DNA from: Lishizhenia tianjinensis
GTDB lineage: Bacteria; Bacteroidota; Bacteroidia; Flavobacteriales_D; Crocinitomicaceae
NCBI GenBank assembly: GCA_943330745.2
Contig: CALQIX020000009.1
Location: 1 to 64,000, forward strand
Length of the DNA: 64,000 bases
Direction of reading: 5' to 3'
Shown here piece by piece: positions 1 through 64,000 of this stretch. The first letter of the stretch is position 1, and the number at the start of each line of letters is the position of its first letter. A program made the position numbers and the translations under genes. Below the pieces are notes generated by a model. That model was not told where the DNA came from. It saw only the letters and a list, made by a program, of their open reading frames with translations, and did not search any database.

Positions 1-1564
1 CCGTAACACTGCTATTACTGGTTGGAGAAACTCCCAAATATACGGGAGCAAATGGAATTGGTAGCTCTCCCGCGTTCATTACGCCATTGTTATTGGCATC
101 ACAAAACACATAGCCACTGTAGCAATTTGCAGGTAAATTTGATCCGCAACTTACACCCAAATTCACTGGAATCGGGGGTGCTCCAGGGGTGCAAGAGGCA
201 CTCAAGACGTAAATCCCGTTAGCCGCCGCGGGATTACACCCATTAGCACTCAGCCAATTGGAATTTAAACCAACCCACACTGAATCGCCTGTAGTACCGT
301 TGTATGTAAGGGAATAGTTACCACTTGTATTACTATACGTTACATAATTCTGTCCATTGTACATAACATTGACCGCTGCATTTGAAGCAGCATTTTCTCC
401 ATTATCCCAAACTCCATTTCCATTTAAGTCATAAAATACGGTTCCAGAAAGGCATTGCAACGAACTGCTTGTGGCACATCCCAAGGAAATCGCAAAAGTA
501 TATGCTCCACCGCTAGTAATTGCAAGCGCGGAAGGATTAATTGAATTGACAATGTATCCATTCGCACTTAACCAATTCGGATTTACAACAGCAGAATAGG
601 TGCCGAGTACAATATTTGGTATCATGAAATTTCCGTTTTGAGTAATTCCATAATAAGAATTTGTGCTCGAATAGATATTCAAAGGAACTCCATTGAACAA
701 GGTAGAATCAACTACACCATCATTATTACAATCAAGTTGAGCTACCCCATAAATCATGGCAGAAATTGGCGCACAATTACCCGTATATTGAACTTGCATT
801 GAAAATCCAGCACCAACCACAGTGCCATCAGAAACAAGTTGAACTGTTATGGATTGTCCGGGCTGAGACGTAAAAGGAGTGATTGTTCCTCCGTTTGAAC
901 CATTATAAGCATATAACAACTGGCCGCTAATACCAGCGCCAGCAAAAATCTTGAGTGTATCATAGTTTGTTTCCAAATAGGAATAAGTTCCCGAAATAGT
1001 AATTTGAGAGTTCCCTGAATTGGATAAAACAGTATATCCAGAACTATTTGCATTATAGTTTCCGTTTGGACCACCCGCATCATATAACATTACATTTGTT
1101 CCACACAGCACGGAACTTGAACCAGACGTAGGTACTTGCATGGTTCCACAGCTAATGCGTGTATAAACGAAAGTGAGTGACCCTGCAGGCCCTCCGTTGG
1201 TGCTCGTATAATTTACTACCACAGTATATGTACCATCAGCAGAATACGTATGCTGAATAGGTGGATTAAAGGAAACAACATTGGCAACATTTGTTGAACT
1301 TGCTGTTCCTTGATGAGTAGAAATGGAACCGTCTCCCCAATTGACCGAAAAAATCAGTGCGTAACTTCCTGCATTTATATTATTTGCAACCAGATTAAAA
1401 TCTCCAGATGTAGTTGCCGGAGCCTGAACATTATACACTGAAAAATTTAAGATACTATCACAAGTAGTGAGCGTTGATGTTCCAATAATATTCATGGAAC
1501 TCACCTGTCCAATTGAGCCCGTAAATGACATAAGAAAACAACAAACAACAAAAATTCTTTTCAT
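1..1564 (-). CDS. Large secreted repeat protein, N-terminal 521 residues (runs off left edge)
   Basis: Reading the minus strand from the ATG at 1564, the frame stays open to base 1, so at least 521 codons are present and the C-terminus lies outside the window. The start MKRIFVVCCFLMSFTGSIGQ is a clear signal peptide. Next come a PKD-like region (about residues 25-125, with NWGDGS and HTYSADGTYTV), a CUB-like domain (about 135-255, SYLETNYDTLKIF and an LVSDGTVVGAGFSM strand) and then two or three SdrD-B/Cna-B-like modules that start with motifs such as LDCNNDGVVD, FYDLNGNGVWDNGE and FCDANNNGVMNAGE. This is the usual layout of a Bacteroidota surface or extracellular protein. A T9SS sorting domain is expected at the missing C-terminus, but that is inference. 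Confident that it is a gene; function unknown. Confidence 0.85.
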   Translation of the reverse strand, partial: MKRIFVVCCFLMSFTGSIGQVSSMNIIGTSTLTTCDSILNFSVYNVQAPATTSGDFNLVANNINAGSYALIFSVNWGDGSISTHQGTASSTNVANVVSFNPPIQHTYSADGTYTVVVNYTSTNGGPAGSLTFVYTRISCGTMQVPTSGSSSVLCGTNVMLYDAGGPNGNYNANSSGYTVLSNSGNSQITISGTYSYLETNYDTLKIFAGAGISGQLLYAYNGSNGGTITPFTSQPGQSITVQLVSDGTVVGAGFSMQVQYTGNCAPISAMIYGVAQLDCNNDGVVDSTLFNGVPLNIYSSTNSYYGITQNGNFMIPNIVLGTYSAVVNPNWLSANGYIVNSINPSALAITSGGAYTFAISLGCATSSSLQCLSGTVFYDLNGNGVWDNGENAASNAAVNVMYNGQNYVTYSNTSGNYSLTYNGTTGDSVWVGLNSNWLSANGCNPAAANGIYVLSASCTPGAPPIPVNLGVSCGSNLPANCYSGYVFCDANNNGVMNAGELPIPFAPVYLGVSPTSNSSVT

Positions 1565-1968
1565 AAAAATAGTTTAGTAACTTGATTGACACGAATTTAC
1601 TAAAAAAAGTTGCATCAGAGACAAGAGGAGGATAAAAATGAAACAATTATAAAAAAGGTGTCAAAAAGTAGAGTTTACACTAGAGCTATTTTTTACTTTT
1701 CCTAATTATGGGTTTGTAAACGGATTTCAATGTTATTGGTTGACCTTTTTGGAAAGAATCCCATTTTTTACTGCTCCACAGAAAGTTGTCTTGAACCACG
1801 AGGCCTCTTTTTTTTGGTCAATTTTTGGTCAATTTCAATACATTTAATTGTAATCCCAAATCGATTCACATCCATAATGTTGTTTATTCATTACAAGAAT
1901 AGTGCCTGTCAATGCGTTCTGACGGTACTCTAAATAAAAAATCCCCAACTTTCGTTGAGGATTTAACG
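1565..1968. other. Gene-free stretch between secreted protein gene and tRNA-Arg
   Basis: About 400 bases with no credible gene. A 67-codon plus-strand frame at 1730-1933 has no recognisable composition or start context and I do not call it. A short direct repeat (TTTTTGGTCAATTT, about 1809-1834) and the tRNA-Arg terminator are the only structures I see. The promoter of the secreted protein gene should lie at its left end, but I find no clean TAnnTTTG box. Confidence 0.5.
1931..1964 (-). terminator. Rho-independent terminator after tRNA-Arg
   Basis: On the minus strand, AAATCC and GGATTT form the base of a hairpin, with GTT-side and AAC-side arms above it and a TTTC/GAAA loop. One C-A mismatch interrupts the stem. 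A T-rich tract follows immediately, five bases downstream of the tRNA 3' end, as expected for a tRNA transcription terminator. Confidence 0.7.
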
Positions 1969-2277
<309 letters not shown>

Positions 2278-2295
2278 TGTCAAACTCCTTAATTT

Positions 2296-2346
2296 GTGTT
2301 GCTCTATCTCTACCTGTCGGTAGACAGGCAGCTGAGCTACGAAACC
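2296..2346 (-). repeat. tRNA 5'-half relic interrupted by a palindrome
   Basis: On the minus strand this segment begins GGTTTCGTAGCTCAGCTG, matching the first 18 bases of the tRNA-Arg 300 bases downstream (one mismatch). After an inserted palindrome it resumes with GATAGAGCAAC, the tRNA's D-arm 3' side. The rest of the tRNA is missing, and the GIY-YIG start codon follows 19 bases later. It is not a functional tRNA. Confidence 0.75.
2313..2328. repeat. Short palindrome CCTGTC-GGTA-GACAGG in a tRNA D loop
   Basis: Six-base inverted repeat with a GGTA loop, placed exactly within what would be the D loop of the tRNA relic. Translated on the minus strand it reads PVYRQV, close to the PACRQAG-type peptides produced when such palindromes fall inside Flavobacteriia reading frames. 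It looks like a member of a REP-like palindromic repeat family, but only one copy is visible here. Confidence 0.55.
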
Positions 2347-2370
2347 AAAATGATTAACTATATGTAAAAT

Positions 2371-2400
2371 CAAAAAAGGGGGATGATTGCTCATCCCCCT
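2371..2400 (-). terminator. Rho-independent terminator after tRNA-Pro
   Basis: The minus strand has a perfect 10-bp stem (AGGGGGATGA / TCATCCCCCT, loop GCAA) followed by TTTTTTG, starting three bases after the tRNA-Pro 3' end. Strong GC-rich stem and T-run make this a clear terminator. Confidence 0.85.
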
Positions 2401-2402
2401 AG

Positions 2403-2477
2403 TCGGGGCGGCAGGATTCGAACCTGCGACCTCCTGGTCCCAAACCAGGCGCGATGACCGGACTACGCTACGCCCCG
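2403..2477 (-). tRNA. tRNA-Pro (anticodon TGG)
   Basis: Minus strand: acceptor CGGGGCG, D arm, anticodon stem CCTGG/CCAGG enclosing TTTGGGA with anticodon TGG, T arm GCAGG-TTCGAAT-CCTGC, acceptor closing CGCCCCG, discriminator A. CCA is not encoded. Followed at once by a strong hairpin terminator. Confidence 0.95.
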
Positions 2478-2555
2478 AACAATTCTTCCAAAATTCCCAC
2501 AAGTTTTAATCGTTTTTAAAACTCTATTTCTTTTGCCAAAATGGTTTCTCTCACA

Positions 2556-2769
2556 TCAGGTCGAAACCTTTGGTTCTCATCCCTTCACCTCCACTTCGTT
2601 GCGGTGGGAGCGGGATTACCTACGGTGCTTTCGCTTCGCTCAGGTCGAACCCTTTGGTTCTCATCCGTTCACCTCCACTTCGTTGCGGTGGGAGCGGGAT
2701 TACCTACGGTGCTTTCGCTCCGCTCAGGTCGAACCCTTTGGTTCTCATCCCTTCACCTCCACTTCGTTG

Positions 2770-2785
<16 letters not shown>
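2556..2785. repeat. 84-bp tandem direct repeats containing the tRNA-Ser 3' end
   Basis: Complete, nearly identical units occupy 2603-2686 and 2687-2770. A partial unit (2556-2602) precedes them, and the first 15 bases of the next unit (2771-2785) are the 3' end of tRNA-Ser itself. Each unit begins with ggtgggagcgggatt, the complement of the tRNA acceptor and half of the T arm. Units differ only at single bases. Because 84 is a multiple of three, several frames stay open across the array; those frames are not genes. Confidence 0.9.
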
Positions 2786-2856
<71 letters not shown>

Positions 2857-2969
2857 AAGTTCTAAGAACGGACGGCAAAAGTAGTAATTCTTTCTGCAAT
2901 GAGGAAATTCTTCGCGTATTTTTTTAAGAAAAAAAATAGAAAGCAAGAGAGTTACTCAAAATCAATGAG

Positions 2970-3131
2970 TTACTCCTTGTTTTTTGGATCGTCCAAAATT
3001 CTTTTTGGTCTTAATTGCTCAATAACTCCTAAAGTTATCCAATAAGGAAGTATAAATCCCATCAAAAAAACTAACATCCAGAATGCCATCCCAAATATTA
3101 ATATGAATAAAACTATTCCAAATACGCTCAT
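2970..3131 (-). CDS. Small hypothetical membrane protein (53 aa)
   Basis: Minus-strand frame from ATG 3131 to TAA 2970. The protein starts MSVFGIVLFILIFGMAFWML and continues through a second hydrophobic stretch (VFLMGFILPYWITLGVI), then a short polar tail EQLRPKRILDDPKNKE. It would have one long or two short membrane segments with a cytoplasmic tail. Composition (hydrophobic core, charged tail, no internal repeats) is that of a real small protein. It diverges from fumC. I do not recognise a family. Confidence 0.55.
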   Translation of the reverse strand: MSVFGIVLFILIFGMAFWMLVFLMGFILPYWITLGVIEQLRPKRILDDPKNKE

Positions 3132-3138
3132 CTTGTAT

Positions 3139-3146
3139 TACTTTTG
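3139..3146 (+). promoter_or_regulatory. Putative -7 box (TACTTTTG) upstream of fumC
   Basis: Exact match to the Bacteroidota TAnnTTTG -7 element, 48 bases before the fumC ATG. No TTG/TTTG is found at the usual -33 distance, so confidence is moderate. Confidence 0.4.
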
Positions 3147-3194
3147 TTGCTTTAACAGCGTAAAATTAATAAATAAAACGAATAAACAAACAAT

Positions 3195-4592
3195 ATGGAC
3201 TACAGAATCGAAAAAGATACAATGGGAGAAGTTAGGGTTCCAGCCAATCGTTATTGGGGTGCTCAAACAGAACGATCAAGGAATAATTTTAAAATTGGAC
3301 CCGAAGGATCTATGCCAATTGAAATCATCTATGCATTTGCTTACTTGAAAAAAGCAGCAGCTCATGCCAACTGTGAATTAGGCGTTTTACCAGCTGAAAA
3401 AAGAGACTTGATTTCAGAAGTTTGCAACGAAATTATAGACAAAAAACACGATGCCGAATTCCCTCTTGTGATTTGGCAAACGGGATCTGGAACGCAGTCA
3501 AACATGAACTGCAATGAGGTTATTGCAAATCGTGGACATGTCATCCAAGGCGGGAATTTAACCGATGAACAAAAAGCACTAAACCCAAATGATGATGTAA
3601 ACAAATCTCAATCATCGAATGACACCTACCCCACTGCGATGCATATTGCGGCCTATAAAATGGCAGTTGATGTGACGATACCCGGATTACAAAAATTAAG
3701 GAACGCACTACAACAAAAAGTAGTTGAATTTAAAGACATTGTCAAAACAGGAAGAACGCATTTTATGGATGCCACTCCACTCACCTTAGGTCAAGAATTT
3801 AGCGGGTATGTAGCTCAAATTGACAATTCCATTCGAACAATTAACAACGCATTGGTAATGATTGCTGAGTTGGCTCTCGGCGGGACAGCAGTTGGAACAG
3901 GACTAAATACTCCCAAAGGATATGACGTATTGGTGGCGAAAAAAATTGCTGAATTTACAGGGCTACCTTTTATCACAGCAAAAAACAAATTTGAGGCTTT
4001 GGCAGCTCATGATGCAATGGTTGAGTTATCGGGAGCGTTAAAAAGAAGTGCGGTTTCCTTAATGAAAATAGCCAATGATATCCGTATGCTTTCCTCTGGA
4101 CCACGTTGCGGAATAGGTGAATTAATAATTCCGGACAACGAACCAGGTTCTTCCATTATGCCTGGAAAAGTAAATCCAACACAACCCGAAGCATTGACAA
4201 TGGTCTGCGCACAAGTGATGGGAAATGATGTTGCTGTTTCAATTGCAGGATCTAATGGACATTTTGAATTAAATGTTTTTAAGCCAGTTATAGCCTATAA
4301 TGTTTTACAATCTGCCAGACTAATCGGTGATGCTTGCGATTCATTCACAGAAAATTGCGCAATTGGCATTCAAGCAAACATTCCGGTTGTGAAAAAACAT
4401 TTGGAAAATTCGTTAATGCTGGTAACTGCTTTGAATACTAAAATTGGGTATTACAAGGCAGCTGAGATTGCTAAATACGCGCATAAAAATGGAACCACAT
4501 TAAAAGAAGCAGCAGTTGGATTAGGACATGTTACTTCTGAGGAATACGATTTATATGTAGACCCATCTAAAATGATTGGATCTTTGGATTAA
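3195..4592 (+). CDS. fumC: Fumarate hydratase, class II
   Basis: Interconverts fumarate and malate in the TCA cycle (cytosolic, oxygen-stable homotetramer). The 465-residue length is that of class II fumarases. Seen motifs: GSGTQSNMN near residue 97, [11 protein letters not shown] near 185 (catalytic-base region) and the superfamily signature [11 protein letters not shown] near 317. The start [17 protein letters not shown] is the standard N-terminus, which rules out the other open frame beginning at 3103. It forms a single-gene unit with its own upstream -7 box and a terminator hairpin 24 bases after the stop. Alternative superfamily members (aspartase, argininosuccinate lyase) fit less well because of the fumarase-type [10 protein letters not shown]. 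Confidence 0.97.
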
Positions 4593-4615
4593 TCTAGAAT
4601 TTATAGTTCGTACGA

Positions 4616-4639
4616 GGGAGTCAATGGCTCCCTTTTTTT
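4616..4639 (+). terminator. Rho-independent terminator of fumC
   Basis: GGGAG / CTCCC stem with a short loop followed by seven T's, between the fumC stop and the convergent anti-sigma gene. Confidence 0.8.
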
Positions 4640-4640
4640 G

Positions 4641-5489
4641 TTAGTAAATCGCAGATAAAACGGCCAAAACTGAAGTGTTTTCGCTCAAGGATTTTACCTT
4701 TCCCAAATTTCGTTTTTCTATTTTTTCCAACCCTTTACTTTCATCCATAACTGTTGCAAAACTTACATCTTCTGAAAGAATAAACTTCTCTTTCATAAAA
4801 CTTTCACTCTCTAATTTTTTTCGATTAGGGGTCGATTTTTCTTGATCTTTCAATGGTAAACTGGAACTCAACCTATTATCTGATTCTGATTTAATCTCAT
4901 TTTCCGGAATACGACCATTGACAACTTTTGAAACCTGAGGAAAGGAAGCATATCCAAAATCTTCAACAACACCCTGGGCTGAATTACTTTTTGGGTTTGT
5001 CACATCAGTTGATTTTAAACTTGTTTCGTTAGCTTGTGTTAAGTCGGGTTGAGAGGGTGTTTTTTGCTGCAAAATCTTTTCACTGGATTTTTTGTCGATT
5101 TTTTTTGTCGACGGAGACTCATTTTGAGCTAATTCTATTGGCTTTTCAATATCATTCTGCGTGAGTGGATAGAGTAAGGCAATAATTACCAATAGTGCTG
5201 CAAGCTGAAATATTGGGCTTAAATAAAAGGGTTTATTGGGAGGGAAAAGTCGAGACACAAAACCAACAGTGCGATGTTGTTGCACGAAAAGATCATCCAA
5301 AGCAACTTTAGTTTTATGATGGCTTGCGACAGGTTGCTCTTTTTTATATTCCTCTAATTGAGTAAACAATGATTGGAGTGACTCATATTCTTCCTCTGAG
5401 TTGAACAAATCAACAAATGAACTTTTTTCCTTTTCTGTCAATTCCGAAAAAGATTTCGAAAAGAGAATTTCTTGTAATTTATCTTCCAT
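4641..5489 (-). CDS. Probable membrane anti-sigma factor
   Basis: 282 residues. The N-terminal 85 residues are polar and cytoplasmic in character (short helices around LFNSEEEYESLQSLF, as in zinc-less anti-sigma domains). One membrane helix lies at about 90-109 (IFQLAALLVIIALLYPL). The remainder is a low-complexity, Ser/Lys/Asn-rich periplasmic region. It begins 4 bases after the stop of an ECF sigma factor gene, the classical sigma/anti-sigma order. No HxxxCxxC zinc motif is visible, so the role is inferred from topology and position. It could alternatively be a structural envelope protein. Confidence 0.65.
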   Translation of the reverse strand: MEDKLQEILFSKSFSELTEKEKSSFVDLFNSEEEYESLQSLFTQLEEYKKEQPVASHHKTKVALDDLFVQQHRTVGFVSRLFPPNKPFYLSPIFQLAALLVIIALLYPLTQNDIEKPIELAQNESPSTKKIDKKSSEKILQQKTPSQPDLTQANETSLKSTDVTNPKSNSAQGVVEDFGYASFPQVSKVVNGRIPENEIKSESDNRLSSSLPLKDQEKSTPNRKKLESESFMKEKFILSEDVSFATVMDESKGLEKIEKRNLGKVKSLSENTSVLAVLSAIY

Positions 5490-5493
5490 TTTT

Positions 5494-6081
5494 TTATTCT
5501 AATACCGGATTATACTCTTTTAATTTCTCAGCCAATTGTTTGGTTGCATAAAACAACCTTGATTTTACCGTTCCTTCATTCGCTTGAACAATTTCAGCAA
5601 TTTCTTTTATAGATAAGCCATCCATGTGTCTAAGTGTAAAAACCTCCCTATGTTCTGGTTTCAATTGACCTAATTTCTCTTCGTATGCTACTCCAAATTG
5701 ATTCATTTCTACTTCATTTAGTACGTTTACTCGAGTATCGGAAAGTGAATAATGGTCTTCAATATCTAAAGAAGTTCCTTTTCGAATCGATTGTTTTTTG
5801 TATTCATTCTTGCACATGTTACAGGCAACTGAAAAAACCCATGTTTTAAAAGCCCGGTTCACATCAAAGTAATCTGGTTTACGAATAAGTTTCGCAAAAA
5901 TATCGTGTACAAAATCTTCCGCTTTCAATTCATCCTGCCATAGCATTCGTTTAAAATACCTTTTGAGTGAATCAGCATATCGCGTGTAGATTTCATCGAA
6001 TGCACGTTTATCACCTCGCGCCATAGCACGCATCAAATTTTCATCTGATTCCGTTTTATATGCGATAGGTATAAATTGCAT
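5494..6081 (-). CDS. RNA polymerase sigma factor, ECF (sigma-70 family)
   Basis: 195 residues. Region 2 covers about residues 28-95 (RYADSLKRYFKRML, AEDFVHDIFAKLI for core binding and FKTWVFSVACNMCKNEYKK for -10 recognition). Region 4 is about 130-185 (LKPEHREVFTLRHMDGLS followed by the helix-turn-helix IKEIAEIVQANEGTVKSRL). It recruits RNA polymerase to an extracytoplasmic-stress type regulon. Its ATG overlaps the stop of the preceding 409-residue gene (TAATG), and the putative anti-sigma gene follows by 4 bases, so the three are co-transcribed. Target genes cannot be told from the sequence. Confidence 0.93.
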   Translation of the reverse strand: MQFIPIAYKTESDENLMRAMARGDKRAFDEIYTRYADSLKRYFKRMLWQDELKAEDFVHDIFAKLIRKPDYFDVNRAFKTWVFSVACNMCKNEYKKQSIRKGTSLDIEDHYSLSDTRVNVLNEVEMNQFGVAYEEKLGQLKPEHREVFTLRHMDGLSIKEIAEIVQANEGTVKSRLFYATKQLAEKLKEYNPVLE

Positions 6082-7310
6082 TAATTTTTCTTCAATTCTT
6101 GAATTAATTTCTTTTGAGGAGATTTCCGAGCGATTTCATCAATTAAAAAATCTACTTTTTTCTCTTGGTTTGGATCATTTTGTTGACGATACAAAGATTT
6201 TAATTCCAAAAGCATTGGTATGTAATTTGTAGAAAGTGATGACTCTTTTGATAGAACATTAAAAGTAAGTTTTTCCTCAAATAACGAACTATTTCGATCG
6301 ATTAATTCATTTGTAGGATCAAATTCAAAAACAAGACCTTGAACATATAAATCAGATTGAATTGCTTTTAAATAATCAGCAGGAATAGTCAGTGATAATG
6401 CTAGTGATTTTGAAGTATTCAAGTTGCAAAAATCCACTAAAAACTGGGTGTTTACAAGCTTAGAATCTGGCACAACATATTCCATTTCAGAAACCTTCTT
6501 TCGATAAAACGAACTTTGAAAAAAATCGAGATTTAAAATAGTCACATCTGTATTGTTATTAAATTTGAGTTGATTATATAATGTAGCGTAAGTATCATCA
6601 AAAGAATGCGTAATCAACGTTCCTTGGGGGGGTGCAGATGACAACATATCAGCACAATAAGATAAAACTTCCTGATTTAATATTCCGCGATCAACCTGAG
6701 TTTCTAAATTTTTTAATAGGCTAAGTGTATCCAACTCTATGAAAGCAACCGCAGCTAGTTGTTTTAACACACGTGTGTCATTAGGATTTAGCTGATTTGC
6801 GATTTGCAGCTGTTGTTTCAATTCAACATTATAGTTGCCGGATATAAATTTATTGATGTGATACTCAAAGGCCGTTGAATCTTGATTTTCAAGCTGTTTA
6901 ACCAGTTGATCCATCTGCATTTGTTGGAGATTTGTGGGACTTCTTTGTGTAGATTGATTTCGACTCGCTAGTTGAATTTGATTTAATTGAACCAAAGCGC
7001 TTGTTGTTTGATCAATTTTGGAAGTTCTTTCTTTCTTCGATTTATTAACGGACTTTTTCGAAACGCCACTTTTACCAGATACAGACTGAACCTCTTTCAA
7101 TTCATTATCCTCAACAACACTGTTTTGGACTGAATCCATTTGATTCATTATTTCAACGTTCGATATGGAATTAATAGAATTTCTAGTATTGATTTCTATC
7201 TGCTCTGGGGCAGAATTACTATTTGTTGCATTTCCTATCCCACCCTGTGCAATGAGGTTTGAACCTAAAAAAATAACAACCAGTAAACTAATAATATGCT
7301 TCATAAACAT
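6081..7310 (-). CDS. Secreted/periplasmic hypothetical protein of the sigma operon
   Basis: 409 residues; the start MFMKHIISLLVVIFLGSNLIAQ is a signal peptide (ATG at 7310 or the third codon at 7304). Residues 25-130 are Ser/Asn/Gln-rich linker. The part from about 140 looks helical and TPR-like (QLNPNDTRVLKQLAAVAFIE). It then holds a block PQGTLITHSFDDTYATLY..DVTILNLDFFQ, which resembles the GDNDTYPLWYLQ..VVNLSLL segment at the end of Bacteroidota DUF2723-type proteins. It is the first gene of a three-gene operon with an ECF sigma factor (TAATG overlap). An envelope-sensing or stress-target role is plausible but unproven. Confidence 0.6.
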   Translation of the reverse strand: MFMKHIISLLVVIFLGSNLIAQGGIGNATNSNSAPEQIEINTRNSINSISNVEIMNQMDSVQNSVVEDNELKEVQSVSGKSGVSKKSVNKSKKERTSKIDQTTSALVQLNQIQLASRNQSTQRSPTNLQQMQMDQLVKQLENQDSTAFEYHINKFISGNYNVELKQQLQIANQLNPNDTRVLKQLAAVAFIELDTLSLLKNLETQVDRGILNQEVLSYCADMLSSAPPQGTLITHSFDDTYATLYNQLKFNNNTDVTILNLDFFQSSFYRKKVSEMEYVVPDSKLVNTQFLVDFCNLNTSKSLALSLTIPADYLKAIQSDLYVQGLVFEFDPTNELIDRNSSLFEEKLTFNVLSKESSLSTNYIPMLLELKSLYRQQNDPNQEKKVDFLIDEIARKSPQKKLIQELKKN

Positions 7311-7349
7311 GAATTTGCTAGTAGCTTACAACTAACGTAGAAAAACGTT

Positions 7350-7357
7350 CAAATGTA
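7350..7357 (-). promoter_or_regulatory. Putative -7 box (TACATTTG) of the 7310-4641 operon
   Basis: Exact TAnnTTTG match on the minus strand, 39 bases before the first gene of the sigma operon. No -33 TTG at canonical spacing. Confidence 0.4.
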
Positions 7358-7381
7358 TTGTGAAATTTAAAATAAGAGCGA

Positions 7382-8062
7382 TTAAACTTCAATTTCTGGG
7401 GAAAAAAGAAATTTATTAGGCGAAACTAAATTGGTTTTAACTGCATACATGACAATGCCTGCTGTGTTTTTTACCCCCAGTTTTGCCATAATGTTTTTGC
7501 GATGTGTATTCACCGTATGGTTACTCAAGAAAAGAAAATCGGCGATTTGAGTGTTTGTATTTCCTTCAGCGATTAATTTGATTATTTCATTTTCGCGCTC
7601 CGAAAGCACTACTGCCTCGCAGGTGAATGAATCAAAATCTAAGTCATTTACATCTATAGATGCTTTGCGAATTGTCTCCAAAATTTGACCGCAGAAAAAC
7701 TTGTTCCCCTGACTAGTTTCCTCGATTGAATTTATGATTTCGGATAATTCACAATCTTTTTTCACGTAGGATGTGATCCCAGATCGCAGAGCATCCACCA
7801 AGGTTTGAGCCGATTGATCAGGTGTAAGCGCAACAAATTTTACTTTTTTATTCGCATTTAACACCTTGGGAACTATGCCAATATCAAAACCTGGGGCGCT
7901 AAAATCAATAAGAACAATTGCTTCACCAAAATTCAATATTATCTCTTGTAATTCCTTGTTATTTCGAGCTTCACCAATAACTTTCCAATCTGTTTTTGAA
8001 CTAATAATTGCCCTTAATCCTATTCGGATTAACTCGTTACTATCGGCTAAAATAAGGCGCAT
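7382..8062 (-). CDS. LuxR/NarL-family response regulator
   Basis: 226 residues. The receiver domain (1-125) has the phospho-acceptor Asp53 in VLIDFSAPG and a conserved Lys in SYVKKDCEL. The acidic pocket near Asp7 reads LADSN rather than the common DD. A C-terminal LuxR helix-turn-helix covers about 150-215 (SERENEIIKLIAEGNTNTQI, ADFLFLSNHTVNTHRKNIM). It would be phosphorylated by a sensor kinase that is not in this window, making it an orphan regulator here. It is divergent from the metal-repeat protein gene at 8236 and could act on either flanking unit. Confidence 0.93.
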   Translation of the reverse strand: MRLILADSNELIRIGLRAIISSKTDWKVIGEARNNKELQEIILNFGEAIVLIDFSAPGFDIGIVPKVLNANKKVKFVALTPDQSAQTLVDALRSGITSYVKKDCELSEIINSIEETSQGNKFFCGQILETIRKASIDVNDLDFDSFTCEAVVLSERENEIIKLIAEGNTNTQIADFLFLSNHTVNTHRKNIMAKLGVKNTAGIVMYAVKTNLVSPNKFLFSPEIEV

Positions 8063-8088
8063 TGTTATTTAGAATGGTTTTAAACAAG

Positions 8089-8096
8089 CAAAAGTA
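8089..8096 (-). promoter_or_regulatory. Putative -7 box (TACTTTTG) of the response regulator gene
   Basis: Exact TAnnTTTG match on the minus strand, 26 bases upstream of the ATG at 8062. No canonical -33 element seen. Confidence 0.4.
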
Positions 8097-8213
8097 GTCA
8101 ATTAGAATTAATAATTTATTCACAACAACCTAAAATTTCTGTTTGAAGTGAATGAACTTTATTATTCATCTAAAAATAATGAATTCATATCATGGTATTT
8201 ACATTTCCTTGTT

Positions 8214-8221
8214 TAATTTTG
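8214..8221 (+). promoter_or_regulatory. Putative -7 box (TAATTTTG) of the 8236 gene
   Basis: Exact TAnnTTTG, 14 bases before the ATG at 8236. It lies downstream of the longer open frame's first ATG (8152), which supports choosing 8236 as the start. Confidence 0.4.
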
Positions 8222-8235
8222 TAAAAAAATATTTT

Positions 8236-11136
8236 ATGAAAAAAATTCTTGGATTTTGCATTTTATTTGTGACCAACGTTACTTTTTGTCAAATAGCTGC
8301 ATGGGACTTTACAGGAGAAAACAATGTAGCTACAAGTACAGCGGAAGTATATAATTTAAATCTAGATGCTTCAAATATAATTACGAGAGGCCCTGGTGCT
8401 GTTGGGTCGGCTGGAGCTAATTCATTTAGAACAGTTGGATTTCAAAACAATGGTATCGCCACAACAAATACTGATTATTTCCAAAATACATTTTCTGCCG
8501 CACCTGGCTTTACTCTTTCTTTGAGTTCAATCAATGCTAGATTTGCGGGAACCGCCACTTTTTATGCAAATACTGGCGTTTCAATTCAATTTGCTTACAG
8601 TTTAGATGGAACAAACTTTACCCTAATCGGCCTCCCATTTTCAATGACCGCCACAGGAGCGATGCCTGCTATAAATTTATCTTCAATAACTCAATTACAG
8701 AATGTTGCTGATAATATTACCGTTACCATTCGGTTTTATGCTAGTGGGCAAACAACAACGGGTGGATGGGGTTACAATTCTCCTTCTTTAGGATCTTATG
8801 GAATTGAGTTTGGAGGATCATTGAATTGCGCAACACAAACTACTTTTTATGCTGATGCTGATGGAGATACTTTTGGAGATGCCAATAGTACCATTCTATC
8901 TTGCTCCCAACCAGCTGGTTATGTTTCAAATAGCACCGACTGTAATGATGCAAATGCCGCTGTTAATCCAAACACTATTTGGTATGCAGATGCGGATGGT
9001 GACTTATTTGGAAATGTATTAATTTCTCAAACAGCGTGTATCCAACCAACAGGATATGTTCAAAATTCTACAGATTGTGATGATGCTAACAGTAATGTAA
9101 ATGCTTCTGGAACATTTTATCAAGACCTAGATCAAGATGGATTTGGAAACGTAAATGTTTCTATAACAAACTGTGGTCAACCAAGTGGATACGTATCAAA
9201 TTCAACAGATTGTGATGATGCTGTTTCTGCAATAAATCCAAACGCAACTGAAATAGCGGATAATATAGACAATGATTGCGATGGATTAACCGACGAAGGA
9301 TTTACAATTCTAGTATGGATTTTAGATATTGATCAAGATGGATTTGGTGGAAATGACACTATTTTAGCTATTCTTTCTCCAGGAAACAATTATGTGTTAC
9401 TTGGTGGAGATTGTGATGATGCGGCCGCTACAATTAACCCAAATGCTGTTGAAATCTGTGACGGTATCGATAATAACTGTAATGGATCAACTGATGAAAA
9501 TCTAACTCTTCTAACGTATTATGCAGATCTAGACGGAGATTCCTATGGAAACAATACAGATTCTTTGATAGCTTGTTCTCAACCTGTTGGATATGTATTA
9601 ACAAATACAGATTGTGATGATACAAATTCAGGAATTAATCCAGGTGCAACAGATATTCCAGTGAATGGAATTGATGAAGATTGTAATGGTTCAGATTCAC
9701 CTTTAATTCCTCTAAGTCTTGGCATGTATCAATTTGCAGGAACTGTAGATTGTGCAACCCAAGACAACGCTGTCACAACTCAACCAACTGGAGCTACTTT
9801 TTCATTATTTAGTGGGACAGGGACTAATTGCTCTGCTGGCGGAGGAGTTTTCAACCGCTCGGGCTGGAATACATCAACCACAGTTGATGCAAACCAATAC
9901 AACGAATTTTCAGTAAATGCAGCGAATTGTCAATCATTAAATTTGGACCGTGTTGCGTTTAAGTTTAGACCAAGCGCATCAGGTGGCTCACCTGTTTGGC
10001 ATTTACGATCAAGTTTAGATAACTTCTCAACAGATCTAGGATCTGGAACTGGAATAAATGTGGGGAATGCAAACCTAGACGATACAGTTTACCTTTCAAA
10101 TCACACGAACTTAACTCAAGTGACATTTAGATTTTATGTTACTGAAATGCTTGGAACAACAACTACTTGGAGAATGGATGATGTTTCACTTTACGGAAAT
10201 ATATTAGCAGTTACTCCTCAAACATTTTATGCGGATGCTGATAATGATGGTTATGGCGATTTAGCCAACGATTCATTATCATGTTCAGTTCCTTTAGGTT
10301 TTGTTTCAAATAACACAGACTGCAACGACACAAATGCTACCATTAATCCAACAACGGTTTGGTTTATCGACATGGACATGGATGGATTCGGTGATCCAAA
10401 CGTCTTTACTACTTCGTGTGTTCAACCACAGGGAACTGTAATCAACGGATTGGATTGTGATGACATGAATAATCAATTAACAACTTTAACAATGTACTAC
10501 GTGGATGCAGATAGTGATGGTTTCGGAGATGATGCGTCTGGAGTGGAACAATGTTCGCAACCAGCAAACACAGTAACTATCGGAGGAGATTGTGATGATG
10601 CAAATAATGCAATTTATCCAGGAGCTGTAGAAATTTGTGATGGTATTGACAATAATTGTATGGGTGGAATCGACGAAGGATTGATTTTCAATACTTATTT
10701 TGTGGATGCCGATAATGACAACTTTGGAACTGGAACTGGACAAAGTTTATGCTCAGACCCAGGAGCGGGATACGCTACAATTGCTGGTGACTGTAATGAT
10801 GCTAACAACCAAATTTATCCAGGGGCTGCAGAAATCTTAGATAATTCAATCGATGAAAATTGTGACGGTGTAGATGGTTATTTAGGTGTTAATGAGAATA
10901 AGCTATTAAGCGTTGAACTGTTGCCAAATCCAACCACTGGATTATTTGAAATTAGATTCAGTGAGGCTAACGAAGGTGAAATAGCTATTACTGATTTAAA
11001 CGGTAAAATTATTAAGGAACTAGATTTTTCTGGTAGCAGCTTTATCGTTGACGTGAATGACTGTATTAATGGTACCTATTTTATTGTACTGAAAACAGAA
11101 AGTTCAACTCAAACAATTCGATTTGTAAAAATCTAG
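8236..11136 (+). CDS. T9SS-exported protein with nine Asp-rich putative metal-binding repeats
   Basis: 966 residues from MKKILGFCILFVTNVTFCQ (signal peptide). The frame opens 28 codons earlier, but that stretch has no signal-peptide character. Two similar beta-sandwich-like domains (about residues 25-195 and 495-655) each precede a run of MopE-type putative metal-binding repeats: five after the first (about 196-490) and four after the second (about 660-880). Each repeat follows Y-ADADGDxFGD ... CSQPxGYVxNxTDCDD-NxxxxP, often closed by EICDGIDNNCNG. The spaced Asp/Asn residues suggest calcium or copper loops. The last 85 residues are a T9SS type A sorting domain (LLPNPTTGLFEI, ITDLNGKII, GTYFIVLKTES). 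Followed by a terminator; single-gene unit. Confidence 0.9.
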   Translation: MKKILGFCILFVTNVTFCQIAAWDFTGENNVATSTAEVYNLNLDASNIITRGPGAVGSAGANSFRTVGFQNNGIATTNTDYFQNTFSAAPGFTLSLSSINARFAGTATFYANTGVSIQFAYSLDGTNFTLIGLPFSMTATGAMPAINLSSITQLQNVADNITVTIRFYASGQTTTGGWGYNSPSLGSYGIEFGGSLNCATQTTFYADADGDTFGDANSTILSCSQPAGYVSNSTDCNDANAAVNPNTIWYADADGDLFGNVLISQTACIQPTGYVQNSTDCDDANSNVNASGTFYQDLDQDGFGNVNVSITNCGQPSGYVSNSTDCDDAVSAINPNATEIADNIDNDCDGLTDEGFTILVWILDIDQDGFGGNDTILAILSPGNNYVLLGGDCDDAAATINPNAVEICDGIDNNCNGSTDENLTLLTYYADLDGDSYGNNTDSLIACSQPVGYVLTNTDCDDTNSGINPGATDIPVNGIDEDCNGSDSPLIPLSLGMYQFAGTVDCATQDNAVTTQPTGATFSLFSGTGTNCSAGGGVFNRSGWNTSTTVDANQYNEFSVNAANCQSLNLDRVAFKFRPSASGGSPVWHLRSSLDNFSTDLGSGTGINVGNANLDDTVYLSNHTNLTQVTFRFYVTEMLGTTTTWRMDDVSLYGNILAVTPQTFYADADNDGYGDLANDSLSCSVPLGFVSNNTDCNDTNATINPTTVWFIDMDMDGFGDPNVFTTSCVQPQGTVINGLDCDDMNNQLTTLTMYYVDADSDGFGDDASGVEQCSQPANTVTIGGDCDDANNAIYPGAVEICDGIDNNCMGGIDEGLIFNTYFVDADNDNFGTGTGQSLCSDPGAGYATIAGDCNDANNQIYPGAAEILDNSIDENCDGVDGYLGVNENKLLSVELLPNPTTGLFEIRFSEANEGEIAITDLNGKIIKELDFSGSSFIVDVNDCINGTYFIVLKTESSTQTIRFVKI

Positions 11137-11161
11137 GAATTTAAATCTTAAATATTCATTC

Positions 11162-11203
11162 AAAACCCACTTTTATTCATTTAAAAGTGGGTTTTCTTTT
11201 TTA
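11162..11203 (+). terminator. Rho-independent terminator
   Basis: Perfect stem AAAACCCACTTTTA / TAAAAGTGGGTTTT followed by a T-rich tract, 25 bases after the stop at 11136. The GTG at 11187 that opens the next long frame lies inside this hairpin, so it is not that gene's start. Confidence 0.9.
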
Positions 11204-11217
11204 TCGCGTATTTTTAC

Positions 11218-11247
11218 TTGAAAGAATTTACACAAGCTGTAACTTTC
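11218..11247 (+). promoter_or_regulatory. Putative promoter TTG-N19-TAACTTTC before the ECF operon
   Basis: TTG at 11218 and TAACTTTC at 11240-11247 (one mismatch to TAnnTTTG) with 19-base spacing, directly after the preceding terminator and 38 bases before the chosen TTG start at 11286. Confidence 0.35.
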
Positions 11248-11285
11248 TTAAAGTTAAAATTGTTCTAACTGTACAAGCGAAAAAA

Positions 11286-11774
11286 TTGGAGGTACTTGAA
11301 TACAATGAAATAGTAAAAACCCACAGCAATTCCTTATTTGGTTTTGCAGTGAAATTCCTTAGAAATAAGGATGATGCTAGAGACATTGTTCAAGATTCAT
11401 TCGAGAAACTATGGTTAAACTGTGAAAAAGTGGAGGTAACGAAAGCAAAATCTTGGTTGTTTACATGCACCTACAATGCAATGATAAACTTCTCATACCG
11501 AAGACAACGTATGATTTCAGTTGCCAATAATGAGCTTCCCGAACAAGGGGTTATTGATCATTCTCCATTCGAATCACAGCAGGTCATTGACCAAGCCGTT
11601 AGTATTCTTCCACCGCTTCAAAAAAGTATTATCCTACTGAGAGATTTAGAAGGATATGCCTACGAAGAAATTGGAGAAATACTCAACCTTTCACCTTCGC
11701 AAGTTAAAGTTTATTTGTTTCGTGCACGAAGCAAAGTAAAAAACCAGTTAAAACAATTGAACATTACACAATGA
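11286..11774 (+). CDS. RNA polymerase sigma factor, ECF (sigma-70 family)
   Basis: About 162 residues if translation begins at the TTG at 11286 (MEVLEYNEIVKTHSNSLFGF, a typical ECF N-terminus). The frame is open back to a GTG at 11187, but that codon is inside the previous gene's terminator hairpin. Region 2 shows SLFGFAVKFLRNKDDARDIV and KAKSWLFTCTYNAMINF; region 4 shows LPPLQKSIILLRDLEGYAYE and EEIGEILNLSPSQVKVYLFR. The stop overlaps the next ATG (ATGA), so it is translationally coupled to the membrane protein that follows. Likely regulated by that protein, and plausibly controlling envelope or T9SS genes, by analogy with the ECF factor SigP in Porphyromonas gingivalis T9SS control. The start codon is the main uncertainty. 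Confidence 0.88.
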   Translation: MEVLEYNEIVKTHSNSLFGFAVKFLRNKDDARDIVQDSFEKLWLNCEKVEVTKAKSWLFTCTYNAMINFSYRRQRMISVANNELPEQGVIDHSPFESQQVIDQAVSILPPLQKSIILLRDLEGYAYEEIGEILNLSPSQVKVYLFRARSKVKNQLKQLNITQ

Positions 11775-13471
11775 GTGGACCATCTTTTTCCAATATTGAC
11801 CGTTGGTTTTTTGAGTATGTTGAGGGTAATCTAAGTCCTGAACAAGAAGCTCAATTGGAAGCTTTTATTCTCAATCATCCCGAACTTGAATTAGACTTGG
11901 ATGCATGGAAATCTGCGACAATTGAACCTGCCTATTACGAATTCCCGAACCAAAATACATTACTTCAACCTGATAAAAAGAAAAGAAGAGTTATTCCATT
12001 TTTTTGGGGAACCGTTGGCACTGTAAGTATAGCCCTAATCTTGTTTTTCTTATGGCCAAATAACCAAACAAATAAGACAAGCCATCAATCAAATTCAATA
12101 AACAACAAACATTCTAAAGTTCACCATTCTTCAGCTCAAAACCAATCTTTCACAGCATCTAAAACGAATGTGAAAAATTCTAATTACTCATTAAACCATT
12201 CCAATTTATCAGGAATCCATTACCAAGCTAATCGCTATTCAACACCTTTGTCAAACACATTGTTAAATTCTTGTGTACAAACAAATATTGAACCCGAAGA
12301 TAAACTGAGCTTGAATATGATTTCTATTAATTCAGTTACAGAGAATGAAAATTCATCCAGTGTTGATCGGTTAGAAAACGATACATTAGTTAGCACCGCC
12401 GATTTAGATAAAACTGAACTATTAATTACTGTACCAAGCAATACAGAAAAGGGAACCAGCTTACCTAAAAACAATAAGATCGTAAAAAACAAAGAAATTA
12501 CCTTATTGAATAAGTTAGAAAAGTCCGTGAATCATCTGAATGAATTTATGGAAAAATCAGTGGGCTTAAAAAATACGAGAGACCATCAAGTTCATGTTCC
12601 GGGAATGTCTCAAATTGATGCAAATTTTTCATCCGCTGGAGACGTATCATCTACCCGATTTCGCTCATTAACACGAGCACAATGGGCAGGCAAACAAAAT
12701 CAGCAACTTTCAACGAATTTCTCTTTAGATTGGTACTCAAAATCTATTCGGTCAGGATTTGCCGTTCAAGGTAAATATATTTATTATTCAAATGGAGTTA
12801 TTCAAGATTGGAATACAGCCCTGGTATATTCTCCAAAAATAGCGCTTTCAAGATCTTTTTTGATTGAGCCTGGAATACGTTTCAAAATGGGTAATAAAAT
12901 GCTAGACGAAAGTAAAGTGTTTGGAATTAATCAGGTAGAAATTGATCGAACAAATTCACTTGACTTTTATCCGGATGGAAGCACACCGATAGGTAAATTA
13001 TTATGGTATAAAGACATTGGCGCATCTCTGCTTCTTCATTCTAAGTGGTTTTATGCAGGATTTCAAATGGATAATTTACTTCATCATCGAGATAATATTT
13101 ATTCAAATAATATTTCAAACCCGCGTAAAACGGGTACACATTTAAATTTGTATGCAGGAACAGATTATGAATCTAAATCTGGAAATTTTGCCTTCGCTCC
13201 CTATTTTATGTATGACCAATTTGAAAACAGAAAAGAAGCATGGGGAGGTTTCAATTTTCAATGTAAAGCACTTGCTCTTGGAGGAGCGATATCTTCTAAA
13301 AGTAATCTAGCTCTTTCTTTAGGACTTCGTTTACAAAAATTCTCAGTGACCTACCAATTTGACAATACCTACTCTCAATTATTAGGATATAAAGCAATTT
13401 CACATCAGGTAGGTCTTACTATAAATTCAAAAGTTAGTCGCACTCCTCGTCGTTACATTCGCTTAAATTAA
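11771..13471 (+). CDS. Anti-sigma-like membrane protein fused to a PorP/SprF-like barrel
   Basis: 566 residues. The first 75 residues are cytoplasmic (DRWFFEYVEGNLSPEQEAQL, typical of Bacteroidota anti-sigma N-termini). A membrane helix follows at about 78-96 (FFWGTVGTVSIALILFFLW), then roughly 200 residues of Ser/Asn-rich periplasmic linker. From about 300 to the end lies a beta-rich domain resembling PorP/SprF: GFAVQGKYIYYSNGVIQDWN, YSPKIALSRSFLIEPGIRFK, DIGASLLLHSKWFYAGFQMD-NLLH and LALSLGLRLQKFSVTYQFD. The next gene is a true PorP/SprF protein, whose motifs (GAEIALGSKS, VFTKRFFGGVAINHLNRP) align in order with these. The design suggests a protein spanning inner membrane, periplasm and outer membrane that holds the sigma factor. 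The barrel assignment is by eye only. Confidence 0.7.
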   Translation: MSGPSFSNIDRWFFEYVEGNLSPEQEAQLEAFILNHPELELDLDAWKSATIEPAYYEFPNQNTLLQPDKKKRRVIPFFWGTVGTVSIALILFFLWPNNQTNKTSHQSNSINNKHSKVHHSSAQNQSFTASKTNVKNSNYSLNHSNLSGIHYQANRYSTPLSNTLLNSCVQTNIEPEDKLSLNMISINSVTENENSSSVDRLENDTLVSTADLDKTELLITVPSNTEKGTSLPKNNKIVKNKEITLLNKLEKSVNHLNEFMEKSVGLKNTRDHQVHVPGMSQIDANFSSAGDVSSTRFRSLTRAQWAGKQNQQLSTNFSLDWYSKSIRSGFAVQGKYIYYSNGVIQDWNTALVYSPKIALSRSFLIEPGIRFKMGNKMLDESKVFGINQVEIDRTNSLDFYPDGSTPIGKLLWYKDIGASLLLHSKWFYAGFQMDNLLHHRDNIYSNNISNPRKTGTHLNLYAGTDYESKSGNFAFAPYFMYDQFENRKEAWGGFNFQCKALALGGAISSKSNLALSLGLRLQKFSVTYQFDNTYSQLLGYKAISHQVGLTINSKVSRTPRRYIRLN

Positions 13472-13476
13472 TCGTT

Positions 13477-14436
13477 ATGAAAAAGATTTTATTCACCACA
13501 ATTTTCAGTTTATCAATTATTAAATTGTTTGCTCAGGACCCTACGTTTACTCAATTCTATTCGAATCCGGTTTACTTAAATCCAGCACTAGCCGGATCTC
13601 ATGGATGCCCGCGATTGGCTATGAATTACAGAAATGAATGGCCACAGTTAACAGGAAATTATGTAACCTATGCAGCCGCTTATGATACCTATGCTAAAAA
13701 TGTGAGTGGTGGAATTGGGATTTTGGCTATGCATGATCAACAAGGGCAGGGCACTATTCAAACTTCGATGATTGGGTTGATATATTCGTATCACGTTAAA
13801 TTGAGCCGTAAAGCTTCCATGATGTTTGGCGCAAAAGCTTCTTGGTACCAGAAATTTTTAGATTGGGATAAGCTGACTTTTGGCGATATGATTGACCCGC
13901 GTCGTGGTTTCATATACCAAACAGGAGATGTACCGAGAGGCGGAAATCGTGGGTTTTTCGACGTTTCTGCTGGAGCGGTTGTTTTCACCAAACGATTTTT
14001 TGGTGGCGTGGCCATTAATCACTTGAACCGACCTGACGAATCTATGATTTTAGGTCAGTCTCGTTTACCGATGCGCTTTACTGGTCATGTGGGTGCTGAA
14101 ATTGCTTTGGGTTCTAAATCCAAGTATTCCAATGTGACTTCAATCATGCCAAACATTATCTACCAATATCAAAATGGTTTTCAAGAATTGAATATTGGCA
14201 CGTATATAAAATACGGTAATTTCAACGTTGGAGCATGGTATCGTAATCGTGATGCATTTATTTTAACATTCGGAATAAATACAGGAAAATTCAAATTGGG
14301 TTATAGTTATGATGTAACTGTATCTAAATTAGGAAATGGAATATCTGGCGGTTCACACGAGGTGTCAATGGGATACAATTTGAAATGCCGAAGAAAACCA
14401 AGAGCTTTCAGAACGATTTCTTGTCCATCATTTTAA
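13477..14436 (+). CDS. PorP/SprF family T9SS outer-membrane protein (copy A)
   Basis: 319 residues with a signal peptide (MKKILFTTIFSLSIIKLFAQ) and the family start QDPTFTQFYSNPVYLNPALA followed by GSHGCPRLAMNYRNEWP. PorP/SprF proteins are outer-membrane components that link the T9SS to specific cargo or to the trans-envelope PorKLMN machinery. It starts 5 bases after the anti-sigma-PorP fusion, so it belongs to the ECF operon. Its mature part differs from the protein encoded at 56533-57510 at only four residues that I can see (I/V or P/A), while the signal peptides are unrelated. At the DNA level the two copies alternate between identical 60-base blocks and blocks with many silent changes, suggesting gene conversion under strong selection. 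Confidence 0.92.
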   Translation: MKKILFTTIFSLSIIKLFAQDPTFTQFYSNPVYLNPALAGSHGCPRLAMNYRNEWPQLTGNYVTYAAAYDTYAKNVSGGIGILAMHDQQGQGTIQTSMIGLIYSYHVKLSRKASMMFGAKASWYQKFLDWDKLTFGDMIDPRRGFIYQTGDVPRGGNRGFFDVSAGAVVFTKRFFGGVAINHLNRPDESMILGQSRLPMRFTGHVGAEIALGSKSKYSNVTSIMPNIIYQYQNGFQELNIGTYIKYGNFNVGAWYRNRDAFILTFGINTGKFKLGYSYDVTVSKLGNGISGGSHEVSMGYNLKCRRKPRAFRTISCPSF

Positions 14437-14476
14437 CAAATAAAACAGCATTTTTCTTGCTATCTTTACGCAGGAA

Positions 14477-14914
14477 ATGAGGAATCTACTTTCATATATT
14501 TTTTTATTCTTTCTACTTGAAGCATGCACGACAGGTGTGAGTATGGTTGAAAATGATTTTTCTTCTATGCTTCACGATGGCAATAGTAAAGTCTGGATGA
14601 TTCGTGACATAGTAAGTAACGGAAACAACTTCGCTAAAAAAGGAGATATTAAAGATCTGCTTATTTTTTATGATAACGGCTACTGCATTCTTCAATCTAC
14701 TTTTGAAATCGGCACACAAACAGGACAAAAAGGTCAATTTAAGGCTGATTTTGCTGCAAAAAAATTGATTGTTGAATTCCCTAAAGAGACCTGGGATTTC
14801 AGCGTAGATATTAAATCTGAAAATGAAATTTTACTAAAACCCGCAACGAATTCGAAAACAACTTTTTCCATGGTAATAATTCCGCTACCTGAGCTTGTTA
14901 AAAATTCCCGATGA
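14477..14914 (+). CDS. Hypothetical lipoprotein
   Basis: 145 residues. The N-terminus MRNLLSYIFLFFLLEACTTG ends in a lipobox (LEAC, Cys17), so it should be a lipid-anchored envelope protein. The rest (GNSKVWMIRDIVSNG, FYDNGYCILQSTFEIGTQTG, KTTFSMVIIPLPE) has the alternating pattern of a small beta-barrel or lipocalin-like fold, as in several Bacteroidota DUF-type lipoproteins. The stop overlaps the start of the CoaE fusion by 4 bases, so the two are translationally coupled. Function unknown. Confidence 0.8.
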   Translation: MRNLLSYIFLFFLLEACTTGVSMVENDFSSMLHDGNSKVWMIRDIVSNGNNFAKKGDIKDLLIFYDNGYCILQSTFEIGTQTGQKGQFKADFAAKKLIVEFPKETWDFSVDIKSENEILLKPATNSKTTFSMVIIPLPELVKNSR

Positions 14915-15849
14915 AAAAGCTAAAAGTCGGATTAACCGGTGGAATTGGTTCTGGAAAATCATTGGTTTGCAGTGTGCTAGAAAAAATGGGGTTTACCGTA
15001 TTTTATTCCGACAAAACGGCCAAGAAACTCATTCATGAATCTGCAGAATTAAAAAGCAATATAATTGAACTTATTGGTCCTCTTGCATATGATGAATTTG
15101 GCAATTACAACACATCTTATGTTAGCCAAATTGTTTTTGAAAACTCCCACAAATTGGCAGCACTTAATGAGTTAATCCATCCATTTGTCCGCAGTGAATT
15201 TGACCTTTTTGTTAAAATTACAGATGCTCGCATAGTATTTAATGAGGCGGCTATTTTATATGAAACTGGGGCATACAAGTCTTTTGATCAAATAGTGTTG
15301 GTCACGGCTCCGCTTGAAACTCGCATAAAACGATGCATGTTGCGGGATAATCTCACAAAAGAAGCTATTGAGCGAAAAATGCAAAATCAATGGTCTGACG
15401 AAAAAAAACGCGACTTTTTACCATACGAAATCATAAATGATGGCGTAAATCCGCTTTTAACACAAGTGGAAGATTTTGTTTCATTCATTTTACCGAATAA
15501 AAGGCAATTAAACACAAGAGAAGATATAGAATTATTGGTTCAAACGTTCTATTCAAAAGTAATGAAGGACGTTATTTTAGTGCCCTTTTTTATGCACTTA
15601 GACTTTAGTGTTCATTTACCCAAAATGGTTGATTTTTGGTGTTTCGTTTTAATTGGCACAACAGGGTACACAACCAATGTAATTGAAAAACACTTACATA
15701 TGCCACTCCAAAATGACCATTTTGATCATTGGATCAATCTGTTTAACAAGACGTTGGATGAATTATTTGTTGGTGAAAATGTAGAGACAGCAAAACAACG
15801 TGCTTTAGTTATTGCTTGGACAACAAAAAGTAAATTAAATTTAAACTAA
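14911..15849 (+). CDS. coaE: Dephospho-CoA kinase fused to group III truncated haemoglobin
   Basis: 312 residues against about 200 for ordinary CoaE. Residues 1-195 are a complete dephospho-CoA kinase, the last step of CoA synthesis: P-loop GLTGGIGSGKS at 7-17, YSDKTAKKLIH near 32, LNELIHPFVRSEF and the lid-region VLVTAPLETRIKRCMLRDN. From about 198 the frame continues without a break into a globin of the truncated group III type: NTREDIELLVQTFYSKVMKD, LPKMVDFWCFVLIGTTGYTT, then KHLHMPLQNDHFDHWINLF with His261 in the H-x-x-[LM]-P proximal-haem position, and ETAKQRALVIAWTTKSK. No ATG lies at the junction, and the stop is a clean TAA after the globin. I know of no standard CoaE with this extension. 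A redox or O2/NO-responsive kinase, or simply a globin partner, are both possible. Confidence 0.85.
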   Translation: MKKLKVGLTGGIGSGKSLVCSVLEKMGFTVFYSDKTAKKLIHESAELKSNIIELIGPLAYDEFGNYNTSYVSQIVFENSHKLAALNELIHPFVRSEFDLFVKITDARIVFNEAAILYETGAYKSFDQIVLVTAPLETRIKRCMLRDNLTKEAIERKMQNQWSDEKKRDFLPYEIINDGVNPLLTQVEDFVSFILPNKRQLNTREDIELLVQTFYSKVMKDVILVPFFMHLDFSVHLPKMVDFWCFVLIGTTGYTTNVIEKHLHMPLQNDHFDHWINLFNKTLDELFVGENVETAKQRALVIAWTTKSKLNLN

Positions 15850-15990
15850 ATCTGTTTTTGGCATAAATATTGATAGGCTTTTCCCGAATTCGCAAGGTGA
15901 AGAAGGGGGGGGAGTTTAAAATTAGGGGTGTATTATTTTTCAAAAGTATTTATTCCTCCCTTTTACCTTCGATTTCAAATCTAAACCAAC

Positions 15991-16932
15991 CTATTTTTGT
16001 TTTAATTCTGATTCGATTGCTTGATTTTGATTCGCTTTCGCCAAGCTACCTTTTGCACCTACATTCTTCAACTGCAAGTAATAAACGATGTAAGGAAATG
16101 GTAAACGCGGGTCCTTATGACTATCGAATGGCAAATAAACACGATATGTCCCACCTTGTTTCAACTTAGGAAATGCCGTTGACCAACCTTCATACATTTG
16201 TTTCACATTGAAAATAGGTACTTCTTGATCTGTTTTCTTACGTAGAAAACTATTCTCCATTGTATCACCATATGGGGTACTTAAAATAAAATTAATAGCG
16301 ACATCTGAAGAATCCGTTGGAGAAACTCCTGTACCAGCTTCTATTGTTTCGATAATGATTTCATTTTCAATTTTTTCGATGTTTTTCTTTACTAAAACAG
16401 TATCCATCATACGTTTGGTTAATTCTTCCACTAACCCTTCGTAATAATTCTTAATTAACAATGAACGATCTGTTTTCGTGATTGAAAGCGGTTTCTTTTT
16501 TACGACATCACTAAAACCCAATTTCACAAAAGCCAAATCCAACTTTTCAATAGCACCTGGTTTATTCCAAATTTTCATGAAATTATGAGCATTGATTTTA
16601 CCCACACAATATGATCCCTCTTTTATATAGCGATCGTTGATGTCTTGCTGGCCATTCCCTAAAAATAGCTGGACAGTTTTCATGCAGTTAGAATCAATTA
16701 TAAATTCTTTCTTTAATTCTTTTGAAAAACCGTCAATCATTTTATTTTGATCGAAATCAGAAGGGCTTAAATTTGATTTCGTAAAATACAATTCAGCTTG
16801 ATTTACCCCTAAAGCATAGGATAATTTCTCTTTCTCATTTTTAAATTTGATTTTATCAACCTTGCCTTGATGATCTTCACCACAGGAATAAATAAACAAA
16901 CTAAGCAAAACCAGTATTGAAAGTTGTTTCAT
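15991..16932 (-). CDS. Lipoprotein with divergent FKBP-type peptidyl-prolyl isomerase domain
   Basis: 313 residues; MKQLSILVLLSLFIYSCGED has a lipobox with Cys17. Residues 30-195 resemble the helical FKBP_N dimerisation domain of Mip-like proteins (KLSYALGVNQAELYF, FDQNKMIDGFSKELKKEF). The C-terminal 110 residues follow the FKBP order (AINFILSTPYGDTMENSF, PIFNVKQMYEGWSTAFPKLK, GGTYRVYLPFDSHK, YIVYYLQLKNV) but have lost much of the conserved active-site pattern (no VHYTG or Y-G-x-A-Y). It may be a chaperone without isomerase activity. It follows the two-domain FKBP gene by 4 bases and is co-transcribed with it. Confidence 0.8.
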   Translation of the reverse strand: MKQLSILVLLSLFIYSCGEDHQGKVDKIKFKNEKEKLSYALGVNQAELYFTKSNLSPSDFDQNKMIDGFSKELKKEFIIDSNCMKTVQLFLGNGQQDINDRYIKEGSYCVGKINAHNFMKIWNKPGAIEKLDLAFVKLGFSDVVKKKPLSITKTDRSLLIKNYYEGLVEELTKRMMDTVLVKKNIEKIENEIIIETIEAGTGVSPTDSSDVAINFILSTPYGDTMENSFLRKKTDQEVPIFNVKQMYEGWSTAFPKLKQGGTYRVYLPFDSHKDPRLPFPYIVYYLQLKNVGAKGSLAKANQNQAIESELKQK

Positions 16933-16936
16933 TTTT

Positions 16937-17854
16937 TTATTTTTTTATCTCCAATAATTCAACGTCAAAAACCAATGTGCTACCAGGACCAATTGGACTT
17001 CCTGGCTGGGCATGATCTCCATAAGCCAATTCACTTGGGATATAAAATTTAAATTTTGAACCAATAGACATCAATTGCAAACCTTCTGTCCAACCTGGAA
17101 TCACAGCATTTAACATGAATTCAGCCGGTTGTCCTCGTTCAACTGAGCTATCAAAAGTTTTTCCATCCAACAATTTGCCGGTATAGTGAACCTTAACTTT
17201 ATCTGTTGCTCTTGGTTTTTTTCCAGTTGTTGCCTTGATTACTTCATATTGCAATCCTGTACTTGTTACTTTTACTCCCGGTTTTTGTTTGTTTTGTTCT
17301 AAAAACTTTATCCCTTTGGCTTTTTCGCTTTCTTTGATTTCCAATAATTCAATTTCAAAAATCAAAGTGCTACCGGCTTTAATTTTTTCATTTGACTGCT
17401 GATCATAAGCCAATTCTGTTGGAATAAAGAATTTATATTTAGAACCAACCGACATGAATTGAACGCCTTCAGTCCACCCTTTTATCACTTGATTTAATGG
17501 AAATTCAGCAGGCTCACCTTGATCCAACGAACTTTCAAATTTAGAGCCATTGATTAAATAACCAGTATAATGAACTTTGACAATACTTTCTGCAGTAGGT
17601 TTTGGACCGTTCCCTTCTTTTAATACTTCGTATTGCAAACCAGATGCAGTAGATTTAACCTCTTTTCGTACTTTATTTTTAGCTAAAAAAGCATCTCCGG
17701 CTGCTTTTTCCTTTAGATATTCCTTCGATTGATCTTTGGAATCTGCGTCTCCAGGAGTTTGAAATTGTTGAACCTCTTCCGGCTCTCCACTAGAGCAAGC
17801 GTTCACAAGAAGCACACAGGCAGCAAAATAATAAATTATAGGTCGTCTTTTCAT
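16937..17854 (-). CDS. Lipoprotein with two tandem FKBP peptidyl-prolyl isomerase domains
   Basis: 305 residues. MKRRPIIYYFAACVLLVNAC carries a lipobox (Cys20), placing it on an envelope membrane. Two full FKBP domains follow: about 70-180 (VKVHYTGYLINGSKFESSLD, VIKGWTEGVQFMSVGSKYKF, ELAYDQQ, GSTLIFEIELLEI) and about 195-305 (VKVHYTGKLLDGKTFDSSVE, VIPGWTEGLQLMSIGSKFKF, ELAYGDHA, GSTLVFDVELLEI). Domain 2 keeps the standard YG pair; domain 1 has YD. Such proteins assist folding of secreted proteins, which fits a T9SS-rich cell. A -7 box lies 16 bases upstream, so this is the first gene of a two-gene operon. Confidence 0.93.
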   Translation of the reverse strand: MKRRPIIYYFAACVLLVNACSSGEPEEVQQFQTPGDADSKDQSKEYLKEKAAGDAFLAKNKVRKEVKSTASGLQYEVLKEGNGPKPTAESIVKVHYTGYLINGSKFESSLDQGEPAEFPLNQVIKGWTEGVQFMSVGSKYKFFIPTELAYDQQSNEKIKAGSTLIFEIELLEIKESEKAKGIKFLEQNKQKPGVKVTSTGLQYEVIKATTGKKPRATDKVKVHYTGKLLDGKTFDSSVERGQPAEFMLNAVIPGWTEGLQLMSIGSKFKFYIPSELAYGDHAQPGSPIGPGSTLVFDVELLEIKK

Positions 17855-17870
17855 ATTCTCGATTTGATGT

Positions 17871-17878
17871 CAAAGTTA
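17871..17878 (-). promoter_or_regulatory. Putative -7 box (TAACTTTG) of the FKBP operon
   Basis: Exact TAnnTTTG on the minus strand, 16 bases before the ATG at 17854. A TTTGG at 17909-17905 is slightly too far for a canonical -33. Confidence 0.4.
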
Positions 17879-17977
17879 ATTATTTAATTTTTCGAAACTT
17901 CATTCCAAATTATAACAATTAACAAATGGCGAAGGATAACTTATAATTTGCTATTAAAAAAAGGGAATGGGTCTTTG

Positions 17978-17985
17978 TAATTTTG
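17978..17985 (+). promoter_or_regulatory. Putative -7 box (TAATTTTG) of the LpxD-like gene
   Basis: Exact TAnnTTTG 17 bases before the ATG at 18003. It lies within the open frame starting at ATG 17967, which argues that 18003 is the real start. Confidence 0.45.
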
Positions 17986-18002
17986 AGGTAAGATATAAAA
18001 AT

Positions 18003-18932
18003 ATGAAACTTCAGCGCAAATTCACTCTTGAAGAAATCTGCAAAATTATAGATTGTAATTACGTAGGAGAACCAAATCATATCATAACCGGGCTGAACGA
18101 AATACATATGGTAGAATCAGGAGACATCGTATTTGTTGATCATCCAAAATACTATGAAAAAGCACTAAAATCAGCTGCAACCACAATAATTATTGATAAG
18201 GAGGTTGACTGCCCAACAGGAAAAGCACTTATTTTATCTAAATCACCGTTTGATGACTTCAACCGATTAACTAGGCACTTTATGCCCGAAACAAATCCAC
18301 ATCATCCGACAAATCAATTCATTCATCCATCGTCCATTATTTTCCCAACGGTTTTCATTGGATCAAATGTCAAAATTGGTGTGAATTGCAAAATTATGTC
18401 TGGGGCTTGTATTCTAGACAATTGTACATTGGAAAACAATGTGATTATTGGACCCAATACCGTAATTGGTCACTCTGCCTTTTATTATAAAAAGAAAAAT
18501 GAAGGATACGACCGAATGCATACCTGTGGTGGAGTTTACATCGAATCAAACGTTGAAATTGGGGCACTTTGTACAATAGATGCAGGAGTTTCTGGATTGA
18601 CACGAATCGGCTACGGAACTAAAATAGATAATCAGGTACACATAGGTCATGACACCCAAATTGGAGCTCATTGCTTAATGGCTTCTGGAGTTGGAATCGC
18701 AGGATGTGTTACAATCAAAAATCACGTTACTTTATGGGGACAAGTAGGTTGCGCAAGTAATGTTGTAATTGAGGATAACGTTGTTGTTTACGCCCAATCA
18801 GGGATTGGGAAAGATTTATCGGCAGGAAAAACTTATTTTGGAAGTCCGTGTGCTGAAGCAAAAGAGAAATTTAGAGAGCTGGTTGCGTTAAAAAAATTAC
18901 CTAACATTATAGACAATCTATCCAATGGTTGA
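18003..18932 (+). CDS. LpxD-like UDP-3-O-acylglucosamine N-acyltransferase
   Basis: 309 residues from ATG 18003; the upstream ATG 17967 precedes the -7 box. Residues 1-95 match the LpxD N-terminal uridine-binding domain (ITGLNEIHMVESGDIVFVDH, PKYYEKALKSAATTIII). From about 95 to 275 a left-handed beta-helix of hexapeptide repeats follows (IGSNVKIGVNCKIM, IGPNTVIGHSAFYY, VEIGALCTIDAGVSG, IGYGTKIDNQVHIGHD), including the HIGHD histidine in the acyltransferase position. LpxD adds the N-linked acyl chain in lipid A synthesis. Bacteroidota often carry a second LpxD-like paralogue beside the main lpx cluster, and no other lpx gene is near, so this may be that paralogue. Its end overlaps the next gene by 8 bases. 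Confidence 0.88.
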   Translation: MKLQRKFTLEEICKIIDCNYVGEPNHIITGLNEIHMVESGDIVFVDHPKYYEKALKSAATTIIIDKEVDCPTGKALILSKSPFDDFNRLTRHFMPETNPHHPTNQFIHPSSIIFPTVFIGSNVKIGVNCKIMSGACILDNCTLENNVIIGPNTVIGHSAFYYKKKNEGYDRMHTCGGVYIESNVEIGALCTIDAGVSGLTRIGYGTKIDNQVHIGHDTQIGAHCLMASGVGIAGCVTIKNHVTLWGQVGCASNVVIEDNVVVYAQSGIGKDLSAGKTYFGSPCAEAKEKFRELVALKKLPNIIDNLSNG

Positions 18933-20154
18933 GAAAAAAATCCTATTGTTAGAAGCGCAAAACCAACTAAAAGAAATTCAATTAAATTCTTTGCTTGAAC
19001 TAACAACAGCAATCAATACAAATGAATCAACAGACCAACTATTACGTATCTTTTCATTTATATTAAAAGAACAATTAGGTTTTCAAAAAACACTCTTTCT
19101 GCACCGACAGGAATCCTGGAATTGCATACTAAAATTAGGCTATAAAGGAAAAGTAAATTTAGATGAACTACCGAAAGACTTATCTCGATTTCGAGATATA
19201 ACCATGGTAGAATCCTCCAATTCAGATTTATTGAATGAATTTCAAGCCATTATTCCAGTTTTACATCAAGAAAAACCTCTTGCTTACGTGCTTGTATACA
19301 AAAATTCAGGACCAAATCAATTTGATATTGAATCCTTAAATCTACCCTTTCTTCAAACCATAAGTAACATTGTAGCTGTGGCAATTGAAAATAAAACTCT
19401 TGCAAAAAAAGGATTAGTCCAAGAAAGAATAAACAAGGAACTCGAAGTAGCTAGAGAACTACAAAAACTACTTTTTCCAGCGGAATTGCCCACTAATAAA
19501 AAAATGGATGTTTCTGCTCACTACATTCCACGACATGCCATAGGTGGTGATTACTATGATTTCATTCCCTTAGGAGATGAGGAATATATTTTGTGTATTG
19601 CAGATGTATCCGGCAAAGGGATTTCTGCCGCTTTACTTATGGCAAATTTTCAAGCAACCATACGCACAGTTTTAAAATATCAAAAATTTGAATTGCCTTT
19701 CTTACTGGAGGAGTTGAATAAAAAAGTTGTTCATGCAACTCAAGGTGAAAAGTTCATCACATTTTTTATTGCTCACTACAATGCATTTACCCATGAATTA
19801 AAATATGTAAATGCCGGACACAACCATCCAATACTTTATCAAGACAAAGAGATTATTTTGCTTGAAACAGGTTGCACTGGACTTGGAATGTTGGATGAAT
19901 TACCATCTATAAAAGTAGGAAGATTAAAATTATCCCAAAATGCAACTCTCGTTTTATATACTGATGGTATTGTTGAGCTTGAGAATGAAAATCAAGAACA
20001 ATTTGAAGTGGAACGATTGATAGAATTTATTAAATCTTACTCACAGCTTAACATGGAGGATATGAACAACCTCATCTTCTCAAAATTGGAACAATGGAAA
20101 GGAACTCAAAAATACGATGATGACACCGCTATTTTTAGTTGCAAATTCTTCTAA
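18925..20154 (+). CDS. GAF-SpoIIE (PP2C-type) serine phosphatase
   Basis: 409 residues. A short N-terminal coiled coil leads into a GAF-like sensory domain (about 25-165). A helical linker (ERINKELEVARELQKLLFPA) precedes a SpoIIE/RsbU-type PP2C phosphatase (about 195-405) with the metal-binding motifs IGGDYYDFI and IADVSGKGISAALLMANFQA, then NAGHNHPIL and LYTDGIVELEN. These enzymes dephosphorylate anti-sigma-antagonist or STAS proteins in partner-switching signalling. No kinase or STAS partner is present in this window. It overlaps the LpxD-like gene by 8 bases, so it is translated from the same message, an unusual pairing. The domain call is firm; the target is unknown. Confidence 0.92.
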   Translation: MVEKKILLLEAQNQLKEIQLNSLLELTTAINTNESTDQLLRIFSFILKEQLGFQKTLFLHRQESWNCILKLGYKGKVNLDELPKDLSRFRDITMVESSNSDLLNEFQAIIPVLHQEKPLAYVLVYKNSGPNQFDIESLNLPFLQTISNIVAVAIENKTLAKKGLVQERINKELEVARELQKLLFPAELPTNKKMDVSAHYIPRHAIGGDYYDFIPLGDEEYILCIADVSGKGISAALLMANFQATIRTVLKYQKFELPFLLEELNKKVVHATQGEKFITFFIAHYNAFTHELKYVNAGHNHPILYQDKEIILLETGCTGLGMLDELPSIKVGRLKLSQNATLVLYTDGIVELENENQEQFEVERLIEFIKSYSQLNMEDMNNLIFSKLEQWKGTQKYDDDTAIFSCKFF

Positions 20155-20155
20155 T

Positions 20156-23100
20156 CTATCGGATTAAATACATCTTACCGATTTCCTTGTTGAAATATTG
20201 ATCGGCACCTGATTCCAGTCGTTTTATATCTTGACCATTAATTTTTGCTTTAACGCGATACAAATACACCCCATTTGCCAATTGGTCTCCAAATTCATCT
20301 TTACCATCCCATGCGAAGGAAGAAATATTCTTACCAATGGAAATGGGCCCAAATTCGCTTTCAGAAATCTCACGGACAACCTTACCTGTTACTGTCATAA
20401 TCTGAATTTGAATATCATCAGGAACCTCATCACCAGTTAATGTAAATACAAAGCGAGTACTAGTAGAAAATGGATTGGGGTAATTCATTATTTGACTAAT
20501 CATAGATTCATGAATCACTTCAAAACTAATTTTATAGTCTAAATCCCCGGACAAATTACCCGTTTTATCTGTTCCTTGCACAAGTAAAGTATACATTCCA
20601 GATTTTTCAAAGTAGCGTGGATAGCTGATTTTAAATCGTTTGTTTTGAGAATTTGCAGGAATCCATTCCATAACCATGTTTCCAGAAACATCCATAAACG
20701 GTATGTGTTTTTGAATTCCATCTGGATCAGTTAGGTAAATTCCAAACAAAGATGTATCAGCGTCTGAATCCATAATAAGGTATGGGTTTTCGTCCTTCAA
20801 CGAAATAACTATTTCAGTTGTTGGAGCGATTATATCTTCATTCATGATATGCCTACCATTAAAGGTGACATCTAACAAAGGATTAATATCTTCATCTATT
20901 ACCGTAAATGGAATTTGTAAGACATTATTGATGTGCGTCAATTCGGGCTGATCTAAAAGTGTTAATCCAAGATCAACATATGGGTTAACTTCCATACAAA
21001 ACCAATTGGAGCCAACTAAACCAGTTGTATTAAACGAGATTGTATCTTTGAGAAGAGCCCCGATCAATAAGGAGTCTTGGCGTGGATATATCAACGGATG
21101 TTTTACCTGATTTTGATCAATTATATAGTAATTAACTAATAATGAATCCATGGAAACATTGCTAATATTGCGCACATCAACTGCGAATTTTCCAATTTGT
21201 CCTTCTTGTAACGTATCGTTTTGAGCTTGCCATACATACCCATTGGTTCCATCAATTGCAGCCTCAGGCATTGGTGCATATACGACTTGCCAATAGTTCA
21301 ATTGACTCGGTGTTAGGGTTACAGTATCTTTATATTTGGCTACCAATTTTATAAATGGATAATTTGATGCATTAATAACATTGTTCAAATTCAACAGCGA
21401 ATCGCCAGACGTCAACACGGTATCAATCGTATATTGAAAATTTCCAAATGAATTGAAAACTTGAATTTCAACCGTTGTTGTGTCGGCAGACGGTTGTTCC
21501 ATTGCATTATGCTTCCAAAAAAGTGCATCCCAATGCTGTGATGGACCAATTAGAGGAGATGTTTCTCTTCCAACAGATTCAAGGCCAGAAATTATTGTAT
21601 CTAAAAATATATCCTCGTTTCCTTGAGTGAAAATTTCTACCACGAAACTTGGATCTCCCTTCCTAGTTAAGAAAATCATAGGTTTGTTTGGCCTACCCGG
21701 AACAATCTGCGTTGATCCCAAATTTTGAAATGTGGTATATAAAGTTGGATCTATCACATTCCACCAATCATATCGTGTTGCGATTGGTGTATATACTAAG
21801 ATATAATCTCCATCCGGAACAACATTTTCTACAAAATTTTGGAAATTATTGATCTGTTGCAATGAATTTTGCCCAAACGTAAAATATTTCATCGGTCGAG
21901 CAAAACAATTCCCATTATTATCATTCAGATTACCAAAACCATTGGCTGGATTTGCTACTGTCCCATTTGAATACGTATAACGTGTTGCCCAGGGTTGAAG
22001 TGTTGACTTATCAATTACAGCAACTTGAAAGTTAGGGTTTATATAATCACAAAAACTATAATCCTGCTGAACTCCATTCAAAGACCATTGATTGTCGTAA
22101 TGAGCCGGTGCTTGATTTGAAGTTTTAGCTAAACAGGTAATTTGAGCTTCATTTGGTTGAAAGTTTCGTAATTCGGTTTGGTTACTCAAATTAACCCCGT
22201 TAAACGAATTATAGGTAAATTGATTATAATCAGCTTGCCCCCAACCCGATTTATTTTTAATATATTGAAATGAACGATTTTTCCATTGAATTGTCGGTTC
22301 AACGAGTGCTACTCGCCAATAATACACCATACTATCTACCAGAATTAAAGGATCTAATTGATTAGAAACAACTAATTTCCAATCAGATGGATTAACATAT
22401 TTCAATCCTCCCAAACCGCTTTTCTCACAATACCGTTTAAATGAACTATTAAATGCTACAACTGTATCAATTTCAAAGCGATACGTATTAAAATCTGCCA
22501 CGGGATTTATTGTTGATGCATATAAAACCGTGCTATCCGATGGAACTACTCCAAAATCTATTGGTAGAATTGGTTCAATGCCATCCACGTTAATAAAAAA
22601 GTTCTTAATTAATTGATTGTTGTATAATTCATCATATTGCTCCGAAATTACATTAGGAATATCAACACGAATGGTAAATTTATTCAGTCCAATACCAATG
22701 GCTGGCTGAAAAGGGATTTTAATTTGGATGTTTTTCTCATAATCCATCCCAAAAATTGGAATTGCAAAAACTGAATCGACCAATGAGTTTGGAAAATCGC
22801 GCGTGATTTCAAGTGTAAAAGTATCTGTTACCGATTGCCCCAAATTTCGCAAGGTAATACTAACATCAATGGAATCCGTTGCATACGTAATTAACGAAGG
22901 ACCAAAACTAACCCGCGAATCGGTTAATTCAATTTCAGGCTTGTTATGATAATTTACTTTCAACATAGGGTCTCCGTTCAATGTCATTTGACAAAATGTT
23001 GCTTCAGTTACCAAAGCTGATGACGTTGTAAGAGTAGAATCAATTGTATTCTTGATATGTTCAGCAATTGTTCCACCGTAATTATATAAACTAAATTGTT

Positions 23101-25333
23101 TGTAAAAATTACTGGAGTATGAATTCAACGAGTTGGTAAATCCGTAATTAATTGTCCCAATGTATGCGATTACACCAGCATTTGGAGTCAACACGAAAGA
23201 TTGAGAGTTTGATGAAGCATTGTGAAAAATGTTTCCATTGTAACATGAATTCGCCATTAAAATCGGATATTTACCCTGGTTATCCCAAAATTGTGGTTCA
23301 TCAATATTTACATCAAACCCGGAGCCGGAAGTTGTAAAGTGCCCAAAGAAATTCATTAAACTTACACCATCCGAAATTCGATCTTTTACCGCGTCTAATT
23401 CAGCTGGAGAAATTGGATTATTGTTGTCTTTTGCCACTAATGTTGTTGAACCAGCGAAATAATTTCCGGAGGCAATTGATGCCATTCCATTCAAATAATT
23501 TTGAAATTGAAGTTGTTCACTTGATGTAGTTCCACCCGAAAAATGTAAAATTTGTTTTTGCCAGTCCTTCGTTTCAGTGGAATAAACAACTTGTTGATTT
23601 TGCTGCAATTCATATTCAATAACCTTAGATAAATAAACTGTTAGCTCATCTTCGGATTGAACGGAAATTCTGCCTGTTGGAATTAAGGGTGTGAATTTAT
23701 CAAAACCTTGAAAATTGGAAGTAATACATTGATCACAAGAAGGTTGACCAAATGATGGAATTAAATTATTCAAATAGGCAGATGCATTCGTTCGAGAACC
23801 GGGTCCAATACTGGTAACGGAAGTAATATTTGCCTCGCGTATTCCTTTACCAATTAAAAACAAACCCACTGGTTTTTGGGTAGCATTCGAATAAATCAAA
23901 TGCGAAAACCTTCTAATTCCATTAATGTGTTTCGGAATCCCTCCTCCAAATTGTTGATACAACTCTTCGATTCCGGCCAATAAAACATTATAAGATCCTC
24001 CAGCGGTAGAACTTCGATAGGAGGCATACTCAAAAGTCTTATTTTTTAATTTACTTGGGTAAACAAACAATAAAGCCTTTTCGATATTTGGCAGCGTCGC
24101 AAAATTTGTGAATATTCCCGTATTATTAACTGGTTTTAGCGAAATGACTGAAATAATGGAATTCACATCCTGAATTACGATTGTTTGCTCGTTTGCATTC
24201 AAATCATTTGGTACAAGAAATTGCCACTGACCCGCTGATTGAATGGCTGGAATTTTGGATGTAATTGAACCTATTGAAAAAATAATTGGGTTAGTTATTG
24301 TTAGGTTCGAAAGGTTCAGACGTGTTTTATTGGCGAGAATTGAATTACGTATTTTAAATGAAGCATTGGTGGCATTAGAAAAACTAGGGATTCTGGGATA
24401 ATTAAATGACCAAAAGTTCATTGATTGAAAATCAGTCGCTACCCCTAAATCATTGACCAAGGTTACTTTAAAATTAGAATTCCCTGAGGATGGAAGTGCT
24501 GTAACTGGAAAAAACTTGTTCACATAAATGCTTTTATATCCAACAAAAACAGTATCAAATAGCACAAAATTACTTGATCCAATAGTGTGTCTTGTATGGT
24601 GATTTCCTACTCCCGTTCCATAAAATGCGTTGGATGAACCTACTAATACCGCTTTATATTGAATCGGGATTGCACCCGCTCCTTGATATATATTATCTAA
24701 TTGCATTGAAGTAAAATCCCATTGTTGTGGTGTTGCATTTACTCCGTTAAGAGCTGTTTTTCCCCAGCCTTCACCTTGAACAAAATAAGAGCTAGAGGCA
24801 TCAGAGGACTTTTCTCCTTCGTTGTATTTCTCATTGAACCAAGCCGATTTTTCAAACAAAACAAAATCTGCAGGAGTAAATGCGGAAACATTTACATCGG
24901 TTTGAAGCTGAATGCGCTTGTTGGTAGTAAGGCTGTTCCAAGTAAAAAAATACTGAATAGTATCGTTGTATAAGCTATATTTTGGATTACCCAACCAAGA
25001 GGGATCATCATACAAAGTAGAATCAAGCCATCCATCATTCCGAGCAGCATAAAACAAAATGTAATCGCCTGGATTGAGACTATTATCACCGCCATCTTCC
25101 ACATGAATTGGTAATTCCTTTTCCCGTCCAAACAATTGAATATTTGCCGATTGAAAAGAAGAAACGGGTACTCCAGCAGCTTGTAATGTGGAATAATCTA
25201 ATCGATAGATGCCCGATTGAACCACGGGGAAAGAATAGTACTTTTGACTGTAATTAATCCACTCATTGCCATACATTTGAGCAATAGAAACTCCATTGTA
25301 GATTAAAAATAAAATGAATACAAATTTTTTCAT
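20156..25333 (-). CDS. Giant C25 (gingipain-like) cysteine peptidase with T9SS signal
   Basis: 1725 residues. Signal peptide MKKFVFILFLIYNGVSIAQ, a prodomain-like region to about 400, then a peptidase family C25 domain (about 410-780) with the catalytic dyad visible as His665 in NFFGHFTTSG and Cys697 in MANSCYNGNIF. About 800 residues of beta-sandwich modules (CARDB-like, DSIDVSITLRNLGQSVTDTF) follow. The C-terminal domain (MNYPNPFSTSTRFVF, IMTVTGKVV, WDGKDEFGDQLANGVYLYRV) is of the T9SS gliding/PorU type. It is encoded directly downstream of, and overlapping by 4 bases, a PorV/PorQ-family gene. It is a second PorU-like protein besides the one at 57635, and could be a secreted protease or a dedicated sortase. 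Confidence 0.9.
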   Translation of the reverse strand: MKKFVFILFLIYNGVSIAQMYGNEWINYSQKYYSFPVVQSGIYRLDYSTLQAAGVPVSSFQSANIQLFGREKELPIHVEDGGDNSLNPGDYILFYAARNDGWLDSTLYDDPSWLGNPKYSLYNDTIQYFFTWNSLTTNKRIQLQTDVNVSAFTPADFVLFEKSAWFNEKYNEGEKSSDASSSYFVQGEGWGKTALNGVNATPQQWDFTSMQLDNIYQGAGAIPIQYKAVLVGSSNAFYGTGVGNHHTRHTIGSSNFVLFDTVFVGYKSIYVNKFFPVTALPSSGNSNFKVTLVNDLGVATDFQSMNFWSFNYPRIPSFSNATNASFKIRNSILANKTRLNLSNLTITNPIIFSIGSITSKIPAIQSAGQWQFLVPNDLNANEQTIVIQDVNSIISVISLKPVNNTGIFTNFATLPNIEKALLFVYPSKLKNKTFEYASYRSSTAGGSYNVLLAGIEELYQQFGGGIPKHINGIRRFSHLIYSNATQKPVGLFLIGKGIREANITSVTSIGPGSRTNASAYLNNLIPSFGQPSCDQCITSNFQGFDKFTPLIPTGRISVQSEDELTVYLSKVIEYELQQNQQVVYSTETKDWQKQILHFSGGTTSSEQLQFQNYLNGMASIASGNYFAGSTTLVAKDNNNPISPAELDAVKDRISDGVSLMNFFGHFTTSGSGFDVNIDEPQFWDNQGKYPILMANSCYNGNIFHNASSNSQSFVLTPNAGVIAYIGTINYGFTNSLNSYSSNFYKQFSLYNYGGTIAEHIKNTIDSTLTTSSALVTEATFCQMTLNGDPMLKVNYHNKPEIELTDSRVSFGPSLITYATDSIDVSITLRNLGQSVTDTFTLEITRDFPNSLVDSVFAIPIFGMDYEKNIQIKIPFQPAIGIGLNKFTIRVDIPNVISEQYDELYNNQLIKNFFINVDGIEPILPIDFGVVPSDSTVLYASTINPVADFNTYRFEIDTVVAFNSSFKRYCEKSGLGGLKYVNPSDWKLVVSNQLDPLILVDSMVYYWRVALVEPTIQWKNRSFQYIKNKSGWGQADYNQFTYNSFNGVNLSNQTELRNFQPNEAQITCLAKTSNQAPAHYDNQWSLNGVQQDYSFCDYINPNFQVAVIDKSTLQPWATRYTYSNGTVANPANGFGNLNDNNGNCFARPMKYFTFGQNSLQQINNFQNFVENVVPDGDYILVYTPIATRYDWWNVIDPTLYTTFQNLGSTQIVPGRPNKPMIFLTRKGDPSFVVEIFTQGNEDIFLDTIISGLESVGRETSPLIGPSQHWDALFWKHNAMEQPSADTTTVEIQVFNSFGNFQYTIDTVLTSGDSLLNLNNVINASNYPFIKLVAKYKDTVTLTPSQLNYWQVVYAPMPEAAIDGTNGYVWQAQNDTLQEGQIGKFAVDVRNISNVSMDSLLVNYYIIDQNQVKHPLIYPRQDSLLIGALLKDTISFNTTGLVGSNWFCMEVNPYVDLGLTLLDQPELTHINNVLQIPFTVIDEDINPLLDVTFNGRHIMNEDIIAPTTEIVISLKDENPYLIMDSDADTSLFGIYLTDPDGIQKHIPFMDVSGNMVMEWIPANSQNKRFKISYPRYFEKSGMYTLLVQGTDKTGNLSGDLDYKISFEVIHESMISQIMNYPNPFSTSTRFVFTLTGDEVPDDIQIQIMTVTGKVVREISESEFGPISIGKNISSFAWDGKDEFGDQLANGVYLYRVKAKINGQDIKRLESGADQYFNKEIGKMYLIR

Positions 25334-26430
25334 TTCATCGCATTCTTAGGTTTGTCTAATTTTAGTCTAAGGGAAATAATATGTGAATAGAGTGCAACCG
25401 AAGCATCTCCAATATCCGTAAATGCATAATCTAAATGAAACCCTTTTATCGCAATCCCTAATCCAATATTTGGCTGCACATTAAACTTCTTCGTTTCATT
25501 TAATTCTGTCGTGTATTGCATATTTGATATTCCAGCTCTAATTTTCACAAATTCTTTAAATCCAACTTGAATTCCAGCATGCGGATCAATCGAGAATGGT
25601 TTAGCGCTAATGACTGTATTTCGTCTACCATCTGTGGTTATGTCAAAATCAATTTCACCACCAAGATTAAATCCTCCTTTTCCAATTGGCAGGTTACCAG
25701 CAACTCCAAGAATCATTTTAGGTAAAGTAAGTTCTAACCCATTTTGAGGGATTTCATTTCCCGTGCTCAAAAACACATTTTTTGTTTCTTCATCCAAGGT
25801 GAATGTCCAAGCATTGAACGTTGAAGTCGCATCACGCAACATGGCACCAAATTTCAATCTCGGATTCACTTGATACTGCCATCCGGCATCTAATCCAAAT
25901 CCCCACGACCGTGCAAAATCGCCCACCTTTCGATAAATCACTTTTGTTGATCCTCCGAGAGTCATTCCAGCTATTGGTAATTTGCGTGCATACGAAAAAA
26001 TAAATGCATAATCGCCTGCGGAAAAAGATGAAACATTGTCGTAATTAATATTCCCGTTGTTATCAATTAGCTGAGTTGTATTTGGGATATCATCAACCCC
26101 AAAACGGATGGCAGTAAATGCCATGGCACTCTTTTCATTTATGGTATGTGCTAAACTCAATTGATCATACTTTGCTATTCCTGCAAAATATTCGGCGTGC
26201 ATAAAATTTACTTCCAACCATTTATTTACACCGATTAATCCGGCCGGATTCCAATAAGAGGAACTAGCACCTGCTGTTTGTGCCACAAAAGCATTACCCA
26301 TTCCCAACGCATCTGCACCTACTCCAATTGCTAAAAATTCATTTGAATATTTGGGCGCAATTGAATTGTTCTGAGCAACGGCTAGCGACGTAATAAAAAG
26401 GAAGGTTAATACTAAGATATTTGTATTCAT
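25330..26430 (-). CDS. PorV/PorQ family outer-membrane protein
   Basis: 366 residues. Signal peptide MNTNILVLTFLFITSLAVAQ, then the family start EFLAIGVGADALGMGNAFVA and SSSYWNPAGL, followed by alternating beta strands to the end (FKFGAMLRDATSTF, IGKGGFNLGGEIDFDI). These are FadL-like 14-strand barrels. PorV shuttles T9SS cargo from the translocon to the PorU attachment complex; PorQ and others have related roles. The gene overlaps the giant C25 peptidase gene by 4 bases (ATGA), so the two are a pair, mirroring the porU-porV pair at 57635-62832. No -7 box was found before it. Confidence 0.88.
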   Translation of the reverse strand: MNTNILVLTFLFITSLAVAQNNSIAPKYSNEFLAIGVGADALGMGNAFVAQTAGASSSYWNPAGLIGVNKWLEVNFMHAEYFAGIAKYDQLSLAHTINEKSAMAFTAIRFGVDDIPNTTQLIDNNGNINYDNVSSFSAGDYAFIFSYARKLPIAGMTLGGSTKVIYRKVGDFARSWGFGLDAGWQYQVNPRLKFGAMLRDATSTFNAWTFTLDEETKNVFLSTGNEIPQNGLELTLPKMILGVAGNLPIGKGGFNLGGEIDFDITTDGRRNTVISAKPFSIDPHAGIQVGFKEFVKIRAGISNMQYTTELNETKKFNVQPNIGLGIAIKGFHLDYAFTDIGDASVALYSHIISLRLKLDKPKNAMK

Positions 26431-26532
26431 TCAAGAAAGTTTTACTTGTATTAACACGCCAATTTCTAAAAAATTGTGTACTTTTCCCATCAATTGTAAA
26501 ATTAAATTAAAATACCGAATTAACGCATTCAA

Positions 26533-27393
26533 ATGAATATTTTACGCCACCCATTTTTTAATATTCCCAATCTACTTACAGCATCTAATTTTTTATGTGG
26601 GATTGCCAGTATTACTTCTTGTTTTGCAGGTAGAATGGATTTTGCTATTGTTTTCATTGGGGCTGCATTAATCTGTGATTTTTTAGATGGTTTTGCAGCA
26701 CGCTTGCTTTCTATATCTAGCGATTTGGGTAAACAATTAGATTCACTGGCTGATGTCGTTTCTTTTGGTGTGGCACCTGGAATTATAATGATGAGTATGA
26801 TAGCTGTTTTTGCGCAAAGTTTTCAAGCTACTTTTCTTCATGCTGATTTAAGTGCTAATTCGTTTATTCATTATCAAACTCAAAGCTGGTTAAACTCACT
26901 TTTCCACGAAATACCCAATGATTTTGATGCTACAATTAAATATTTACCTCTATCAGCATTAATGATACCTGTCCTGTCATTGTTTCGATTGGCTAAGTTT
27001 AATATTGATGCGAGGCAAACCGAAAAGTTTATTGGTGTTCCAACACCTTTAAACACCCTATTTTTTCTATTTTTTCCGCTCTATTTCTTATTAAATTATA
27101 CTCAATGGAGTCAAACTTTTACAAGTTGGTTCGGATTCCTATTTAACCCTTATGTTGTTGCAATAACCTGTATTTTATTCTCTCTACTTCTAGTTGCAGA
27201 AATTCCATTAATGGCTCTTAAATTCAAACAATTCAAATGGAGGGGTAACGAACCTAAATTTATTTTGTTAATAAGTTCGGGAATAGTTATTCCGATTTTT
27301 CTTGTTTGGTCTATTCCAATCATATTACTTTTGTTCGTTAGTTTATCTATCATTGAAAATACTGTTGTTAAAAATAAAACACATGAAATTTAA
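26533..27393 (+). CDS. pssA: CDP-diacylglycerol-serine O-phosphatidyltransferase
   Basis: 286 residues with about eight membrane helices. It carries the CDP-alcohol phosphotransferase signature D-G-x2-A-R-x8-G-x3-D-x3-D as CDFLDGFAARLLSISSDLG followed by KQLDSLADVVSFG. It makes phosphatidylserine, the precursor of phosphatidylethanolamine, at the inner membrane. The start MNILRHPFFNIPNLLTASNF is the standard N-terminus. The 3' end overlaps purS by 11 bases. PssA versus another CDP-alcohol transferase (such as PgsA) is decided by the N-terminal IPNLLTASNFLCGI pattern and size. Confidence 0.9.
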   Translation: MNILRHPFFNIPNLLTASNFLCGIASITSCFAGRMDFAIVFIGAALICDFLDGFAARLLSISSDLGKQLDSLADVVSFGVAPGIIMMSMIAVFAQSFQATFLHADLSANSFIHYQTQSWLNSLFHEIPNDFDATIKYLPLSALMIPVLSLFRLAKFNIDARQTEKFIGVPTPLNTLFFLFFPLYFLLNYTQWSQTFTSWFGFLFNPYVVAITCILFSLLLVAEIPLMALKFKQFKWRGNEPKFILLISSGIVIPIFLVWSIPIILLLFVSLSIIENTVVKNKTHEI

Positions 27394-27634
27394 AGCCGAA
27401 ATTGATGTAATGCCATTAGATGCATTATTGGACCCTCAAGGAAAAGCAGTTACTAATTCAATGCTTAATATTGGATTACCTGAAATTGATGGAGTACGAA
27501 TCGGCAAACACATCCGTCTTTTTATTGAGGCTAATGACCAATCAGCTGCGGAACAAAAAGTAGATGATGCTTGTAAAAAATTATTAGCTAATCAAATCAT
27601 GGAAAGTTATACCTTTACAGTGATTCCAGCTTAA
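27383..27634 (+). CDS. purS: Phosphoribosylformylglycinamidine synthase subunit PurS
   Basis: 83 residues: MKFKAEIDVMPLDALLDPQG, KAVTNSMLNIGLPEIDGVRI-GK and AEQKVDDACKKLLANQIMES. These are the hallmarks of PurS, the small dimeric subunit that joins PurL and PurQ in the FGAM synthase complex of purine synthesis. The frame stays open 27 codons upstream inside pssA, but the conserved N-terminus starts at ATG 27383. Its neighbours are pssA (11-base overlap) and an aldehyde dehydrogenase 8 bases on, not purL or purQ, so it is separated from its usual partners. Confidence 0.93.
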   Translation: MKFKAEIDVMPLDALLDPQGKAVTNSMLNIGLPEIDGVRIGKHIRLFIEANDQSAAEQKVDDACKKLLANQIMESYTFTVIPA

Positions 27635-27642
27635 AATCACTC

Positions 27643-29121
27643 ATGTTCGGTAATCAAATTGCTGGCAAACTCTCATGCGAAGGAAAACAGAATTTCTATT
27701 CAACTAATCCAAGTCTGAATCAACAAAATACTAGTGCTTTTCCGATTGCCACAAACGAAGAAGTTGAACATGCGTTAACGCTTTCTATAAACTCTTTTTA
27801 TTCTTTTAGTTCATCAAAACCAAGCGATCGTTCAAAATTACTTGAGTTAATTGCAGAAGAGCTAGAATTAAATAAATCAATTATTGCTAAAGCTTATTGC
27901 AAAGAATCAGGGCTTCTATTATCTCGTTTTGAAATTGAATTCAAGCGTACGTATGACCAATTGTTTTTATTCTCAAACTTTCTTAAAACACCAAATTTTG
28001 AGCTGCTTTCTGAAACACTATCAGAACAAAACAATTCAATTCCTCATTTAGTAAAAAAACACATAGCGATTGGACCTATCGTAATTTTTGGAGCAAGCAA
28101 TTTCCCTTTAGCTTATTCAACAATTGGAGGTGATACTGTTTCTGCTTTAGCAGCAGGATGCCCTGTTATTGTTAAGGCACATCCCTTTCATCCCGAAACT
28201 AGTTTTCTTGTTGGAGAGGCAATAAATAATGCAATATTAAAAACCAATTTTTCTCATGGAATATTTTCTCAATTATTTGATAATCAATATTCAGTTGCAC
28301 ACAAACTTGTTCTTGACAATCGAATAAAAGGTGTTGGTTTTACGGGAAGTTACATTGGTGGTAAAGCTCTGTTTGACTTGGCTAATTCTCGTACGATACC
28401 AATTCCAGTATTTGCAGAAATGGGAAGTGTCAATCCTGTGTTTGTTTTTCCTAATTCGTTGCACGAGAAAAGCGAAGAGTGGTCTAGCCTATTTTCAAAA
28501 TCAATCACCACTGATGCAGGTCAATTCTGCACGAAGCCTGGACTTTTCTTTATTCCTAATAGCGAAAATGGAAAACGATTTGTATCCATGTTATCTGAAA
28601 AGTTGATTCACGAACCTTCCTTTACCATGCTTCATCCTTCCATTCATTTCAATTTTGAAAAGAAGAAACAAGAAATTGTAAATCAATCGAAAGGAGAACT
28701 AATTGAAAAAAAAGAATCCACTGCAATTCTGGAGGGAAGACAAGGGTTGTTCGTAACAAGCGCAAGTGAATTTCTCGAAACAGAATCATTAGAAAAGGAA
28801 GTTTTTGGTCCATTTGCTGTTATTTGTTATTATGAAACTATTCACCAATTGAAAAAATGTACGGAAAAAATTTCAGGACAGTTAACAGCCACCATTTTGG
28901 CTACACAAAAGGAGCTCCTTGAAAATGAGTCTTTGATATTTCTGATAAATAATCTGGCAGGGAGAATCATCTTTAACAATGTTCCAACCGGAGTTAGAGT
29001 TTGTAAAAGCATGCATCATGGTGGCCCATTTCCTGCTACAACGGATTCAAGATATACTGCAGTTGGATCAGATAGTATTTTACGCTTTATGCGACCAATT
29101 GTGTATCAAGATAATTACTGA
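27643..29121 (+). CDS. Aldehyde dehydrogenase (2,5-dioxovalerate dehydrogenase type)
   Basis: 492 residues of the NAD(P)-dependent aldehyde dehydrogenase superfamily. Seen: N-terminal helical region, IGPIVIFGASNFPLAYSTIG with the cofactor-binding Asn, GVGFTGSYIGGKALFDLA, the general-base Glu in VFAEMGSVNPVFVFP and the catalytic Cys in DAGQFCTKPGLFF. The SVNPVFV and GQFCTKPG combination is characteristic of the alpha-ketoglutarate semialdehyde dehydrogenase (KgsDH) group, which oxidises 2,5-dioxovalerate from sugar-acid or hydroxyproline breakdown. No genes of those pathways are adjacent, so the substrate is uncertain. It overlaps the convergent glycosyltransferase gene by 7 bases. Confidence 0.9.
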   Translation: MFGNQIAGKLSCEGKQNFYSTNPSLNQQNTSAFPIATNEEVEHALTLSINSFYSFSSSKPSDRSKLLELIAEELELNKSIIAKAYCKESGLLLSRFEIEFKRTYDQLFLFSNFLKTPNFELLSETLSEQNNSIPHLVKKHIAIGPIVIFGASNFPLAYSTIGGDTVSALAAGCPVIVKAHPFHPETSFLVGEAINNAILKTNFSHGIFSQLFDNQYSVAHKLVLDNRIKGVGFTGSYIGGKALFDLANSRTIPIPVFAEMGSVNPVFVFPNSLHEKSEEWSSLFSKSITTDAGQFCTKPGLFFIPNSENGKRFVSMLSEKLIHEPSFTMLHPSIHFNFEKKKQEIVNQSKGELIEKKESTAILEGRQGLFVTSASEFLETESLEKEVFGPFAVICYYETIHQLKKCTEKISGQLTATILATQKELLENESLIFLINNLAGRIIFNNVPTGVRVCKSMHHGGPFPATTDSRYTAVGSDSILRFMRPIVYQDNY

Positions 29122-30230
29122 ATTTCAGCCTCAATTACCTTCCACACTTCCTGTGCAGTTATATCCCAAGAAAAAAGTTTGGATCTATTCAAGCCGTTTT
29201 CACTAAGACGAGTACGTAAATCACTATCAAGAAACAAATTCTTCATTCCATCAGCAATTTGATCTTCATCAAATGGATCACAATAAATTGCTGCTTCACC
29301 AGCTATTTCCGGCAAACTTGTTCTATTACCTGAAAGTATTGGCACCCCACAACGCATGGACTCAACAAGTGGAATTCCAAAGCCTTCAAAATAGGGGACA
29401 TACGTTAATGCAAAGGCGGAGGATATATATTTGACTAAATCGGTTTGGGAGAGATGACCAGTAAATCGAATTTTTGATTTCACAAATTCAGAAAGTTGAA
29501 TTTTATGCCCTTTCCACATTGGCTGTCCAACGATAACCAAGTCTATTTCAGGAAAATTATTTTCCTTTTGGAATTTTTCAAAAGCATTTATTAAACGTTG
29601 TACATTTTTTCGAGGATGAAGCGATCCCACAAACAAAAAATAGTTACCTAATTCATTTTCAGATAAAAAGAAACCTTTTTCCTCCGATGAAATAGGATTT
29701 AATAATTCTGAAGCGCCATTCCAAGCGACTATTATCTTTGATTCATCAATGTTATACGTTTTGGAAATATCATTTTTTGAAGCATGTGAAACCGTTATAA
29801 TTTTTTTCGCTTTTTCAGCATATTTCGGGAAAAATGTTCGATAATACCAACGTACCAACCAAGGCAGATCCTCAGGAAAATGTTCAAAATTCAAATCATG
29901 AATTACGTGAATCTGAGGGACAGGAGACAGCAAAGACAGAGAGCCATCTGGTGAAAATAGCAAATCGATTTTATGTTTTTTAAGCGCACGGTTTAAACTC
30001 CATTCAAACCAAATCAAATACAAAAAAGGGTGACGTGCTTGTGGAGCAATAACAACTTCTGTAACATTTACTCCAAAATGGAATTTAGGATCTACTGGTC
30101 GATCAAAAAACAAAACAAAACTATGTTCAGGATGATTCTGAATGATTCGTTTTACTACTTCATAAGTATACCAACCAAATCCTTCCATTTTATTGGAAAG
30201 CAAAAACCGGGTATTAATTCCTATTTTCAA
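29115..30230 (-). CDS. Glycosyltransferase, GT4 family
   Basis: 371 residues with the two-Rossmann GT-B layout. The N-terminal domain has GFGWYTYEVVKRIIQNHPE and the donor-side domain has FLFVGSLHPRKNVQRLINAF and FEGFGIPLVESMRCGVPILS with the E-x7-E type motif, then GNRTSLPEIAGEAAIYCDPF. It should transfer a sugar from a nucleotide or lipid donor onto a surface glycan; substrate not deducible. The gene follows DUF3050 with a 4-base overlap and belongs to a run with aspS. It ends tail-to-tail with the aldehyde dehydrogenase. Confidence 0.93.
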   Translation of the reverse strand: MKIGINTRFLLSNKMEGFGWYTYEVVKRIIQNHPEHSFVLFFDRPVDPKFHFGVNVTEVVIAPQARHPFLYLIWFEWSLNRALKKHKIDLLFSPDGSLSLLSPVPQIHVIHDLNFEHFPEDLPWLVRWYYRTFFPKYAEKAKKIITVSHASKNDISKTYNIDESKIIVAWNGASELLNPISSEEKGFFLSENELGNYFLFVGSLHPRKNVQRLINAFEKFQKENNFPEIDLVIVGQPMWKGHKIQLSEFVKSKIRFTGHLSQTDLVKYISSAFALTYVPYFEGFGIPLVESMRCGVPILSGNRTSLPEIAGEAAIYCDPFDEDQIADGMKNLFLDSDLRTRLSENGLNRSKLFSWDITAQEVWKVIEAEIQ

Positions 30231-31015
30231 TGGTTAATTGCCACTTCTTGGCTTTCAATAGCCTGTAATACGCCATCCCAAAGATGAATACGCATTTTTA
30301 ATGCTTCTATTGAAATCGATGTTGCTTCTATCCACTTTTGTTCGTCTGCCCCACAAAGTTCTTTAATCATATTCAGTGCCATCGGGCCATGTTCTCCGCC
30401 ATCTACTTCAATGTGTCTTTCGAGATAGAAAACTAATTTCGCGAAAGAAACACCTGATTCTATTTCAATCGATTTTACAATCTGAATAAACATATCAGGA
30501 ATTAAATCTTCTCGACCAAACGTAAATAAAGCTGCTAATTTATGTAATTCACTTTCGCGAATGCAAGAAAAAGTAAATTGAACGAACTCTTTTGTGTTTG
30601 ATTGTATTTCTACTGATTGCAATTCAGTTTCCAAATTAGAAAAATTACAAGACTGAATAAAGTTCAAAATTGGTTGAGTATCTGCTCCAATTTCAGCCAT
30701 TGCATCCAAATATAATTCAAAATGACTAGCTGCATTGCCCTGAGCATCAACATCACTTTCCTCTCCCCAAACTATTTCATTTATTAATCTGCGTGTTTCA
30801 GGATTACCTACAGGATGCCAAGGTAGGTCAATGCAAGTTAATCCTCGCTGCAAGGACTTTAACAAACTCATAAAATCCCAAACTGCAAACACATGATCTT
30901 TCATGAATATTTTCAATGCATCCAATGAATTCAACCGTTTATATAAAGGATGATTAATTAATTGAGATCGATAAACTTCAATCACCGATTCTAATTTCTG
31001 TAATTCTAGACTCAT
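30227..31015 (-). CDS. DUF3050 domain protein
   Basis: 262 residues, all helical: NHPLYKRLNSLDALKIFMKD, HVFAVWDFMSLLKSLQRGLT, WHPVGNPETRRLINEIVWGE, then FSCIRESELHKLAALFTFGR and LERHIEVDGGEHGPMALNMI. The spaced His/Glu residues and the length match DUF3050, a family with a heme-oxygenase-like helical fold in which these residues may bind metal. No reaction is established. It starts directly after the aspS stop (no gap) and overlaps the glycosyltransferase by 4 bases, so it is translated in the aspS message. Confidence 0.85.
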   Translation of the reverse strand: MSLELQKLESVIEVYRSQLINHPLYKRLNSLDALKIFMKDHVFAVWDFMSLLKSLQRGLTCIDLPWHPVGNPETRRLINEIVWGEESDVDAQGNAASHFELYLDAMAEIGADTQPILNFIQSCNFSNLETELQSVEIQSNTKEFVQFTFSCIRESELHKLAALFTFGREDLIPDMFIQIVKSIEIESGVSFAKLVFYLERHIEVDGGEHGPMALNMIKELCGADEQKWIEATSISIEALKMRIHLWDGVLQAIESQEVAINH

Positions 31016-32761
31016 TTAATTCAATTTGATTCCAAGTTCAGTCATTTGACTATCATCTATTGTTGAAGGAGCATCAATCATGGTATCACGACCACTATTA
31101 TTTTTTGGAAAAGCAATATAATCACGAATAGATTCAGAACCGCCCATTGTTGCCACTAATCTATCCAAACCAAAGGCTAAACCACCATGAGGAGGGGCTC
31201 CATATTCAAATGCATTCATCAAAAACCCGAATTGAGCTTGAGCTTGTTCAGGGCTAAAACCTAATAACTCAAACATTTTTGCTTGAAGTTCCTTGTTATG
31301 AATTCGAATAGACCCTCCACCCAATTCAACACCGTTCATAGCTAAATCATATGCATTTGCACGGACTTTACCTGGATTCGTTGCTAGCAAATCAAAATCT
31401 TCGGTTTTAGGTGAAGTAAATGGGTGATGCATTGCGTGCCATCTATTTGAATTCTCATCCCATTCTAATAAAGGAAAATCCAATACCCAAAGAGGCTTAA
31501 ATTCATTTGATTTTCTCAATCCTAATAAATTCCCTAGATGTAAACGCAATTCGTTTAATTGTTTTCTAGTTTTATCCAAATCACCGCAAAGAATCAAAAG
31601 CAGGTCACCCGGCTTCATATTTGTCTGAGTAGCCCATTTTTGCAATTCATTAGTATCATAAAATTTATCCACAGAAGATTTCAATGTTCCATCTAAATTA
31701 TAACGCAAATAGACCAACCCACTTGCTCCAATTTGTGGACGTTTCACCCAATCTGTCAACTCATCCAACTGCTTACGCGTAAATTCTGCGGCATTTTCAG
31801 CGTTTATTGCTAAAACGCTTGGTGCATTATCAAAAACAACAAACCCTCTTCCTTGGGATAGGATTGTTAAATCATTGAACTCCATCCCAAACCGAATATC
31901 TGGTTTATCTGAACCATATTTTTCCATGGCTTCGACATAAGTCATTCGAGGAAATTCTCCTTCAAAATCAATGTTCAGAACGGCTTTAAAAACATGCTTG
32001 ATCAGCCCTTCAAATGTTCTTAAAATATCCTCTTGATCGACAAAAGACATTTCACAATCTATTTGAGTGAATTCAGGTTGTCTATCAGCCCGTAAATCTT
32101 CATCTCTAAAGCACTTAACAATTTGATAATACCTATCAATACCAGAAACCATTAACAATTGCTTGAAGGTTTGAGGAGATTGAGGAAGTGCATAAAACTG
32201 ACCCTGATTCATGCGGCTTGGCACAACAAAATCTCTTGCTCCTTCTGGTGTAGATTTGATTAAAACTGGGGTCTCAACATCCATGAAATTTTGGGCATCC
32301 AAATATTTACGGGTTTCAAGGGCAACTTTATTCCTCAAAAACAACTTTTGCTGAACCGGATTTCTTCTCAAATCAAGATAACGGTATTGCATCCGTAGTT
32401 CATCCCCTCCATCCGTTTCATCTTCAATTGTAAAAGGTGGAGTTTTTGCCGCATTTAGGATATTTAGTTCATGAACAACGATTTCAATATCGCCTGTTGG
32501 AATGTTTTTATTCTTACTTGAACGCTCAACAACAATTCCTTTTGCTTGAACTACAAATTCTCGACCCAGTTTACGTGCACTTTCGCACAAAGGGGAATCG
32601 GAATCCATATTGAAAGCTAATTGCACAATTCCATAGCGATCACGTAAGTCAATAAATGTCATACCACCTAAGTCACGTGATTTTTGCACCCAACCCGAAA
32701 CAGTTATTTCTTCATTAACATGACTTAAGCGAAGTTCTCCACACGTATGAGTTCTATACAT
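31016..32761 (-). CDS. aspS: Aspartyl-tRNA synthetase
   Basis: 581 residues, full bacterial length. N-terminal OB-fold anticodon-binding domain ([20 protein letters not shown]), class II motif 1 region ([20 protein letters not shown]), motif 2 [20 protein letters not shown], the bacterial GAD insertion (about 290-410, [14 protein letters not shown]) and motif 3 in [15 protein letters not shown]. Charges tRNA-Asp; whether it is discriminating or also charges tRNA-Asn is not visible here. First gene of an operon with DUF3050 and a glycosyltransferase. A -7 box lies 17 bases upstream. Confidence 0.97.
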
Positions 32762-32778
32762 ATTCTATTTTTGAACTA

Positions 32779-32786
32779 CAAAAATA
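32779..32786 (-). promoter_or_regulatory. Putative -7 box (TATTTTTG) of aspS
   Basis: Exact TAnnTTTG on the minus strand 17 bases before the aspS ATG. No TTG at canonical -33 spacing. Confidence 0.4.
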
Positions 32787-32851
32787 GAAAAACATAGCTG
32801 TTGGACGAACCTTTATTTCAAAGAAGATGAAATATTAATTGTTATAAAGTT

Positions 32852-33139
32852 TTATTTTTCTTTTTCTTTTAGAATTTGCTTACGCATTGCTTCAAGAACC
32901 TCATCAACCGACTCTTCAAAAGACTTACATTGTTTTTTGGCAAATAGTTCCTTTCCAGGAATCAACACTTTTATTTCGGCAATTTTATTTTCCTTTTCTT
33001 TATTTTTGTCGATTCTCAAAAAGACCTCTGAAGAAATTGCCTTATAATTAAATAATTCTAATTTTCGGACACGTTCTTGGATAAAATCAACTAGCTTTTG
33101 ATCTGCTTTGAAATGGATTGAATGAACTTTTGTTTCCAT
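32852..33139 (-). CDS. hpf: Ribosome hibernation-promoting factor, short form
   Basis: 95 residues: METKVHSIHFKADQKLVDFI, VRKLELFNYKAISSEVFLRI and FEESVDEVLEAMRKQILKEK. This matches the short HPF/YfiA (RaiA) family, which binds the 30S A/P sites in stationary phase and promotes 100S or inactive 70S ribosomes. No long-HPF C-terminal dimerisation domain is present. It follows xerC by 5 bases and rpsU lies further upstream, so a small translation-linked cluster rpsU-xerC-hpf exists, a gene order I would expect in Flavobacteriales. Confidence 0.92.
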   Translation of the reverse strand: METKVHSIHFKADQKLVDFIQERVRKLELFNYKAISSEVFLRIDKNKEKENKIAEIKVLIPGKELFAKKQCKSFEESVDEVLEAMRKQILKEKEK

Positions 33140-33144
33140 GTTGT

Positions 33145-34020
33145 TTAATTTTTATCACCTCTAGGGTGTGCTTGTGAATAAATATTTGTCAATTGCGCAA
33201 ATGAATTATGGGTATATACTTGTGTGGCTGATAAATTTGCATGACCAAGTAAATCTTTCAATGTTTCCAATCCAGTTCCTCTATTCAACATATGTGTAGC
33301 AAAGGTATGTCTTAATACATGAGGACTTTTTTTATCCAAATTAGTTGCTACACTAAGGTATTGATTTATTCTACGGTAAACAAGCATAGGATACATTTTT
33401 TTACCCAATTTTAGTGAGAAAACGAAGATGCTTTCACCGAACACTTTATTCTTCTGGATTAAATATGCATTCAGTAATTCGGATAAACTAGAAGAAATTG
33501 GAATTATTCTTTCTTTGTTTCTTTTACCCATTACTTTTATCGCATCATCCATGATATTTGAAACACGTAACTCAATTAATTCATTTAATCGAATTCCTGT
33601 TTGATAAAATAATTCAAACATCAACTTGTCGCGCATTCCATCAATTGAATTATTGAATAAGACGTCTAATTTTTCCGAATATAACTCTGATTCTTTCGCA
33701 AATGCTGGTAATCGTTTTTCATTTTTCGGTCCTTGTATTTTACTCATTGGATTAGTAAAAACTAAACCTTCTTTCCTTAACCATTTGAAAAATGTTCTCA
33801 AAGCTGCCAATTTTCTATTAATTGATTTAGCCGTTTTCTTTTTGTCAAAAAGATCTACCACCCATCCACGAATAGTTGGAGTATTGATTTCATTAAATTC
33901 CTCTATTTTTTTTATGCACGCAAAGTCGATAAATTGAACTAAATCGTTTTGATAAGCACAAATAGTATGTTGTGAGTATCGTTTTTCGAACGTTAAATAT
34001 CCTATGAAATTAGTAAGCAT
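33145..34020 (-). CDS. xerC: Tyrosine recombinase XerC
   Basis: 291 residues, standard for XerC/XerD. The N-terminal SAM-like DNA-binding domain (FEKRYSQHTICAYQNDLVQF) is followed by the catalytic domain with Arg in TGIRLNELIELR, Lys in VMGKRNKERIIPI, HVLRHTFATHML, GHANLSATQVYTH (nucleophile Tyr). It resolves chromosome dimers at dif together with a partner. Being between rpsU and hpf rather than beside phage genes, it is the housekeeping recombinase. Its ATG sits directly after the U-tract of the rpsU terminator. Confidence 0.93.
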   Translation of the reverse strand: MLTNFIGYLTFEKRYSQHTICAYQNDLVQFIDFACIKKIEEFNEINTPTIRGWVVDLFDKKKTAKSINRKLAALRTFFKWLRKEGLVFTNPMSKIQGPKNEKRLPAFAKESELYSEKLDVLFNNSIDGMRDKLMFELFYQTGIRLNELIELRVSNIMDDAIKVMGKRNKERIIPISSSLSELLNAYLIQKNKVFGESIFVFSLKLGKKMYPMLVYRRINQYLSVATNLDKKSPHVLRHTFATHMLNRGTGLETLKDLLGHANLSATQVYTHNSFAQLTNIYSQAHPRGDKN

Positions 34021-34044
34021 AAAAAAAGGAGCATTAAGCTCCTT
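34021..34044 (-). terminator. Terminator between rpsU and xerC
   Basis: Stem AAAGGAGC / GCTCCTTT with a five-base loop and six T's on the minus strand, ending one base before the xerC start codon. It should end most rpsU transcripts, leaving xerC to readthrough or a promoter inside the intergenic region. Confidence 0.8.
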
Positions 34045-34069
34045 TCAAAACGTATTTTATTAACTTTTG

Positions 34070-34261
34070 TTACTGTTCAGCAGAAATTAAATGTTGTTTG
34101 TAGACAGCACGAATAATTTGTTGTCTTTTAGTCACTGAAGGTTTAAGAAATTCTTTGCGAGCGCGAAGTTGTTTCATTACATTCGTCTTCTCAAATTTCT
34201 TTTTATACTTTTTCAACGCTTTTTCAATGTTTTCGCCTTCTTTTATCGGAATAATCAACAT
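34070..34261 (-). CDS. rpsU: 30S ribosomal protein S21
   Basis: 63 residues: MLIIPIKEGENIEKALKKYK, KKFEKTNVMKQLRARKEFLK, PSVTKRQQIIRAVYKQHLIS. Basic, helical and of the usual bS21 length. bS21 sits near the anti-Shine-Dalgarno end of 16S rRNA; in Bacteroidota it takes part in sequestering that sequence, fitting the absence of Shine-Dalgarno sites in this window. Own strong promoter upstream and terminator downstream. Confidence 0.96.
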   Translation of the reverse strand: MLIIPIKEGENIEKALKKYKKKFEKTNVMKQLRARKEFLKPSVTKRQQIIRAVYKQHLISAEQ

Positions 34262-34293
34262 ACAAATTCTTTTTTATAATTGTTTAAGGGCTG

Positions 34294-34325
34294 CAAATAT
34301 ATGATATTACTCGTTCAAAAACAAA
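34294..34325 (-). promoter_or_regulatory. Strong promoter of rpsU (TTTG-N20-TATATTTG)
   Basis: Minus strand: -33 TTTG at 34325-34322 and -7 TATATTTG at 34301-34294, 20 bases apart, matching the Bacteroides-type consensus exactly. Predicted start leaves a leader of about 28 bases before the rpsU ATG. Confidence 0.7.
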
Positions 34326-35465
34326 TTATTTTAATATTTCTCGAGAAATAACTAATTTTTGAATTTCTGAGGTTCCTTCACCAATGGTCATTAGTTTTGA
34401 ATCCCGTAAAAACTTCTCGGCAGGGTATTCTTTCGTGTATCCATACCCTCCCATAATCTGCACTGCTTCGTTTCCACATTTAACAGCTACCTCAGAGGCG
34501 AAATATTTCGCAAAAGCGCCTTGTTTTGTTAAGGGTTTCTTTTTATTTTTTAAATCTGCAGCTTGAAAAGTCAACAATTCAGCGGCTTTTACTTCTGTTG
34601 CCATATCAGCAAGTTTGAATCCAATAGCTTGAAAATGAGCAATTGGCTGACCAAACTGTTCTCGTTCCTTCGCATATTTGACAGATGCTTCGAAAGCACC
34701 TCTGGCAATACCACAACTCAAAGCTGCAATCGAAATTCTTCCACCATCCAAGATTTGCATTGCTTGCTTGAAGCCCATTCCAACCTCACCGATAACATTT
34801 TCTTCAGGAATACGCACGTTATCAAAAATCAACTCGGCAGTTTCGCTTGCTCTAACTCCTAGTTTGTCTTTTATTTTTATTGCTGAAAAACCCGGTGTAC
34901 CTTTTTCGATAATAAATGCAGTAATACCACTGCTGTCCAACAAGTCACCCGTGCGAATCAATACTACAGCAACATCACCAGATAAACCATGAGTAATCCA
35001 GTTTTTTGAGCCATTTATTACCCAATCATTACCATCCTTAACAGCAGTACATTGCATTCGCATAGCATCCGAACCTGTATTTGCTTCAGTCAAACCCCAT
35101 GCTCCAATCCATTCGCCAGAAGCTAATTTTGGTAAGTATTTTCTTTTTTGAGCATCACTTCCATGATAATAGATATGCCCTGTACAAAGTGAATTATGGG
35201 CCGCTACGCTTAATCCAATTCCACCGCATACTTTGCCTAATTCCATGAGCGCCGTAGCGTATTCAAAATATCCAAATCCTGAACCCCCATATTCTTCTGG
35301 AATAAAAATTCCAAGCAGTCCAAGTTCACCCATTTTTTTCATTACGTCAACCGGAAAATGCTCTTCATCATCCCATTGTTTCATATTCGGTCTGATTTCT
35401 TTTTCAGCAAAATCTCGTACCATTTGGGCAATCATTTCCTGATTTTCGTTGTATTCAAATTCCAT
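34326..35465 (-). CDS. Acyl-CoA dehydrogenase
   Basis: 379 residues, typical of the short/branched-chain acyl-CoA dehydrogenase family (FAD enzyme of beta-oxidation or branched amino-acid breakdown). Seen: LGLLGIFIPEEYGGSGFGYF, GAWGLTEANTGSDAMRMQCT (flavin/substrate signature), YAKEREQFGQPIAHFQAIGF and MGGYGYTKEYPAEKFLRDSK followed by GEGTSEIQKLVISREIL. The substrate chain length cannot be set from sequence alone. It follows apt by 20 bases on the same strand. Confidence 0.94.
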   Translation of the reverse strand: MEFEYNENQEMIAQMVRDFAEKEIRPNMKQWDDEEHFPVDVMKKMGELGLLGIFIPEEYGGSGFGYFEYATALMELGKVCGGIGLSVAAHNSLCTGHIYYHGSDAQKRKYLPKLASGEWIGAWGLTEANTGSDAMRMQCTAVKDGNDWVINGSKNWITHGLSGDVAVVLIRTGDLLDSSGITAFIIEKGTPGFSAIKIKDKLGVRASETAELIFDNVRIPEENVIGEVGMGFKQAMQILDGGRISIAALSCGIARGAFEASVKYAKEREQFGQPIAHFQAIGFKLADMATEVKAAELLTFQAADLKNKKKPLTKQGAFAKYFASEVAVKCGNEAVQIMGGYGYTKEYPAEKFLRDSKLMTIGEGTSEIQKLVISREILK

Positions 35466-35485
35466 TTTTTTGTTTGATATGTTGA

Positions 35486-36016
35486 TTAATAACTTACTAA
35501 GCTTTGAATATCTTTAGAATAAAGCGATAATTTTTCACTACCATTTAAAAACGATAAGTTCACTAAAAAACTAAATCCTGCAATTCTACCTCCACATTTT
35601 TGAATTAATGCTGCCGTTGCAGAAGCAGATCCGCCTGTTGCCAATAAATCGTCGTGAACTAAAACATTTTGCCCATGACTAATTGCATCTGTATGCATTT
35701 CGATTACAGCACTCCCATATTCCAAATCATAGGAATGGCTTATTTTATCATAAGGTAATTTACCTTGTTTCCTGATTAAAATAAAGGGAACACCCAATCT
35801 AATAGCAAGTGGATAACCAAAAAGAAATCCCCTACTCTCCACTCCAGCAATTGCTTCAATGCCTTTAAGCTTATAAAAATCCACTAAAAAATCTAACACC
35901 TCTGAAGATAATTTAGCGTCAAGCATAATTGGAGATATATCCTTAAATATTATTCCTTCCTTCGGGAAATTCGGCACATCCCGAATCGCCAACTTTAACT
36001 TTTCCTCCAATATCAT
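35486..36016 (-). CDS. apt: Adenine phosphoribosyltransferase
   Basis: 176 residues. Salvages adenine to AMP using PRPP. Visible: FPKEGIIFKDISPIMLDA, IEAIAGVESRGFLFGYPLAI, LIRKQGKLPYD and the PRPP-binding loop VLVHDDLLATGGSASATAAL. Start MILEEKLKLAIRDVPNFPKE is conserved. A consensus promoter sits at the very end of the ComEA-like gene, 4 bases upstream of the ATG, so the apt mRNA may be leaderless. Confidence 0.96.
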   Translation of the reverse strand: MILEEKLKLAIRDVPNFPKEGIIFKDISPIMLDAKLSSEVLDFLVDFYKLKGIEAIAGVESRGFLFGYPLAIRLGVPFILIRKQGKLPYDKISHSYDLEYGSAVIEMHTDAISHGQNVLVHDDLLATGGSASATAALIQKCGGRIAGFSFLVNLSFLNGSEKLSLYSKDIQSLVSY

Positions 36017-36017
36017 G

Positions 36018-36890
36018 CTACAAAGATAAATAGGGTTTTAGATTTTCAAAGCATTCTTCATCAATTAATACAGATTCTTTTATTTCCAAAATTGATTTAT
36101 ACCCTCCTTTCTTTTCACGAATCTTGATAATTGAATTTGCTTTATTCCAATTTAAGTATGGATGGCTCTTTAAAACATCCACTGTAACACTATTTAATTT
36201 AATTGGCTTGACCAACGTTGGGTCAACTTTTAAAAATGATTCAATGAGTGCATATTTTTCCACATCTATCTTCCACACCTCCATTAATTGTTCTTTGCTG
36301 TTAAACCCACCCAACCGGGTTCGATAGTCAATGATCCATTTGGCGAAGGCCGGGCCAATTCCATTTACTTTTGTTAATTCTTCGGCAGATGCAGTATTAA
36401 TCTCTACTGAAAGAATTTTCTTAGTTGGTTCATTTTTGGGTGATTCAAATTTCTTTTCAAAAACTGGTTTTTCCGAATAAAAAGTGGAGTCTTTAATCAA
36501 CTCGAATAATTCATCTGGAATGACAAATACTTGTTGCAATTCATCATTACTATATATCCCTCTTGCGGTAAACTTAAGCACTACCTTTGCCTGTTTTTCT
36601 GACAATCCTAAGTACACCCAATCTGATTGAGCGTAATTATTTGGATTAAACCTTACTAACGGGGATTTAAATTTACTTTTTTTTTCAAAAATAGATTTCG
36701 TGAAATTCTTTTTACTCTTTTTGTAATTTGAAATCCTCTTATTTAACTCAGAAATTTGGGCCTCTGATACTTTAATTTCTGATTTTTCCGAATTATACAA
36801 TCCTATTACACGTGGAATATATGCAATGCCAATTGTTAATACAACCACATATATCAATGCAACGCGATTACGCTTAGAAATGTAATTCAT
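36018..36890 (-). CDS. Helix-hairpin-helix protein (ComEA-like)
   Basis: 290 residues. One membrane helix near the N-terminus (ALIYVVVLTIGIAYIPRVIG) anchors it, leaving the rest outside the cytoplasm. Then come at least three HhH modules: about 75-130 (DWVYLGLSEKQAKVVLKFTA), about 150-215 (VEINTASAEELTKVNGIGPA-FAKWI, the ComEA-type pair) and about 220-290 (LNSVTVDVLKSHPYLNWNKA). HhH proteins bind DNA non-specifically; ComEA is the DNA receptor for natural transformation, but this relative could have another role. Lies between a tiny membrane protein gene and apt. Confidence 0.85.
   Translation of the reverse strand: MNYISKRNRVALIYVVVLTIGIAYIPRVIGLYNSEKSEIKVSEAQISELNKRISNYKKSKKNFTKSIFEKKSKFKSPLVRFNPNNYAQSDWVYLGLSEKQAKVVLKFTARGIYSNDELQQVFVIPDELFELIKDSTFYSEKPVFEKKFESPKNEPTKKILSVEINTASAEELTKVNGIGPAFAKWIIDYRTRLGGFNSKEQLMEVWKIDVEKYALIESFLKVDPTLVKPIKLNSVTVDVLKSHPYLNWNKANSIIKIREKKGGYKSILEIKESVLIDEECFENLKPYLSL
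36021..36050 (-). promoter_or_regulatory. Promoter of apt (TTTG-N18-TATCTTTG)
   Basis: Minus strand: -33 TTTG at 36050-36047 and -7 TATCTTTG at 36028-36021, 18 bases apart, with only 4 bases to the apt ATG. It lies within the 3' end of the ComEA-like gene. Transcription would begin at or next to the start codon. Confidence 0.6.
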
Positions 36891-36901
36891 TGAAAGACAA
36901 C

Positions 36902-37045
36902 TTATCTTGGCTCATCGTCATTTTCTGAAAACGAATCAGGCTCAGGATTTGGCTTTGAAAATAGCACCTTGAAGAAAAAATAAGCGGTCACAGCAGTAAC
37001 AGTAGTCATCGTGCCGAACATCATAAAAAAAGAAGCATTACTCAT
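36902..37045 (-). CDS. Small membrane partner of the sodium:solute transporter (47 aa)
   Basis: Minus-strand ATG 37045 to TAA 36902, encoding MSNASFFMMFGTMTTVTAVT, a hydrophobic segment continuing AYFFFKVLFSK and an acidic tail (EPDSFSENDDEPR). It begins two bases after the stop of the transporter gene on the same strand. Its size, single membrane helix and position match the MetS-type small subunits that accompany NSS transporters in other bacteria, where the pair imports methionine/alanine. Sequence similarity to MetS could not be tested, so the partner role is inference. Confidence 0.65.
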   Translation of the reverse strand: MSNASFFMMFGTMTTVTAVTAYFFFKVLFSKPNPEPDSFSENDDEPR

Positions 37046-37047
37046 AA

Positions 37048-38808
37048 TTAAGCTGTTTTACGTTTTTTGTAAGCAATATAAACACCATAAGCAATGGTTA
37101 GCCACAACAATAGAAGCATTACTCTACTTATATTCTTGTACAACACAGATTTATGTTCATGATCTAATTTTTCCAATCGGTACGTTTCATCCTTCTTCAA
37201 TTTTCTATTCTCAATAAATGATTTAATAGAATCTTTTTGTTCAGTTTTTAGCGTCGTAATTTCGTAAAGATGTACCTTGTTTGAATCCAATCTCTGTATA
37301 ACGCTGCCATATTTATCCATCATGATACCTTCTTGCTCATGATGCATTCGTGTAATGAGGCTCCTATCTTGGTAATACGCTATTTTTTCTTTTGATTTTT
37401 TGTTGGATAAATTCTCCCAAATATCAGGTAAACTATTAATTAAAATAGCTCCTAAAATCAATGGCGTAACGTATTTAATTATAAACTTATAGGCTTTTGG
37501 CACCTTAATTTCAGCCCCCATATTAATTTCCGCCCACCCTTTGTCCATTCCAAAAATCCAGGCAAACAATATAATTTCGGCAAAGGCAAATACAACAAGT
37601 GATACAGTTCCAGCCCAATAATCAAACTCGTCGAAAACACCATAGTTAAAAAACAATACGGTTGGTAGACCCAAAATCAAAACTAATCCTCCAAACATCC
37701 ATGCGGCATTACTCTCCTTCCAATTAAACTCATCGCGCAAAAATGCCATAACAGGAGTTCCCATTGCTAAAGAGGACGTTATTCCTGCAAAAAACAATAA
37801 TCCAAACCAAGCAATCCCGGCAATTACGGACATAACCCCACCCCATTGTTCAAATAAATAAGGTAGCGTTTGAAAACCTAATCCAAAGCCACCACCTTCT
37901 TTCACCAATTCTTGAACACCTTCTATTCCCAAGTAACCAATTGAAATTGGAATAAGTATTGCCGAACCTAACACTATTTCAACGAAACCATTCATCCAGC
38001 CTGCGCTCATCGCATTCAAAGCTATATCATCTTTTTTTCTAACATAGGAAGCATAACATTGTATGGATCCCATCCCAATTGATAAAGTAAAAAATATTTG
38101 ACCTGCTGCAGCCAGCCATACTTTGGTATTCCAAATAGAATCAAATTTGGGTTCCCATAAAAACTCTAATCCTTTAAATCCATCTTCTATAGCACCAAGT
38201 TGCCCCTTTTCAATAGTTATCGCTTTATAGGCTAGAAAAACACCAAAAAGAATTAATAATGGCATACCAATTTTAGAAGCTTTCTCAACGCCACCACTCA
38301 ATCCTCTTGACAAAATCCATGTGTTCATGAAAAGGCATAAAACCCAAAATAAAATAGGCATTATGGAGTTTAGTGAGGTATATTCCCCAAAGAAACCAGC
38401 GACTTGATCTTGTGTCTGACCATCAAATGTTCCTATAATACTTTGCCACATATATGACAATGTCCAAGACTCCAAATAGCAGTAATATGCAGCAACGACA
38501 AGGTTGGTAAAAATACCGAATACACCAATATATTTCCACAATGCCCTTTTATCCATTTCATGTAAAATGAATGGTGTACTGTGATTACCTTTATTACCAC
38601 CAAATCGACCAATTGACCATTCAACGAAAAGCAAAGGAATACCCATCAAAAGAAAACATACTAAATAAGGAATAATGAAGGCTCCTCCTCCATTTTGAAT
38701 GGCTTGTATTGGAAAACGGATGAAATTACCTAATCCAACTGCATTTCCCGCCATTGCTAAAACCAATCCAACCCTAGATCCCCAACCACTTGCTTCTTGT
38801 CCTGACAT
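37048..38808 (-). CDS. Sodium-dependent transporter, NSS/SNF family
   Basis: 586 residues with 11-12 membrane helices, a LeuT-fold sodium symporter for amino acids or similar. The family start is GWGSRVGLVLAMAGNAVGLG followed by NFIRFPIQAIQNGGGAFIIP; further motifs are IPLLFVEWSIGRFGG and LSIGMGSIQCYASYV. Bacterial members are usually 450-520 residues. The extra length is a hydrophilic, helical segment of about 90 residues near 470-560 (KIAYYQDRSLITRMHHEQEG, KTEQKDSIKSFIENRKLKKD) set before the last membrane helix (VMLLLLWLTIAYGVYIAY). A tiny membrane protein gene follows two bases later. Confidence 0.93.
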   Translation of the reverse strand: MSGQEASGWGSRVGLVLAMAGNAVGLGNFIRFPIQAIQNGGGAFIIPYLVCFLLMGIPLLFVEWSIGRFGGNKGNHSTPFILHEMDKRALWKYIGVFGIFTNLVVAAYYCYLESWTLSYMWQSIIGTFDGQTQDQVAGFFGEYTSLNSIMPILFWVLCLFMNTWILSRGLSGGVEKASKIGMPLLILFGVFLAYKAITIEKGQLGAIEDGFKGLEFLWEPKFDSIWNTKVWLAAAGQIFFTLSIGMGSIQCYASYVRKKDDIALNAMSAGWMNGFVEIVLGSAILIPISIGYLGIEGVQELVKEGGGFGLGFQTLPYLFEQWGGVMSVIAGIAWFGLLFFAGITSSLAMGTPVMAFLRDEFNWKESNAAWMFGGLVLILGLPTVLFFNYGVFDEFDYWAGTVSLVVFAFAEIILFAWIFGMDKGWAEINMGAEIKVPKAYKFIIKYVTPLILGAILINSLPDIWENLSNKKSKEKIAYYQDRSLITRMHHEQEGIMMDKYGSVIQRLDSNKVHLYEITTLKTEQKDSIKSFIENRKLKKDETYRLEKLDHEHKSVLYKNISRVMLLLLWLTIAYGVYIAYKKRKTA

Positions 38809-38843
38809 AGTTTAATTTATTTGAGAATCACGAAGATACAATT

Positions 38844-39728
38844 TTACTTCAAAAATGCTAAAGTTTCTTCAAGTGTTTTTGGATTGTACCCTAATTCATT
38901 TTTTGCTTTTGTAAGGTCGAAACCAGTTTTTGGTGGCCTTTTAGCCGGTTGATTCAAAGTTGAGCTATCTGTTTTAACAATTGAATCGGAATTAAAATCG
39001 TAAAATCGGGCCACACGACTTACTATTTCGAATATTGACATTGTTTCTGGTCCAGAAATATGAAAAACCCCCCTTTTTGACAGCTCACAAATTCGAATAC
39101 ATGCCCATGCTAAATCGTCAGCCCATGTCGGCGCACGAAATTGGTCATCAATAATATTCATTTCTTGATTTTTTGCCAACGCCTCTTTTGCCCAACATAC
39201 AATGTTGTTTCTGGAAAGATTTTCTCCTTGTCCATAAACTATAATTGTCCTAACGATAGACCAATTTTTATTTTGAGCACCCAACAATATGTTTTCAGCA
39301 TCCACCTTTGAATGAGCATATACACTTAAAGGATTTGGTTTATCTGCTTCTACGTAATTTCCTTTAACTCCATCAAATACAAAGTCAGTAGAAAGTAATT
39401 GAAAATGTATTTTATTCCTTATACATTCCTCCCACAAATATCGTGTGGATGATACATTTAACTCCTCACAACCACTTGGATCCAATTCGCATTGATCAAC
39501 GTTTGTCATAGCAGCGGTATGAATAACATGTGTAGGCATGTAATCAACAATACAACGCTCAACTTGATTTCTATCTCTAATATCAAGTGAAGAATAGTTT
39601 TCTTTTGGACAAAAGGAATTTCTGTTTTCTCCTAAAGATGTAGCAATAAAATCAATTTCTCTATTCAAACATTGATTAACGATTTTTTGACCTAACAAAC
39701 CGTTACATCCCGTAATTAACAACTTCAT
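38844..39728 (-). CDS. Sugar-nucleotide reductase, RmlD-like
   Basis: 294 residues of the extended short-chain dehydrogenase fold. Seen: ITGCNGLLGQKIVNQC (GxxGxxG NAD(P) site), VIHTAAMTNVDQCELDP, STDFVFDGVKGNYVEADKPN and the catalytic YAHSKVDAE (YxxxK). These match dTDP-4-dehydrorhamnose reductase (RmlD), but no rmlA/B/C gene lies nearby. Related NDP-sugar reductases and MAT2B-like proteins share the motifs, so I give no symbol. Confidence 0.85.
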   Translation of the reverse strand: MKLLITGCNGLLGQKIVNQCLNREIDFIATSLGENRNSFCPKENYSSLDIRDRNQVERCIVDYMPTHVIHTAAMTNVDQCELDPSGCEELNVSSTRYLWEECIRNKIHFQLLSTDFVFDGVKGNYVEADKPNPLSVYAHSKVDAENILLGAQNKNWSIVRTIIVYGQGENLSRNNIVCWAKEALAKNQEMNIIDDQFRAPTWADDLAWACIRICELSKRGVFHISGPETMSIFEIVSRVARFYDFNSDSIVKTDSSTLNQPAKRPPKTGFDLTKAKNELGYNPKTLEETLAFLK

Positions 39729-39750
39729 AGCTCACAAATTCATATAAATT

Positions 39751-39993
39751 TTATAACTCCCAAATCGTATTTTTCTTTTTTCGCTCCAATTTGAAATAAT
39801 GTTTATGTTCTAAAATCCAATGTGTTGCAAAATATAAAATCAATGGTGATCCTAATGTAAAAAAAGAGGTGTAAATAAATGCAATTCTCACACGTGAGGA
39901 ATCTAAGCCTAACTTCCGTCCCCACCACTTGCATACACCAAATGACTTAAACTCAAAATAAAGTAATATTTTCTGAATATTTTTACTAATCAT
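39751..39993 (-). CDS. PspC-domain small membrane protein
   Basis: 80 residues: GVCKWWGRKLGLDSSRVRIA, then a hydrophobic FIYTSFFTLGSPLILYFATH and a basic tail. The GVCxxxGRxLGxDxxxVR start followed by a membrane helix is the PspC (phage-shock) domain. Full PspC has two helices; here the second is short. It overlaps the DUF2851 gene upstream by 4 bases (coupled). Possibly involved in envelope stress, but unsupported by other psp genes here. Confidence 0.72.
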   Translation of the reverse strand: MISKNIQKILLYFEFKSFGVCKWWGRKLGLDSSRVRIAFIYTSFFTLGSPLILYFATHWILEHKHYFKLERKKKNTIWEL

Positions 39994-41132
39994 GAATTAA
40001 TGATTTTCATTCCAATTGTACAATTCAAACATTTCTTAGATAAGCAAAATTCGTTATAAATTTCCAATAAAGCTTGAGAATCAAGTGAATTATTCGCTTC
40101 GAATCCAAGCTCCTTCATTTTTGAAACAGTATTGTTTTTTTCTGGAGGTAAAATTGCTAAAATATCACTTGCTTTTTCCTGTAGATGATCGAACCCAGAA
40201 TATTTACCCCTTATAAATAAATAGGGAACTACAGCATTAATTAATAATAAATTTTGTGAGTCAAAAGAGATCGAAACATCCAATTTTTGGATATACTTAC
40301 GAAACTGAAAAACTAACTCTTCAGGGGACAACTCAATCAACTCATTTAATTTATAGACAATTGGAATAATATTAGCAAATTGCATCAATCTTTTTTCCGG
40401 AAAACTGGCTGGTCGCATCCCTTTTCGCTTGTAATTTACTAACACATTGGATAATTCAGATTGATTTGATAAATCTAAACCACCATGAGAAGCAATAGTT
40501 AATTTTCTTTGATTGTGGTTTAATTGTTCAATTAATGAAAAAGGTAAGTTTTGCGCCAGATATTCAAATGCAAATTGATTTACCTTGCCACCTATCGCTT
40601 TTGAGAAAAGGGTATAAGCAAGTTGTTTAAAATCCTGATCAATCAGTAAGGCTGTTTTTCGTTCCAATCGAAGAAATACAGAGGCATCCATCATTTGCCT
40701 CAAATAAATTGAATCAATATTACTTATCAATAGTTTACAAGGGAAAATGGTAATTGACTTTTGAAATTTCGAAAAATTCTCCATTAAATTTTGTCGAACT
40801 CTATCCTTGAGTTCCAAAACAGGAATTTCCCACCCATTTATTTCAACAGAACAATCATTCTCCCATACAACGTGTAAAACAACGTTATTATACGCATCAT
40901 CCTTTTGATGATTGTGCCTATACCAATCAGATGACTTTAAATGTATTTCAATATTGCCCGACCAAACAATATTATCTATTTTAACGCGGGCATTTAAAAA
41001 ATCTGGACCACTTTCATTTGAGTTATAAATCCCATAATCTTTTATGATAAAAGTTCTTCCATCAAAAAGTCTTAAATCAGAATGCTCGAATAACTTCAAC
41101 TTCCAAACCAACTGTAAAAACTGCTCCTTCAT
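39990..41132 (-). CDS. DUF2851 family protein
   Basis: 380 residues: MKEQFLQLVWKLKLFEHSDL, NESGPDFLNARVKIDNIVWS, GNIEIHLKSSDWYRHNHQKD-DAYNNVVLHVVWENDCSVEI. The GPDF-x-NA and HVVWEND signatures are those of DUF2851, a family common in Bacteroidota. Acidic/His residues of the GNIEIH...SDW...H motif suggest a nuclease-like or metal site, though no function is established. The C-terminus has a CxxxxxCLNC-like cluster (CLSKKCLNCTIG). Translationally coupled to the PspC-like gene. Confidence 0.85.
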   Translation of the reverse strand: MKEQFLQLVWKLKLFEHSDLRLFDGRTFIIKDYGIYNSNESGPDFLNARVKIDNIVWSGNIEIHLKSSDWYRHNHQKDDAYNNVVLHVVWENDCSVEINGWEIPVLELKDRVRQNLMENFSKFQKSITIFPCKLLISNIDSIYLRQMMDASVFLRLERKTALLIDQDFKQLAYTLFSKAIGGKVNQFAFEYLAQNLPFSLIEQLNHNQRKLTIASHGGLDLSNQSELSNVLVNYKRKGMRPASFPEKRLMQFANIIPIVYKLNELIELSPEELVFQFRKYIQKLDVSISFDSQNLLLINAVVPYLFIRGKYSGFDHLQEKASDILAILPPEKNNTVSKMKELGFEANNSLDSQALLEIYNEFCLSKKCLNCTIGMKIINS

Positions 41133-41154
41133 AATACTAAAACTGTATTATGAA

Positions 41155-41188
41155 TATACAAAAAATCCCGCTAAAATTAGCGGGATTT
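41155..41188 (-). terminator. Terminator after the PorE-like OmpA gene
   Basis: Minus strand stem AAATCCCGCTAA / TTAGCGGGATTT with a short loop followed by TTTTTG, five bases after the stop at 41193. Confidence 0.88.
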
Positions 41189-41192
41189 GGTT

Positions 41193-43379
41193 TTAATATT
41201 TTAAGTAATTTTTATAATTATTCTTCTTTTTTGCTTCTTCTTTACTCAAAACTTCAGAATCAGGATTAAAGTCCTGCCTTAACACATCTGCAGTTGTCCT
41301 TCGATTCAACTGATGAAGAAATTCGAATTTCTTTGGATCAGTAGTTTTAAACTGATTAATATACTCTTCGGTTAATTCAATATCAACACCATTTTCATCT
41401 CTCCATTTTCTAGGTTCTTTCTCACCTCTTCCTTGTGGAACAATCCTTCTAGGGTCAATGCCTAAATCAACCAAAGCTGAGTAGAGAGCTCTTGCTCGAT
41501 TTTCAGAAAGTGTTTGGTTACGATCATCCGCGTCACGGGCATCTGTATGGGAAAATAGGTTGATGACAACGTTAGGGTAATCATCAAGTTCTTTTTTAAT
41601 TTTATCAATTGAATCAGTGGAACAAACACATTCAGGACAAATTTCACCACATTTATTATCAACAAATGTCCACTCACTTCGTTTATAGAGAACCTCCTTC
41701 AAAACAATGTTTTTAAGAGGTAACAATGAAATCTCTACTATGAAGCTTTTGCTGCTAGTCAACCCAACAGTAGTAATGGTTGTACCTTTAACATCATTTA
41801 CATACCCATCTTTAGAAGCAGTGATTTTGTAGGTTTTGTTTCCGATAATAATTCTATTTTTAGATGCATCAGTTTCCCAAACAGTTTTACCTTTTCCATT
41901 TGTGTTCTTAGTGTCATTAAATTCACCATCTACCTCAGTTAAAACTACTGCTGCATCCTCAATTCTGGTTTTAGTCCCACGTTCATATACGATGATATTT
42001 AAATCATACAGTACTTCAGGCATTTTGTAACTATAGATATCCGGTGAATATTCACCATTTGGACCTTTGCGCTCAGAAGTGAAATATCCTGTTGTACGAT
42101 TCATATCATAAATAGCATAATCGTTACTTTGACCATTAATTGGCGAACCTAAATTTTCTGGCACACCCGTCCAAGTATTAGCAACCGCATCTGGGGCAAC
42201 GACAAATATATCTAATCCTCCAAAACCTGGATGACCATCGGATGCGAAAAACAATTCTCCATTGGAACCTAGGGTAGGAAATAATTCATTCGCTGGTGTA
42301 TTGATTTTAGGACCTAAATTTTTAACTCCATCCACAGTGAATTTTTTTGTCTTTTTGTCAATACTCAGGACAACCGACCATAAATCTCTACCACCATAAC
42401 TTTTTACTCCTCCAATTTCTTGGGCATCAGAAGCAAAAATTAATAATTTCTCATCTCTTGTCACACATGGGTGACCTAAAGAAACTGAATCATTCAATTT
42501 ATAGCTCTGTTTAATTGGCAAGGTATCAATTTGCTTCCACTTCCCACCAGCTTTGTCATATTTCAATCCTGACATTTCAGCAACCATGATTTGACAACCT
42601 AAATTTTGTTTTCTAACGTTTGGACATCTTGTGATAAATGCAGATTTAAATTGTCCGTCAAAACAAATTGTACCTTCATTGTCTCCTGTATTGATTTTTA
42701 ACGCTTTGTCTAACAAAACGGGTTCTTGCCAGTTCCCTTTTTTATCTTTCGCTGACATCCATAAATCCATATAAGCCTCGCCTGTTCTTGGATCTGGTTT
42801 GTCACCAACACTACCTTTACGAGAAGATCCAAAAATTACTAATGACCTTGCTGCGTCTGCAAACATAGGAGCCATATCCATTTCTTTTCTACTTAAGCCT
42901 GGCTCATGTGAAACAATATGTTTTGTTTTAACTAATTTGAATTTTTCATTTTGCTCACAAATTTCAAGAGCTGTTGTTGTACGTAAATCTGTAGGATTTA
43001 TTTTTTGATATTGCCTATAACTTTTTATAGCCTTATCATTTTCATTCATCATTCGAAGCATTTCACCGTTATAAAACAAAATCTCTGGCACTACGTCAAA
43101 GTACTTTAATTCGATCGCTTTCTCATACCATGCATTCGCATCTGCAATTCGCTCAGTAAGTCTAAAGCTTTCAGCTGCTTTGTATGCCATATCACCTTTT
43201 GTTTTGATATCTCCTTTGACACCAAGTTTCACAAAAGCATCGGTACATTTGCTAGAAGCTTCGAAATATTTTTCCATATTGAAAGATTTGTAGGCATCTT
43301 TCACATATTTTGGCTGGGCTAAAGCGTTTGATGTTAAAACAACGATAGCGACAACAAGGAGCATGATAGTTTTTTTCAT
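41193..43379 (-). CDS. OmpA-family protein with TPR, PD40 propeller and CRD domains (PorE-like)
   Basis: 728 residues with a signal peptide (MKKTIMLLVVAIVVLTSNALA) lacking a lipobox. Domains in order: TPR-like repeats (about 25-140, DANAWYEKAIELKYFDVVPE), a PD40/WD40-like propeller (about 165-460, GGRDLWSV, NELFPTLGSNGELFFASDGH and GGLDIFVV), a carboxypeptidase-regulatory fold (about 465-560) and an OmpA-C peptidoglycan-binding domain (about 600-685, FSHTDARDADDRNQTLSENR, GRGEKEP). This is exactly the PorE architecture of the T9SS, where the protein anchors the machinery to peptidoglycan. Other Bacteroidota OmpA/PD40 proteins share it, so PorE is likely but not certain. Own promoter and terminator. 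Confidence 0.82.
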   Translation of the reverse strand: MKKTIMLLVVAIVVLTSNALAQPKYVKDAYKSFNMEKYFEASSKCTDAFVKLGVKGDIKTKGDMAYKAAESFRLTERIADANAWYEKAIELKYFDVVPEILFYNGEMLRMMNENDKAIKSYRQYQKINPTDLRTTTALEICEQNEKFKLVKTKHIVSHEPGLSRKEMDMAPMFADAARSLVIFGSSRKGSVGDKPDPRTGEAYMDLWMSAKDKKGNWQEPVLLDKALKINTGDNEGTICFDGQFKSAFITRCPNVRKQNLGCQIMVAEMSGLKYDKAGGKWKQIDTLPIKQSYKLNDSVSLGHPCVTRDEKLLIFASDAQEIGGVKSYGGRDLWSVVLSIDKKTKKFTVDGVKNLGPKINTPANELFPTLGSNGELFFASDGHPGFGGLDIFVVAPDAVANTWTGVPENLGSPINGQSNDYAIYDMNRTTGYFTSERKGPNGEYSPDIYSYKMPEVLYDLNIIVYERGTKTRIEDAAVVLTEVDGEFNDTKNTNGKGKTVWETDASKNRIIIGNKTYKITASKDGYVNDVKGTTITTVGLTSSKSFIVEISLLPLKNIVLKEVLYKRSEWTFVDNKCGEICPECVCSTDSIDKIKKELDDYPNVVINLFSHTDARDADDRNQTLSENRARALYSALVDLGIDPRRIVPQGRGEKEPRKWRDENGVDIELTEEYINQFKTTDPKKFEFLHQLNRRTTADVLRQDFNPDSEVLSKEEAKKKNNYKNYLKY

Positions 43380-43419
43380 AAAAATGTCCTGATTATTTTA
43401 TAAATTAGTTTTAGACACA

Positions 43420-43449
43420 CAAAAATATAAAAAAAAATGAATATTCAAA
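43420..43449 (-). promoter_or_regulatory. Promoter of the PorE-like gene (TTTG-N18-TATTTTTG)
   Basis: Minus strand: TTTG at 43449-43446 and TATTTTTG at 43427-43420 with 18-base spacing, giving a leader of roughly 35 bases before the ATG at 43379. Confidence 0.6.
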
Positions 43450-43456
43450 CTTTTAT

Positions 43457-44491
43457 TCACTTTACCTCAGTATATGAATTCCATTTCTTTAGTATTGCCT
43501 GAAACCCTTGCGGCAATTCTACTTCAAATTCCATCCATTTTTTGGACTTAGGATGGGTAAACCCTAAACTTTTCGCATGTAGTGCTTGACCCGGAATTAA
43601 AGCAAAGCAATTATCGATAAATTTGTTGTACGAAGAGCTAGTTGTACCTTTTAATATTGAATTACCTCCATATTCCAAATCGTTAAACAGTGGATGCCCA
43701 ATCGATTTCATGTGAATTCGAATTTGATGCGTTCGACCCGTCTCTAACTTACATTCAATTAACGTTACGTAGCCAAAACGTTGAAGAACTTTATAATGTG
43801 TGACTGCAAATTTCCCCTCAGTTTCATCTTGAAAAACTGTCATTACTTTTCGATTTTTTGGTGAACGACCCACGTTGATATTCACCACTCCATCTTCAAT
43901 TAAGTCACCCCAAACAAGTGCAATATATTTTCGTTCCGTAGACCTGTCATAAAACTGCTGTGCGAGATTTACTAATGCATCTTCATTTTTTGCTATAACT
44001 AGAGTACCTGTCGTATGTTTATCAATACGGTGCACAAGTCCTGGTCGCATTTTTGATAAACTAGAAGTTATGGGCAATTGATCAAAATGGTATATCAATG
44101 CATTTACTAAAGTCCCTCTATAATTACCATACCCTGGATGAACAACCATGTCAGCAGGTTTATTAACTACAATGACGTCAGCATCCTCATAAACAATAGT
44201 TAAAGGGATGTTTTCTGCAATGAGTTCTAATTCTCTTACGGGGTAAGGTAAAACAATTGAAACCTCATCAGCGGGTTTAACCTTATAATTTTGTTTAACT
44301 TTTTGAGCATTAACAACAATGTTTCCATTTTTTGCAGCAGATTGTATCTTGCTTCTTGAAGTGTTTGGCATTCGATCCAAGAGATACTTATCAATTCGCA
44401 CCATTTCCTGACCTCTGTCCACAATGATTTTGAAATGTTCGAATAATTCTTCCTCTTGATCCTGTTCTAAAGGAAATTCCTCATTTATCAT
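43457..44491 (-). CDS. rluD: RluA/RluD-family 23S rRNA pseudouridine synthase
   Basis: 344 residues. N-terminal S4 RNA-binding domain (RIDKYLLDRMPNTSRSKIQS) and the catalytic domain with the motif RPGLVHRIDKHTTGTLVIAK (catalytic Asp in HRID), ALVWGDL and LETGRTHQIRIHMKSIGHPL. It isomerises uridines in helix 69 of 23S rRNA if it is RluD; paralogues RluA/RluC are less likely given the S4 domain and length. Its ATG overlaps the T9SS cargo gene upstream by 4 bases. Confidence 0.9.
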   Translation of the reverse strand: MINEEFPLEQDQEEELFEHFKIIVDRGQEMVRIDKYLLDRMPNTSRSKIQSAAKNGNIVVNAQKVKQNYKVKPADEVSIVLPYPVRELELIAENIPLTIVYEDADVIVVNKPADMVVHPGYGNYRGTLVNALIYHFDQLPITSSLSKMRPGLVHRIDKHTTGTLVIAKNEDALVNLAQQFYDRSTERKYIALVWGDLIEDGVVNINVGRSPKNRKVMTVFQDETEGKFAVTHYKVLQRFGYVTLIECKLETGRTHQIRIHMKSIGHPLFNDLEYGGNSILKGTTSSSYNKFIDNCFALIPGQALHAKSLGFTHPKSKKWMEFEVELPQGFQAILKKWNSYTEVK

Positions 44492-46716
44492 TGTTTAATA
44501 ATTTTATACACCTTAGTTGATAGTTTTGGCAATGTCAGGTAATATAATCCAGGCGACACATCGAATAAATTAATTGAACTATCCGTACCTGTCTGAAAAA
44601 CTTGACCAATTGAATTCATTAGCTGATACTCTCCGAAATACTCATTCCCATTCAATCGGAAATTCAAAATGCCATTTGTGGGATTAGGGAAAACAACAAA
44701 TTCAGTTGGCTTCGGTAACTCATTAATCCCTATTGTAGCATCAAGAGCGGTTGAGAAAATCGGTCGAATCATAGCGGAACCCGGAAAAGGAGATGTCAGC
44801 CATGTAAAACCCGCATCAACACTATATCGAATTTTTGATGAATTATCAATATTTCGGTCTAAACCTGCATTCAATCGATCGGCATCTAATTGTCTCCATC
44901 CAATATGAAACTTAGTTCCAACGGGGATTTTCATTGTGTCTTGAAAATAATAAGTGTGATATCCATTCATTCCATTGACATACGTTGGATTTCTTGGAAA
45001 AAAGACATTGTCTTCATACAATACTATTCCAGGAACACCCGCATTATCATCCCATACAGTAATTAAAAAAAGTTTATCTGAAACGTCATTTACAGATGGA
45101 ACAAAATGAATACTAACTCCAATAAGTGAATCTGGTTGATACGAATTAAATTCAATTGCTAGTCTTGCTTGTGCCCCTGTTGGTCCAAATGCTGCCTCGG
45201 CTGAACCATCATCATAGCTGTAATAATTTGAGAAATTTTGAGAGAAAACGGTCGAATCATTAATGGTTAAATTCGGAAACTGTGCAGAAGCACTTGACTT
45301 CACCTCAAAAATTTGCTCATCACCCGATTTTAACCTATCAAATTCGTAGCCACTTGAGCAGTCATTAAAAGAAACGTGAGTGGTTCTTGGTTGATAATTA
45401 ATATTTGATTCAGCTAAAATAAATCCTGGTAATACATAAGAACCCTCTTGAACTGAATTGTATAGAACTTCAACTGCACCATTCTGATAATTCTCGGGAT
45501 TAGGACTTCCATTATGCAATTTTATCAATAAGGAATCAGTCATTTTATTACTGGTGCTTTCCTTATAATGATCCCATGGAACCGACGTATATGTTTTAAG
45601 TAAAGAATTCAATGGATAAACAAAAGCAAAATCTTTGAAAAGGGTATCATCTACTGAAGACAAAGTCCTCATGTGAACATAATCAATATGAAAATGATCC
45701 AAACTCCCTGCTAATGAACCATAATTTCGAAAACGGAATTGAAAACCATTATGATAAAAACTAGTATCATCTAATCGAATATGAACAGCTCTAAAGGGAT
45801 GCACAGTATCACCAGCAATCGACCAAACTTGTTTCCAATCGCTTTGTAATGGCGCATAAAACTCCAAAATCAATGAATCTCCTGCCTCTGGGATATCGCC
45901 CAAGCCTTCTGGTTGATATAAAAAAGAAAAATAGATGGAATCTGCTGCTGTATTAGTACTTAAGTTCAGTGGTTTGGATGTTAATTGATCTGCAAAATTT
46001 GTTACTGTTGTACCAATTTCATAAGGAAATCCATTCTCATCAAGTCCATCAAACGTTACAACACCCAATGAACGAGGATCTAAGGCAAGTCGATAATTGT
46101 GATACGCATAAGAATCTACCCAATGATTCGAAGGATCGTTAATTGGCTGAAAAAAAATACGCGCCGAATCTTGAAAATAAGGAGGATTAACCACCCAGAC
46201 TGTATCAATCAGATTTAATGGCTCGCCAATTGTGTCAAAAAGATAGTAGGGAGGATACAAATTCATCAAAGTGTTTTGAACTGGGAAGATTGATAAATCT
46301 GAAACGCGAACTTGAATGGGGGAAAAAAGTGAATCTTCAAAAGTATTGGTAACAATATCATATTTACGTTTAAAAGTAATTTGATTCGTGTAATAAAGAT
46401 TGTTTGGTAATGGTTGATCTGAAACCGGATCTTTCAACTGATAATACAATTCAGATGTAATTCCAACTGCATTAAAATCACCTAGATAAGGTTGAAATTT
46501 ATTGGTTGAAAAATCATCAAAAAAAGGTAGTTGTAATGTATCAGGAATAAAAACAAACGAACTATCAAAAGTAGTACCTGCAGTTTTTAAATCATGATTG
46601 ATTTTAGTAAGTTTCCTATTTTGTGTAATTGGACCAACCTCGATACCTTGCGAAATTGCATCAAAAAGAAACAATGAAAAAAAAACCGCACAAGAAATTG
46701 AATTAAAGAGTTTCAT
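44488..46716 (-). CDS. T9SS-sorted secreted protein
   Basis: 742 residues. Signal peptide MKLFNSISCAVFFSLFLFDA. The body is beta-rich with no named domain I can identify. Repeated phrases (FDDFSTNKFQPYLGDFNAVG, YSYDDGSAEAAFGPTGAQAR, FHIGWRQLDADRLNAGLDRN) are typical of Bacteroidota proteins annotated only by their tail. The last 75 residues are a type A sorting domain (FVVFPNPTNGILNFRL, QLMNSIGQVF, LFDVSPGLYYLTL). Exported cargo of unknown function. Coupled by 4-base overlap to rluD downstream, an unusual partner; a possible -7 box (TAGTTTTG) lies at 46762-46755. Confidence 0.85.
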   Translation of the reverse strand: MKLFNSISCAVFFSLFLFDAISQGIEVGPITQNRKLTKINHDLKTAGTTFDSSFVFIPDTLQLPFFDDFSTNKFQPYLGDFNAVGITSELYYQLKDPVSDQPLPNNLYYTNQITFKRKYDIVTNTFEDSLFSPIQVRVSDLSIFPVQNTLMNLYPPYYLFDTIGEPLNLIDTVWVVNPPYFQDSARIFFQPINDPSNHWVDSYAYHNYRLALDPRSLGVVTFDGLDENGFPYEIGTTVTNFADQLTSKPLNLSTNTAADSIYFSFLYQPEGLGDIPEAGDSLILEFYAPLQSDWKQVWSIAGDTVHPFRAVHIRLDDTSFYHNGFQFRFRNYGSLAGSLDHFHIDYVHMRTLSSVDDTLFKDFAFVYPLNSLLKTYTSVPWDHYKESTSNKMTDSLLIKLHNGSPNPENYQNGAVEVLYNSVQEGSYVLPGFILAESNINYQPRTTHVSFNDCSSGYEFDRLKSGDEQIFEVKSSASAQFPNLTINDSTVFSQNFSNYYSYDDGSAEAAFGPTGAQARLAIEFNSYQPDSLIGVSIHFVPSVNDVSDKLFLITVWDDNAGVPGIVLYEDNVFFPRNPTYVNGMNGYHTYYFQDTMKIPVGTKFHIGWRQLDADRLNAGLDRNIDNSSKIRYSVDAGFTWLTSPFPGSAMIRPIFSTALDATIGINELPKPTEFVVFPNPTNGILNFRLNGNEYFGEYQLMNSIGQVFQTGTDSSINLFDVSPGLYYLTLPKLSTKVYKIIKQ

Positions 46717-46760
46717 CTGTTAAAAACGAAAAATTATTTAAAAAATTATACGTATCAAAA

Positions 46761-47672
46761 CTAATCATTGTTTTTCGCTGGATCCTTTTTTGTCTTCTTC
46801 TCTAATTCCTCGCGTTCTTTTTTAATTAATTCTTGATTAGATTTTGAACGATTCATTTTTTCTTCATCTACTTCTGGACTCATGGATCCTGTAAATGTGA
46901 TGACTGATGATTTAGATAACTCTTTTCCTCTTGAATATTCTGGACTTTGAGAAATAACAATTGCTGCCATTGTATCCGCCTTTGTTTTACAATCCGTACA
47001 ACCGTATTCGTATTTGAAACCAATTTCTTCTAAGGCTGTAATTGCATCCGAAACAGTCATTCCGTATAAATCAGGGATTTTTTCAGCATCTTCCTCAACA
47101 AATTCGCCCACATAAATTGTTATGGTAGCACCAACAGGAACTAATGTTCCAAAAACAACCTTTTTACCTCTGTATAACTGATCTACGACAGTTCCACCAG
47201 CGTCTTCAGCAACCGGTCTGTATCGAATAACATATTTTAACCCTCGATTTTGGAGTATACTGGCAGCGAATCGTTGTGATTTTCCTTTCAAATTTGGCAC
47301 CTCAACTAATTTTTGTTTTTTGGAAACTCTAAGTCCAATAATCCTTCCTGGTTTAACAAAAATAGTTGTAACTTTAGAGGGACCAGGTGTTTGTTCTAAA
47401 ACAGTTCCATTTGGTTTTTTGGGGTCATAAATAGAATCAATAATTTGATATTTTAATCCTGATTCTTCCAGAATTGTTTTAGCGTCATTTGAGTTTTTCC
47501 CTACGATATTTGGAACTTCAATTTTCTCTCCATGATTCGTGGACCAGTCTAAAATGAACATTGTCCCAAAAACAACCGTTAAATAAAATAAAACAACTAA
47601 TCCCAAGTGTTTGAAAAACCTCCTTGATTTTATAAATTCCCAGAATGAAATTAAAAATGATGATTTACCCAT
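46761..47672 (-). CDS. PASTA-domain membrane protein
   Basis: 303 residues from the ATG at 47672; the open frame starts three codons earlier at a TTG, which overlaps the -7 box. A cytoplasmic N-terminus leads to one membrane helix (about 23-45, HLGLVVLFYLTVVFGTMFIL), then three PASTA domains (VPNIVGKNSNDAKTILEESG, VPNLKGKSQRFAASILQNRG, IPDLYGMTVSDAITALEEIG) and a charged C-terminal tail rich in Glu/Lys. PASTA domains bind peptidoglycan fragments; here there is no kinase or PBP domain, so the protein is likely a cell-wall-associated structural or sensor protein. Confidence 0.9.
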   Translation of the reverse strand: MGKSSFLISFWEFIKSRRFFKHLGLVVLFYLTVVFGTMFILDWSTNHGEKIEVPNIVGKNSNDAKTILEESGLKYQIIDSIYDPKKPNGTVLEQTPGPSKVTTIFVKPGRIIGLRVSKKQKLVEVPNLKGKSQRFAASILQNRGLKYVIRYRPVAEDAGGTVVDQLYRGKKVVFGTLVPVGATITIYVGEFVEEDAEKIPDLYGMTVSDAITALEEIGFKYEYGCTDCKTKADTMAAIVISQSPEYSRGKELSKSSVITFTGSMSPEVDEEKMNRSKSNQELIKKEREELEKKTKKDPAKNND

Positions 47673-47678
47673 AGTGAA

Positions 47679-47686
47679 CAAAAGTA
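47679..47686 (-). promoter_or_regulatory. Putative -7 box (TACTTTTG) at the PASTA gene
   Basis: Exact TAnnTTTG on the minus strand, six bases before the ATG at 47672, so the transcript would be close to leaderless. No -33 TTG at canonical spacing. Confidence 0.4.
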
Positions 47687-47723
47687 ATGAAAAGATTAAA
47701 ACCGTGAAACTTGATTAACGATT

Positions 47724-48407
47724 TTAGAAATTTGGAGAGAGCATGTGTGTTTTATAAAAATCTTCAATATATTGAACAGCCTCCTCGGCAGTATCCGCAA
47801 CAAAAAACATTTTCATATCATCTGGTGCAATATTATGCTCAGCTTTCAACATTACTTCTTCCACCCACAATAACAAGCCAGACCAGTACTCTTTCCCAAT
47901 AAAAACAACGGGTCTTTTGGCGATTTTCTTTGTTTGAATTAATGTTAGTGCCTCAAAAGCTTCATCCAACGTCCCGAAACCACCCGGTAACACTACAAAA
48001 CCTTGAGAATATTTCACGAAAATCACTTTACGAACGAAAAAATAATCAAATTCCAAATTATGTTCCTGATCAATATATGGATTGTGGTTTTGTTCAAAGG
48101 GTAAATCAATATTCAATCCTACAGATCTTCCTCCTCCCTCTTGCGCACCCTTATTGGCAGCTTCCATAATTCCCGGTCCACCTCCAGAAATAATACCATA
48201 TCCCGCTTCAGCTAATTTTTTTGATACATCCGTTGCAAGTTGATAATACGGATTGTCTTTTTTTGTTCGTGCTGAACCAAAAACAGAAATACACGGACCA
48301 ATTTTCGCCATGCGATCATAAGCCTCAACAAACTCAGACATAATTTTAAAAATTGACCAACTGTCATTGCTTTTTATATCATTCCAATCCTTTCTAATTT
48401 TATTCAT
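47724..48407 (-). CDS. LOG-family protein (TIGR00730 type)
   Basis: 227 residues with the Rossmann-like LOG fold: ISVFGSARTKKDNPYYQLAT, IISGGGPGIMEAANKGAQEG, GGRSVGLNIDLPFEQNHNPY and the signature PGGFGTLDEAFEALTLIQTK. The PGGxGTxxE motif is that of cytokinin riboside 5'-monophosphate phosphoribohydrolases (lysine decarboxylase-like name is historical). In bacteria they act as nucleotide 5'-monophosphate nucleosidases. Divergent from the DUF2279 gene; the promoter region is short. Confidence 0.9.
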   Translation of the reverse strand: MNKIRKDWNDIKSNDSWSIFKIMSEFVEAYDRMAKIGPCISVFGSARTKKDNPYYQLATDVSKKLAEAGYGIISGGGPGIMEAANKGAQEGGGRSVGLNIDLPFEQNHNPYIDQEHNLEFDYFFVRKVIFVKYSQGFVVLPGGFGTLDEAFEALTLIQTKKIAKRPVVFIGKEYWSGLLLWVEEVMLKAEHNIAPDDMKMFFVADTAEEAVQYIEDFYKTHMLSPNF

Positions 48408-48439
48408 TCAATTTGTGTTAATTCCACATAAAATTAAGC

Positions 48440-48447
48440 TATTTTTG
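48440..48447 (+). promoter_or_regulatory. Putative -7 box (TATTTTTG) at the DUF2279 gene
   Basis: Exact TAnnTTTG 3 bases before the GTG at 48451, with a TTTG 24 bases upstream (slightly long spacing). If used, translation starts at or just after the transcript 5' end, or at the ATG at 48496. Confidence 0.35.
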
Positions 48448-48450
48448 ACT

Positions 48451-49377
48451 GTGAAACGACCCCATTTTCAAAATCTTGTGGTTTTTTATCTACTTATGAG
48501 TATTGAAATCTTATTTTCGAGTACTTCTATTTCTCAGTCTAATTTTTTTCAACCCGCAAAAGAACCAATAAAAAAAAGAATTTGGATTGCTTCTGGAATT
48601 CAAGCCTATACAGAAATTGGTTCTTTTGCTGCGTTGTATCCTATATGGTATGCACAAAATGCAAGTTCCAAATTTCATTTTTTTGATGATTTCGGGAATT
48701 GGGGAAATGTTGATAAATACGGACATTCATATTCTGCTTATCAACTTTCAAAATTAAGTTCGGATTTTTATCGCTGGGCTGGTGTACCGAAAAAAAAGTC
48801 AGCTATTATTGGAAGTTTGGTTGGCCTAAGCTATCAATCAACACTTGAAGTTTTTGATGGATTTAGCAATGGGTATGGTTTCTCTTGGGGTGATATGCTA
48901 TTTAATACGCTCGGTAGTGGAATATATTTATCGCAAGAATGGGCTTGGTCCGAACAAAAATTAATTCCTAAATTTTCATATCATCCAACTAAATTTGCTG
49001 CATTGCGACCTGAAATACTGGGATCAAATCAAGCTGAACGCTTTTTAAAAGATTACAATGGTCAAACGTATTGGTTAAGTTTCTCTCCAAATCACTTTTC
49101 AAAGAACAGTATGTTTCCAAAATGGCTTTGCATTTCCATTGGCTATGGTATTGATGGTCGCATAGTGGGAGATCAAACATCTTATACTTCAGCAGATGGC
49201 ATGGCCTATTATTCTAGACAACAATATTATCTGAGTATGGATATTGATTTAAAAAGCCTTCCGATAAAAAATAAAACGATAAAAAAAATAATTAGTGCAT
49301 TTAACTATTTAAAAATTCCTGCACCAGCAGTTTCCTTCCAGAAGAATAAAATTCAATTTTTGCCGATTTATTTCTAA
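48451..49377 (+). CDS. DUF2279 family protein
   Basis: 309 residues from the GTG at 48451 (MKRPHFQNLVVFYLLMSIEI reads as a signal peptide). The open frame reaches back to 48367, but that would overlap the divergent LOG gene, and an ATG at 48496 is the other option. The body carries WNVDKYGHSYSAYQLS-like FGNWGNVDKYGHSYSAYQLS, SALIGSLVGLSYQSTLEVFD-type GSLVGLSYQSTLEVFDGFSN and GYGFSWGDMLFNTLGSGIYL, the hallmark of DUF2279 (YfiM-like), an envelope lipoprotein-like family of unknown role. It runs up to the sialidase-like gene on the other strand with no gap. Confidence 0.75.
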   Translation: MKRPHFQNLVVFYLLMSIEILFSSTSISQSNFFQPAKEPIKKRIWIASGIQAYTEIGSFAALYPIWYAQNASSKFHFFDDFGNWGNVDKYGHSYSAYQLSKLSSDFYRWAGVPKKKSAIIGSLVGLSYQSTLEVFDGFSNGYGFSWGDMLFNTLGSGIYLSQEWAWSEQKLIPKFSYHPTKFAALRPEILGSNQAERFLKDYNGQTYWLSFSPNHFSKNSMFPKWLCISIGYGIDGRIVGDQTSYTSADGMAYYSRQQYYLSMDIDLKSLPIKNKTIKKIISAFNYLKIPAPAVSFQKNKIQFLPIYF

Positions 49378-50673
49378 TTATTCATCAATTAGCGCTGTCC
49401 ACAAGGATAATTTTCCACTATCCATTCTTGGCCAAATTGGTCTTATTTTACCATTGTGGGCAGCAATATTGAGATAATCACCAATAAATACTGATTGAGT
49501 CGGTATGAACGGTTTTTCTGAAATACACGTTTCAACAAAGGACATTCCACCATCCGCTGATTTGCACCATACTACATCCGTTTGGTTGTCTGTATATTTT
49601 CTTCTGTCCAAATAAACAAAATGTAAACTACCCGTGATTTGATCAATCGTCATCCAAGTAAAAAATTGATGTTTACCGGGTTTATCTTGGTTAACACGAA
49701 TTGGGGCCGACCAAGTTTCACCCTGATCAGTAGATTTCATCAACCAAATGTCTGTATCTGTATCTCCATTTCGCTGATCAGCCCAATTAATATAGAGCGC
49801 TCCCCTATTAGGACCATTACTTTGATCACATACCAAAATAGGCAATCCATTACAACGGTTGATTCCAGGTACATTTATCGTCCAACCTCCAGGATGATCT
49901 GTAATCAATTTTTCTTTTGGAAGCCAAGTTTTACCTTCATCCAACGATTTTTGAAAAACTAAGCCTTTTGGTCCGGTCCAGGTAACATAAATCTGTCCAT
50001 TCGGCCCAAATGCGGGCACGGCACCTTCAACAGTTTCATCATCATCCAGACAATCACCGGCAAATTTATTTATGCGCAACGGATCGCTCCAATTTTCACC
50101 TTGGTCTTTTGAAATTGAGAACATGATATTTGATGAATCTTCAGGTTCCATAGAATCATACCTGTCAAATTGGGTCCAAGTTAAAGCCAATGTATTAGAG
50201 GAAGGATGTAAGGCCACCCAATGTTTGTCTTGCGCTTTTGATCCATTTGGTTTCGGAAAAGTACCTTCAGAAAAAGGCTGATCAATAGTTGGCGCAACTT
50301 GACATACAATGCGATCAATCCAAGACGTTTTTTTATAATCTGCCAAATGAAAATAGAATACTTTTCCAGACCTATCAAATGTAAGGACAGGATCTCCCCA
50401 AACACCATAAGGACTTGTCAAACTCTTGTTTACCCAAGTTTTTCCACCGTCTTTTGAATAATGATAATTGTTTAAAATGGAACCAGCGACTACTTCATTC
50501 GTATTCAATGGATTTATCGCAATGGAAGGTTCACATACTTGAAAATGTGTTTTTGAATTCCAGTTTTTCGTGATTTCAATGTTCTTGTAAATTTGACCTT
50601 GGCAGGACGAAAAGACTAAAACAGTTAAAACACTAACGAAGCCAATAATTTCGGAATATCTTTTGTTCTTCAT
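49378..50673 (-). CDS. Sialidase-like (BNR/Asp-box) lipoprotein
   Basis: 431 residues from MKNKRYSEIIGFVSVLTVLV, which ends in a lipobox (FSSC, Cys24). The longer frame from 50709 has a poor leader. At least five Asp boxes mark a six-blade propeller: SKDGGKTW, SKDQGENW, SLDEGKTW, STDQGETW and SADGGMSF. The active-site Arg triad of true sialidases is not evident, so it may be an exo-sialidase or a general carbohydrate-binding propeller. The start overlaps the M61 gene end by 41 bases. Confidence 0.82.
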   Translation of the reverse strand: MKNKRYSEIIGFVSVLTVLVFSSCQGQIYKNIEITKNWNSKTHFQVCEPSIAINPLNTNEVVAGSILNNYHYSKDGGKTWVNKSLTSPYGVWGDPVLTFDRSGKVFYFHLADYKKTSWIDRIVCQVAPTIDQPFSEGTFPKPNGSKAQDKHWVALHPSSNTLALTWTQFDRYDSMEPEDSSNIMFSISKDQGENWSDPLRINKFAGDCLDDDETVEGAVPAFGPNGQIYVTWTGPKGLVFQKSLDEGKTWLPKEKLITDHPGGWTINVPGINRCNGLPILVCDQSNGPNRGALYINWADQRNGDTDTDIWLMKSTDQGETWSAPIRVNQDKPGKHQFFTWMTIDQITGSLHFVYLDRRKYTDNQTDVVWCKSADGGMSFVETCISEKPFIPTQSVFIGDYLNIAAHNGKIRPIWPRMDSGKLSLWTALIDE

Positions 50674-52417
50674 TTTTTGTTGTTGTAAAAGAAAACTGTG
50701 GCTTTTCATACGTGAGTATTTTTACATTGGTAGAAAACAAAATATCATCACGGTTTATTAATAATTCAACTTGTTCATTTTCCTTCAACGCATTCATTGT
50801 TCCTTCCAAAGAACCTTGATCTACTCGAAAACCATTGCAAGCAATTATTTCATCATTGACGCTAATTCCTGCTTTTTCTGCTGAAGAACCTGAACGAACG
50901 CTTTTTACAATAACGTTTCCACCTTCTTGTTTAACAGACGCTCCAAAAGATGGCTTTTTAGTTCCCGTGTAAGTAACATCGATTCCAACTTTGGAAAAAT
51001 ATTCTCCATATGGAATAATCTCTGTGCCATCAATGTATTTAGCATAAAAGGTGGTTAAATCCATTTCCAGAAATTTCTCCAATTCCATTTTGAATTCTTT
51101 ATCAGAGATGCCCCGATTAAGTTCTTTTGCGTATTTTATATAAACAGAACGCATAAAATCATCCAAACATTTCTTCCCTTTGTATTTATCAACTATCAAA
51201 ACATCAAAAATTGCAGCAATTATTTGACCTCTTGAATAATAAGTCATTGTTGTGTTGGATGAATTTTCATTCGGGCGATAGGCTTTAATCCATGCATCAA
51301 AACTGGAATGAGCAACAGATTGAACTCTTGAACCAACTGATCCTTCCACATAATTAATTGTATTTTGCATTTTAGAAACAAATTCCTCCTGAGACATAAA
51401 TCCAGCCCGACGCATGATTAATTCGTCATAATACGAGGTAAATCCTTCCATTACCCATAGTAAACTTGTGTAATTTTCTTTATCGTAATCAAATGGACCT
51501 AATTCAATAGGACGGAATCGTTTAACATTCCATAAATGAAAATATTCATGAGCCACCAAGTTTAAAAAACCCAGATATTCAGCACCTGAATACGACCATC
51601 GGTTTACACTTAGAGTGGTGGAATTCATATGCTCCAGTCCTCCTTGACCATCTACCACGTTGTGAACGATAAATAAATACTCCTTATTTGGATTTTCGCC
51701 AAAAACTTGTGTTTCGGCTTCAATAACCTTTGGCATATCCACTTTTAGTTTTTCAATATCATAATTCCCATCCCCGTACATTGCAACTGTATGCTTAACA
51801 CCCGCAGCCATAAATTGAAATTCGACTTGATTCCCAATTTCAATGGGGCAATCTATTAAGTGGTCATAATTTGAAAAATCAAATGTTTTGTTGCTATCTG
51901 ATGAAACAGAAATTTTCGCCTTAGGCAGAGCAGTCGAAACAACATTGAATTCGCGATAGGGTGTAATTTCTAATTGTCCCGGTATATTTTGATGGTTACT
52001 CACATACATAAAGACTCCCGATCCGCTTACGAATCCATGTGTCAAATCCAAGAAACTTGTTCTAACACTCAATTCAAAGGCATATACTTGGTAGGTAATT
52101 GATATTCTTTTTCCTTTTAATGCATTCTGAAGTTGCCAAGTATTCTTCGCGGTTTTTACTGTTTTAATCGCATTTTTATTTTCGTCAAAGGCGAATACCT
52201 GATTGACATTTTTAGAAAATTCTCGCACCAGGTATGATCCAGGAGCCCATACTGGCATTTTTACTTCAATTTGTTTATCAGTAAGCCCTTCCAAAATCAT
52301 TTCAACTTCAAAATAATGACTTTGCGGGTTTGTCATTTTTAATTTATAATTAACCTTCTGACTAAACACCAAAATTGTGTTTAACAAAACTAAAGCTGTA
52401 AAAATAATTTTGTTCAT
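50633..52417 (-). CDS. M61-family metallopeptidase with PDZ domain
   Basis: 594 residues. Signal peptide MNKIIFTALVLLNTILVFS, an N-terminal beta domain (about 20-170), the peptidase domain with the zinc motif VAHEYFHLWNVKRFRP (HExxH) and the downstream Glu in LLWVMEGFTSYYDEL, and a C-terminal PDZ domain (about 490-570, SAEKAGISVNDEIIACNGFR). Glycyl aminopeptidase family M61. Probably periplasmic protein turnover; substrate unknown. Between murF (3-base gap) and the sialidase-like gene (41-base overlap). Confidence 0.93.
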   Translation of the reverse strand: MNKIIFTALVLLNTILVFSQKVNYKLKMTNPQSHYFEVEMILEGLTDKQIEVKMPVWAPGSYLVREFSKNVNQVFAFDENKNAIKTVKTAKNTWQLQNALKGKRISITYQVYAFELSVRTSFLDLTHGFVSGSGVFMYVSNHQNIPGQLEITPYREFNVVSTALPKAKISVSSDSNKTFDFSNYDHLIDCPIEIGNQVEFQFMAAGVKHTVAMYGDGNYDIEKLKVDMPKVIEAETQVFGENPNKEYLFIVHNVVDGQGGLEHMNSTTLSVNRWSYSGAEYLGFLNLVAHEYFHLWNVKRFRPIELGPFDYDKENYTSLLWVMEGFTSYYDELIMRRAGFMSQEEFVSKMQNTINYVEGSVGSRVQSVAHSSFDAWIKAYRPNENSSNTTMTYYSRGQIIAAIFDVLIVDKYKGKKCLDDFMRSVYIKYAKELNRGISDKEFKMELEKFLEMDLTTFYAKYIDGTEIIPYGEYFSKVGIDVTYTGTKKPSFGASVKQEGGNVIVKSVRSGSSAEKAGISVNDEIIACNGFRVDQGSLEGTMNALKENEQVELLINRDDILFSTNVKILTYEKPQFSFTTTKNEEQKIFRNYWLR

Positions 52418-52420
52418 TTT

Positions 52421-53707
52421 TTATAAATGTGATATAAGTTTTTCTAATGCGATTCCTCTTGAACCTTTTAAAAGAATAAAATTGTTGGTAATTGGATGTT
52501 GATCAATATAATTAACTAATTCGTCCACTTGAATAAATTTGTTTTTTGCCCGGTTATTAGGCAAGGAAAAAAACAATGAACCAACCGTAATGTAATCGAC
52601 GTTTTCAATGTTCAGGTAATGTAGGATTTCTTGATGTTTTTCAATTGAAACATCTCCCAACTCTAGCATATCCCCAAGAACAAGAATTTTTTGTTTTGCT
52701 GCGGTTTGAATAAAACTAGTAACAGCAGAAAGCATACTAGAAGGATTTGCATTATAACAATCAACTAATAATTTGTTGTTGGGAGTAACAGTAATTTGAG
52801 ATCTATTGTTTGACGGAACATAAGCCTCTAAAGAAGCATTAATTTTACATTCAGGAACGTCAAATAATTTACCAAATCTAATGGCAGCGAGGAAATTATA
52901 CAAATTGTACCCCCCAAATAAATGCGTTTGTACAACATTCCTTGTTTCTAAATCATCCCACCAAGCAAAGTTCAAATACGGGTTCAATTGAAGAATTTCT
53001 CCTTGTAATTCACTTTTATCACGAATAGAGTATGAACCATGTTCTATGTTATTTGGTAAATTGGTCATCAAAGTTTCATCATCCGCATTTACAATTAGAA
53101 ATCCATTTTGCTTTGTAACGGACTGAAACAATTCCAATTTTGTTTTTAACACTCCTTCAAAACTTCCAAACCCCTCCAAATGAGCAGCTCCAATATTTGT
53201 GATTATTCCATGAGTAGGTTCGGCAATTTCGCATAACTCAGAAATATCATAGGGTTTATTCGCGCCCATTTCAATGATTGCAATTTCATGGGTTGAGGTT
53301 ACAGTTAAAAGTGTTAATGGCACCCCAATGTGATTATTCAAATTCCCTTTTGTTGCTAACACATTAAAATGGCTACTTAGAACTTGATAAATTAACTCTT
53401 TGGTAGTTGTTTTTCCATTTGATCCTGTGATTCCTATAAATGGAATATTAAATTTTTTTCTATGATGATTTGCCAATTTCTGAAGAAAAACTAAAGCATT
53501 GGGAACATAAAATATAGTTTCGTCATCCGCATAGTTTTCTTCATCCACGATGGCGTATTTTGCACCAGAATCAATTGTGCTTTTTGCAAAAGCATTACCA
53601 TTGAAATTATTTCCTTTTAACGCAATAAACATACCGTTTTGTTGTACGATACGACTATCCGTAAATACTCCAGATGTTTTATAAAAGAGTTGAAATAATT
53701 TGTGCAT
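52421..53707 (-). CDS. murF: UDP-N-acetylmuramoyl-tripeptide--D-alanyl-D-alanine ligase
   Basis: 428 residues, standard MurF length. N-terminal uridine-binding domain (SGVFTDSRIVQQNGMFIALK), central ATPase domain with P-loop GITGSNGKTTTKELI at 92-106, NLNNHIGVPLTLL and the C-terminal domain (DCYNANPSSMLSAVTSF, LVLGDMLELGDVSIEKH). Adds D-Ala-D-Ala to the peptidoglycan precursor in the cytoplasm. Directly downstream of gldJ, separated by a terminator ending four bases before the ATG. This murF-gldJ-porU neighbourhood is known in Flavobacteriia. Confidence 0.96.
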   Translation of the reverse strand: MHKLFQLFYKTSGVFTDSRIVQQNGMFIALKGNNFNGNAFAKSTIDSGAKYAIVDEENYADDETIFYVPNALVFLQKLANHHRKKFNIPFIGITGSNGKTTTKELIYQVLSSHFNVLATKGNLNNHIGVPLTLLTVTSTHEIAIIEMGANKPYDISELCEIAEPTHGIITNIGAAHLEGFGSFEGVLKTKLELFQSVTKQNGFLIVNADDETLMTNLPNNIEHGSYSIRDKSELQGEILQLNPYLNFAWWDDLETRNVVQTHLFGGYNLYNFLAAIRFGKLFDVPECKINASLEAYVPSNNRSQITVTPNNKLLVDCYNANPSSMLSAVTSFIQTAAKQKILVLGDMLELGDVSIEKHQEILHYLNIENVDYITVGSLFFSLPNNRAKNKFIQVDELVNYIDQHPITNNFILLKGSRGIALEKLISHL

Positions 53708-53711
53708 AAAT

Positions 53712-53736
53712 AAAAAAGGCCTGTTAAACAGGCCTT
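53712..53736 (-). terminator. Terminator between gldJ and murF
   Basis: Minus strand stem AAGGCCTG / CAGGCCTT with a short loop followed by TTTTTT, 12 bases after the gldJ stop and just before the murF start codon. Confidence 0.85.
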
Positions 53737-53747
53737 AAAAATACTAA

Positions 53748-56480
53748 TTATGATTTTCTTTTTTTCTTTTTACCGTAATTTTTTCCGGTTGGACTTCCCA
53801 CTCGATCCATCGCACATCTAAATCCAATGTTTCGTGTTGATTGTGTTTCATCCAAGAATCTTCTTGTACCACAACCTAACCAATACGCATTATCTTCCCA
53901 AGAACCACCTTTGTATACACGCGTTCTATCAGAAACCAATGTTGTAGGTGTTCCTTTGTTCCATTCAGATGAATTGATTTTAGTTCCGTCTAAATTATAT
54001 CTTTCATGATCGTTTTGATACATTACTAATTTAGGGTCTCTTTTTCCAAGATTAATATCTTTTTTCCGAGCTTCATTTTGATAGAAAATTGAAGATTCAA
54101 TATCACCATCCAAATAATCGATATAATCATCTTTACGATAATTCAATCTACCTAAATTTTCTTCCTCTGTAACACGACGATAACGCATTTGGCCTTCAGT
54201 TTCAGAAATGTATTCTGTTAAGCCATTTCTTAACACGCCTATCATAGTAGTTAAAGCTGGATCATCTAAGTAATTAGGGAATAATCTGGTTATATAAGCA
54301 TCGTTAAATACTCTACCCCATAACCCCCTGTTAATTAAACGAGTTGCCTCTGTTGTCCTTAAATTATTTGTTAAATATATAGCTGAATCTAACCAATAAT
54401 GAACTGAATCGATAAATTGCAACTCCTTTTTATACTGTGAACCTTTGATATTATAAACATCTAGATTATTTCCAGAAGAAATGAATAGTTGATCAGGATT
54501 CACTCCTTTTCTTGATTCTGCAGCATATTTAGATTGAGCTTTTGCATTTAATCCGCTGTAGTCTAAAGGTTTTTTGTCTAGCACATTGAACTCAATAGAA
54601 TAACTAAATTTCTGTTTTGGTGTCCCTGATTTTTTTTCAACAGTTACAATTACTGGATATTTACCGGGAGCCATGCGATAGTCAATGGCCTCAACAACTC
54701 CAGAAGAATCAAATTTAAAATTCTTTTTATCACTTAACGAAATATTAAAATTCTTAAGCAATTTATCTTTTGAATTTGTAAAATCACCTTTAGGTTCATC
54801 TGTCTTGAACTTATATGTAATTGTATCAAACTTACATGCGTTGATTATATCATTTTCATAAAAGAACTCGAAATCTGTTTCTGCCACACCATTTCCTTGT
54901 CTATCTAATGGATTCCATTCTTTTTTATTTGCACCATCACTACCCGCAATACGTTGGTAACGAACGCGCTCAAAATCTAACACATATTGTTTCATTCCAT
55001 GAACATCATAACGAATTCGATCGTTTTTCATGGCATCTTGAACACCGATTGTGGTAGTCAATTTAGTAGTATACACATTTCCTCTGAACGGACTGAAGCC
55101 ATCCACATCGTCTAATGAGTTTGGTCGATACACATCTTGCACCCACTCAGAAACATTTCCTGCCATGTGAAATAATCCAAAATCATTTGGCCAAAAAGAT
55201 TCAACAGGGGCCGTTGGTGCGGCACCATCATTTAGATTACCTGCAATACCCATATAATCCCCTGAACTACGCATGAAATTAGCTTGAATAGAACCCTGAA
55301 ATTGTTCCTCTTCCCGTCTAACCCAGTGACCATTCCATGGATATGTTCTACGGTCCGTATAATTTTCAGAATTTTCTTGTAAGTTCCCAATTAAACCTGT
55401 GGCGGCATATTCCCACTCAGCTTCAGTTGGTAGCCTGTAATTTGGCAATAGAATACCATCCTCCATACGAACAATTCGCGCACCATAATTTCCTTGTCCG
55501 CCTTTATTAACAGAACGTGCACTTGGGTTATAGTTTCTCAAACGACGCCCATTATCCGATTGTGACTCTTGAGTAAAAACTTCGTCAGGAGTACCCTCCT
55601 CATCAATTACTTCCTCCTCAGTATCCTCCTCAGATGAATAATTACGATTTGCTTCTCTTGGAGCAGGTTGTAATCCAAAATATTGACCACTTAGGTATGC
55701 CTCCGTTGAAAACATTTGAAAAGGACTCAACTCTTTATTACCCATTTCCCAATCTAAGATCCCCTCACGTGCAAGTATATATTCATTCACCCGATCTGTT
55801 CTCCATTTGCAGTACTCGTTTGCCTGTATCCAAGAAACTCCAACTACAGGATAATCTCTGTATGCAGGATGGCGCAAATAATAATTTACAAAATGTTCCA
55901 TAGAAGACAATGGACTTCTCCAACACAAAGTATCTGGCAAAGCTTTGCGATACACCTCTTGGTAATTAGAGGTAAATGATTCACTGTAATTATCAACATA
56001 TTTTTTAAATGCACTTTTATCTCCTGAAAGATCCTTAATTGAATCTAAGTTCGCAAATTCCTGAATTTCCAAATCTTCGGTTGCATCTGGCTCATAGCGA
56101 TTTGGATTTAACGGATCAACACTACCATAAACTCTACCCAGCCAAAACAAATATTCTAAATAATCGAAATTCGAAACCTCAGTTTGGTCTATATAAAAAG
56201 AAGGAACAGTAACTTTTCTTGGATTATTATTCCAATCTCTCATTACATCTTGTTCTGTCATACCCATTGTAAAAGTTCCACCTTCTACCAAAGTTAAACC
56301 AGGTCCTGTTTCTTGATCCATTGCTGGGAATTTTTCAAAACCACTTCCAAATTTCTCCGGACTATTGTGGTGCCATCCTGTAGATTTAGATCTTTCCGGT
56401 TGACAAGAAACCAGAAAAATAACTCCACAAAGAACGGCGCTGCTTTTTATAAAAAAATAACTCATTGCTTTCGATTTCAT
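53748..56480 (-). CDS. gldJ: Gliding-motility/T9SS lipoprotein GldJ, enlarged
   Basis: 910 residues against about 560 in Flavobacterium johnsoniae GldJ. The N-terminus ends in a lipobox (VSC, Cys26). The FGE-sulfatase-like domain starts with FVEGG-type LVEGGTFTMGMTEQDVMRDW, VPSFYIDQTEVSNFDYLEYL, NYRLPTEAEWEYAATGLIGN and GNVSEWVQDVYRPN (about 60-460). Its closing part, KGGSWEDNAYWLGCGTRRFL followed by NIGFRCAM, comes only near 860-895. The 350-odd residues in between hold a beta-sandwich-like section (about 540-640) and a helical section. GldJ stabilises the GldK/GldN ring for T9SS secretion and gliding. Neighbours porP, porU, porV and murF confirm the identity over the related GldK. Confidence 0.88.
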   Translation of the reverse strand: MKSKAMSYFFIKSSAVLCGVIFLVSCQPERSKSTGWHHNSPEKFGSGFEKFPAMDQETGPGLTLVEGGTFTMGMTEQDVMRDWNNNPRKVTVPSFYIDQTEVSNFDYLEYLFWLGRVYGSVDPLNPNRYEPDATEDLEIQEFANLDSIKDLSGDKSAFKKYVDNYSESFTSNYQEVYRKALPDTLCWRSPLSSMEHFVNYYLRHPAYRDYPVVGVSWIQANEYCKWRTDRVNEYILAREGILDWEMGNKELSPFQMFSTEAYLSGQYFGLQPAPREANRNYSSEEDTEEEVIDEEGTPDEVFTQESQSDNGRRLRNYNPSARSVNKGGQGNYGARIVRMEDGILLPNYRLPTEAEWEYAATGLIGNLQENSENYTDRRTYPWNGHWVRREEEQFQGSIQANFMRSSGDYMGIAGNLNDGAAPTAPVESFWPNDFGLFHMAGNVSEWVQDVYRPNSLDDVDGFSPFRGNVYTTKLTTTIGVQDAMKNDRIRYDVHGMKQYVLDFERVRYQRIAGSDGANKKEWNPLDRQGNGVAETDFEFFYENDIINACKFDTITYKFKTDEPKGDFTNSKDKLLKNFNISLSDKKNFKFDSSGVVEAIDYRMAPGKYPVIVTVEKKSGTPKQKFSYSIEFNVLDKKPLDYSGLNAKAQSKYAAESRKGVNPDQLFISSGNNLDVYNIKGSQYKKELQFIDSVHYWLDSAIYLTNNLRTTEATRLINRGLWGRVFNDAYITRLFPNYLDDPALTTMIGVLRNGLTEYISETEGQMRYRRVTEEENLGRLNYRKDDYIDYLDGDIESSIFYQNEARKKDINLGKRDPKLVMYQNDHERYNLDGTKINSSEWNKGTPTTLVSDRTRVYKGGSWEDNAYWLGCGTRRFLDETQSTRNIGFRCAMDRVGSPTGKNYGKKKKRKS

Positions 56481-56532
56481 ACTTTTTGAGTTTGTTAAGA
56501 ATCTTACTAACGTCTATTATTAAAAAAGGTTA

Positions 56533-57510
56533 CTAAAAAGAAGGACAAGAAATCGTTCTGAACGCTCTTGGTTTTCTTCTACATTTTAAATTATATCCCA
56601 TTGATACCTCATGCGAACCTCCGGATATTCCATTTCCTAATTTAGAAACTGTTACATCATAGCTGTATCCCAGTTTAAATTTACCTGTATTCACTCCAAA
56701 TGTTAAAATAAATGCATCCCGATTGCGATACCATGCACCAACATTGAAATTACCGTATTTAATGTAGGTACCAATATTCAATTCTTGAAAACCATTTTGA
56801 TATTGGTAAATAATATTTGGCATGATTGAAGTCACATTGGAATACTTGGATTTAGAACCCAGAGCAATTTCAGCACCCACATGACCTGTAAAGCGCATCG
56901 GTAATCGAGACTGACCTAAAATCATGGATTCATCCGGTCTATTTAGATGATTCACAGCAACTCCACCAAAAAATCTCTTCGTAAAAACAACCGCTCCAGC
57001 CGACACATCAAAAAACCCACGATTACCACCCCTTGCAACATCACCTGTTTGGTATATGAAACCACGACGAGGGTCAATCATATCTCCAAAAGTTAGCTTA
57101 TCCCAATCTAAAAATTTCTGGTACCAAGAAGCTTTTGCGCCAAACATCATGGAAGCTTTACGGCTCAATTTAACGTGATACGAATAAATCAACCCAATCA
57201 TCGAAGTTTGAATAGTGCCCTGCCCTTGTTGGTCATGCATAGCCAAAACCCCAATTCCACCACTTACGTTTTTAGCGTAAGTATCGTATGCTGCTGCATA
57301 GGTCACATAATTCCCCGTTAGCTGTGGCCATTCATTTCTATAATTCATTGCTAATCGTGGGCACCCATGAGATCCGGCTAGTGCTGGATTTAAGTAAACC
57401 GGATTTGAATAGAATTGAGTAAACGTAGGATCCTGAGCAAGTAATTTGCTACTTACGGAACACAACAAAACTGTTGTAAAAAACAGTATATCAGTAACTT
57501 TTATTTTCAC
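56533..57510 (-). CDS. PorP/SprF family T9SS outer-membrane protein (copy B)
   Basis: 325 residues starting at GTG 57510. The signal peptide (MKIKVTDILFFTTVLLCSVS) is unrelated to that of copy A at 13477, but from QDPTFTQFYSNPVY onward the two proteins differ at only four residues that I can see. At the DNA level some 60-base blocks are identical and others carry several silent differences. It lies between gldJ and the divergent porU gene in the T9SS core locus, whereas copy A sits in an ECF sigma operon. Has its own consensus promoter. Confidence 0.93.
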   Translation of the reverse strand: MKIKVTDILFFTTVLLCSVSSKLLAQDPTFTQFYSNPVYLNPALAGSHGCPRLAMNYRNEWPQLTGNYVTYAAAYDTYAKNVSGGIGVLAMHDQQGQGTIQTSMIGLIYSYHVKLSRKASMMFGAKASWYQKFLDWDKLTFGDMIDPRRGFIYQTGDVARGGNRGFFDVSAGAVVFTKRFFGGVAVNHLNRPDESMILGQSRLPMRFTGHVGAEIALGSKSKYSNVTSIMPNIIYQYQNGFQELNIGTYIKYGNFNVGAWYRNRDAFILTFGVNTGKFKLGYSYDVTVSKLGNGISGGSHEVSMGYNLKCRRKPRAFRTISCPSF

Positions 57511-57562
57511 GTAATAAGGTTTAGACGCGATTAGTTAAAACGTTCGAGTTAATATAAGGTTA

Positions 57563-57592
57563 CAAAAATAGACTATTTTGTGAAATAAACAA
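57563..57592 (-). promoter_or_regulatory. Promoter of PorP copy B (TTG-N19-TATTTTTG)
   Basis: Minus strand: TTG at 57592-57590 and TATTTTTG at 57570-57563, 19 bases apart, about 53 bases before the GTG start. Divergent from the porU promoter in the same 124-bp intergenic region. Confidence 0.55.
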
Positions 57593-57604
57593 CTTTTTTT
57601 TCCG

Positions 57605-57630
57605 TTGTGGAATTTAAAAACTTATTTTTG
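57605..57630 (+). promoter_or_regulatory. Putative porU promoter (TTG-N15-TATTTTTG)
   Basis: TTG at 57605-57607 and an exact -7 box TATTTTTG at 57623-57630, with 15-base spacing (short). The -7 box ends only four bases before the porU ATG, so the message may be leaderless or start at codon 3 (ATG 57641). Confidence 0.45.
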
Positions 57631-57634
57631 ATTT

Positions 57635-60600
57635 ATGAAAATGACCAAATGTTTCTTTATTAAGATTTTCTCTTTATTTATTTTGAGTTTTCTACCTATA
57701 AATTCATTTTCACAACAAGTAATTGATTTAGTTATCTCATGGCAAGAACCTAAAATGATTCAGCATGGTCAGGAATTAATAAAAGTTCCTTCTATTGCTA
57801 ATCAATCCTTGGATGGTTTAAAACCAACTTATTTTTGGAAAGAAAAGACAAGTAATGGAAAAAATATAGAATTAATTTCATTTGAATCTATTGACGCGTT
57901 GCCTGATGAAACGCAGTATTTAAATACCTTTATTCCTGAACTTGGGTCAATCCCAGAGATTAATTTTCAAATCACCAAAGCAGGAAAAGAAAATTACGCT
58001 GTAGTATACGCGGCTCCATTTTTTAAAACATCTAATGGAATAAAAAAAATTACTTCAATAAAACTGAAGCTTATCGATGCAGAAACGACAATGATTTCAA
58101 AAGATTTTGCCAGTTCGTCCGTTTTAAAAGAAGGTTCTGGGTTTTGGTTTAAAATTGCCGTAACCAAAGACGGAATTTACAAAATAGATAAGTCTTTTTT
58201 GGACGCATGTGGAATTAATACAAGTAATTTGAACCCAAATCACATCAATATTTACGGAAATGGTGAAGGGATTCTACCAGAGAAAAATTCATTACCAAGA
58301 AAAGATGATCTGGTTAAAAACTCAATTTATGTTCACGGTGATTCTGACGGAGTTTTTAATGATGCGGATTACATCCTTTTTTATGGCTGGGGGCCACATC
58401 GATGGCAACCTAATAATGCTAATAATTTTACGAGAATTCAACATTTGTATTCGGAAAATTCTTACTACTTTATAAATATCGATGCAACTAATACTCCCGC
58501 ACGAATTACATCTATTCCTTCAATTTCTGATCCCGCAACAAAAATTATTGACACCTATGATTATCGGGATATACTTGAAAATGAAACAACCAATCTCGTA
58601 GGTGGTGGACAACGATGGTATGGAGATCTATTCGACATTGATTTAGAAAAAACGTTTAATTTCTCGATTCCTGACTTGGATACTTTTCCTATTAAAATAA
58701 CAACTGCTTTAGCAACTAACGGTCAAGGAACGACCCAAAAGTTCAGTTTAAGTGGTACAACATTGTTTTCATCAAGCATGAATTATTTTGGGGATTTCTC
58801 ACGTTCAGAGAGCAACTTCTCATTTTACACTAGTCAAACCAATATTCCACTCAAAGTTTCAATTACGCGCAATAATCCTTCAATTCTCACATATTTAGAT
58901 TTCATCACTTTAAACACGAGAAGGAAATTAAGTTTTTATGGGACTCAAATGAATTTTAGAAATCTTACTGGAGCGCAGCCAGGAATAGTTAGCGAATACA
59001 GCATAAATTCAATGTCACAAAGTGGATTTATATGGGATTTACTAGACAAGAATAACCCAAAAATCATTCCTGGGAGCTTCTTAAATGGTAAATATATTTT
59101 CAAAACAGATGACAGTTACCGGGAATTTGTCGCTTCCAATGGGACATCATTTTATACCCCCGAGCGCATCGGTAGTGTAAATTATCAAAACCTACATGGC
59201 CTAGATCAAGCAGATTATTTAATTGTGACACATCCTGATTTTCTAACGCAAGCAACGCGTTTAGCAGATTTACATCGTCAAAAGGGTACAACCACTCATG
59301 TAGTAACAACCAATGAAATTTACAATGAGTTTAGTTCCGGTAGTCCGGATGCTACTGCGATTCGCATGTTTGCAAAAATGTTTTATGATAGGGCCATTAC
59401 AAATCCTGGAACTGCACCGAAACATTTATTACTTTTTGGTGATGGCACGTACGACCCAAAAAACAGAGTGGCAAACAATAATAATTATGTTTTAACATAT
59501 CAAGCTTTAAATAGTGAGAATTACATCTCTTGCTATGTGTCAGATGATTATTTCGGACTATTAAATGACAATGAATCATTTACAAGTGCTGATTTGTTAG
59601 ATATAGGAATAGGAAGATTGCTAATTTCTGATTTGACACAAGCGAAACAGCAAGTGGATAAAATAGAGCATTACATGAAAAATGGTTCTTCTTTATTTAA
59701 TAGCAATACTGGGTCTTGTTGTTTAAATACAAATAACAATTTAACATTTGGAGATTGGCGTTTGAAGTATGTTCAGATAGCAGATGATGAAGAGGAAGGT
59801 TATTTTATAAATTTTGATACTGAACCACAATATAATTCTGTCAAGAATAATCATTTTGAAATGAATTGTGACAAACTTTACATGGACGCTTATCCACAGC
59901 AAACTACCGCAGGTGGGCAACGATTCCCAGATGTTTACAATGCAATAACTGATAGGGTTCAACGAGGAGCATTGATCGTGAACTATGTTGGTCATGGTGG
60001 AGAAGTAGGTTTAGCAGAAGAAAGGGTTGTGACAATTCCGCAAATTAACAGCTGGACAAATATCAATGCCTTACACCTTTTTGTTTCCGCAACCTGTGAA
60101 TTCACTAAATATGACGATCCAAAAAGAGTATCAGCTGGGGAATGGGTTTCATTGAATCCTTCAGGCGGTGCAATTGCTTTAATGACTACAACACGTTCGG
60201 TATATTTTGGAGTAAATTCAACTACTGGACAGGCATTTTACAACCATGTTTTTGATAGAAACACCGATGGAAGCCCACTCACTTTTGGTGAAATCATGAT
60301 GAAAACAAAAAATGATGTTGGGCAAAATGAGAACAAACGTAGTTTTACCTTAATTGGAGATCCAGCGTTAAAAATCGCCCTACCTCAATTAAAAGTTGTA
60401 ACCGATAGCATTAATGGACAAAACCCATTTATACAGATAGATACGTTAAATGCCTTGAGCACTGTTCGAATTAAAGGACATATTGAGGACAATTCAGGAA
60501 ATTTAATTTCCTCTTACAATGGACAACTGATTCCTTCCATTTTTGACAAGGTAAAAACACAAAAAACACTTGGTCAAGATCCTGATTCTCCTGAAATCGA

Positions 60601-61468
60601 ATACAACCAACAGCGTAATGTAGTCTATAAAGGTAAAAACTCAATTACCAATGGGTATTTTGATTTTACATTTGTTGTGCCTAAAGACATTGCATTGAAT
60701 ATGGGAAGAGGAAAAATAAGTTATTATGCCTTCAACGATGCGTCAGATGCTTTTGGTTTTGACACCAACTTCAGAATTGGAGGAATTAATCCTAATGGAA
60801 TAAATGATATCGAAGGACCACAACTCAATCTATACATCAATGATGAAAATTTTATTAGCGGTAGTATAACCGACGAATCGCCCGTAATGATTTTAAACGC
60901 CTTTGATGAAAATGGAATAAACACAGTAGGTAATGGTATTGGACACGATTTAGTTGCAATACTTGATGGTAATTCGTCTGAACCAATACTTTTAAATGAT
61001 TATTATTCGGCAGCATTAGATTCATATCAATCAGGTGAAATTCGTTATCAATTCACTAATCTTGAGCAAGGAAAACACACCTTAGAAGTTAAAGTTTGGG
61101 ACGTTAACAATAATTCTTCTGTGGTAAAAACTGAATTCATTGTGCAGAATAAAGCAAACACAATGTTGGAACACGTGTACAACTATCCCAATCCTTTCAC
61201 AACTAGAACCTCTTTTCAATTCGAACATAACCAATCTTGCAGTAATTTGGATGTACAAATTCAGATTTTTACGATTTCGGGCAAACTTGTTAAATCAATA
61301 AACCAGACAGTAAATACTGTAGGATTTAGAACAGAAGGAATAGAATGGGATGGCAAAGACGATTTTGGGGATGCGTTGGCTAAAGGGGTTTACGTTTATC
61401 GTTTATCAGTAAAAAACAACACGGGTGAACAAGCTGAAAAAATAGAAAAACTAGTTTTGTTGAAATAA
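57635..61468 (+). CDS. porU: T9SS sortase-like C25 peptidase PorU
   Basis: 1277 residues. Signal peptide MKMTKCFFIKIFSLFILSFL. The N-terminal region (about 30-450) is a prodomain/barrel. The C25 peptidase domain runs about 490-870, with the catalytic pair His787 in VNYVGHGGEVGLAEER and Cys821 in VSATCEFTKYDDP. C-terminal beta domains follow and end in a CTD (MLEHVYNYPNPFTTRTSFQF, WDGKDDFGDALAKGVYVYRL). PorU cleaves the CTD of T9SS cargo at the cell surface and attaches it to lipopolysaccharide. Next gene is porV, its partner in the attachment complex, 92 bases on. Confidence 0.95.
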   Translation: MKMTKCFFIKIFSLFILSFLPINSFSQQVIDLVISWQEPKMIQHGQELIKVPSIANQSLDGLKPTYFWKEKTSNGKNIELISFESIDALPDETQYLNTFIPELGSIPEINFQITKAGKENYAVVYAAPFFKTSNGIKKITSIKLKLIDAETTMISKDFASSSVLKEGSGFWFKIAVTKDGIYKIDKSFLDACGINTSNLNPNHINIYGNGEGILPEKNSLPRKDDLVKNSIYVHGDSDGVFNDADYILFYGWGPHRWQPNNANNFTRIQHLYSENSYYFINIDATNTPARITSIPSISDPATKIIDTYDYRDILENETTNLVGGGQRWYGDLFDIDLEKTFNFSIPDLDTFPIKITTALATNGQGTTQKFSLSGTTLFSSSMNYFGDFSRSESNFSFYTSQTNIPLKVSITRNNPSILTYLDFITLNTRRKLSFYGTQMNFRNLTGAQPGIVSEYSINSMSQSGFIWDLLDKNNPKIIPGSFLNGKYIFKTDDSYREFVASNGTSFYTPERIGSVNYQNLHGLDQADYLIVTHPDFLTQATRLADLHRQKGTTTHVVTTNEIYNEFSSGSPDATAIRMFAKMFYDRAITNPGTAPKHLLLFGDGTYDPKNRVANNNNYVLTYQALNSENYISCYVSDDYFGLLNDNESFTSADLLDIGIGRLLISDLTQAKQQVDKIEHYMKNGSSLFNSNTGSCCLNTNNNLTFGDWRLKYVQIADDEEEGYFINFDTEPQYNSVKNNHFEMNCDKLYMDAYPQQTTAGGQRFPDVYNAITDRVQRGALIVNYVGHGGEVGLAEERVVTIPQINSWTNINALHLFVSATCEFTKYDDPKRVSAGEWVSLNPSGGAIALMTTTRSVYFGVNSTTGQAFYNHVFDRNTDGSPLTFGEIMMKTKNDVGQNENKRSFTLIGDPALKIALPQLKVVTDSINGQNPFIQIDTLNALSTVRIKGHIEDNSGNLISSYNGQLIPSIFDKVKTQKTLGQDPDSPEIEYNQQRNVVYKGKNSITNGYFDFTFVVPKDIALNMGRGKISYYAFNDASDAFGFDTNFRIGGINPNGINDIEGPQLNLYINDENFISGSITDESPVMILNAFDENGINTVGNGIGHDLVAILDGNSSEPILLNDYYSAALDSYQSGEIRYQFTNLEQGKHTLEVKVWDVNNNSSVVKTEFIVQNKANTMLEHVYNYPNPFTTRTSFQFEHNQSCSNLDVQIQIFTISGKLVKSINQTVNTVGFRTEGIEWDGKDDFGDALAKGVYVYRLSVKNNTGEQAEKIEKLVLLK

Positions 61469-61560
61469 TTTACAATAAAAGTTTCGGAATTACGTATATT
61501 TACCGTCTTAACTGTCTTAAATAAATAGTTTCTGGCGTGCGAAATTTGAACAAATAAAAC

Positions 61561-62832
61561 ATGAACAAACTTTTCTTTTTCTTCATTAGTCTTTCAGCAA
61601 CATTTGGTTGCTATGCTCAACCTACAGGCGGAAGCGGAGCATCTGACAACGACCTGCAATTAAATACAATTACGACAGCTTTGCCATTTTTGGCAATAAC
61701 CCCAGACTCACGAGCTGGGGGGATGGGAGATGCTGGAACTGCTTTAAGTCCAACATCAACGTCTGTATATTGGAATACTTCCATGATTTCATTTGCTAAA
61801 GAAAAATCTGAAGTTAGTTTATCCTATACCCCATGGTTGAGGCAATTAACGAACGACATTCATTTATCCTATTTAGCATTTTATTACAAAATAAATCGCT
61901 TACATTCTGTTGGAGGTGCATTACGTTATTTTAGTTTGGGTGAAATCACGTTTACGGATGCATCGGGAAATGTAATTCGCGATGATAAACCGAGTGAATT
62001 TGAATTAACTGGAGCGTATGCATTTCGTTTATCAGATAAATTTAGTATTGGACTAAATGGGAAATTTGCTTATTCCAATTTAACGGGCGGACTTACGGTT
62101 GGTGGTGTAAATACGAAAGCAGGTATTGTTGGAGCAACAGATATCTCGTTCACTTATTATAATGAAGACGCATCAATTGGTAAAACAAAAGGAGCATATA
62201 CATTTGCAACAACAATTAATAACATTGGAAATAAAGTAGCCTATTCTGAATTATCACAGCGAGATTTCATTCCGATGAATTTAAAAATCGGCAATGCCTA
62301 CAAAGCAAATTTTGACAAATACAACTCCGTTACTTTCGCGTTGGATTTACAAAAATTATTAGTACCAACTCCAGCGTATTACGACGTGATTGACGGAACG
62401 TACACAATGATATCTGGTCGATCAAATGATGTAGGGGTAATTTCGGGAATGGTTCAGTCATTTTATGATGCTCCCGGAGCACCTCTAACGGATGCCGATG
62501 GGAAATATATTCAAAATAGCGACGGGTCGTACCAAGTTAAAAAAGGCTCAAAGCTGGTGGAAGAACTTACCGAAATCAACATTGCTGGAGGATTAGAGTG
62601 GTGGTATAACAATGTTCTTGCCGTCAGAGGAGGTGTTTTTTTTGAAAATAAAAATAAAGGAAACAGACAATATATTAATATTGGAGCAAGCTTCAAATAC
62701 AACATGTTCGGAATTGATTTTTCCTATTTAGCCTCAATAAGCGGTAGACAAAGTCCGTTAGCAAATACTTTAAGATTCACATTACGTTTGAACCTTGACG
62801 GTAAATCCTCAGTTGAAAAAAAATCTGAATAA
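61561..62832 (+). CDS. porV: T9SS outer-membrane protein PorV
   Basis: 423 residues. Signal peptide MNKLFFFFISLSATFGCYAQ, then NTITTALPFLAITPDSRAGG, MGDAGTALSPTSTSVYWNTS and repeated beta-strand motifs (SLSYTPWLRQLTNDIHLSYL, LKIGNAYKANFDKYNSVTFA). PorV (LptO) is a 14-strand FadL-like barrel that carries folded cargo from the SprA translocon to PorU. Position directly after porU and before ispF is typical. A weak TATATTTA box lies about 60 bases upstream. Confidence 0.95.
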   Translation: MNKLFFFFISLSATFGCYAQPTGGSGASDNDLQLNTITTALPFLAITPDSRAGGMGDAGTALSPTSTSVYWNTSMISFAKEKSEVSLSYTPWLRQLTNDIHLSYLAFYYKINRLHSVGGALRYFSLGEITFTDASGNVIRDDKPSEFELTGAYAFRLSDKFSIGLNGKFAYSNLTGGLTVGGVNTKAGIVGATDISFTYYNEDASIGKTKGAYTFATTINNIGNKVAYSELSQRDFIPMNLKIGNAYKANFDKYNSVTFALDLQKLLVPTPAYYDVIDGTYTMISGRSNDVGVISGMVQSFYDAPGAPLTDADGKYIQNSDGSYQVKKGSKLVEELTEINIAGGLEWWYNNVLAVRGGVFFENKNKGNRQYINIGASFKYNMFGIDFSYLASISGRQSPLANTLRFTLRLNLDGKSSVEKKSE

Positions 62833-62835
62833 CCA

Positions 62836-63312
62836 ATGAAAATCAGAGTTGGCTTTGGCGTTGATGTTCATAGACTCTCAAAAGGTTACGATCTAATCAT
62901 TGGTGGTGTTAATCTAAATTCAGAACTTGGAGCGGTTGGACATTCAGACGCTGATGTTTTATTGCATGCTATTTGCGACGCATTACTTGGTGCTGCCAAC
63001 TTAAGGGATATTGGATTTCATTTTTCAGATACAGACCCTCAATACAAGGGAATTGACTCAACCATTTTATTGACAAAAGTTTATCAAAAAATTGTTGCTA
63101 AGGGTTATAATGTTGGGAATTTAGACTGTACTGTCATTTTAGAAAAACCAAAAGTTAATCCGCACATCCCAAAAATGCAGGAACTAATTGCACAAATATT
63201 GAAAATCGATGCCGATTCTGTTTCAATCAAAGCTACCACTCATGAACAAGTGGATTCTTTTGGTGAAATGAGAGCAATAAAAGCTTATGCTACTTGTCTT
63301 TTAGTAGGATAA
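62836..63312 (+). CDS. ispF: 2-C-methyl-D-erythritol 2,4-cyclodiphosphate synthase
   Basis: 158 residues, standard length. Zinc ligands Asp9/His11 in VGFGVDVHRLSKG and a His in AVGHSDADVLLHAICDAL; IGFHFSDTDPQYKG and the C-terminal VSIKATTHEQVDSFG match IspF. Fifth step of the MEP isoprenoid pathway in the cytoplasm; shows that this organism uses the MEP route. It begins three bases after porV stops, so it is in the porU-porV transcript. Confidence 0.97.
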   Translation: MKIRVGFGVDVHRLSKGYDLIIGGVNLNSELGAVGHSDADVLLHAICDALLGAANLRDIGFHFSDTDPQYKGIDSTILLTKVYQKIVAKGYNVGNLDCTVILEKPKVNPHIPKMQELIAQILKIDADSVSIKATTHEQVDSFGEMRAIKAYATCLLVG

Positions 63313-63329
63313 TCAAGTTTTTGTTAAAA

Positions 63330-64000
63330 TTATTCCTGATCTAGTATGCGCAAATTAGCAAACTGTAACAAAAGGTTTTTTATCCCATGATGTGGAAAGA
63401 AAATAGTGGCCTTTTGATTAGAGTTTACCCCATCAATTTTCGTGATTTTACCCTTTCCGAATCTACTATGCTCAACGTTTTGACCAACCATGTAATTTAG
63501 ATTTGATTCGTTATTACCATGAGTTTTTAATTCATTCATTGACTTTAAATTACTGGTGACACCTAACGATTTATTCAATCCACCAGTCAAAGGTCTTTCC
63601 TGCCGGGTAAAACCCATTCCTAATGACCTTCCCTGTCCCCTTTGAGGAGTGTCAAAATGTAAATGTTTCGCATCAATTTCATCAATAAAACGACTTGGTT
63701 CAGAGGTGATTAATTGCCCCCAAGTAAAGCGAGAGGCAGCATATGATAGCGTACATGAATCCTTTGCCCTTGTTACTGCAACATAAAACAACCTTCGTTC
63801 TTCCTCTAAATCAGTTCTGGAATGCAATGCCATTTGAGACGGAAATAGATTTTCTTCCAAGCCAACAACGAAAACATGAGGAAATTCTAATCCTTTACTC
63901 GAGTGAATTGTCATCATTGTAACATGATTTCTTTCTTCCGATTTATCTGAATCAGCATCCGTTAATAGAGCGACATCCATAAGAAAATCAGCAAGAGTTT
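63330..64000 (-). CDS. UvrD/PcrA-type helicase, C-terminal part (runs off right edge)
   Basis: The visible part (223 residues plus a partial codon) is the C-terminal end of a superfamily 1A helicase. It starts in TLADFLMDVALLTDADSD, has motif V-like VTMMTIHSSKGLEFPHVFVV, motif VI EERRLFYVAVTRAKD and the C-terminal tail NVEHSRFGKGKITKIDG, typical of UvrD/PcrA. The ATG at 63980 is internal; the reading frame is open to base 64000. DNA unwinding in repair and replication restart. Most of the protein, including the Walker A, is off the window. Confidence 0.93.
   Translation of the reverse strand, partial: TLADFLMDVALLTDADSDKSEERNHVTMMTIHSSKGLEFPHVFVVGLEENLFPSQMALHSRTDLEEERRLFYVAVTRAKDSCTLSYAASRFTWGQLITSEPSRFIDEIDAKHLHFDTPQRGQGRSLGMGFTRQERPLTGGLNKSLGVTSNLKSMNELKTHGNNESNLNYMVGQNVEHSRFGKGKITKIDGVNSNQKATIFFPHHGIKNLLLQFANLRILDQE

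Follow-up and report, generated by a model that had tools for sequence, protein, structure and literature searches.

A bacterial genome assigned to Lishizhenia tianjinensis encodes a protein in which a complete dephospho-CoA kinase (CoaE) is followed, in a single open frame, by a complete group III truncated haemoglobin (trHb). The gene lies in a stretch of 64,000 nucleotides that was analysed as a whole and is called the window below (assembly GCA_943330745.2, contig CALQIX020000009.1, positions 1 to 64,000 of the forward strand). The fusion is real; a second genome with the same arrangement had been named in the original prediction as support for it, and three further genomes carry the CoaE-globin fusion. 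The reading that we favour, with moderate confidence, is of one polypeptide with two complete, functional and largely independent tethered modules, the kinase activity and the haem binding both being predicted from sequence. The gene and its parts are as follows.

14911..15849, forward strand: coaE-trHb fusion gene, 312 aa, ATG to TAA, with the junction also found in G230 (L021), G229 (L022) and G142 (L002)
14911..15489, forward strand: dephospho-CoA kinase domain (CoaE), residues 1-193
15490..15498, forward strand: junction residues 194-196, a linker of about three residues (from alignment with separate CoaE and trHb proteins)
15499..15846, forward strand: group III truncated haemoglobin domain, residues 197-312 (PF01152, 2ig3 and alignments)

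The two-domain reading, first made from the letters and the translated frames, is borne out by profile searches and structure prediction. Residues 6-178 match the CoaE profile PF01121 (E 9.5e-36, 123.6 bits against a cut-off of 27), and TIGR00152 scores 104 bits against a curated cut-off of 65.55; for the Bac_globin profile (PF01152) the match covers residues 203-294 and scores 28.3 bits (cut-off 21; E 2.1e-6), or 30.4 bits in a profile search of the genome itself. The best globin match of the globin part among solved structures, by sequence, is the group III protein 2ig3 (E 1.3e-10), which is also the first globin in a fold comparison of the predicted structure. Both a CoaE fold and a globin fold are recovered in that prediction; the junction block (residues 191-200) has a mean pLDDT of 79, and with a pTM of 0.65 the placement of the two domains relative to each other is not firm. 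The structure alignment took in 84 of 90 references together with the four fusions.

The junction is nearly linker-less in all four fusions. The globin, which had been expected to begin at about residue 198, is complete from residue 197 in the alignment, where Lys197 lines up with the start Met of stand-alone trHbs. The frame runs open across the joint without an ATG, as had been claimed, and ATG, GTG and TTG are all absent between residues 187 and 208 of the window gene. A TTG is found at residue 209 in all four fusions, and the same Leu is encoded by TTG in 14 of 45 unfused globins; this codon was rejected as an internal start, since the first 12 globin residues would be lost. The G142 fusion alone has a further TTG in frame, at its residue 199, close to where the globin begins. 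Judged from the codons available, independent initiation of the globin is unlikely.

CoaE is the last enzyme in CoA synthesis, which cannot proceed without it, and makes CoA from dephospho-CoA and ATP. The CoaE half of the fusion contains a P-loop and two further residues of interest; by our own alignment Lys16, Asp34 and Arg141 presumably pair with Lys14, Asp32 and Arg140 of Mycobacterium tuberculosis CoaE.

14938..14961, forward strand: P-loop GGIGSGKS, residues 10-17, including Lys16
15010..15012, forward strand: Asp34, equivalent by alignment to the catalytic Asp32 of M. tuberculosis CoaE
15331..15333, forward strand: Arg141, the likely equivalent by alignment of the lid Arg140 of M. tuberculosis CoaE

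The three M. tuberculosis residues are described as required for ATP binding and catalysis (PMC3019153). Comparison was made with the CoaE of 38 unfused relatives from the genus and the family, which are 190-203 aa long except for two of 177 and 179 aa. Lys16 is found in all 36 that have the column, Asp34 and Arg141 each in 38 of 38, and all three in every one of the four fusions. Where at least 97% of this unfused set agree on a residue, the fusions depart from it at three positions only: G142 has Met for Ile12 and Ser for Pro91, and G230 has Leu for Ile115. A search of the window genome (G000; 3.06 Mb, 99.94% complete) with the whole protein returned a single match (E ≤0.001), the fusion gene itself. 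Being the only CoaE copy found in the genome, the fusion should be active as a CoaE and supply that function, with phosphorylation of dephospho-CoA as its predicted reaction.

The globin half keeps five haem-pocket positions that do not vary among the 52 aligned globins; the names B10, F8 and G8 are those that we assume from alignment to 2ig3 and from general knowledge of the family.

15550..15552, forward strand: Tyr214, position B10
15613..15615, forward strand: His235, position E7, a group P hallmark
15637..15639, forward strand: Trp243, position E15, a group P hallmark
15691..15693, forward strand: His261, proximal haem ligand position F8, paired in the alignment with the HLDLP His of 2ig3
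15730..15732, forward strand: Trp274, position G8

The alignment combines the four fused globins with 48 of 53 separate ones (G166, G184a, G157, G172 and G184b were left out) and has 23 invariant columns, a description that may not hold for G184b, the most divergent of the separate globins (35%). His261 had been singled out beforehand as the proximal haem position, and its invariance and its pairing with the 2ig3 His agree with that assignment. Asp220 (Asp B16) falls in a column conserved in at least 90% of the globins. The proximal motif of G142 is H-L-H-L-S, in which the His is kept and Ser replaces the Pro of H-x-x-[LM]-P. His E7 and Trp E15 are given as hallmarks of group P (III), and Asp B16 as a group P position, in the available text of PMC4720485, where 78% of group P is predicted to be catalase-peroxidase-like. 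The function of the Campylobacter jejuni group III globin is called uncertain, its role towards NO included (PMC3820574), and a group II globin is reported to act on protein hydroperoxides (PMC9536834). Ferrochelatase genes were found in G000 and G142, so haem can be made in both; none was found in G188, G229 and G230, which are 94%, 87% and 85% complete. An intact haem pocket under purifying selection (see below) argues that the globin works too; the domain is predicted to bind haem and to support O2, peroxide or NO chemistry, as stand-alone group III globins would.

Within the genus (86 genomes) four carry the fusion; besides the window genome these are G230, G229 and G142, with copies 79%, 78% and 55-56% identical to that of the window. 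The copies of G230 and G229 are also the full-length ones (L021 and L022, respectively) returned by a scan of named genome contigs, from MAGs labelled L. tianjinensis, a species placed in Crocinitomicaceae, Flavobacteriales. A scan of 240 genomes of the family gave the same four fusions and no others (E ≤1e-60). Overlapping samples of 399 order, 395 class and 395 phylum genomes yielded no further fusion, at thresholds (1e-48 to 1e-62) that a very distant one could escape.

The only PF01152 match in the window genome (E ≤0.1) is again the fusion gene. A separate globin match (E ≤1e-10) is present in 60 of the 86 genus members (one partial match in G228), and in none of the four fusion genomes. 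Five genomes that are 94-100% complete (G188, G178, G132, G053 and G180) have a CoaE match and no detectable truncated globin of group III type; with well-assembled members of this kind, the genus seems able to do without the globin. A missing match in a draft genome is not proof of absence: G194 (98% complete) has no CoaE match and G200 (97% complete) no match of any kind, probably through a break in the contig or divergence of the CoaE. At least three genomes have two group III-type globin genes each, namely G190 (L061 and L062), G184 (L141 and L142) and G095 (L118 and L119); in G190 both adjoin a copy of an ftsX-uppP-truB-type block, reflecting either a duplication or a mixed bin.

In a tree of 57 rows, which retained G166 (over-extracted, 438 aa) and G184a (109 aa), poorly filled columns having been trimmed, the four fused globins group as a single clade (support 100/99, 100% of 200 bootstrap trees). 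The CoaE tree (42 rows) has the fusions on one side of a weakly supported branch (79/79, 80% of bootstrap trees), and the fusion CoaE domains together with the family member fG005 group beside G188 and G202 (94/89). Since the fused globins are one clade, the two genes were probably joined only once, and inheritance from that single event is the best fit. Both parts are under purifying selection: in comparisons of the three closest fused copies, dN/dS lies at 0.13-0.14 in CoaE and at 0.10-0.15 in the globin. Comparisons that involve G142 come close to synonymous saturation and are less informative.

The fusion gene stands at the end of a run of genes on the same strand, and the last of the genes before it overlaps the start of the fusion by 4 bases.

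11187..11774, forward strand: ECF-type sigma factor gene, head of the run (PF08281, PF04542, TIGR02937)
11771..13471, forward strand: 566-aa gene without a family match, whose G188 counterpart matches PorP_SprF at residues 288-547
13477..14436, forward strand: PorP/SprF-family gene (TIGR03519 over cut-off, PF11751)
14477..14914, forward strand: 145-aa lipoprotein-like gene (from its N-terminus), without a Pfam (E ≤1) or NCBIfam match

A core metabolic gene is thereby found behind an apparent envelope or type IX secretion gene set (11187-14914). The run is kept in G188, where a sigma factor gene, a 563-aa gene, a PorP/SprF homologue and a 143-aa lipoprotein-like gene precede a plain coaE of 194 aa. 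Homologues of the lipoprotein-like gene lie just upstream of coaE in G229, G230, G142, G188 and G202; in the last of these the coaE is plain (193 aa) and lies at a contig end. G188, at 94% completeness, has no detectable globin of group III type. Read from gene content, the plain coaE of G188 and G202 in the gene context of the fusion is the expected unfused state. The window holds a second PorP/SprF-type gene on the reverse strand (56533-57510), which is 95.6% identical over 318 residues to that at 13477-14436 (forward strand); the two paralogues are perhaps kept alike by gene conversion.

Separate coaE and trHb genes are not neighbours in any of 20 coaE loci and 19 trHb loci of unfused relatives (ORFs ≥80 aa; contig ends cut some of the loci short), and an origin of the fusion from operon neighbours was rejected because no such pair occurs in these 39 unfused loci. 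Of the 19 trHb loci (L053-L071; families named on L070 only), 13 have the globin next to an ftsX-type gene, and this placement of the stand-alone group III globin near ftsX-DUF3098-uppP-truB-type genes constitutes a stable neighbourhood. No globin ORF is present at the ftsX locus of any of the four fusion genomes. Next to coaE, all but one of the 20 loci from unfused relatives have a methyltransferase gene, which lacks a neighbouring coaE in the three fusion genomes compared (G000, G142 and G230). We propose that a globin gene came to sit directly behind coaE in the run of sigma factor, PorP/SprF, lipoprotein-like and coaE genes; loss of the coaE stop and of the globin start would have put the whole globin about three residues after the last CoaE helix, with Lys taking the place of the globin Met at the joining.

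The two halves of the gene have diverged unequally. Between the window and G230, amino-acid identity is 70.5% in CoaE (residues 1-193) and 92.4% in the globin, and the difference is concentrated in one segment.

14919..15374, forward strand: divergent patch within the CoaE half, interpreted as recombinant

Base mismatch to G230 rises from 5.6% on the upstream side to 32% over 14911-15400 and falls back to 6.1% directly downstream. The patch scores 37.5, and the highest score in 500 mismatch shuffles, which ignore rate variation, is 7.1. In the same comparison dS is 1.6 for CoaE and 0.3 for the globin; since synonymous sites have diverged too, fast protein evolution was rejected as the cause and homologous recombination in the CoaE half is suggested instead. 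A second patch, at about 18200-18480 in an LpxD-like gene (17967-18932), has 35% mismatch to G230, with about 6-8% in neighbouring stretches. Both are likely marks of homologous recombination from a more distant donor.

In the arrangement of two tethered, largely independent modules, the tether would mainly give shared expression and 1:1 amounts of the two activities, without allostery. The original prediction had gone further, proposing that the haem is functionally coupled to CoaE: O2, NO or peroxide bound at the globin haem would alter the activity or stability of the kinase, and the ligand or redox state of the globin would set the rate of the final step of CoA synthesis in a haem-regulated dephospho-CoA kinase. 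The nearly linker-less junction shared by all four fusions, the five conserved haem-pocket positions and the retention of the fusion from G000 to G142 at 55-56% identity are in keeping with such coupling, as are the known fusions of truncated and other globins with sensor outputs, nitrate reductase or protein kinase (PMC7082302, PMC3820574); contact between the domains might matter, given a joint kept through so much divergence. This part of the prediction did not gain from the comparison, however. In unfused relatives the two genes are nowhere adjacent at the loci compared (20 for coaE, 19 for the globin), several well-assembled relatives have CoaE and no detectable truncated globin of group III type, and the pTM leaves the domain placement loose. 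Recombination also exchanged most of the CoaE half in one lineage while the globin half stayed, and that the fusion outlived the exchange argues mildly against a finely tuned domain contact. We consider a haem-gated CoaE unlikely, though it is the strongest of the alternatives.

Less probable still is a role of the globin as a C-terminal folding or solubility partner of CoaE, comparable to UPF0157 in M. tuberculosis CoaE. The N-domain of that enzyme is reported to be 90-98% insoluble without its C-terminal domain, for which a C-terminal GST can substitute (PMC2765170), and the globin is fused at the same end as UPF0157. Unfused relatives, including G188 and G202 with the same gene context, nevertheless manage with plain CoaE, and a folding role would not need the five haem-pocket residues that are kept. 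The globin might also be a neutral leftover, a tolerated passenger heading for decay, as its apparent absence from several well-assembled genus members could suggest; the low dN/dS of the globin among the three closest fused copies and the conservation of all 23 invariant positions in all four fusions make this very improbable. An assembly or base-calling artefact that joined two genes, for which nothing speaks except that the G142 copy is on a contig of only 3012 bases, is extremely improbable and, with a frameshift, is rejected because three further genomes have the same open junction, in copies 55-79% identical to that of the window, and the usual ftsX locus lacks a globin ORF in all four.

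No CoaE-globin protein is known to us, and the named examples of multidomain truncated haemoglobins are not known to be of group III. No CoaE-globin protein was found in the open-licence literature, where no paper contains both 'dephospho-CoA kinase' and 'truncated hemoglobin', or in titles and abstract beginnings among the matches listed for wider searches of it; a review of multidomain trHbs (Hade 2017) might mention one. The fusion resembles plain CoaE (TIGR00152; 4i1v, 1jjv) in its whole domain and catalytic residues, and differs by the C-terminal globin extension. Its globin resembles the stand-alone group III (P) trHb of C. jejuni, Ctb (2ig3), but sits behind CoaE and, as aligned, lacks about six residues directly ahead of helix E. 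The animal CoaD-CoaE protein (CoA synthase, 2f6r) also has a fused CoaE, but its partner is the preceding enzyme of the pathway, located on the N-terminal side. Globin-coupled sensors likewise join a globin to another functional domain, with an N-terminal sensor globin and then an output domain; here the order is reversed, CoaE (6-178) coming first and the PF01152 globin (203-294) second. The sensors combine a 3/3 globin with a regulatory output domain (PMC7082302), whereas the present globin is of the 2/2 truncated type and follows an enzyme.

The mycobacterial CoaE-UPF0157 protein (PMC2765170; 6n39) likewise has a second domain at the same end of CoaE, but the partner there is UPF0157, reported to act in folding, and here it is a globin; among Pfam families up to E 1 the fusion has no UPF0157/GrpB match and has PF01152 instead. 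Truncated globins are joined in frame, as here, in nitrate reductase-trHb, trHb-antibiotic monooxygenase and protein kinase fusions, and CoaE is not named as a trHb partner in the accessible parts of the two sources (PMC7082302, PMC3820574). Fusions of trHb and fusions of CoaE (with UPF0157, or as CoaD-CoaE) are already known kinds; the pairing of CoaE with a globin appears to be undescribed, none having been found.

Group III truncated globins are without a settled role, and the natural covalent link of one such globin to an easily assayed enzyme of core metabolism allows a direct test. If the two modules are uncoupled, the protein would be a clean case of fusion between two unrelated genes at a locus of core metabolism whose unfused form survives in relatives. 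If they are coupled, CoA supply would be under gas or redox control; a haem-regulated CoaE would, to our knowledge, be the first globin-controlled enzyme of the CoA pathway, and would offer a clue to the role of group III globins in Bacteroidota.
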